A stretch of 39,561 nucleotides of DNA from Magnetococcales bacterium (GTDB lineage Bacteria > Pseudomonadota > Magnetococcia > Magnetococcales > JADFZT01): NCBI GenBank assembly GCA_015232395.1, contig JADFZT010000044.1, forward strand, positions 1 through 39,561. Direction: 5' to 3'. Of this stretch, positions 1 to 39,561 are shown piece after piece (positions within the stretch are counted from its first letter, which is position 1; every line of letters begins with the position of its first letter). The position numbers were made by a program, and so were the translations under genes. Under the pieces are notes generated by a model, which was not told where the DNA came from, did no database searches, and saw only the letters and a list, made by a program, of their open reading frames with translations.

Positions 1-1193
1 CTGAGCCCCACATCATGTCTTTGATGGGTTATGCCAAGGTGTTTCATCAAGCCGGCATCTCCTTCACCATCAGCTCCATCGCCATGGGAATCTACGCCAA
101 CAATCCCATCGTTGTGGCTCCTGGCATGGGTATCAACGCTTTTTTCACTTATTCCATCGTCCTGGGTATGGGGGTGCCTTGGGCTACTGCTTTGGGGGCA
201 GTCTTCTGGTCTGGAGTAATCTTTCTGCTTCTCTCCCTGTTCAATATCCGCACCTGGATCGTCGAGGCCATTCCCAACCAGATTCGCTGTGCAGTCGCCG
301 CTGGTATCGGTCTTTTCATCACTCTGATCGGTTTTACCAATGCCGGTTTTATTATCTCGAATCCAGCCACCATCATTGGCCGAGGCCCCCTGGATCCAAC
401 CACCCTCACCTTTCTGGCAGGTCTGGCTGTAACGGTGATTTTGGTGGCGAAGCAGGTGCGGGGAGCGCTCATCGGCGGGATTCTTTTTACCACCCTGGCA
501 GCGATACCTTTGGGGCGGTGGTGGGGAAGTGAGAGTTTGGTGCAGTGGCAAGGCCTTTTGGCATCCCCTAATTTTGATCTTATTTTCCAGTTGGATCTGG
601 TGGGCTCCCTCTCTCTTGCCCTTTGGCCGGTCATTTTTGTCTTTCTGTTTACCGATATGTTTGATTCCCTCTCCACCTTTGTCGGGGTGGCTGAAGTGGG
701 GGGACTTAAGGATGAGGAGGGTCATCCCCGCAATATGCGTGAATCCTTGATTGTGGATGGCTTTTCCACCGCTATTTCCGGGCTCCTCGGCACCAGCTCC
801 GGCACCAGCTATATCGAATCGGCTGCGGGTATTCGGGAGGGGGGGCGCACGGGTTTGACAGCGGTGGTGGCAGGGTTGGCTTTTTTGCCGTTTCTGTTTT
901 TATCCCCCCTCCTTTCCATGGTGCCAGCCATTGCCACGGCTCCGGCATTGGTGATGGTGGGGCTCTTCATGATTCGTCCCATCCGCTTGATCCATTGGGA
1001 AAATCACGATGATGCCATCCCTGCTTTTTTGGCCATTTTTCTCATACCCACCACCTACTCCATCACCCAGGGAATCATCTGGGGGTTTTTAAGCTGGACC
1101 TTGCTGAAATGGGTGGTGGGAAAGTGGAACGAGGTGCCGGTAGCGCTGCTGGTGATTGATCTCTTTGCGATTGGGGCGCTGATATTGGGTTGA
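1..1193 (+). CDS. NCS2-family purine (adenine/guanine/hypoxanthine) permease, 5' truncated by window edge
   Basis: This inner-membrane proton-coupled nucleobase importer belongs to the AzgA/PbuG/AdeP-like branch of NCS2. The reading frame is open to the left edge, so the N terminus (about one helix) is missing and the ATG at 15 is probably internal. Family hallmarks are visible: APGMGINAFFTY near residue 35 of the visible part, and GTSYIESAAGIREGGRTGLT near residue 260. Many hydrophobic segments follow one another to the C terminus. It converges on the MTA-salvage genes, whose MtnP releases adenine. A role in adenine uptake or recapture is therefore attractive, but the exact purine cannot be read from the sequence. 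Confidence 0.9.
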   Translation, partial: EPHIMSLMGYAKVFHQAGISFTISSIAMGIYANNPIVVAPGMGINAFFTYSIVLGMGVPWATALGAVFWSGVIFLLLSLFNIRTWIVEAIPNQIRCAVAAGIGLFITLIGFTNAGFIISNPATIIGRGPLDPTTLTFLAGLAVTVILVAKQVRGALIGGILFTTLAAIPLGRWWGSESLVQWQGLLASPNFDLIFQLDLVGSLSLALWPVIFVFLFTDMFDSLSTFVGVAEVGGLKDEEGHPRNMRESLIVDGFSTAISGLLGTSSGTSYIESAAGIREGGRTGLTAVVAGLAFLPFLFLSPLLSMVPAIATAPALVMVGLFMIRPIRLIHWENHDDAIPAFLAIFLIPTTYSITQGIIWGFLSWTLLKWVVGKWNEVPVALLVIDLFAIGALILG

Positions 1194-1381
1194 GGAGTTG
1201 GAAGTTGGAGGATGGTTTGACGATCTGTTTGGAAAGGGTCGGTTTATCTCTTTACTCTTCCCTTTCCCCTCTCCACTCCTGTGCGATGAATTCGGCTTCC
1301 AACCCAGATCCTAAACCATTCATCTAAAGACGGGGTTTGAACGAATTTTTCCCCTCGATTTTGATTTGTTCTGCTTTCCCC

Positions 1382-1430
1382 CCCGGCTCTCATACCCATT
1401 TTTTGAAATAAAACGGGTATGAGAGCCGGG
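1382..1430. terminator. Perfect 16-bp inverted repeat between convergent genes, probable bidirectional terminator
   Basis: Arms 1382-1397 and 1415-1430 are perfectly complementary (CCCGGCTCTCATACCC and its complement). They are separated by 17 AT-rich bases that can pair further (TTTT with AAAA). The hairpin lies 8 bp past the mtnA stop and about 190 bp past the permease stop, where a shared terminator is expected. No clear T-run follows either arm, so it is not a textbook intrinsic terminator. The rest of 1194-1381 shows nothing recognisable. Confidence 0.6.
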
Positions 1431-1437
1431 TTATCGA

Positions 1438-2487
1438 TCAAACCTCGAAGAGTGCTGCGACCCGAGCGGTGTTGGGCTCCCGCACCACCCCTTTTTCCGT
1501 GGCAAAATAGTTGATCAGCTCCTTGGGGGTGACATCAAAAGCGGGATTGCGCACCCCGACGCCATCCGCTGCCACCCGCTTGCCACCACAATGGGTGACC
1601 TCTTCTTCAGGGCGCTCCTCAATGGGAATGTGGGAGCCATCCGGGGCCTTGCGGTCGATGGTGGAGAGGGGAGCGGCCACCATGAAGGGAATCTGATGAC
1701 GCCGGGCCAAAACTGCATGGCTATAGGTGCCGATTTTATTGGCGGCGTCACCATTGGCAGCCACCCGATCCGAGCCCACCACCACCACATCGATCAACCC
1801 CTTGCTCATGAGGTGACCGGCCATATTATCGGTAATCAGGGTGGTGTCGATGTTGTCTTTCAAAAGCTCCCAGGAGGTCAGGCGGGCCCCTTGCAGGAAG
1901 GGACGGGTTTCGCAAGCGATGACTTTCACATCCCGGCCCGCATCCACCGCTCCCCGAATCACACCGAGAGCCGTACCATAGACGCCACCGGTGGCCAGTG
2001 CTCCGGCATTGCAGTGGGTCATGATGGTGAGGGGGCCTGACTTTTCCGGAAGCACCGAGGCGCCATTTTTGCCCATATCCCGACACGCCTGGTGATCCTC
2101 CTTGAGAATCAACTGCGCCTCTTCCAGAAGACGTGCAGGCACTTGATCGGCAGGGGTGGAAGTGAGCAGGGGCGCCATGCGTTCCAGGGACCAGCGCAGA
2201 TTGACCGCTGTGGGTCGGCTCTCTTCCAGGGCTTTCATGCCGGGGGCCATCGCTTCGGGCCAGGAAGCCGGTGTGCCGTTGGCGGCAATTCGGAAAGCTT
2301 CTACTGCTACCCCGAAGGCTGTAGCACAGCCGATGGCAGGAGCCCCACGAACCACCATGTCCCGGATGCCCTGGGCTGTTTCGACGGCGCTGCTGTAGTC
2401 AATATAGGCTTCGGTGTGGGGCAAAATGCGTTGATCGAGCATGCGCAGTTTGTCATTTTTCCAGACGGCAACTTCAAAAAAACTCAT
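1438..2487 (-). CDS. mtnA: S-methyl-5-thioribose-1-phosphate isomerase
   Basis: MtnA converts methylthioribose-1-phosphate to methylthioribulose-1-phosphate in the cytosolic methionine salvage pathway. It belongs to the eIF2B-alpha-like aldose-ketose isomerase family. The protein is 349 residues, the normal length. Visible motifs are VRGAPAIG (about 46-53), MTHCNAGALATGG with the catalytic Cys159, and VGSDRVAANGDAANKIGTY with the catalytic Asp240. I chose the ATG at 2487 because AGGAG lies 7 bases upstream; an upstream in-frame start at 2505 has no such site. It is the last gene of a minus-strand group mtnP-apt-mtnA, 69 bp after apt. No genes for later salvage steps (mtnB, C, D) are in the window. 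Confidence 0.95.
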   Translation of the reverse strand: MSFFEVAVWKNDKLRMLDQRILPHTEAYIDYSSAVETAQGIRDMVVRGAPAIGCATAFGVAVEAFRIAANGTPASWPEAMAPGMKALEESRPTAVNLRWSLERMAPLLTSTPADQVPARLLEEAQLILKEDHQACRDMGKNGASVLPEKSGPLTIMTHCNAGALATGGVYGTALGVIRGAVDAGRDVKVIACETRPFLQGARLTSWELLKDNIDTTLITDNMAGHLMSKGLIDVVVVGSDRVAANGDAANKIGTYSHAVLARRHQIPFMVAAPLSTIDRKAPDGSHIPIEERPEEEVTHCGGKRVAADGVGVRNPAFDVTPKELINYFATEKGVVREPNTARVAALFEV

Positions 2488-2556
2488 GGTGGCTCCTGAT
2501 TTCAACGGGATGGCCAGGTGGCCTCAAGGGAACGGTTGACGGATTGGTCAAGGGGT

Positions 2557-3093
2557 TCAATCCCCTTCGAACTCCACCAGGGTGAACATCTTATAGCCCG
2601 CCTCACCCAGCTTTTTTTCTCCCCCAACGTCGGGCAGGTTGACCATAAAGGCGATCTCCGCCACCGTGCCACCCAGATTTTCGATCAGGATGGCCGCAGC
2701 CGTAGCCGTGCCGCCGGTAGCGATCAGATCATCCACCAGCAATACCCTATCCCCCGGTTTGATGGCATCCTTGTGGACCTCAATCTTGTCGGTACCATAT
2801 TCCAGATCATACTCTTGTTGGACCACCTCTCCAGGTAGCTTGCCCGCCTTGCGGATGGGAATAAAACCCAGGCCCAGGGTGTAGGCCAACGCCCCGCCAA
2901 TGATAAACCCACGAGCCTCAATGCCTGCGACCACATCAATGGGGGTCTCCCCGGTCATATAGCGGTGTGTCAGGCTGTCGATCATCTTGCGAAAGCCGAC
3001 AGGATCCTTGATGAGAGTGGTGATGTCCCGAAACATGATCCCTTTTTTGGGATAGTCCGGGATGGTGCGGATGAGTTCCTTGATGGACGGCAT
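2557..3093 (-). CDS. apt: Adenine phosphoribosyltransferase
   Basis: Apt makes AMP from adenine and PRPP in the cytosol. At 178 residues it has standard length. The PRPP-binding loop VLLVDDLIATGGT is at 117-129 (acidic pair Asp121-Asp122). The type I PRTase hood/flexible segment RKAGKLPG is at 81-88, and the N-terminal PDYPKKGIMFRDIT is typical of Apt. AGGAG lies 7 bases before the ATG at 3093. Its position between mtnP and mtnA fits recycling of the adenine released by MtnP; the NCS2 permease next door may supply the same substrate from outside. Confidence 0.96.
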   Translation of the reverse strand: MPSIKELIRTIPDYPKKGIMFRDITTLIKDPVGFRKMIDSLTHRYMTGETPIDVVAGIEARGFIIGGALAYTLGLGFIPIRKAGKLPGEVVQQEYDLEYGTDKIEVHKDAIKPGDRVLLVDDLIATGGTATAAAILIENLGGTVAEIAFMVNLPDVGGEKKLGEAGYKMFTLVEFEGD

Positions 3094-3230
3094 ATCGCTC
3101 TCCTGAAAACAGCGCGGGTTCGGTTTTTGGGGTGATGCATCTTCCAGCTTAAGTTGGCCAGTTTAGATTTTTGATCCAGCTCCAACCAGAGGGGGCATGA
3201 TCAACGATTCACAATCCAGCCAGATCATCA

Positions 3231-3278
3231 CTGGCAAAGATCATCGCTGGCAAAGATCATCCCTGGCAAAGATCATCA
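3231..3278. repeat. Three perfect-core 16-bp tandem repeats at the 3' end of mtnP
   Basis: The unit CTGGCAAAGATCATC plus one variable base occurs at 3231-3246, 3247-3262 and 3263-3278. A degenerate fourth copy (AGATCATCA) lies just before. The third copy overlaps the last codons of mtnP and the second supplies its stop codon. A 16-bp unit shifts frame when copies change, but stops inside the array limit the effect to one or two terminal residues. Confidence 0.9.
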
Positions 3279-4021
3279 TAGGTCTGAATACGGGGGATGG
3301 CATTCAAAAAGAGCTGAATGACGCTATCGGCATTTTTTTGCATGGTGGCCTTGATCATCTCCCAGGTCACCGGCTCTTCCTCCTCAAGCCAGCAATCATA
3401 GTCGGTGGACATGGCGGCGGAGGCGTAGTGGATTTTTTTCTCCCGGGCCAGGGTCACTTCCGGAACGGTGCTCATGTTGATGATGTCGGCGTTCCAGCTG
3501 CGGAACATGTGGCTTTCGGCCCGGGTGGAAAAGCGGGGGCCTTCGATGGTGATGACGGTTTTGTCGTGGTGGTGGGGGATACCCAGTTCTGTAGCGACCT
3601 CCCCATAGAGTTTGCGCAGGTTGGGGCAGAAGGGGTCGGCCATAGGCGTATGCACCACTACATCCTGGTCAAAAAAGGTGGTCTCCCGCTTGCGGGTAAA
3701 ATCGATAAACTGAGATGGAAAGACCAAGTGGCCGGGGGCGATCTCCTGGCGCAGGGAGCCGACGGCGGTGGCTGCCAGAATATGGGTGCAGCCGTAGGCC
3801 TCCAGGGCGTGGATGTTAGCCCGAAAGTTGACCTTGGAAGGGGATATGGAATGGTTGTGGCCGTGTCGGGCCAAAATCGCCACCTCTACCCCGCCGATAC
3901 GACCACAGGTCAGAGGTGAAGAGGGCTTGCCGTAGGGCGTATCTACGGCTTCTTCCGTTGGATTTTGCAGAATGTCCGGGTTGTCGAGGCCTGAGCCGCC
4001 AATGATTCCCACCTTGATCAT
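3257..4021 (-). CDS. mtnP: S-methyl-5'-thioadenosine phosphorylase
   Basis: MtnP cleaves methylthioadenosine (a by-product of polyamine and quorum-signal synthesis) with phosphate, giving adenine and methylthioribose-1-phosphate. It is a trimeric PNP-family enzyme of 254 residues, the usual length. Visible motifs are IIGGSGL (phosphate loop, Ser10), ARHGHNH (51-57), IEGPRFSTRAE (159-169), NMSTVPE (182-188) and STDYDCW (205-211). The last is the MTAP signature with the two Asp residues that prefer adenine-type bases. I chose the ATG at 4021, with AGGTG 8 bases upstream, over an upstream start at 4039 with no such site. A TTGACC element (4071-4076, minus strand) may be part of a promoter, but no convincing -10 is at ideal spacing. 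The gene leads the mtnP-apt-mtnA group. Confidence 0.94.
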   Translation of the reverse strand: MIKVGIIGGSGLDNPDILQNPTEEAVDTPYGKPSSPLTCGRIGGVEVAILARHGHNHSISPSKVNFRANIHALEAYGCTHILAATAVGSLRQEIAPGHLVFPSQFIDFTRKRETTFFDQDVVVHTPMADPFCPNLRKLYGEVATELGIPHHHDKTVITIEGPRFSTRAESHMFRSWNADIINMSTVPEVTLAREKKIHYASAAMSTDYDCWLEEEEPVTWEMIKATMQKNADSVIQLFLNAIPRIQTYDDLCQG

Positions 4022-4351
4022 TGTTTCACCTTTATCCATATTGGTCAGTAGATTATGTACGGGATCTGTCGGTCAAAGAAAAGCTCCATCCAAGATGAAA
4101 AACCACAAAAAATCAAGGGATCACACACATTTTGTCCCGTGTTTATCCTGTCGTGGCGAAAGTGGCCTGATGCGTCACCCAAAAATGGCCTTTCATTCGG
4201 TCGCCATCATGGAACCCAATATCCTGGATTGTTTCAGAATAGAGGAACACCTGAGTTTTCCCTCATCGGCCAGATGATGCGTGGGGGACTCGTTTGGGAT
4301 GGACCGGTGGATGGCACCTGAAGCGTGTAAATGGATCAATGAGTAGGAGAG
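4022..4351. other. Divergent intergenic region, no gene seen
   Basis: This region lies between the divergent mtnP and CopD-like genes. Short reading frames here have no ribosome-binding site or recognisable sequence. It should hold both promoters, but only a weak TTGACC element towards mtnP is visible. It contains one copy of a 17-bp direct repeat (4105-4121). Confidence 0.5.
4105..4121 (+). repeat. 17-bp direct repeat, left copy
   Basis: ACAAAAAATCAAGGGAT is present here and again, identical, at 4841-4857. The two copies bracket the CopD-like gene. Confidence 0.75.
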
Positions 4352-4840
4352 ATGGAACCCATGGATGAGTTGACCATTGCCAGAGGGATTCACCTGATCG
4401 GCGTTGTGTTGTGGATTGGTGGGGTGGCTATGGTCACCACGGTACTGCTGCCGGTGGTCTCCCGGTTTAAATCTCCCCAGGAGCGGGTGCCTTTTTTCGA
4501 GCAGGTGGAAAAACGGTTCGCCTGGCAGGCCCGTTTGACCACCCTGATCACGGGGCTTTCCGGTTTTTACATGATGTTTCGGATGGAGCTTTGGAGCTTG
4601 TTGGGTGAGACTGGCTATTGGTGGATGACCGCCATGATAGCCATCTGGTTTGTTTTTACCTTGATGCTTTTTGTCCTGGAGCCGCTGTTTCTCCACGACT
4701 GGTTTTTGGAACAGGCGGCCAAAAATCCAGAAAAAACTTTTCGCCGGATTCAGACCATGCACTGGGTTTTGCTGACCTTGAGCCTGCTCACCGTGCTGGG
4801 GGCCGCTGCTGGCAGTCATGGTGGTTTGCTGTTTCAATAA
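4352..4840 (+). CDS. Four-helix CopD-like integral membrane protein
   Basis: This 162-residue protein has four predicted membrane helices (about 9-31, 61-80, 90-115 and 133-155). The N-terminal helix contains H-L-I-G-V-V-L-W-I-G-G with His14, resembling the His...WIGG pattern of CopD-domain and HemJ-like membrane proteins. These bind copper or heme in some members; binding here is inference. A TAGGAG site lies just upstream; either Met1 (4352) or Met4 (4361) could be the start. It stands alone between divergent mtnP and a convergent kinase gene and is framed by an exact 17-bp direct repeat, so it may be a small cassette gained separately. A true substrate cannot be assigned. Confidence 0.75.
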   Translation: MEPMDELTIARGIHLIGVVLWIGGVAMVTTVLLPVVSRFKSPQERVPFFEQVEKRFAWQARLTTLITGLSGFYMMFRMELWSLLGETGYWWMTAMIAIWFVFTLMLFVLEPLFLHDWFLEQAAKNPEKTFRRIQTMHWVLLTLSLLTVLGAAAGSHGGLLFQ

Positions 4841-4857
4841 ACAAAAAATCAAGGGAT
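4841..4857 (+). repeat. 17-bp direct repeat, right copy
   Basis: Exact second copy of the element at 4105-4121, starting immediately after the stop codon of the CopD-like gene. The rest of 4858-4909, between convergent genes, shows no obvious terminator hairpin. Confidence 0.75.
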
Positions 4858-4909
4858 GAGGGTGCTACCGATTCAGGAAAGCATCTCCAGCTTTCAAACA
4901 GAACCACTA

Positions 4910-6985
4910 TCATCCGTGCAAAAATTGTTCAAGCACATTGAGTAGGCGTTTTTTCTTGATCGGTTTTGTCAGATGCAGATCACAGCCTGCGGCTTTGATC
5001 TGCTCTGACTCTTCGGCCAATGCGTGGGCGGTCAAGGCGATGATCGGGGTGGGGTCAGCTTGGTGGGTGGACTCCCAGGCGCGGATTTGGCGGGTGGCCT
5101 CATAGCCGTCGATGACCGGCATCTGAATATCCATCAATACCAGATCGAAACGTTCGCTTTTAAATGAAGCAACAGCTTCAGCGCCATTTTCAGCCATGAC
5201 CAATTGATACGGGCTTTTTTGCAAAAAGGCCTGGACCAAAAGTCGGTTATCCTCAGAATCATCCACCAACAGGATGGTCGCTTTGGGCAAGGGGGAGGTA
5301 TGCCCATCCACACCCCCGGAAGCAACCGGAGATGGGGAGGAGGGGAAGGGGGCAGGCTTAAAAATGGGTGCGGAACCGTTGGCGCTCAGGGTGGCATTTT
5401 CACCCTTTGGAATGGCATCCTCTGATACCCGAGGCAGGGTCAGCATCACCGTAAAACAGCTGCCTTGCCCAGGCTCGCTTTCCAGACTGATCTCCCCCCC
5501 CATCAATTTGACCAGACGTCGACAGATGGTGAGACCCAGGCCGCTGCCACCGTGATTGCGGGTGGTGGAAGGATCAGCCTGGGTGAAAGAGTCAAAAATT
5601 TCAGTCTGCTTTTCCTTGGGAATGCCCGGTCCGGTATCGACCACTGTAAAAAGCAGCTGATCCCCCACACCACAGGCCACCCCAATGGAAACCTCTCCGG
5701 TTGAGGTAAATTTGACTGCATTGCCAACGAGATTCAGCAGCACCTGACGCAATCGGGTTGGATCCCCCTGCACCCAGGAGGGAACGCCTTCATCCAACTG
5801 GTGGCTCAATGTGATCTTCTTTTCCAGAGCCGAAAAGGTGAACAGTTCGATCACCTCCTGAATCGACTGCACCAGATCAAATGGCGTCATTTCCAGAGTC
5901 AACTGATTGGCTTCGATCCGGGAAAGATCGAGAATATCGTTAATCAGGGTTAAAAGCGCCTCACCGGAACGGCTAAGGGTATCCACATACCAGCCATGAC
6001 TCTCCGAAAGGTGAACCTCCTTCAACAATTCCGTCATGCCCAAAATGGCATTCAAGGGGGTCCGAATTTCATGGGACATGGTGGCCAAAAAAGTGCTTTT
6101 GGATTGATTGGCTCTCTCAGCAGCTTCCTTGGCTTCACGCAGTTGATCTTCCATCCTTTTGCGGTCGGTAATATCCCGGATCACAGCAGAAAAACGCCGA
6201 CGGCCATCGGCCACCCCGGAAGAGAGGGAGACCTCCAGGGGAAACTCCACCCCTCCCTTTCGCAATCCACTCAACTCCACCACTTTTCCTGAAAGCCCCA
6301 GATGTCCGGTGGCGATCACCTGTTTGATACCATTCAGGTGGGCCTCACGGTATCGCTCGGGCACCAACAGGGTCAAAGGCTGGCCTAAAATCTCATTTTC
6401 CAGATAGCGAAAAGTCCGCTCTGCCCCTTGATTCCAAAAGGTGACATTCCCCTTCTCATCGGCGGAAATAATGGCATCACTGGCCTGGTTCAGCTCCACA
6501 GTCCGCTCACGAAGCTGCAACTCCAGGGCTTTATTGACGCTTCGAAGAGAACGATCCTTCTCCTGCAGTTCTGCCATGGCTTGACGTAGATGGCGCTCAC
6601 GGTTGATGAGCTTGATATAAAGTCGAATGCGATTGAGCAGCAGGTTGTCGTCGATGGGTTTGGTGAGATAATCCACTGCCCCCACGGCATAGCCACGACG
6701 GGCAAACTCTTCGGATTTGAAAACAGCGGTGATGAAAATAATGGGAATATCCCGGGTATTTGTCGCCATTTTCAGGTGACGGGCGGTTTCATAGCCATCA
6801 AGGCCCGGCATCTGGACATCCAGCAAAATCAGATCCACCCGGTGCTCGACGGTGAGCGCCAAGGCCTGCTCTCCCGAATCCGCCTCTAAAATGGCAAAGG
6901 AGTCCTCACGCTGGAGCAACGCCTGCAAGGTAAAGCGATTGGCTGCGCTGTCGTCAACGATCAGAATATGAAACGCTTCTTTCAA
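4910..6985 (-). CDS. Hybrid histidine kinase, REC-PAS-HisKA-HATPase-REC
   Basis: This is a cytosolic 691-residue kinase with no membrane segment. Order: receiver (5-125; Asp56 in LILLDVQMPG, Lys in YLTKPI), coiled coil (130-165), PAS (167-285; ASDAIISADEKGNVTFWNQG), HisKA (295-360; His305 in [10 protein letters not shown]), HATPase (405-520; N box LLNLVGNAVKFT, G1 DTGPGIP, G2 GGSGLGL), then a C-terminal receiver (570-688; Asp near 618 in LVLMDIQMP). The start is TTG at 6985: its bases overlap the TGA of the CheB-CheR gene and AAGGAG lies 8 bases upstream, so translation is probably coupled. An N-terminal receiver suggests it is itself a phosphorylation target, for example of the 1392-residue kinase two genes upstream. 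It is the last gene of a five-gene operon. Confidence 0.93.
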   Translation of the reverse strand: MKEAFHILIVDDSAANRFTLQALLQREDSFAILEADSGEQALALTVEHRVDLILLDVQMPGLDGYETARHLKMATNTRDIPIIFITAVFKSEEFARRGYAVGAVDYLTKPIDDNLLLNRIRLYIKLINRERHLRQAMAELQEKDRSLRSVNKALELQLRERTVELNQASDAIISADEKGNVTFWNQGAERTFRYLENEILGQPLTLLVPERYREAHLNGIKQVIATGHLGLSGKVVELSGLRKGGVEFPLEVSLSSGVADGRRRFSAVIRDITDRKRMEDQLREAKEAAERANQSKSTFLATMSHEIRTPLNAILGMTELLKEVHLSESHGWYVDTLSRSGEALLTLINDILDLSRIEANQLTLEMTPFDLVQSIQEVIELFTFSALEKKITLSHQLDEGVPSWVQGDPTRLRQVLLNLVGNAVKFTSTGEVSIGVACGVGDQLLFTVVDTGPGIPKEKQTEIFDSFTQADPSTTRNHGGSGLGLTICRRLVKLMGGEISLESEPGQGSCFTVMLTLPRVSEDAIPKGENATLSANGSAPIFKPAPFPSSPSPVASGGVDGHTSPLPKATILLVDDSEDNRLLVQAFLQKSPYQLVMAENGAEAVASFKSERFDLVLMDIQMPVIDGYEATRQIRAWESTHQADPTPIIALTAHALAEESEQIKAAGCDLHLTKPIKKKRLLNVLEQFLHG

Positions 6986-8676
6986 ACTTCTGGCTCCTTG
7001 GTGTGTTTCCAGCGAAAAACCTTCATTTGGGGCTCTTCCGCCTCAAAAAAACGTTCCCCCTTACCGGTGGTGATCCCCTCTTTACGTCCCAGCACCAAAA
7101 AACCGCCCCGGTGCAATGAGCGGGAAAAAAGCGCCATCACCCCGGCCTGCAAGGCGTGGTTAAAATAGATAATGACGTTACTGCAAAGGATCAACTGAAA
7201 TTCATTGAACACCCCGCCGCTCACCAGGGAGTGTTGATAAAAAAGAATATTTTCCTGAAAACGGGGTGCCATGGCGAAAAAACGACCGTGATGGACCACA
7301 TAATCGTCAAAAGAGCCGGTTCCGCCACTGAGTGTATAATTGTAGCGTATTTTTTCCAAATCCTGTACGCCATATAATCCGTTTCGGGCTTGTTGCAAAA
7401 AAAGTGGGTTGATATCAGTCGCATAAATCCGGCTTTTTTCCAACAACCCGGCCTCTTCCAGCAATATGGCCAGGGAGTAGGCAGTCTCACCCGTGGCACA
7501 TCCGGCTATCCAAATACGAATATGGGGAAATGTTTCCAGATAGGGGAGTGTCTGGTTGCGGAGATAGTGAAGCTGCCTGGGGTTCCGAAAAAAGGCCGTT
7601 ACACCGATGGACAACTCCAGGAAGAGCTGCTCAAAGCTACTGGGCTGGACCAAAAGCGCCTTTTGAAAGGTATAGAACGAGCTGTGGCCGGTCTCTGCCA
7701 TCACTTTGGTGATACGCCGCTTGAGGGTACCTTTGGCATAGTGTTGAAAGGCATAGCCATAACGGGCTTCGACAGCCTCCAGCAAAAAACCCATTCGGAT
7801 CTCATCCACCGGTATCTGGGGTTGGGCCGCTGCGGCAAATAGAGCCGCAATTTCCCGCCAGGAGGCGATCAGATCGAACTGTTCAGAGATCACGGCCTGC
7901 TCCACCAAGGTGGCCGCTTGACACTCCTCACTGTTCTCCACCAGGGCCAACCCCTTCATTTTCCGAACCACCTTCAAAGCATCAACCCCATCCCGACCAT
8001 AGCCGCACAAAAGTGCAACCACCAGGTGGGGACCATACTCCCGGGCCAGGGATTCGAACAAAACACCGATAGCAGGCCTGGCATAATCCTGTTTCCGGTC
8101 TCGGGTCAGATAGACTTGATCGTGATGGACCCGCATATGGTGTCCGGGAGGGGCGATATAGATAGTCCCCGGCTTGACGGGGGTCATGTGGTGGGGCATG
8201 AGGAGGGCGTATTGCGTCTTGGTGCGCAGCAAATCATCCAGCATATTGAGGCGTTCTTCGGATATGTGCTGAACGATAAAAACCGCCACCTGGCCCAGGG
8301 GAAGTCGTTCGATGATGTTGAGAATTTTGTCCAGACTGTCGGCGGAGCCCCCCAGAGCCAACGCCTTGATTTTTTCCACCCGGGCGGGCTCCCGGACCAG
8401 ACTTTTCTGCTGGCAGACCAATCCCAGTTGATGGAAATAGTGGCAAAGCTTTGGGTGAAAAATGACGATTTTGGCCGCTTTATCCCGATTTACGAGGGCA
8501 TTGAGGGCCAGGATCGTTTCCGCCGTGACCATCGATGCATCGTAAAAGGAGACTTCGACCGGTAGAGGGGTTGGCTCTGCTAGAGCGTTGAGCAACCTGT
8601 TCTCGACCTCACCCTGCACCTCTCCCAGGACATTAATGCGCCGAACGCCGCTACTTTCATGAATGGCGACACTCAC
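6982..8676 (-). CDS. CheB-CheR fusion (methylesterase plus methyltransferase) without receiver
   Basis: This 564-residue protein joins both chemoreceptor-modifying activities. Residues 1-100 form a small STAS-like alpha/beta region with no clear family. Residues 105-280 are a CheB methylesterase domain with the triad Ser111 (LGGSADSL), His137 (IVQHIS) and Asp219 (GYGRDG). Residues 285-560 are a CheR domain with TAFFRN (340-345), the SAM loop IAGCATGETAYSLA (about 370-383), ATDIN (399-403) and LILCSNVIIYF (475-485). In the last motif Ser replaces the usual Arg of CRN. No CheA, CheW or MCP gene is nearby, so the target may be the neighbouring kinase coiled coil or receptors elsewhere. The start is GTG at 8676, overlapping the preceding stop by 4 bp; the gene also overlaps the next start by 4 bp. 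Confidence 0.93.
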   Translation of the reverse strand: MSVAIHESSGVRRINVLGEVQGEVENRLLNALAEPTPLPVEVSFYDASMVTAETILALNALVNRDKAAKIVIFHPKLCHYFHQLGLVCQQKSLVREPARVEKIKALALGGSADSLDKILNIIERLPLGQVAVFIVQHISEERLNMLDDLLRTKTQYALLMPHHMTPVKPGTIYIAPPGHHMRVHHDQVYLTRDRKQDYARPAIGVLFESLAREYGPHLVVALLCGYGRDGVDALKVVRKMKGLALVENSEECQAATLVEQAVISEQFDLIASWREIAALFAAAAQPQIPVDEIRMGFLLEAVEARYGYAFQHYAKGTLKRRITKVMAETGHSSFYTFQKALLVQPSSFEQLFLELSIGVTAFFRNPRQLHYLRNQTLPYLETFPHIRIWIAGCATGETAYSLAILLEEAGLLEKSRIYATDINPLFLQQARNGLYGVQDLEKIRYNYTLSGGTGSFDDYVVHHGRFFAMAPRFQENILFYQHSLVSGGVFNEFQLILCSNVIIYFNHALQAGVMALFSRSLHRGGFLVLGRKEGITTGKGERFFEAEEPQMKVFRWKHTKEPEV

Positions 8677-11600
8677 GAACGCTTCTCGATCCAGGCCATG
8701 GCCATGTTCAACAACACTTCATAATCCACCGGCTTGGAAAGATAGTCATCCGCTCCTGCCGCCAGGCATTTTTGGCGATCCTCCTTAAGGGCTTTGGCAG
8801 TCAGGGCGATAATGGGCACCCCCTTGAGAGTGGATTTTTGGCGAATCGCCTGGATCGCTTCGTAGCCGTTCATCTCCGGCATCATGATATCCATGAAAAT
8901 CAGATCGACAGGCTCCTTTTCGAGCTGTACAAGGGCTTTGCGGCCATTGAGGGCCTGGGTCACCCGGGCACCGTTCTGTTCCAGGGAGGAGGTCAAGACA
9001 AAAAGGTTGCGTGGGTCGTCGTCAACGATCAAAACATGCCGTCCGTTGAGACTTCTGTTGCCATCCAGAGCCAGGGTGCCGGGCCGAGGCTCCCCATCAG
9101 AGGTTGCAGCAGCCAAAAAGCGTTCGATATCCCGAAAAACCCGCTGACCGGCCTGAGGGGCATCTTGGATGACACTATCGGTAAAGTGGCGTAGCCGTAA
9201 GAGGCGCTCTTCATCCAACTTGGAACTACAGTAGATAATGATCGGAATGTTGGGTTGCCGGTTTTGCAATTTTTCACAAAATTCGAGGCAATCCATGTCG
9301 GCCAGGTCGTGATCGGTCAAAACCAGATCGAAACTCTCCTTTTCAGCCCAATCCAACCCTTCCTGGGCACTGTCCACAGCTATCAGAGAGCTGTCGGAGG
9401 AATCCACCTTTTCAGCCACCAAACCCTTCTTCAGGGCTGGGCCTTCGAGGATCAGAAAATTTTTGTACCCCACGCCCACGGCCTGCAACAGGGCTGTTTC
9501 CGCACTCTCAATCTGCCTTTCAGTGACCGGTTTTTGCAAAAATCCAATGACCCCCTTCTGGTCCAACAGGGCCTGATCCTTGTCCCGGGCGGAAATGATA
9601 TAGACCGGAATTGATTTCAGTTTGGAATCGGTCTTAAGACGCTCCAACACCTCCTCACCCGGCATATCCGGCAGTCCCAGATCAAGAATAATGCCTGCCG
9701 GACGATGTAGCTTGGCCATGGCAAGTCCAGCTTCTCCACTCAGAGCTGACAAGGTGTTGCGGCTGTTGAAACGATTGATGGAGGCGATGTTTTCCTGAAA
9801 AAGGGGATCGTCATCAATCACCAGAATCGACCCTTCCTCATCTTCCGATGGAGGAGGGGAATGATGCTGTTCCAGAGGCTGGGTAGGCTGGGGCTGTGGC
9901 AAAGGGTGAGGCTGGGACTGAGGCTGGGACTGGGAAAGTTTCACACCTGACGCTTGCCGTAACGGGGAGAAGGTGTCCTGACTGGATGCTGGCTGCTCAG
10001 GCAGGAGCAGCGTGAAGGTGCTGCCTCTTCCTTCCTTGCTCTGCACCTCAATCACCCCGTCCAGCAGCTCAACAAATTTTTTGGTAATGGAGAGCCCCAG
10101 GCCTGTTCCACCATACTCCCGGGAGATGGAACCATCCACCTGACGAAAGGCCTCGAAAATCTGTTCCAGATCGTTTTTGGGAATACCGATACCGGTATCG
10201 GAAACCGAAATATTCAGAGGCCGTTTGGGGATGCCACTGGCTTGAAAAGCCAATGTCACCTGCCCTTGATGGGTAAACTTGAAAGCGTTGGAGAGAAGGT
10301 TGCGCAACACCTGGACAAGTTTGTGGCGATCACTGGTAATTTCGCCCTGATAGTCATTTTGCACCACCCAATCGAGCTTTTTTTCCTGGGCGCCATCGGC
10401 GAACAGTCCCTGCATCTCTCCAGCCAGATCCTCAGTGGAAAAACGCTCCAGATGAATCTCCATGCGACCGGCTTCGATCTTGGAGAGATCCAGAATATCG
10501 CTGATGAGCCGCAGCAGATCGTTGCCAGCGTTATGTACCACCTGGGCGCGTTTGATGGTCTCTTCATCCAGCTTGCCATCCTCGTTTTTACTCATCATCC
10601 TGGAAATGACGATGATGGCATTCAGGGGGGTACGCAACTCATGGGACATGTTGGCCAAAAAGTCGGACTTGTAGCGGTTGGCCTCCTCCAGCTGCTGGGC
10701 ACGGATGTTGATCTCTTCCTGGGATTTGCGCAGGGTGGCGTTGTTGCGGCGTAACTCTTCGGATTGCTGTTCCACCTGTTGCCGCTGTTCCTCCATCTGG
10801 GCATTGGCCTGTTGCAACTCTTCGGTCTGCTGTTGCAGCTGCTGTTGCTGCTCCTCCATCTGGGCATTGGTCTGCTGCAACTCTTCGGTCTGCTGTTGCA
10901 GCTGCTGCTGTTGCTCCTCCATCTGGGCATTGGTTTCCTGAAGCACACGGCTCTGCTCTTCGGCCTGTTTAAACGCCTCCTCTGACGTTTTCAGAAGATT
11001 GGTGATACGGTCTCTTTGCAGAGCGGAATAGAGATAAGCCGCCACCACATTCATGGCTTCATCCAAAAAACGGCGTTTGTTATCGCTAAAAAGTTCCGGA
11101 GAAGCCACCTCCAGCACCCCATGCACCTCACCCTCATACAGGAGGGGCAGGGTGTAGGTGTTCAGTGGTGGGGTTTCCACCGTGCCGGTGGTGAGCAGTG
11201 CTTGATCCCGTTTGATGTTTTTGAGCAAAATCGGCTGTTTTTCCAGAGCCACCTGACCAACGGCCCCTTCGCCCAAGGCAAAACGGCTATGGAGGGCATC
11301 CCGATCGGTAAACATAAAGCTGCCTATGAGAACCAGGGACTTCGCTTCCTCCCGGTCATGCTCCAGAACAAAAAAAGCCCCATGCCCGGCCATGACATAA
11401 CGGCAGATAAAGGCCGTAGATCGTGCAGCCAGTTCATTTAGTTTCAGGTCACCGGAGAGTTGCTGGGAAAGCTGGGTCAGACCGCTGTTGAGCCAATCCT
11501 GTCGGCGACCCACCCGCTGGTTTTCTTCCAGGGTTGCTGTCATGTTGTTGATGGCATGGCCCAACAAATCTTTTTCCGAGAGCACTTTCACCCGTTGGGA

Positions 11601-12851
11601 ATAGTCCCCGGAGGAGATGGTATTCACCTGCTGGGAGAGGGCTTCCATATTGAACATCAACCGTTGGGTGGAGGAGAGCATGCGACCGATTTCATCGGCA
11701 TGGCGGTAGACGATCGCCTCTCGGGAAATTTCCCCTTCACCCAGATGCTCCAACTGCCGGGTAATGGCGGCCAGGGGTTCCAGAATCTGGCCAATGGCCA
11801 CACGGCTGGCTACGACCACGACCAGAATGGTGATGGCCAGGATGGTAAAAAAAACGGTGACAAAGGTGTCCAGCTGCCCCAACACCCCGGCCTCCTTCAC
11901 CATCCCTACCAGATACCAATAGTGCTCCCGGTCGGCGGTGTTGGGATAAATGCGATGAAAGCTGATCACATTTCCCTGCCAAACCAACGTCCCCCGATCC
12001 TTCTGAAGGCGGTCAAAGATCTCCGGAAAATCATCCTGAAAATTGTTGGGATGACCGATCAGATGTCCCCAGGAGCGGCCTGGATCGGGGTGGAGAAAAT
12101 AGTCCCCTTTTTGAGATATCAAAAAATAGTCACTGTTTTCATCCTGATTGGCCTTCCGCACAAAATCGAGCAGATGGTCAGCCAAAACATTGATCACCGC
12201 CACGCCATATTTGACATTGTTGTCCCCCACCACCGGCTGAGCATAGCGGATCACCGGGACAAAAGGCTTTTCGATCTTGCCAAATTCGGTATTCAGATCC
12301 AATTGTGAGACAAAAAGCCCCCCCTTATCCAAAGCAAATGTCTCTCGAAAATAATCGGCATGGGCGTTGCCCTGAAGGTCAAGGCCGCTTTCAGAGTTTA
12401 CCTGGCCACTGCGATGGTCGTAGCGAATTTTGATCTGCTCCTGCCCCTCCTGATCCAAAAAACTGATTTTGTAATAGTCGTCGTGGGCTGCCAAAAATGA
12501 ACGCACGGTATCCAGAGTGACTGATTTCCAATGTTGTCCCTTGTCCATCACTCCCAGATCCTGCCAGTAGAGAAATTGGTTGAGGGCATGGTGGTGGGAA
12601 ATAAACTGTAGATCGTAGGGAACCCCCAGGAGATATCCTTCAATATAATTCGCTACATCACGGGTTCGTTCGGAGACCAACCCCTTGGCCTTGCTGAGAT
12701 AGGCATCACTGGCGTTGATGTAGCCGTAGTAGCCCACCGCTGACAGGGAAAAAAACACGATGGAATAGAATAGCAGGGAGAGTTTGGCCCGCACCCCCAT
12801 CCGACTCAACAAAAAACCCGTTTGACGGCGGTCAACACCCGATTCACTCAT
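8673..12851 (-). CDS. Large membrane hybrid histidine kinase, Cache-HAMP-GAF-coiled coil-HisKA-HATPase-REC x3
   Basis: This 1392-residue inner-membrane sensor kinase has TM1 at 23-45, a periplasmic Cache-like region (46-330), TM2 at 332-354, HAMP (355-410), GAF (480-620), and a Gln/Glu-rich coiled coil with 21-residue tandem repeats (635-700). HisKA follows (His737 in LANMSHELRTPLN), then HATPase (790-930; NLLSNAFKFT, DTGIGIP, GGTGLGL) and a Gln/Pro-rich linker (about 960-1000). Three receivers end the protein: REC1 (1005-1120; LVIDDD, LDLGLPDMPG), REC2 (1130-1245; acidic pocket lost, TDHDLADMD retained), and REC3 (1275-1390; LIVDDDPRN, FMDIMMPEMNG, LSKPVD). GGGAGG lies 7 bases before the ATG at 12851. 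It shares an operon with CheB-CheR and another hybrid kinase. The signal is unknown. Confidence 0.93.
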   Translation of the reverse strand: MSESGVDRRQTGFLLSRMGVRAKLSLLFYSIVFFSLSAVGYYGYINASDAYLSKAKGLVSERTRDVANYIEGYLLGVPYDLQFISHHHALNQFLYWQDLGVMDKGQHWKSVTLDTVRSFLAAHDDYYKISFLDQEGQEQIKIRYDHRSGQVNSESGLDLQGNAHADYFRETFALDKGGLFVSQLDLNTEFGKIEKPFVPVIRYAQPVVGDNNVKYGVAVINVLADHLLDFVRKANQDENSDYFLISQKGDYFLHPDPGRSWGHLIGHPNNFQDDFPEIFDRLQKDRGTLVWQGNVISFHRIYPNTADREHYWYLVGMVKEAGVLGQLDTFVTVFFTILAITILVVVVASRVAIGQILEPLAAITRQLEHLGEGEISREAIVYRHADEIGRMLSSTQRLMFNMEALSQQVNTISSGDYSQRVKVLSEKDLLGHAINNMTATLEENQRVGRRQDWLNSGLTQLSQQLSGDLKLNELAARSTAFICRYVMAGHGAFFVLEHDREEAKSLVLIGSFMFTDRDALHSRFALGEGAVGQVALEKQPILLKNIKRDQALLTTGTVETPPLNTYTLPLLYEGEVHGVLEVASPELFSDNKRRFLDEAMNVVAAYLYSALQRDRITNLLKTSEEAFKQAEEQSRVLQETNAQMEEQQQQLQQQTEELQQTNAQMEEQQQQLQQQTEELQQANAQMEEQRQQVEQQSEELRRNNATLRKSQEEINIRAQQLEEANRYKSDFLANMSHELRTPLNAIIVISRMMSKNEDGKLDEETIKRAQVVHNAGNDLLRLISDILDLSKIEAGRMEIHLERFSTEDLAGEMQGLFADGAQEKKLDWVVQNDYQGEITSDRHKLVQVLRNLLSNAFKFTHQGQVTLAFQASGIPKRPLNISVSDTGIGIPKNDLEQIFEAFRQVDGSISREYGGTGLGLSITKKFVELLDGVIEVQSKEGRGSTFTLLLPEQPASSQDTFSPLRQASGVKLSQSQPQSQPHPLPQPQPTQPLEQHHSPPPSEDEEGSILVIDDDPLFQENIASINRFNSRNTLSALSGEAGLAMAKLHRPAGIILDLGLPDMPGEEVLERLKTDSKLKSIPVYIISARDKDQALLDQKGVIGFLQKPVTERQIESAETALLQAVGVGYKNFLILEGPALKKGLVAEKVDSSDSSLIAVDSAQEGLDWAEKESFDLVLTDHDLADMDCLEFCEKLQNRQPNIPIIIYCSSKLDEERLLRLRHFTDSVIQDAPQAGQRVFRDIERFLAAATSDGEPRPGTLALDGNRSLNGRHVLIVDDDPRNLFVLTSSLEQNGARVTQALNGRKALVQLEKEPVDLIFMDIMMPEMNGYEAIQAIRQKSTLKGVPIIALTAKALKEDRQKCLAAGADDYLSKPVDYEVLLNMAMAWIEKRS
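10750..10938 (-). repeat. 63-bp tandem repeats encoding 21-residue coiled-coil units
   Basis: Three copies repeat with exactly 63-bp period; the landmark CTGGGCATTGG is at 10797, 10860 and 10923. Each encodes three heptads of the type NAQMEEQQQQLQQQTEELQ. Two copies are almost identical and the third is diverged, indicating recent duplication. The array lies inside the signalling helix between GAF and HisKA. Confidence 0.9.
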
Positions 12852-12863
12852 GGTGTGGCCTCC

Positions 12864-13820
12864 CTATCGCAGTTGCTGAATCAAACGCAGTTTGCGGATG
12901 ATCCATTGCAGGAGTTGATGGACTTCAGCAGGGGTTTTGGCCTCATGAATCCGAGCCGGTGGCGTGATGGTGCGGGTCAACTCCAACGACGCCTTGATGG
13001 TCTGCAACTCGGCCAGAGACATCCCCACCATGTTGAACACATCGTCAGGTGCGACTCCACTCTTTTTATGGAAGGCTGAAAAATCAGTACGGGGAATGCC
13101 CAGATCCCTTTGCAGGCGTTGGATTTCCTGCATCAGATCAAAGGTGGCTATAAGAGATTTTTTCGGTTTTACCGCTGCCAACTTGGCCGGGGGGAAAGAG
13201 GTGTCTTCCAGGTTCAGGCGCGCCAAAACAGTGGAAACATCCTCAAAAATACGCATTACCTCTGCAAAAACGTGGGAGGGACTGATCACCTCCTCATTCA
13301 ACACCTCCATCGCCAGGGATGCTTCATGCAATTTATTGAATGCATCAATGGGCCGTTTGCCGATCACAAGAGTTGGTTCTTCAATTGACCCCTCGATATC
13401 GAGACGTTTTTTGATGATCGCAATTTCCGTCAGCACCCGCTGGGTCTGTTCATAGACCAGGGCCGGATCCAAATGAAGAACCGGCTCCATGGCGCTGGGG
13501 GGAATGGCTGGAAGCGCATTTTTGGCTCGAAACACGTTGAGCTTGACCAAAATAAAATAGGACTTTTGCCACACTTGGCGAGGATGCAATGCCGCTTTGA
13601 AGGGCTCGGGCCGGGTCAATTGGACGGGAATATGGAAGTGCTCGTGAAGTAGCTTAATCTCACGCACAATACGCTGGGCCTGGAAATAGACTTCGGAAGT
13701 GGAAATTTCCGCAGCCTGCACAGGGGTGACGATCATGATGACAATCACCATCGGCAACCAAAATCGCCAACAACTTCGCCCGTTCAACATCCTGGGCCGA
13801 CAGGCCATAAAAGGGGTCAT
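12864..13820 (-). CDS. Secreted helical-repeat protein of unknown function
   Basis: I do not recognise this 318-residue protein. It has a basic N terminus and a hydrophobic segment ending in VQA-AE (about 20-38), which looks like a signal peptide, so it should be periplasmic or outer-surface. The mature part is all helical by appearance and contains about five related units near 40, 120, 180, 225 and 265. They resemble S-x-V-Y-x4-R-I-x2-E-I-x2-I-x2-R-L-x-I, for example SEVYFQAQRIVREIKLL and ALVYEQTQRVLTEIAII. It starts 3 bp after the CHASE3 receptor gene (GGAG in the overlap region) and ends 12 bp before the large kinase gene. A role as a periplasmic partner of one of these sensors is inferred from position only. 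Confidence 0.8.
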   Translation of the reverse strand: MTPFMACRPRMLNGRSCWRFWLPMVIVIMIVTPVQAAEISTSEVYFQAQRIVREIKLLHEHFHIPVQLTRPEPFKAALHPRQVWQKSYFILVKLNVFRAKNALPAIPPSAMEPVLHLDPALVYEQTQRVLTEIAIIKKRLDIEGSIEEPTLVIGKRPIDAFNKLHEASLAMEVLNEEVISPSHVFAEVMRIFEDVSTVLARLNLEDTSFPPAKLAAVKPKKSLIATFDLMQEIQRLQRDLGIPRTDFSAFHKKSGVAPDDVFNMVGMSLAELQTIKASLELTRTITPPARIHEAKTPAEVHQLLQWIIRKLRLIQQLR

Positions 13821-13823
13821 CCG

Positions 13824-14870
13824 TCATCTCCCTGCGGTTTTTCGGAGCATAAAAAATCCCAGCAGCCCAGCCAAAAAAGCACTCAGCAGGGTGTAGGCCA
13901 AGCCGACCTCTCCAACCCGTTCGGTTCGTCGACTGCGCGTTCGGTAGAGTTGGCGTTCAACATCGATAAATTGGGTCATTTTTTTTCGAAAGGTGTCCAT
14001 CCGCTGCTTGCCCATTTCCGATTCGACCATCGTGAGGATATCCTCAATGGACTTTTGACTTCGGTTCATCTCCCGACGGGCCTTAATTTCCGGGGTGGCG
14101 GCCTGATTGATCCACCGTTTTGTCTCCTGGAACAGCACTTCGATCAGCCCAAGAAATTCCATGGGTAGGTTTTGCCTTTCGGCATGGTCTCTCAAGGCGA
14201 GTAGAAATGAATCCAGCTTATCCCGTCCATGGTGATAGGGTTCCAAAAACGCCTCATCCCCCGTCACCAGGAAGCCCCGCTCACCGGTCTCCATATCCAC
14301 CATGGCCTTGGCTACCCGGAGGGTCAGCAAACGGCCCCATTGGTCGGAAAGCTTCTCAAAGGTCTGATCGATACGGTCCAGCTGGAGACGGATGCCATCG
14401 AGGATGTTTTTCCCGGTTTTTTTGAGCAACAAGTGTTGCAAAAAATTCGCATCCACCTGGCTCACACTCACCTGGCGACGGGCTTCAATCCCGGGAATGG
14501 CCGCCTGTTCCTGCCAATCATGGATGAGTTTTTTTATTTCGAGAGCCTGTTGTTGCTGGGAAGGGTTGTCGCTGACCAGTTCTGTCAGGTGACGGAGGGA
14601 GTTGTCGATTTGATTGTTGGCCTGGTGGTAAGGTTCCAAAAAATGTTCTTTGCCGGTCAACAGGAAACCGCGCAGGGCCGTTTCCATATCAATTACCAGC
14701 TTTTCAACCTTGCCCCCTTGTTGAATGACCTGACCGGTGTGTCGCACCCAGCCATTATTGCGCTGAACCAAATAGACGGTAACACTGCTCACCACCCCCA
14801 CCAACAAAATCAAAATCAGAGGGGCTGATGCCTGGAGCAGGCGCTTGCCTGCCGGGTATTTAAAAACCAT
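13824..14870 (-). CDS. Membrane receptor with two CHASE3 domains and no output domain
   Basis: This 348-residue protein has TM1 (13-35), two consecutive CHASE3-like four-helix sensor domains, and TM2 (about 320-342) followed only by a few basic residues. The signature repeats clearly: VIDMETALRGFLLTGKE near 58 and MVDMETGERGFLVTGDE near 190, each followed by FLEPY. CHASE3 is normally the extracellular sensor of kinases, cyclases or MCPs; here no cytoplasmic output exists. It probably works through the kinase encoded two genes downstream. AGGTGG lies 7 bases before the ATG. It is the first gene of the operon, about 110 bp from a good promoter. Confidence 0.88.
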   Translation of the reverse strand: MVFKYPAGKRLLQASAPLILILLVGVVSSVTVYLVQRNNGWVRHTGQVIQQGGKVEKLVIDMETALRGFLLTGKEHFLEPYHQANNQIDNSLRHLTELVSDNPSQQQQALEIKKLIHDWQEQAAIPGIEARRQVSVSQVDANFLQHLLLKKTGKNILDGIRLQLDRIDQTFEKLSDQWGRLLTLRVAKAMVDMETGERGFLVTGDEAFLEPYHHGRDKLDSFLLALRDHAERQNLPMEFLGLIEVLFQETKRWINQAATPEIKARREMNRSQKSIEDILTMVESEMGKQRMDTFRKKMTQFIDVERQLYRTRSRRTERVGEVGLAYTLLSAFLAGLLGFFMLRKTAGR

Positions 14871-15227
14871 ATCATGCCACCTTTTTCACACCTCCCAAAC
14901 AGCTCAAACCCGGGGGAGGGGGATTCCATTCCAAAGCCAAGCAAGGCCTGCCAATCAGGCACCCAAAAGCCAGACCAGAGCCCACCCATCATAATCCCCG
15001 CTTATCAGAACATCAATTCATGATTCCCCTAAAATGATTGGAAAACGGGTATTGGATTTGTAAAAGATTTGCCAAGGTTAAAATGGATGAGAAACCATCA
15101 ATAAAAGGGCAAAAACGGCTCAAAAAAAGCCGCCCTGCCGGTCATACAGGCAAGGCTCTGCCAGAGGCTGGCGGTGACAAGTCAGTCAGGGCTCATCCAA
15201 AAGGCGGGGAGGTGGTCAAGGAAGCCA
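14871..15227. other. Intergenic region carrying the promoter of the CHASE3/kinase operon
   Basis: These 357 bases separate two minus-strand transcription units. A plus-strand frame (15038-15298) has no ribosome-binding site and runs into the LON gene antisense; I do not call it. A sigma70-like promoter lies at 14988-15016. The region after the LON stop (15227 down to about 15110) shows only short, imperfect hairpins. Confidence 0.6.
14988..15016 (-). promoter_or_regulatory. Sigma70-type promoter for the five-gene signalling operon
   Basis: On the minus strand TTGATG (15011-15016) and TATGAT (14988-14993) are separated by exactly 17 bases. The predicted start is near 14981, giving a leader of about 110 bases before the CHASE3 receptor. 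Confidence 0.6.
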
Positions 15228-15800
15228 CTATTCATCCAGTTCGATATAGGTGGATCGGCCCTGATAGCGGAAGATCACCCGGGTCTTTGCGAGCTTGATA
15301 CCGTTGACGATGGTGCCCGCCTCCAGGCGCTCGGTCTGGACCCGTTTGCCAAGCAGGGCCTGGACATACTCCGCCACCGGCACACCCAACCCTTCGGCCA
15401 CCTGATAATCCATGGGACCGGCATCTTCTGAATGAGTTTCTCTGGACATCGATTGATTCCTTGGGGGTAGGGGAGAGACAAGAGCCATCATCAGGCCATC
15501 CGCTTGAACCCAGGTGCGATGGATACGGATGGGGCGCTCCCCTAAAACCGTAATACCAAGCAGACCATCGGGAAGGGTGTCAAAATCGACAATGGTGGCC
15601 AGGGTGGCATGGGAAACCACCGTTGGGGTCTCGCCCACCTCATGGCCGGATAAAATACGCACAATTCCGAAAGCTTCCTCTTTTCCAGCCACCCGCTTGA
15701 TCATCTCCAGATAACGGGGCTCAAAAATACGCAAGGAGAGCCGCTGGCCGGTCTTAAGTTCCGAGCCCAAGGGAAAGAGGGGAATTTCCATCTCACTCAT
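15228..15800 (-). CDS. LON substrate-binding-domain protein (no protease domain)
   Basis: This 190-residue cytosolic protein matches the N-terminal LON/PUA-like domain (PF02190 type) of Lon protease: it starts IPLFPLGSELKTGQRLSLRI, then FEPRYLEMI near 27-35 and AFGIV. The AAA+ and serine protease parts are absent, as is normal for small stand-alone LON-domain proteins. A disordered stretch rich in Ser, Arg and Glu (about 110-127) precedes the C-terminal helices. AGGAGG lies about 10 bases before the ATG at 15800, and the gene overlaps the MscS stop by 4 bp. The cellular role of such proteins is not settled. Confidence 0.9.
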   Translation of the reverse strand: MSEMEIPLFPLGSELKTGQRLSLRIFEPRYLEMIKRVAGKEEAFGIVRILSGHEVGETPTVVSHATLATIVDFDTLPDGLLGITVLGERPIRIHRTWVQADGLMMALVSPLPPRNQSMSRETHSEDAGPMDYQVAEGLGVPVAEYVQALLGKRVQTERLEAGTIVNGIKLAKTRVIFRYQGRSTYIELDE

Positions 15801-16858
15801 GAATGGGGGGCCTCCTGGTGGTACTGCACATGGGAGACGATGGGCAGTTTGATATCCCGTTTGGCCAGTTCATCCCAGGCCTTGCGGCGAAGCCCTGATT
15901 CGAGCCCTGCCTTGTCGTAAAAAGTCTCACTCCAAAAACGCAGGGTAAACTGGATGCTAAGCTCAAGATAGTTGGCAATCAGCACCTCGGGAGCTTTGGG
16001 GTCATGCAATATTTTGGGATTGTCCACAGTGGTGGCCAGCAACGCCTCAATCACCTGATCGGGATGATACTGGTTGGAAATATAAAAGTGGATGGCGTGA
16101 CGACGAACAGGATTGGGCCAGCTCATGTTGTGCATGCTGGCTGCGGCCAGCTTGGAGTTGGCCACCACATAGACATGACCGGCTGTGGAGCGAATCCGGG
16201 TCTCCCGCCAGTTGGTGGCGATCACCTCTCCGGCCAACACCCCATCGGGAAATTGCGATGAAGGCAGCATGATCCATTGGGAGGGCACCACAGAGTGAAC
16301 CATGTTGAGGGAGATCCCTGCCAACAGATCGCTCAACGTGGATTTAAGGGCCATGCTCAAAACCACGGAAAACATCGCCCCCGAAGCGAGCAGCGAAGCG
16401 GGATGCCAGGCAAAAACAGTTTGCCCGATGGCGATTCCCGCAGCCACCATGGCCAGCCATCGCAAAATGGTGAACAGCAGGTTGGGAACCGGATTGCCCC
16501 GCAGGTGAGCTGAATGCCGAACACCATATTCGATGGTGTTGATCAACAATGCACTGGCCCAAAACAGCAACCAAAACTCACTGAGTTGACCCTCGATTTG
16601 AATAATTTTTTTGGAAAAAACGTCTAAACCCAGCCCCTCCAAAAGCAAAAAATCAACATGCACAAACAGCGTCAGACAGAAGATATAGATCGTCTTGACA
16701 ACACGCTGTAGGTTTCTCTTTTTTTCAACAATCTGAATATTGCCTTTTTTAATCTCATCCGATTTGACTTTTCCTGGAAAAATATTCGACACCATTTCTG
16801 CGATCAATAATATGGCCAACATAATGCCAATATCGAACAGTATATCCGTCTTATTCAT
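15797..16858 (-). CDS. MscS-family mechanosensitive ion channel
   Basis: This 353-residue inner-membrane channel is predicted to release solutes on hypo-osmotic shock. About five membrane helices are visible (6-26, 52-74, 92-110, 128-146 and the pore helix about 155-185). The pore helix is followed by the MscS beta domain with DGVLAGEVIATNWRETRIR and the typical VYVVANSKLA (about 230-240). The C-terminal alpha/beta domain extends to near 345. It begins with ATG at 16858, with AGGAAA about 9 bases upstream, and ends overlapping the LON-domain gene by 4 bp. The 138-bp upstream gap shows no convincing promoter. Confidence 0.9.
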   Translation of the reverse strand: MNKTDILFDIGIMLAILLIAEMVSNIFPGKVKSDEIKKGNIQIVEKKRNLQRVVKTIYIFCLTLFVHVDFLLLEGLGLDVFSKKIIQIEGQLSEFWLLFWASALLINTIEYGVRHSAHLRGNPVPNLLFTILRWLAMVAAGIAIGQTVFAWHPASLLASGAMFSVVLSMALKSTLSDLLAGISLNMVHSVVPSQWIMLPSSQFPDGVLAGEVIATNWRETRIRSTAGHVYVVANSKLAAASMHNMSWPNPVRRHAIHFYISNQYHPDQVIEALLATTVDNPKILHDPKAPEVLIANYLELSIQFTLRFWSETFYDKAGLESGLRRKAWDELAKRDIKLPIVSHVQYHQEAPHS

Positions 16859-16996
16859 GACTTTTTCCTGTTTGACTTAATGACAGGCGAGCATCTCCCG
16901 ATTTGCTCAAGCCCAAGGTGACCACATCACCTGCATCCTGACAGAGTATCCCCCCCGTTAGCGGATGATCTCTTATGCCCTACCATCCATTCCCAG

Positions 16997-18013
16997 TCAA
17001 TTCAACTGATCCGCTCCACACTGACCAGGGGAGGCGGCCACCTCCAGCTTCAGGGTTTTGGAGCGGGTATTGCCACTGGCGTCCGTCACATGAAAGGTGA
17101 TGGGATAGGGGGCATTTTGGCCACTGTTACAATCCATTCGACCCCTCACCAAAGCATAGGGAGCCAGGGTCTTGTCTGCATCGCTGCCACAGTTGGCTGA
17201 GACCGATAGATGGAGGTGATCGGGGAGGGAGCCCGTGTAACACCAGGCATATTTATCCGACTCAAAAGGCACCCCGCCTTCGGCATAAATATGGGCCACA
17301 GGATAGGCTTTCCCTTCCTCGCCAGCGGGAAGCCGGGTGTTTAAAATTTGCAGGGGGGCTGAGGCCTGGCTGTTGGCGCAATCGATGCGGGCCTGCAACT
17401 CCGGCAAGGTAACCCATTGAACGATATCGTCGTAAGGTTCCAACCGGACTGAAGCTCCCCCCGGGTCATCGTGGCCACGATAATGGTCTGCGAGTTCGCC
17501 TTTGGGGGAGAGGGTGACGGTGGTGGGGGTGGAGACCGCCCCTCCCCAGTGACTGTCAGCGCTGCTGTTGGCTGTTTGAATATTATAGTTGTTGCCACCG
17601 CTCAAAATAATGAAGGCGACATCACGGATGCTCCGGGTACCGGTGATAGCGAGAGAGGTGGAGGTTCGAGAACAGATGGAGATCTCATCCGAAGTGGCGG
17701 CTTGGCTATCGTAGAGATAAAGAAGCGCTTGATCCCAGCTATCCTTGTGGTTGGGAAGTGTGGCCAAAAACGCCTCTCCCGCTCCGGGCAAATGGCCGTT
17801 GGCTTCCCCATAACCCACCACCGCATCCACTGCAGCCTCGACCGCTTCTCTCCCCTGCTTGGCTTTGACTATCACCACCTGGCCTTTGCTCACCAGGGTA
17901 CCCAGACTCGCCAGGATGGAACCCACCACCACCAGGGCCACGATCACCCAGAGAAAGCCAAATCCGGAAGCGCGACTCGGTGGAAAATCTTTTCCTGGTT
18001 CGAAAGGATTCAT
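16997..18013 (-). CDS. Non-canonical prepilin-like protein with C-terminal He_PIG-like Ig domain
   Basis: This 338-residue protein has a class III-like signal: RASG then FGFLWVIVALVVVGSILAS. Cleavage after the Gly at 17 would leave Trp, not Glu, at position 5, as in GspK/PilX-type tip pseudopilins. The middle contains YDDIVQWVTLPELQARIDC, shared with the next upstream prepilin. From about 222 it resembles a putative-Ig (He_PIG) domain: LNTRLPAGEEGKAYPV at the start and PITFHVTDASGNTRSKTLKL near the end, with paired cysteines. GGAGGTG lies upstream of ATG 18013. It is the last gene of the pilus operon; a tip or adhesive minor pilin is likely by inference. Confidence 0.8.
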   Translation of the reverse strand: MNPFEPGKDFPPSRASGFGFLWVIVALVVVGSILASLGTLVSKGQVVIVKAKQGREAVEAAVDAVVGYGEANGHLPGAGEAFLATLPNHKDSWDQALLYLYDSQAATSDEISICSRTSTSLAITGTRSIRDVAFIILSGGNNYNIQTANSSADSHWGGAVSTPTTVTLSPKGELADHYRGHDDPGGASVRLEPYDDIVQWVTLPELQARIDCANSQASAPLQILNTRLPAGEEGKAYPVAHIYAEGGVPFESDKYAWCYTGSLPDHLHLSVSANCGSDADKTLAPYALVRGRMDCNSGQNAPYPITFHVTDASGNTRSKTLKLEVAASPGQCGADQLN

Positions 18014-18195
18014 CGTTCACCTCCACCCCTGCCAGTCGTGAGCCATTCGCCTTTGCGGTCTATACGATGATTGAATCATCCCTCCCACTTTGATTCTAAA
18101 CCATTTCAACGAAAGATGGGGGCCAGATATCATTTCCCCTCGAAAGATATGATCTTGACTTGGCACTCCATCTGGAAAAATAACCGGGAAAGGCG

Positions 18196-19329
18196 TTAAG
18201 GATCTACTGTAATTACGAAACTTTTGACCACAATACGGTCCCCGCCATTGACCCCAGTGGTGGTACCGGGATCCCCTTCGTCCCGCAAAAATATCCGGTA
18301 AAGATAGGTGCCGGATCGTGCCGTGATGGCGCTGCCGTTGTCATCCAGGTAGAGATGGCTGGGATTGCCAGCATCACTCCGGCCCCAATCTTCCTCAGCC
18401 ACCTCCCCACAATCCCCAGAGGGTGCCAATGGTTGAGTGAGGGCAGCATCCAGATAGAGATCAACCCCGCCCAGGATACCGGTCACCTCATAACACCAGC
18501 GATATTGACCGGTGGTGGCGACGATCCCCCCATCTCCCAGCAGCGTAGCGCGATAGGGGCTCGATACCTTTCCGGCGGGAAGCGAAGTATTGACGATCTT
18601 CAGAGGGGTGCCCATTCCCCCCGCGCCACAACCAATTTTTTGTTTCAACTCCCCCAGGGTCACCCAGCGCACGATATCATCAAAGGGCAATCCCCCCTCC
18701 ACCAACCGGGTATCACCCGGCCTGGGAACGGTGATTTGAGGGGGAGAAAAATCAGCGACATCACCACCATCGGCCCTGGTGATGAGATCGATGGTGGTGG
18801 TGACATCAGGGTCAGAGAGGCGGGTGCTGCCTACGGAACGCAGCTGCTGTGTGGCATCGGCTCCAACACTCCAGATCATAAAGGCGATCTCTGTGACCGT
18901 GGTGGTGGTGGAGCAGGCATCATCATCACACAAGGCCACCTCAAACCCGGTGCTGGTGCCATTTTCATCACACAGGGAGTGGGTCGATGTGAGAATGGAA
19001 TTGTCCACCACATAGAGAAGAGGGCGGTTGAAGGGATCATCGGCCCGGGGCACGATGGCATCAAACCCGGTGGTCCCAGTGCCGACGACATCAGGCAAGC
19101 GTTCATTCTCAGCGGCATACCCCACCACCCCCAGGAGAGCAGCCGCCACCACCTGCTCCGCCTCAGCGGTTTTGGCTTTGATCACAGCCGGGCCGATCCT
19201 GCTCAACCCCAGAGAGACCAGGATACCAATCACCAGCATCACCACAGAAAGCTCAATCAGGGAAAACCCCCTGTGCGGGTTCTCTCTGTGGCTCCTTTTG
19301 TACGGTGTGTCACGCTGCCGACGGTTCAT
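18196..19329 (-). CDS. Prepilin with C-terminal He_PIG-like Ig domain
   Basis: A type IV prepilin-like protein of about 377 residues. The leader ends PHRG and is followed by FSLIELSVVMLVIGILVSLG (Glu5 present), so PilD-type cleavage and N-methylation are expected. FDDIVRWVTLGELKQKIGC is shared with the following gene. The C-terminal third begins IVNTSLPAGKVSSPYRATL and ends with VKSFVITVDP, resembling a He_PIG Ig-like module. I chose ATG 19329 (GGAG 9 bases upstream) over a TTG at 19362 with no clear site. It is much larger than a major pilin, so probably a minor or adhesive subunit. The 182-bp gap to the next gene holds no clear regulatory signal. Confidence 0.85.
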   Translation of the reverse strand: MNRRQRDTPYKRSHRENPHRGFSLIELSVVMLVIGILVSLGLSRIGPAVIKAKTAEAEQVVAAALLGVVGYAAENERLPDVVGTGTTGFDAIVPRADDPFNRPLLYVVDNSILTSTHSLCDENGTSTGFEVALCDDDACSTTTTVTEIAFMIWSVGADATQQLRSVGSTRLSDPDVTTTIDLITRADGGDVADFSPPQITVPRPGDTRLVEGGLPFDDIVRWVTLGELKQKIGCGAGGMGTPLKIVNTSLPAGKVSSPYRATLLGDGGIVATTGQYRWCYEVTGILGGVDLYLDAALTQPLAPSGDCGEVAEEDWGRSDAGNPSHLYLDDNGSAITARSGTYLYRIFLRDEGDPGTTTGVNGGDRIVVKSFVITVDP

Positions 19330-19391
19330 GATCCCAAGCTCCAGCCACCCCATTGTTTTCAACCTGGAAAGAGATAAAAAAGCGTCCCACC

Positions 19392-20624
19392 CTAAAACAG
19401 ATCACCGATCATGTTGTAGATGGGCAAAAACATGGAGGCAGCCAGAAGCGCAAAAAAACCGCCCCCCAAAAGAATCGATACCGGTTCGATCAATTTTCCC
19501 AAGGAATCGACAGCATTGTTCAGACGACGCTTGTATTCGTCGGCAATATATTTCAGCTGATTTTCAAGGTGACCGCTCTGCTCACCCACCCCGATCATAT
19601 GGACCACAAAAGAAGGAAATACCCCCGTCTGACCAAAGCTTTCCTTCAAGGTCAATCCCCGGGTGATGCTGTTGCGGATTTCACCGATCTTTTCCCGATA
19701 GAGTTCATTGGGCACGATGTCGAACATGATCTCCAGCGCCCGCATCATGTCGAGACCGGCCCGGCTCATCAGGCTGATATATTCCGAGATGAAAGCCAAA
19801 GAGGAGAGCTGCACCAGGGGGCCGACAATGGGCAGATGATAGATCAGTTTATGAAACTGATAGCGCACCCGCCGATTGGCCTTGATCAACATGGAAAGCC
19901 CCAGAGGGATCACAAAGAGCGCCACCAGGATGGGGATGAGATTGTGCTCCAGAAAAGTAGCCGCCGCAATCACCCCCTGGGTCAGTGGAGGCAGCGCCAC
20001 ATTAAAGCTTTTAAATAGCGCCCGCATTTGGGGCACCACCATATAGAGCCAAAAAATCATCGCCCCCAGAATCGCCGCCAGGGTGAAAGCGGGCATCACC
20101 AAAGCCCGTTTGGTCTCCCCGATGATGGCGTCCATCCGCTTGAGATGTTCGGCGGCATCCCCCACGGTCTTCTCCAGACGCCCGGTCTCCTCACCAATGC
20201 GCATCAGGTGGGTGACCAGCTCCGGAAAAGCATCCCGATTCAATGCGGCGGACTCTGCCAGGGTCAGGCCATTTTCCACATCTCCCAAAACCGCCTGCCC
20301 TGCATGGGAGAGCGCCTTGTTTTCGCTCACCACCATGGATTCATGCACCACCGCTCGCAGAGACATTCCCGCCTCAAGCATCACCGACATGTTGCCCAAC
20401 CCTTCGGCCAGCTCCAGACGCCCCACCGACCCCCGAATCAGCCGCTGCCCAAAGCTGAACAGCCCCCCGAGCAGGGCTGGAACCGGTTCCGAGTAGATCA
20501 CCGTGGCTCCAGAGCGCTCCAGGGTATCCATGGTGGCCAGTTGGTCATCATGGGAAAATTTTTTGATGCCGCCGACAATACGCCCTTGGGCAGTCAGCAC
20601 CTTGTATCGAAAATAGGTCGCCAC
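19392..20624 (-). CDS. GspF/PilC-family inner-membrane platform protein
   Basis: This 410-residue protein anchors the pilus machine in the inner membrane and contacts the assembly ATPase. Two GspF domains are visible: about 70-190 (GNMSVMLEAGMSLRAVV, LMRIGEETGRLEKTV) and 275-400 (YISLMSRAGLDMMRALEIM, MIGVGEQSGHLENQL). Membrane helices are near 178-200, 220-245 and 375-400. The start is GTG at 20624, only 2 bp after the ATPase stop, with a weak ribosome-binding site, suggesting translational coupling. Closest in size and order to MshG of MSHA-type pili, but the subtype is inference. Confidence 0.92.
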   Translation of the reverse strand: MATYFRYKVLTAQGRIVGGIKKFSHDDQLATMDTLERSGATVIYSEPVPALLGGLFSFGQRLIRGSVGRLELAEGLGNMSVMLEAGMSLRAVVHESMVVSENKALSHAGQAVLGDVENGLTLAESAALNRDAFPELVTHLMRIGEETGRLEKTVGDAAEHLKRMDAIIGETKRALVMPAFTLAAILGAMIFWLYMVVPQMRALFKSFNVALPPLTQGVIAAATFLEHNLIPILVALFVIPLGLSMLIKANRRVRYQFHKLIYHLPIVGPLVQLSSLAFISEYISLMSRAGLDMMRALEIMFDIVPNELYREKIGEIRNSITRGLTLKESFGQTGVFPSFVVHMIGVGEQSGHLENQLKYIADEYKRRLNNAVDSLGKLIEPVSILLGGGFFALLAASMFLPIYNMIGDLF

Positions 20625-20626
20625 GA

Positions 20627-22378
20627 TCAGGAACGCTCTTGAGTCGTGGGGGAGTGACTGCTGGCCTGTAAGGAAGTGCTTTGACTCTCCCTGGCAGCGC
20701 TCTGGCCGGAGACGCTGGTACCCGCATAGGAGGCCCCCAACACCCGCCGCACTTCGCTCAAGGTGGTTTCACCGCATTTGACCTTTTTGACGGCGCACTC
20801 GAAAAGATTGAAAAATCCCTTTTTGCGCGCCATGGATTCAATCACATCCAGAGGTTCATCCCGATAGATACAGTTGGTCAACGCCTGATCCGGGATAAAC
20901 AGCTCATAGATCACCGTCCGCCCAAAAAAGCCGCTCTGGCCGCAAACCTTGCAGCCTTTTCCCCGATAGAGCTTGTCGATGGTGTGATCCTTCAGATAGG
21001 CCAGATCCTCCGGTGTGGGGGGATAGCTTTCCCGGCAGACGCTACAGTTGCGCCGCACCAGACGCTGGCAAAGAATGGCCACCAGGGAGTCGGCCAGCAT
21101 GAAGGGAGGAACATCCAGGGAACGCAGGCGGGGCAGGGCACCCAGAGCGGTGTTGGTGTGCAGGGTGGAGAGCACCAGATGGCCTGTTTCCGAGGCGGAC
21201 ATGGCCACCTCCGCCGTCAGTTTGTCCCGCACCTCACCCACCATGATGATATCGGGATCGTGGCGCAAAAAATAACGGACGGCATTGGCAAAGTCGTAGC
21301 CCGCCTTGGCATTGACCTGGGTTTGGCGCACCAGGGGCAGGCGAAATTCAATGGGATCTTCCACGGTGATGACGTTGCTGTCGGTCAGATCCAGGGAGCG
21401 CAGTACCGAAAAAAGGGTGGTGGTCTTGCCGGAACCGGTGGGACCGGTCACCAATACCAATCCAAAGGGTTCCTGAAAGATGGAACGGACAGCTTGGAGA
21501 TCTTCCTCAAACAGCCCCAACTGGCTGATCCCCAGCACGCTGGTCTGGTTGGGCAGCACCCGCAGCACCATGTTTTCCCCATGAATGCAAACCGTGGTCG
21601 ATACCCGAAAATCGACCCGGTTGTTCATGATCATTTCGGTAAAGCTGCCATCCTGGGGAAGCCTTTTTTCGGCAATGTTCATTTCGGCCTTCATCTTCAA
21701 GGTCGAAATGATCCGACGAAAGCTGGGATGGACCGAAAACATCGACCGCACCACCCCATCCACCCGAAAGGCGATGTTGATGGAACGCTCCAGAGGCCGA
21801 ACATGAATGTCCGAAGCCCGCTCCTTGATGGCCAGCTGAAAGAGATATTCGATAAATTTATCCACCGACCGGGTGCCTGCTACATCGGTGGAGAGAATCC
21901 GGATCTCCTGTTGCAGGAGTTGATCAACCGGATTTTCCAGAAAAAAATAGTAGTGACGCACCATGTTATGGATTTTGTCACTCTCCCCCTGGTTAAAAAT
22001 GGGCCTGAGCCCGGTATTGCGGGTGATGAGGGTTTCCAGTTGATCCACTTCGTCGCTGGAAGTGACTATTTCCACTTCCTTCGAGGTGTGGTTCATGGGC
22101 AAAAAATGGTTGGACAGGCAGAGGTTTTCGTTAAAAAGCCGCAGTGTGGCCTCTTCGGGCACCACCTGATCGACATCGATGAAGGTGCGCCCCTCCTGCT
22201 GGGCGATGGTGGTGCCCACATCAAATTCGCTGACAAACCCCAAACGTTGCAGCGCTTCACCCAGTCGTTCGGAGGTGACCTGCTGCTCCTGGAGGCTGAT
22301 CTGGATGTGCCCCTCGTTGATAAGATTTTTTTCTCGCAGCAACTCCCCGATGGGTTTGCGCTTTTTTTCCTGGGACAT
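20627..22378 (-). CDS. GspE/PilB/MshE-type pilus assembly ATPase
   Basis: A cytosolic hexameric ATPase driving pilin polymerisation, 583 residues. Residues 8-63 carry an MshEN-like motif: KPIGELLREKNLI... then RLGEALQRLGFVSEFDV...QQEG, the fold that binds c-di-GMP in MshE. The catalytic part shows Walker A TGPTGSGKTT (321-330), Asp box, Walker B DPDIIMVGEVRD (374-385) and His box TGHLVLSTLHTN (398-409). A zinc site (CSVC and CKVC, about 430-475) follows. GGAGG lies 6 bases before ATG 22378; an upstream ATG at 22399 is less likely. The C-terminal 30 residues are Ser/Thr/Gln-rich and probably disordered. The gene is 2 bp from gspF. Confidence 0.94.
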   Translation of the reverse strand: MSQEKKRKPIGELLREKNLINEGHIQISLQEQQVTSERLGEALQRLGFVSEFDVGTTIAQQEGRTFIDVDQVVPEEATLRLFNENLCLSNHFLPMNHTSKEVEIVTSSDEVDQLETLITRNTGLRPIFNQGESDKIHNMVRHYYFFLENPVDQLLQQEIRILSTDVAGTRSVDKFIEYLFQLAIKERASDIHVRPLERSINIAFRVDGVVRSMFSVHPSFRRIISTLKMKAEMNIAEKRLPQDGSFTEMIMNNRVDFRVSTTVCIHGENMVLRVLPNQTSVLGISQLGLFEEDLQAVRSIFQEPFGLVLVTGPTGSGKTTTLFSVLRSLDLTDSNVITVEDPIEFRLPLVRQTQVNAKAGYDFANAVRYFLRHDPDIIMVGEVRDKLTAEVAMSASETGHLVLSTLHTNTALGALPRLRSLDVPPFMLADSLVAILCQRLVRRNCSVCRESYPPTPEDLAYLKDHTIDKLYRGKGCKVCGQSGFFGRTVIYELFIPDQALTNCIYRDEPLDVIESMARKKGFFNLFECAVKKVKCGETTLSEVRRVLGASYAGTSVSGQSAARESQSTSLQASSHSPTTQERS

Positions 22379-22498
22379 CTGCTGCCTCCAAATGACCAAT
22401 CATCCCCCAAAGGTCGGTGGGGTACCTGGTGATAGCGCTTTTCCCTTTGCAGCGATCAGAAAGCACTTTCCTGAAACGGACAGGGTGTGGCCAATTTT

Positions 22499-22867
22499 TT
22501 AATGTTCCATCCCGGATGATGGTTGGAAGGCTTTTGAATCCGGTGAGGGGATCTCTGGCATTTCACCTGAGTCAGCCTCTAATCCTTGATCTGGAAAAAG
22601 AGCCAGCGCCTGCCAGCCAATCTGATCTCCAGCCCAACCATTGAGCCCGCTTTCCGGACTCCCAAACGCCGCCAACTGAGGTTGCAAGCGGGCGATATCA
22701 GAAAGATGGCGTGGGAAAATTTTAGGAATTCGCGGCACCTCCAACCCTTCCAGGGGAGGAGGATAAACCACCCCCGGGCCGGTGAGATGGGGGGTGGCCA
22801 GATAGAGTGACCCCAGCAAGCCCACCGCCACCACCAGCAAGCCGATACCGCTTACATATCGGATCAT
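22499..22867 (-). CDS. Small membrane-anchored periplasmic protein of the pilus operon
   Basis: I do not recognise the family. The 122-residue protein has one N-terminal helix (about 5-24) and a proline-rich periplasmic tail with no cysteine. Its start overlaps the PilM/N-like gene by 4 bp and it lies directly upstream of the ATPase. This matches the position and size of PilP/MshK-like accessory proteins that connect the alignment complex to the secretin, but the sequence alone does not prove this. Confidence 0.75.
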   Translation of the reverse strand: MIRYVSGIGLLVVAVGLLGSLYLATPHLTGPGVVYPPPLEGLEVPRIPKIFPRHLSDIARLQPQLAAFGSPESGLNGWAGDQIGWQALALFPDQGLEADSGEMPEIPSPDSKAFQPSSGMEH

Positions 22868-24300
22868 TTGTTATCCCCAGCCCTCAGTTTCATCGAAAAC
22901 ACCACCTGCTCCAGAGATCCCTCAAAATGGCCATCCAGCAACTGATAACCCCGCTTTTCCAACTCGGCCATATACGCCTGATGAGCCGCCGTAGCCGCTT
23001 CGAAAGGAGCCTCGAAGCGACCATTCAGAGTCACGGTGAGCCCGCCTTTGGTGCCATATTCATATTGTAGATTGACCCGATCAAGGTGCAACGGAGCACT
23101 CTGGATGTTGGTCAGATCAGCCAGCACCTGGGCAAATTGTCTTTTTTGTTGCAGATCAAGCAGCGTTTTGCCAAAGCGGATCTGATCCCCCAGCCCGGTG
23201 GCGGAAAATCCCTTTGGTGCGGTGGGCATCTCCTGACGGATTTGCTGGATGAGATCTTCGGCGATCTGTTCCTGACGGTCTGTTTCATGTTGGCTTGAAA
23301 TAGTCAGCATGAACACCATTCCCGCAGCAACGGCTGTAATAATAGTGGCCAGGGGCAGCAGGCGATGGGCCCGATAGAGGAGTTTATCCAGCAAGGGGTT
23401 GAGGGCGTCGGCCACTTTCAGGGAGCGGAGCTGATCCGGAAGGGAGGTGACGAGACGCCCACCATCAGCCAACCCATAGATGCTCACCGGTGGCAGGGTG
23501 ACGGGCCGTTGCAGGCGTTGCTCCAGATCATCCAACCAAGCGGGAAAAAGCGGCCACTGACGGGAGGAGAGATTCTTCCCACCAACCAGGGCAGGGGGTT
23601 CGGTGCTGGCGGGGGATGTGGCTTGATTGGCGGCCTCTGATTGTGGCAACCCGGGATCCTTTTTCTCCCCTGCCTCCACTCCCCAAAGCAGACCTACGAC
23701 CTGGCTTATTTTGAGATTGTGCTCCCCCTCAATGGAACGCAACTCATTGGCCAGGGAGTCGGCCAGCCCGGCCATGGCGGATCGATCCTGGGAATAGACC
23801 GTCAGCCGTCGGGCCGTCCACAGCCGATGGCCCTCGCCAACCAGCAGCTCCAAAAATCGACCATGGAGGAGAAATACAGCGACACAGCCCTGGCCATAAC
23901 CACGCTGGGTAGCCAGCAGCAAGCCATTCATGGGGAATAGCAACGGCTGATCCGCCTGATCGGCCAGGCGGGTGAAATAGCCCTGAAAGGTTTTGGAATC
24001 AACAGCGGAAAAATAGAGGCGGGAGGAGTCAGCCCCGGTATTTTGGCACCAGTGGGGCAAGACCTTTGGCGGGGCTGTAAAGTGACCGTTTTCCCGCAAC
24101 TGGCGCTGGACGATGGCTACAGCATATTTGGCGGGGGTGGCGACATCCTGCACCCGGGGTTCCGCCCCTCCCAGGTCGCTGACGATCCAGTGATCCCCCT
24201 TGGGCCAGTTTACCGGATCAACAACCGTCGCCTGATCTCCCTCGATGAGGTAGGCCTTGCCATCCAGCTCGATAACCTGTTTTTTGGCAGGCTTCTTCAT
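22864..24300 (-). CDS. PilM-PilN-like fusion (GspL-like alignment-complex protein)
   Basis: A 478-residue inner-membrane protein. The N-terminal 200 residues are cytoplasmic and contain a degenerate actin-like arrangement (ISQVVGLLWG, VSIYGLADGGR), as in GspL/MshI. One transmembrane helix lies near 315-340 (LLPLATIITAVAAGMVFMLT). It is followed by a periplasmic coiled coil and a ferredoxin-like PilN/GspL-type domain ending with a beta strand-rich part (LTVTLNGRFEAPFEAA). Both flanking genes overlap by 4 bp. In separate-gene systems PilM and PilN perform these roles; here they appear as one chain. The assignment rests on architecture and operon position. Confidence 0.75.
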   Translation of the reverse strand: MKKPAKKQVIELDGKAYLIEGDQATVVDPVNWPKGDHWIVSDLGGAEPRVQDVATPAKYAVAIVQRQLRENGHFTAPPKVLPHWCQNTGADSSRLYFSAVDSKTFQGYFTRLADQADQPLLFPMNGLLLATQRGYGQGCVAVFLLHGRFLELLVGEGHRLWTARRLTVYSQDRSAMAGLADSLANELRSIEGEHNLKISQVVGLLWGVEAGEKKDPGLPQSEAANQATSPASTEPPALVGGKNLSSRQWPLFPAWLDDLEQRLQRPVTLPPVSIYGLADGGRLVTSLPDQLRSLKVADALNPLLDKLLYRAHRLLPLATIITAVAAGMVFMLTISSQHETDRQEQIAEDLIQQIRQEMPTAPKGFSATGLGDQIRFGKTLLDLQQKRQFAQVLADLTNIQSAPLHLDRVNLQYEYGTKGGLTVTLNGRFEAPFEAATAAHQAYMAELEKRGYQLLDGHFEGSLEQVVFSMKLRAGDNK

Positions 24301-24782
24301 GGCTGTTTCCGAACGAAAAAGGCACCCTTGAAAGAGAGTGTCACCTCTGCCGACGGTGTGTTGGCCGGGGTGCTTTTGGGATTGGCCGGGCTTTGAAAAT
24401 CTCCACCTGTCAGGGTGAGGGATTGGGGTTGGAAATAATAATTTTCGTGGTTGTCGAAGGCTTTCAGGTAAGCCATCAGTTGAGGGCCATCCACAGAGCC
24501 TTCAACCAGGCTGGTTTCATAGCGGATCCATTGGTCTTCCTTCAGATGCTGTTTTTCCGCCTCTGTCTGGAACGCCTCGACCTGCTTGAGCTGTTTCTGA
24601 AAGGCCGCACCCTCCCGAGCTGCCATTTGCACCTCCATCAGGCGTCGATTCAGCTGAGAAATTCTCTCCGTCGCCTCCAAACCCTGCTCTCGTGCTTCCA
24701 GATAGCGCTGGGTGGACCACACAAGCAGTCCCGAGACCGTCAAGGCTGCCAACAACCAGAAAAGACGGGCAATATGGGTCAT
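24297..24782 (-). CDS. PilO/MshJ-like inner-membrane protein
   Basis: A 161-residue bitopic protein with TM helix at 6-26, coiled coil (30-85), and a C-terminal alpha/beta domain (90-160; VDGPQLMAYLKAFDNHE), the architecture of PilO, GspM and MshJ. I chose ATG 24782 (GGGAG about 10 bases upstream). A TTG start at 24869 would overlap the preceding prepilin and add 29 residues unlike a leader. It overlaps the next gene by 4 bp. It likely pairs with the periplasmic domain of the PilM/N fusion. Confidence 0.75.
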   Translation of the reverse strand: MTHIARLFWLLAALTVSGLLVWSTQRYLEAREQGLEATERISQLNRRLMEVQMAAREGAAFQKQLKQVEAFQTEAEKQHLKEDQWIRYETSLVEGSVDGPQLMAYLKAFDNHENYYFQPQSLTLTGGDFQSPANPKSTPANTPSAEVTLSFKGAFFVRKQP

Positions 24783-24849
24783 CGTTAAACTACTCCCGAA
24801 AAATGGCTCCTCCACAAGGGCAGGGGCCACCAAAAAAACTGGTAATGAT

Positions 24850-25725
24850 TCAGGGCAAAGGCCGGTCAAAGTAGTAAACCAAGCCGTGGATCGTCGGGTT
24901 GTTGGTCCAGCTGGCCGCCCCGCTAGCCTGTAAAATTTCCCCTACATAGGTGCGATGGGTAAGGGTCAAGGAGGCCGCCTGGGGGGTTGGGCCGGAGATG
25001 GCCCGTACCCGCCCCACGCCCGCCCCGTCCGCCCCATCCAAAGCGGTATCGATCTGGGCAAGGTAACTCAGATAGGTATCATCGGAAATGGCTGAAGTGG
25101 CCCGGCCTGAGGTGTGTCTTTGGTTGGTGACGATGATCACGTTATAGCTGTTGCCCCAAGTGCCATCCACATCCACCCCCATGGAGAGAAACAGCGGATT
25201 GGAGCCCACCACCAGATGGGTCGCGTCGGTTCTGTCCCCTGGCAGGGTGGTAAAGCCACGGGCAACACGGATATCACTTTTTTTACTGGGATCCACATCA
25301 CAATCAAAAACGGCTGTTGTGGGACGATCCACACAGTAAAACAGCCCCGGAGTGCCTGCCAGAGATGGGTCGTCGATGAGACGATCGGGTGGGGGGGCGG
25401 CTGGGGGGTTGGGTGAGGAGGCAGATGGTATGCCCGGGGAGGTGGAATCCCCGGCGAAACGACCGTAGCGCCTGAAGTGCTCCCACTGAATTTCAGCCCA
25501 GGTGTTGATAAAATCAGCCCCCTTCCTACCCTCGGCGGAAGAGAGAACATCCCGGCCACTCATCACCGCAGAGAGGATCAAGCCGATGATCACCATCACC
25601 ACGGAGAGTTCGAGGATGGAAAAGCCCGCCTGGAGAGAGGGCACCCTGGAATCGTCAACGCAAGAGGGCTCTCCGGCGTTGTCCACAGCAGCAAATTCCC
25701 TCACCTCATCCACATCGAGCCACAT
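24850..25725 (-). CDS. Type IV prepilin-like protein
   Basis: A 291-residue prepilin with an unusually long acidic leader (34 residues) ending SLQAG, then FSILELSVVMVIIGLILSAV with Glu5. The globular part is homologous to the upstream prepilin: both continue with MxGxDVL after the helix, share GRVRAI(S/T)G and end near VYYFD. A Pro/Ser/Ala-rich insert (about 103-115) is present here only. The start ATG 25725 has only a G-rich stretch in front. Second gene of the operon, 25 bp after the first. Could be a major or minor subunit. Confidence 0.87.
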   Translation of the reverse strand: MWLDVDEVREFAAVDNAGEPSCVDDSRVPSLQAGFSILELSVVMVIIGLILSAVMSGRDVLSSAEGRKGADFINTWAEIQWEHFRRYGRFAGDSTSPGIPSASSPNPPAAPPPDRLIDDPSLAGTPGLFYCVDRPTTAVFDCDVDPSKKSDIRVARGFTTLPGDRTDATHLVVGSNPLFLSMGVDVDGTWGNSYNVIIVTNQRHTSGRATSAISDDTYLSYLAQIDTALDGADGAGVGRVRAISGPTPQAASLTLTHRTYVGEILQASGAASWTNNPTIHGLVYYFDRPLP

Positions 25726-25750
25726 CAGGCACCCCCCTTTTCGGGGCAGA

Positions 25751-26677
25751 TCATCGGTTTAATCCAGCCTCCCCACCGTGACGGTGGTCAAAATAGTAGA
25801 CGACCCCCACCTGGTTGGAAGTGGGGCGGATGTCGTAGCCTGATTCGTTGACGCCATCCACTCCCCGGGCCTTGGCATGAGCCGCCTGTCCCCCCAGTTC
25901 GGTGACTTCGTCGATGCAGCTTTTGGCTTCGTTGGCGGTAAAAGCACCGGCGGAAGAGCCCTTGCGGCCGATCTGATCCTGCATGGCGATGGAGATGCCC
26001 GGCTCATAGTGGGCAGCCAGATCCACACTGCAAGCAGTCGCCGCCACCCCGGTGATGGCACGGACGCGACCGGCATAGGCGTTGGCTCTGCCATCGAAGG
26101 CTTTGTCCAAGGCTTCGATATAGGGAATGGCATCGGCGGAGAGGGCTTTGTCGCAGTTGATGGAGCCGCAGACGACGATGACGTTTCGGTCTGGATCACC
26201 CAACTCGGCGGCGTCGGCGGTGGAGGCGGTTTTGGTGTCATCCGCACCAGAGCCGCTGTCGTTGCCGACTTTGATGAAAAACACCTGCCCCTCTACCGTC
26301 ATCTGGTCCTCCATCTCACCGGCGATAAACATTTTAATCAAAAAAACCGCTGAGTTGGATTGATCAGCCATTTCATCGGCAATCACACCGTTGGTGGTAT
26401 CCTTAAAATAGAGCAGGACCGGGGTGACGTCGCTGACTTCGGCAAAACTGCCATCGCCGGGAAAATAGCCCTTTTGCGTACGAAACTGCATGAGAGCGTC
26501 TTCCCAGGATCGGGTCCAGTGGACAAAATTTTTGATTTTGGAGCTGCCAAGCACATCCTTGCCCGCCATGACGGCTGACAGGATCATGCCGATGATCACC
26601 AGGACCACCGCCATTTCGATCATGGTAAAGCCGCCTTGACCATTTTTGATGCTGCGTTTGTGCCATCTGCTCAGCAT
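25751..26677 (-). CDS. Type IV prepilin-like protein, first gene of pilus operon
   Basis: A 308-residue prepilin. The leader MLSRWHKRSIKNGQGG is followed by FTMIEMAVVLVIIGMILSAV with Glu5, a canonical prepilin peptidase site. The frame extends to 26947, but AGGAG 8 bases before ATG 26677 and the normal 16-residue leader define this start. The globular part has several cysteines (VVCGSINC, about 180-187) and ends near VYYFD, as in the next gene. First position and best leader suggest it may be the major pilin, although it is longer than typical major pilins. Transcription probably starts about 235 bases upstream. Confidence 0.88.
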   Translation of the reverse strand: MLSRWHKRSIKNGQGGFTMIEMAVVLVIIGMILSAVMAGKDVLGSSKIKNFVHWTRSWEDALMQFRTQKGYFPGDGSFAEVSDVTPVLLYFKDTTNGVIADEMADQSNSAVFLIKMFIAGEMEDQMTVEGQVFFIKVGNDSGSGADDTKTASTADAAELGDPDRNVIVVCGSINCDKALSADAIPYIEALDKAFDGRANAYAGRVRAITGVAATACSVDLAAHYEPGISIAMQDQIGRKGSSAGAFTANEAKSCIDEVTELGGQAAHAKARGVDGVNESGYDIRPTSNQVGVVYYFDHRHGGEAGLNR

Positions 26678-26918
26678 GATCTTTTCTCCTGGATACGATA
26701 GGCCTTCCAGGAATGGCTTGGTGCGGCCCCTCCCGGGTGATTTTGATAATGGCTCCCCCCAACGCTCCGGCATGGATCGACCCGAGTCAGGCTGTTTGGT
26801 GGAGACAAGGGATGGAGAGTGGGGAAAGGGCGCATGATTTTTCCTCAAAAGCTGGACTATTTTTTCGGTGCAGCCCAGCCGTGGCAGAAAAAATGGATTG
26901 GAAAACAAATAACCTTTG

Positions 26919-26947
26919 ATTCTATGCGGGCATTCTCCCCAGGTCAA
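26919..26947 (-). promoter_or_regulatory. Sigma70-type promoter for the pilus operon
   Basis: On the minus strand TTGACC (26942-26947) and TAGAAT (26919-26924) are spaced by exactly 17 bases. The predicted transcript starts near 26912, leaving a long leader of about 235 bases before the first prepilin, which could allow post-transcriptional control. Confidence 0.65.
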
Positions 26948-27229
26948 CTCACCCCCAAGGGTAGAAAGCTTGAAAAAAATTCAAGCAATAACAGATCGTT
27001 TTATCATGAAATCAACGGCAACTGCCTGCTCTTGGCTTTCACACAGTGTTACACGTTTTTTTGAGCCAAACACCTCAAACCTCACCACAAACAGACTTGT
27101 GTTTCCTTCCCCCCCCCAAATCGAGAAGATGGCCTCAGGGGCTGTCAGGCTCCAGACCTGTCAAACCATGTGACAAAAAACAGGGTTTTCCCCTCGCTTT
27201 AACCGGTTTTCGCCCGCTATCTTGGAGCG

Positions 27230-27245
27230 ATTCGATTCATCGAAT
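27230..27245 (+). promoter_or_regulatory. Operator-like palindrome upstream of the five-SBP kinase
   Basis: ATTCGATTCATCGAAT is a perfect 7-bp inverted repeat with a 2-bp spacer. It sits between TTGGAG (27222-27227) and TTTATC (27245-27250), a weak -35/-10 pair with 17-base spacing, about 140 bases before the kinase start. A regulator-binding site is possible but unproven. Confidence 0.3.
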
Positions 27246-27386
27246 TTATCAAAAAAAGACTGTATGGATTCCTGGGAATAAAGCCACCCAATTTATTGAA
27301 TACCGTCCGTACCAGAGATAGGGTTCCATCCCTGATCAAGGGAAAGCACCATTCTGGAGCGTTTGCCGGTATTCACGACTGAAAAA

Positions 27387-34010
<6,624 letters not shown>

Positions 34011-34011
34011 G

Positions 34012-36422
<2,411 letters not shown>

Positions 36423-36426
<4 letters not shown>

Positions 36427-37541
36427 TCCATTCTTCAGGAAAAACCATTCTGGTGGTGGATGATGAACGCCTCAACATCAATATTTTGGTGGATCTCCTG
36501 GATAAGGAGTTTACCGTATTGGTAGCCAAAAGTGGTGAGCAGGCCTTGAAGCGTGCCCACGGCAAACCCGCCCCGGATTTAATTCTTCTCGACATCATGA
36601 TGCCCGGCATGAACGGCTATGAGGTGCTGGATCAACTACAAAAATCGGAAGCCACCCGGGATGTTCCGGTCATTTTTGTCTCCGCTCTGGGGCAATCCGA
36701 GGATGAAACCCGGGGGTTCAAGTTGGGGGCGGTGGATTATATTTCCAAACCCTTCTGCCCGGAGGTCGTGCGCGCCCGGGTGCATACCCACCTTTCCCTG
36801 CGGGAGGCTTATCGCAACCTGAAACAGCAAAAGGAACGGCTGGATCGGGAACGCAACCTCATCGAGGAAATCATTCTCACCATGCGCCATGCCGGGCCAC
36901 CCCTGGCTGCCAACATCGCCACCCTGATGACCCCTGTGGAAAAAACCGCTGGGGATATCATCTTGAGCGCCACCCGGCCTGACGGGGTGTTACATCTGCT
37001 CCTGGGTGATTTTACCGGCCATGGATTGCCCGCAGCCATTGGCGGCCCCATGGTGGATGAGCTTTTTTTGGAAATGACCGCCCGGGGGGAGAGCCCTGAG
37101 GAGATTTTGGGCCTGATGAATCGCAAGCTCCATCGGCGACTGCCTGCGGATATTTATATGGCGGCGCTTTTTTTGGAGTGGCACAAAAAAGACCGGAAGC
37201 TCTGTCTCTGGAATTATGCCATGCCGGACATTCTCATTTTCAGGGATGGGGGGCTTCAGGACAGCTTTATATCGAAAGATCTCCCCCTGGGGGTGGTGGC
37301 TGAGTTGAACACCCGCTGTCACGCGCACTTTCAGGCCCAGGCGGGGGATCGCATCTATGCCTCTTCCGATGGGGTGATCGAAACCCCCAGGGAGGGGGAT
37401 CAGGAACTGTTCGGCATGGAGCGGCTGGTGGAGACCCTGGGCCACCACTCCATCGACAAGCTTCAGGCACAACTGGATGCTTATCGGGGCAGTGGTGAGC
37501 AGACCGATGACATTACCCTGGTGGAACTCACCTGCCAGTAG
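36423..37541 (+). CDS. Response regulator with PP2C-type (SpoIIE/RsbU-like) phosphatase domain
   Basis: A 372-residue cytosolic protein. Receiver at 7-125: VVDDERLN, Asp57 in LILLDIMMPGMNG, Lys109 in YISKPF. A coiled-coil linker (127-150) connects to a PPM/SpoIIE-type Ser/Thr phosphatase (155-370) with metal-binding Asp in AGDII (178) and GDFTGHGLPAA (Asp196), then SSDGVIE and QTDDITLVEL. Such RsbU-like proteins usually dephosphorylate an anti-sigma-factor antagonist; no partner (STAS antagonist or HATPase anti-sigma) is encoded here. The ATG overlaps the previous stop by 4 bp, so it is likely co-translated with the kinase and phosphorylated by it. Confidence 0.93.
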
Positions 37542-37605
37542 GTTAAGCCATCGTTTTTAACAAAACGACATCCGCTCTAGCGGCCAAGTTGTGGGAGGAA
37601 GCGTC

Positions 37606-38703
37606 ATGGAAAACAGCCAAGGGTGTGTTTTGGTGGTTGATGATGAACGACTCAACATCAACCTGCTCGTGGATCTGCTCGGGAAAAGCCACACGATGTT
37701 GGTGGCCAAAACCGGGGAGCAGGCGCTCAAGCGGGCCATGGGGAATCCTACGCCGGATTTGATTTTGCTCGATATCATGATGCCCGGGATGGATGGTTTT
37801 GAGGTGTTGCGGCGGCTGAAGGCAGCAGAAAAAACCCGGGAGATACCGGTGATTTTTGTCACCGCGATGGGGGAGGTGGATGATGAAACCCGGGGGTTTG
37901 AGTTGGGAGCGGTGGATTATATCACCAAGCCCTTTTCCCCTCCGGTGGTGAAGGCCCGGGTAAGAACGCATCTATCGTTACAACAGGCCCATCAGCAGCT
38001 GGCGGATCATAATCATCGTTTGGAGGAGATGGTGGTGGCGCGCACCCGGGAGCTGGCTTTGACCCAGGATGTGACCATGCACAGCTTGGCTTCGTTGGCG
38101 GAGACCCGGGACAACGAAACCGGCAACCACATCCGCCGCACCCAGCATTATGTGCGTTTGCTGGCGGAACGGTTGCAGGATCATCCCCAATATCGGGATT
38201 TTCTCACCGACAAAACCATCGATATGATCTTCAAGTCCGCCCCGCTCCACGATATGGGCAAGGTAGGGGTGCCGGATAAAATTTTGCTGAAGCCGGGCAA
38301 GCTGGATGACGATGAATTCACCATCATGAAGGGTCACACCACCTTGGGGCGGGATGCCATCGACACCGCTGAGGGATCTCTGGGGGTGGGGGATTCGTTC
38401 CTGCGTTTTATCCGGGAGATCGCCTATACCCACCACGAAAAATGGAACGGCAGCGGCTATCCGGAAGGGCTCAAGGAGGAACAAATCCCGGTGTCAGGCC
38501 GCCTGATGGCCATCGCCGATGTCTATGACGCCCTCATCAGCAAACGGGTCTACAAACCCGCCTTCCCCCACGAAAAAGCGGTCGCCATCATCGCGGAGGG
38601 CAAAGGCAGCCACTTCGACCCGGTAATGGTGGATCTCTTCCTGGACATCGCCGAGCTGTTCAGAGAAGTCGCGCAAAAATATGCCGACCATCCGGAGCGG
38701 TGA
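37606..38703 (+). CDS. Response regulator with HD-GYP domain (c-di-GMP phosphodiesterase, RpfG-like)
   Basis: A 365-residue protein. Receiver at 7-125 with Asp56 in LILLDIMMPGMDG and Lys108 in YITKPF; this domain is strikingly similar to that of the preceding gene. A coiled coil (128-150) leads to HD-GYP (155-360) with HDMGK (His215-Asp216), GHTTLGRDAI, HHEKWNGSGYPEGL (GYP at 284-286) and ADVYDAL. All hallmark residues are present, so active c-di-GMP hydrolysis is expected. I chose ATG 37606 (GGAGG about 8 bases upstream) over a GTG at 37591. The 64-bp gap to the previous gene shows no terminator. Its most evident neighbourhood target is the MshE-type pilus ATPase. Confidence 0.95.
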   Translation: MENSQGCVLVVDDERLNINLLVDLLGKSHTMLVAKTGEQALKRAMGNPTPDLILLDIMMPGMDGFEVLRRLKAAEKTREIPVIFVTAMGEVDDETRGFELGAVDYITKPFSPPVVKARVRTHLSLQQAHQQLADHNHRLEEMVVARTRELALTQDVTMHSLASLAETRDNETGNHIRRTQHYVRLLAERLQDHPQYRDFLTDKTIDMIFKSAPLHDMGKVGVPDKILLKPGKLDDDEFTIMKGHTTLGRDAIDTAEGSLGVGDSFLRFIREIAYTHHEKWNGSGYPEGLKEEQIPVSGRLMAIADVYDALISKRVYKPAFPHEKAVAIIAEGKGSHFDPVMVDLFLDIAELFREVAQKYADHPER

Positions 38704-38747
38704 GGGGGCAGAGATAGGCTGTCAGGGCATGTTGCAAATCAACCAGT

Positions 38748-39173
38748 TTACTTTTCACCACTCTTAATTTTAACGGCTTTTTCCTGCAACTTTTCCATAA
38801 CCTTCTGGTATTTTTTTTGGGCTCTTTTCAGCAGTCTACCAACATCCAGCTCAGGACATTCTTTGGCTGAAAAGGCGACAATCCAGTCCGGTTTCTCCTT
38901 ATAAAGCAAACCCCACCCCATTGCCTGACGGGCCAGCCCCATGGTGACATATGGATTGGAACAATAGAGATTTTCAGCAAGATGAACGACAAGATTTTTT
39001 TGGTAAGCTGTTTTGTCCAGAACAGTTGGATAGGTTCCCAGGTTTTTTTCAAAAAGAGTAGCTGAATGATCATCGAACAGAGCATTACCTGAATCGGTGA
39101 CTTTGTACTGAGACGCCCAGCCCCGTGCTCTCGGGCCAGCACTTCGACCACCGGAACCTCCATCAAGAGAGAC
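38748..39173 (-). pseudogene. 5'-truncated gene of unknown function
   Basis: A 142-codon open frame from just after a TGA (39174-39176) to the stop at 38748. It contains no ATG, GTG or TTG until Met at 38942, yet the residues upstream (YKVTDSGNALFDDH, TAYQKNLVVHLAENLY) look like coherent protein continuing into MGLARQAMGWGLLYKEKPDW and a lysine-rich C-terminal helix. I therefore read it as the 3' part of a gene whose start was removed at the insertion-sequence boundary near 39174. I do not recognise the family. If expression starts at 38942, a 64-residue protein is possible. Confidence 0.55.
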
Positions 39174-39485
39174 TCAGGCGGTCCTACTCATGCTCAAGAG
39201 CCAATTATATCGCCAACATGCTCCATTCCGGGGTAATTTTAAACATCCGGGCGCACCACACCCGCCAGTCCCCCATGAGCCTCCCGGTCCGCCACCTTTT
39301 GCAGCCCGATGGGGCAGCTATCCGAAGGCAATCCGTTCATACACCCGTTCGAAAGCCTCGAATGCCGGACAAAGCCGTCCGAAACGCAGCTTCAGACGCC
39401 GACCGCTTCTGACCAGACGCGCTGCCAGGGTGATCAACTCCTGGATCACCGTCTTCAGACGGCGGCGTTTGGCCGGGTGCCGCAC
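39174..39485 (-). mobile_element. 3' end remnant of an insertion sequence (IS1380-like or related DDE type)
   Basis: This segment lies between two broken genes and contains a transposase C-terminal remnant plus about 145 bp of non-coding 3' end. Boundaries are inferred from where the flanking frames stop making sense: a truncated unknown gene to the left and a dehydrogenase fragment to the right. Terminal inverted repeats and target duplication could not be confirmed because the other end is absent. Confidence 0.5.
39318..39482 (-). pseudogene. Transposase C-terminal fragment
   Basis: The frame ends at TAG 39318-39320. Its residues include AKRRRLKTVIQELITLAARL, RSGRRLKLRFG and FEAFERVYERIA, resembling the C-terminal tail of IS1380-type DDE transposases (Arg-rich helix, then an Arg/Leu strand and a final aromatic helix). 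An in-frame TAA (39547-39549) and loss of similarity above 39482 show that the catalytic part is missing. Confidence 0.5.
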
Positions 39486-39561
39486 CGGGTAAGGAAAAAG
39501 GGGGCGGTGACGTTTACCCGAAAGACCGCTTCCCACTCCACCGGCTTATACCCCTCCAGGG
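39485..39561 (-). pseudogene. Short-chain dehydrogenase/reductase fragment interrupted by the IS remnant
   Basis: At the right edge the minus-strand frame reads YKPVEWEAVFRVNVTAPFFL-TR, which matches the conserved helix alpha-E region of SDR oxidoreductases (pattern W-x2-V-x2-V-N-x-T-x-P-F-x-L-T-R, with the structural Asn). After about 39485 the frame runs into unrelated residues and stops at 39455-39457. The 5' part of the gene lies outside the window, so only the break point can be seen. Confidence 0.5.

Follow-up and report, generated by a model that had tools for sequence, protein, structure and literature searches.

In type 4 filaments, Glu5 of a pilin forms a salt bridge with the N-terminal amine of the overlying subunit, and the subunit that caps a tip complex lacks Glu5 (PMC10191384, PMC9934059). 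In the HIJK tip complex this cap is GspK/PilK, whose extra part is an alpha-domain inserted in the pilin sheet. The PilA-PilB-PilC tip complex of S. sanguinis likewise has one Glu5-less subunit, the non-modular PilA, together with modular adhesins that keep Glu5, among them PilC with its Ig-like plus ConA-like lectin modules (PMC9934059). Modular pilins, in which a pilin helix and domain are followed by a grafted binding-type module, were surveyed by Raynaud et al. 2021 (PMC8179133) using the N-terminal motif IPR012902; architectures with PF05345 (He_PIG) and PF13385 are included, the former among the 15 commonest. On that account the pilin-Ig fusion itself is not unusual, contrary to what the initial annotation of the locus described here had supposed.

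Here we analyse a 39,561-nucleotide stretch of Magnetococcales DNA (the window), in which a type IV pilus operon ends with two prepilin genes, A and B. Both proteins are built like modular pilins. The pair resembles the S. sanguinis complex in having modular subunits and one subunit without Glu5, but here it is the Glu5-less B that carries a module, and A and B are paralogues over their whole length. B shares with GspK/PilK the lack of Glu5 and membership of a minor-pilin set, whereas the part that it has in addition is a beta-sandwich at the C-terminus. Fusions of pilin and He_PIG have been described before, as have caps without Glu5; the novelty here lies in a variant that joins the two in one subunit of apparently recurrent origin. 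We found no description in the open-licence literature of a module-bearing Glu5-less subunit with a Glu5-bearing paralogue across phyla, nor, in the available part of Raynaud et al. 2021 (PMC8179133), of the Glu5-bearing paralogue pairing. We think it probable that A and B are tip minor pilins, with B a self-capping display subunit lacking Glu5 and the Glu5-bearing A beneath it.

A type IV pilus operon with a terminal prepilin pair

The operon occupies the minus strand of the window in the order prepilin 1, prepilin 2, three inner-membrane-type genes, extension ATPase, platform protein, prepilin A and prepilin B (Table 1). A pilin related to prepilin 1, of the GFTLIE...GKDLI type, is found near the A/B pair in Geobacteraceae and Nitrospirota loci. 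The Pfam scan gave no family match for the small protein in the MshK-like position, and the PilM/N- or MshI-like protein, which also has no Pfam match, has homologues in loci L045-L054 at 22-29% identity.

Table 1. Genes and modules of the pilus operon, in operon order
Feature	Position	Strand	Evidence
Prepilin 1, Glu5 present, candidate major pilin	25751..26947	-	N_methyl 27.4 bits
Prepilin 2, Glu5 present	24850..25725	-	N_methyl 21.4 bits, barely above cut-off
PilO/MshJ-like small membrane protein	24297..24869	-	Position; homologues in L047, L052; name by analogy
PilM/N- or MshI-like inner-membrane protein, conserved in Magnetococcales T4P loci	22864..24300	-	Name by analogy
Small protein with one N-terminal hydrophobic stretch, MshK-like gene position	22499..22867	-	Position and sequence
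GspE/PilB-type extension ATPase with MshEN c-di-GMP domain	20627..22399	-	T2SSE 383.6 bits
GspF/PilC-type platform protein	19392..20624	-	T2SSF 133 bits
Prepilin A: Glu5, pilin domain, C-terminal He_PIG-like module	18196..19362	-	N_methyl 24.3 bits
Ig module of A	18199..18609	-	hhalign; Foldseek Ig-type matches on whole model, low-confidence model
Prepilin B: Gly-1 kept, Trp5, pilin domain, C-terminal He_PIG-like module	16997..18013	-	Sequence and AlphaFold model
Ig module of B	17021..17362	-	Sub-threshold He_PIG 16.6 bits, hhalign, Foldseek

The extension ATPase matches both MshEN (27.7 bits, cut-off 23.1) and the MshE-related c-di-GMP motif NF053729 (44.0 bits, cut-off 38). Together with the T4aP-like platform protein and the inner-membrane genes, this recalls MSHA-type T4aP; the window differs in that no MSHA-specific pilin family was matched and no secretin gene lies within it. 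The genome has nine secretin genes (contigs C58, C3, C64, C9, C22, C10, C82, C45 and C72) and one detected A24 prepilin peptidase (contig C36), and a single peptidase probably serves several type 4 filament systems. GspK and PilY1 homologues are found elsewhere in the genome, the T2SSK matches on other contigs.

The plus strand beyond the operon encodes a 2215-aa hybrid sensor kinase (27363-34010) with five SBP_bac_3 solute-binding stretches, GAF, HisKA, two receiver domains and Hpt. After it come a further hybrid kinase with SBP_bac_3 (34012-36426), a SpoIIE-phosphatase regulator and a receiver-HD_5 protein. The last of these (37591-38703, plus strand), possibly a c-di-GMP phosphodiesterase judging from HD_5, lies about 15 kb from the pilus ATPase with its c-di-GMP-type MshEN region.

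Prepilins A and B are paralogues that differ at position 5

The frame of A in Table 1 is the longest one, opening with TTG, and the likely start is the ATG at 19329; B begins at an ATG preceded by GGAGG. The two genes are separated by 182 bases, and in most relatives they overlap or nearly touch. Both products have a short leader to Gly-1 and after it a hydrophobic helix some 20 residues long, as in class III signals, and the hydrophobicity of residues 1-22 of B equals that of A. The mature N-terminus of A, HRG/FSLIELSVVMLVIG (the slash marks the predicted cleavage site), carries the Glu5 of type IV pilins (RG/FSLIELS) and matches N_methyl above the cut-off of 21.2 bits. That of B, ASG/FGFLWVIVALVVVG, has Trp5 instead (SG/FGFLWVIV), and the Pfam scan found no N_methyl match in B.

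A and B are 32% identical over 278 aa (E 3e-27), a stretch running through the pilin part into the beginning of the module, so that their similarity is beyond chance and their sequences mark them as paralogous prepilins. They have in common a middle motif (FDDIVRWVTLGEL / YDDIVQWVTLPEL) and a module-opening motif (KIVNTSLPAG / QILNTRLPAG). The initial annotation had read this part of the locus correctly: two prepilin frames, each with an N-terminal pilin helix, only one of them without Glu5, sharing a middle motif and an L/V-N-T-x-LPAG opening.

The aligned A proteins have an invariant Glu5 and four conserved Cys. In all of them the module contains a WC motif and a second Cys, and two further Cys lie in the pilin part, a pattern that suggests two disulphides.

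The C-terminal modules are He_PIG-like

Assigning the modules to He_PIG (PF05345) by Pfam alone was abandoned in favour of profile comparison, since window B stays below the cut-off of 24 (13.7 bits for the whole protein, 16.6 bits and E 0.011 for the module alone) and window A has no Pfam match to this family. The homologous module exceeds the cut-off in relatives (A of L065, 30.9; B of L069, 36.2; B of L077, 26.4; B of L066, 31.4). Aligned by hhalign with a He_PIG-positive profile, the window modules gave 99.3% (A) and 99.1% (B); as the comparison set was partly drawn from homologous positions in relatives, this result is a bridge to those relatives and no independent witness.

The initial annotation had called for structure prediction of both C-terminal parts. 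AlphaFold predicts for B (mean pLDDT 75) a long helix (16-72) and a pilin sheet, with a beta-sandwich (236-323) standing apart from them, and Foldseek with the whole model returned matches to SraP cadherin-like (CDHL), SrpA/Hsa, Rib, PKD, dystroglycan and cadherin domains. For A the model is weaker (pLDDT 65); its Foldseek matches, again with the whole model, are first a bacterial lipoprotein and then mainly antibody-type Ig domains. An Ig/cadherin-like beta-sandwich is thus seen in B, the low-confidence model of A being supportive only. Taken together, the profile comparison, the relatives above the cut-off and the models support He_PIG-type Ig/cadherin-like modules at both C-termini, as first proposed, and in each protein a pilin is fused to a domain that is not peculiar to pili. 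Since A too carries the module, Ig and the loss of Glu5 are not coupled one to one.

The E-F-A-B cassette recurs in Magnetococcales, and similar pilin pairs occur in other phyla

Extension ATPase, platform protein, A and B (E-F-A-B) form a conserved cassette. This order recurs in most of the Magnetococcales loci that were fetched, with A and B alone on a few short contigs, and B adjoins A in 14/14 syntenic loci. A was matched in 27/48 genomes of the class. The genome itself has a second E-F-A-B cassette on contig C94 (L013:9155-13850), in which B has 200 aa and G5 and ends at the pilin domain without an Ig module; from its sequence, it appears to be a natural display-less version of B.

A search of the genome contigs with the window A sequence alone gave no match, and one with an alignment gave 79 loci. 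Full-length relatives of A were found in Nitrospirota, Geobacteraceae, Campylobacterota and one Zodletone Deltaproteobacteria genome. The pairing of a Glu5 pilin with a Glu5-less one, as in A and B, also occurs in Geobacteraceae, Nitrospirota and the Zodletone "Deltaproteobacteria" genome. In a phylum draw of 398 genomes, full-length matches were confined to Magnetococcales, with N-terminal pilin matches elsewhere. One Nitrospirota locus (L068:5605-11378, Nitrospirae bacterium DP16D_bin.35) has three consecutive pilins: an A with Glu5, a W5 pilin in which a He_PIG-like part is joined by Kelch repeats, and a pilin with Glu5 that bears a legume-lectin domain.

In the tree, the window pair grouped with Nitrospirota, Geobacteraceae and Campylobacterota pilins (99/93), and the window E and F have their nearest counterparts in Magnetococcales (57-60% vs 37-41%). 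A horizontal origin of the window pair was considered and set aside, as grouping with the Magnetococcales cassettes stays acceptable when forced (p-AU 0.24).

The Glu5-less partners in Geobacteraceae (L065, L067, L069 and L077) start with RG/(V/I/M)ALL(Y/N)L... and have GspK/PilX-like N-termini. Such N-termini (RG/VALLYLII) would suit a reading in which the pair tops a substrate-secreting, T2SS-like pseudopilus and B takes the role of GspK; K-type subunits also lack Glu5 (PMC9934059), and GspE/GspF models give good scores for the window E and F. Several observations speak against it. T2SSK (PF03934) has no match in window B or in any scanned B protein of other phyla, these four Geobacteraceae proteins included, and on this ground B was rejected as a GspK. 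The GspK-type proteins of the genome sit on other contigs, the window is without a secretin gene, the MshEN domain and c-di-GMP motif are typical of MSHA-type T4P, and lectin-type modules on B would misfit a periplasmic pseudopilus. We therefore regard a secretion pseudopilus as improbable and prefer a pilus tip. The earlier suggestion that the Glu5-less protein caps the fibre like GspK keeps its capping half, since the protein is always second of the pair and always has Gly-1 and no Glu5 (see below); the likeness to GspK extends to the missing Glu5 only and finds no counterpart in the T2SSK search.

Glu5 is absent from the second pilin across scattered lineages

In the Magnetococcales pairs that gene order defines, the first pilin carries Glu5 in 14/14 cases and the second in 0/14. 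Over all 59 rows, some of them kin and hence not independent, Glu5 is present in 35/35 A and 0/24 B, counts in which the A rows from the genome-contig scan are biased by a search pattern containing Glu, and three B rows (L057, L059 and L062) were named by the absence of Glu5 rather than by gene order. Position 5 of the 24 B rows is occupied by nine residues (G, W, Y, A, T, S, Q, N or I), and Gly-1 is kept in 24/24. N_methyl matched 16/16 aligned A vs 1/17 aligned B; as window B and nearly all its Glu5-less relatives have no such match, they were probably missed by the IPR012902-based census of Raynaud et al. 2021.

The variability of position 5, and the four B proteins that have no module, would fit relaxed constraint, with B a decaying duplicate or never assembled. 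Yet B keeps its Gly-1, its hydrophobic helix, its pilin cysteines and its downstream module across phyla, no B has reverted to Glu, and B persists beside A in all of the syntenic Magnetococcales loci. Decay is in our judgement highly improbable, and we keep to B as an assembled tip subunit.

On a tree of the pilin part built without column 5, the Glu5-less rows are scattered; 8 changes are counted, and strongly supported branches force no fewer than 6 of them. A topology that unites all B rows in a single clade is rejected (delta lnL 114, p-AU 0.0008), and a tree without the N-terminal 50 columns again has 8 changes, at least 3 of them forced. Rejection of a single B clade leaves either repeated duplication with loss of Glu5, or gene conversion between A and B with selection holding position 5 apart. 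Under both histories, the pilus machine would appear to need one Glu5 and one Glu5-less subunit.

A scan of 17 loci that was blind to position 5 found Glu5-less pilins confined to this cassette type or to loci with a Laminin_G member, and none in the other Magnetococcales T4P clusters of the scan. The notion of a Glu5-less pilin in every cluster is contradicted by this result, and the rule applies within this cassette family only.

Additional modules are carried by B

Among the aligned Magnetococcales proteins, Lcl_C is found on 5/17 and Laminin_G_3 on 2/17 B, so that 7/17 B but 0/16 A have an extra module of these types (Fisher p 0.007). Lcl_C and Laminin_G_3 also occur on two held-out B-type proteins, L157 and L167, and B of other phyla have He_PIG repeats, legume-lectin-like stretches (sub-cut-off) or Kelch repeats. 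The presence of the extra modules on B rather than on A fits display at the tip. Lectins are not limited to B everywhere, as the third pilin of L068, which keeps Glu5, carries a legume lectin above the Pfam cut-off. In four loci (L013, L044, L045 and L052), B has no module beyond the pilin part, suggesting that capping is constant and the displayed module variable.

These architectures also bear on what the Ig module does. B might be a Glu5-less cap or initiator in which Ig is structural, as a stalk or steric shield, or a duplication artefact from A, with adhesion left to other modules or proteins. In several B the Ig module is flanked by the pilin part on one side and by Lcl_C or lectin modules on the other, the Ig-like module of S. 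sanguinis PilC has no known function while its ConA-like module binds glycans (PMC9934059), and He_PIG is listed without clear function in PMC8179133. However, Ig is the sole module in the window and Geobacteraceae pairs, and it lies near the adhesin domains of SraP, SrpA/Hsa and Rib in fold space, a fold too common to serve as proof of binding. We consider a purely structural or artefactual Ig module rather unlikely, and hypothesise that the module of the capping subunit B may bind a ligand or mediate adhesion.

A proposed model of the pilus tip

In the arrangement that we favour, A and B would belong to a type IVa-like, probably c-di-GMP-gated pilus, and both would be cut after Gly-1 by the sole prepilin peptidase detected in the genome. 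B would be the first and topmost subunit of the fibre. Without Glu5, it could not neutralise the N-terminal amine of an overlying subunit, so no subunit could be added above it, and a bulky C-terminal module would be tolerated at the tip. A would lie below, in contact with B and supplying its Glu5 to the amine of B; paired in this way, the two would expose two Ig/cadherin-like modules at the tip, and the fibre would then extend from below with ordinary pilins. The Ig domain of B may act as a binder, of glycans, proteins or surfaces, or as a stalk. The position of B in relatives would be swappable, holding Lcl_C, Laminin_G/ConA-like, legume-lectin-like or Kelch modules, or none. Labour may be divided otherwise than in this scheme, given that the S. 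sanguinis subunit without Glu5, PilA, has no module, and that PilB and PilC, which do have modules, retain Glu5.

Seen more broadly, a duplicated modular minor pilin may have lost Glu5 repeatedly in several phyla, uniting cap and binding module in one protein, with the Glu5 sister as its socket and a swappable display site; we hold the chances of this wider reading to be evenly balanced. If it is true, loss of Glu5 would be a recurrent, readable mark of a tip minor pilin, the identity of the residue that replaces it would be unimportant, and a class of tip adhesins would have been overlooked by GFxxxE-based searches. Dozens of natural pairs differing at position 5 would then offer a direct test of the rule that only a Glu5-less subunit caps a type 4 filament. 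It would also suggest how environmental bacteria such as Magnetococcales, Geobacteraceae and Nitrospirota show binding domains at the pilus tip.
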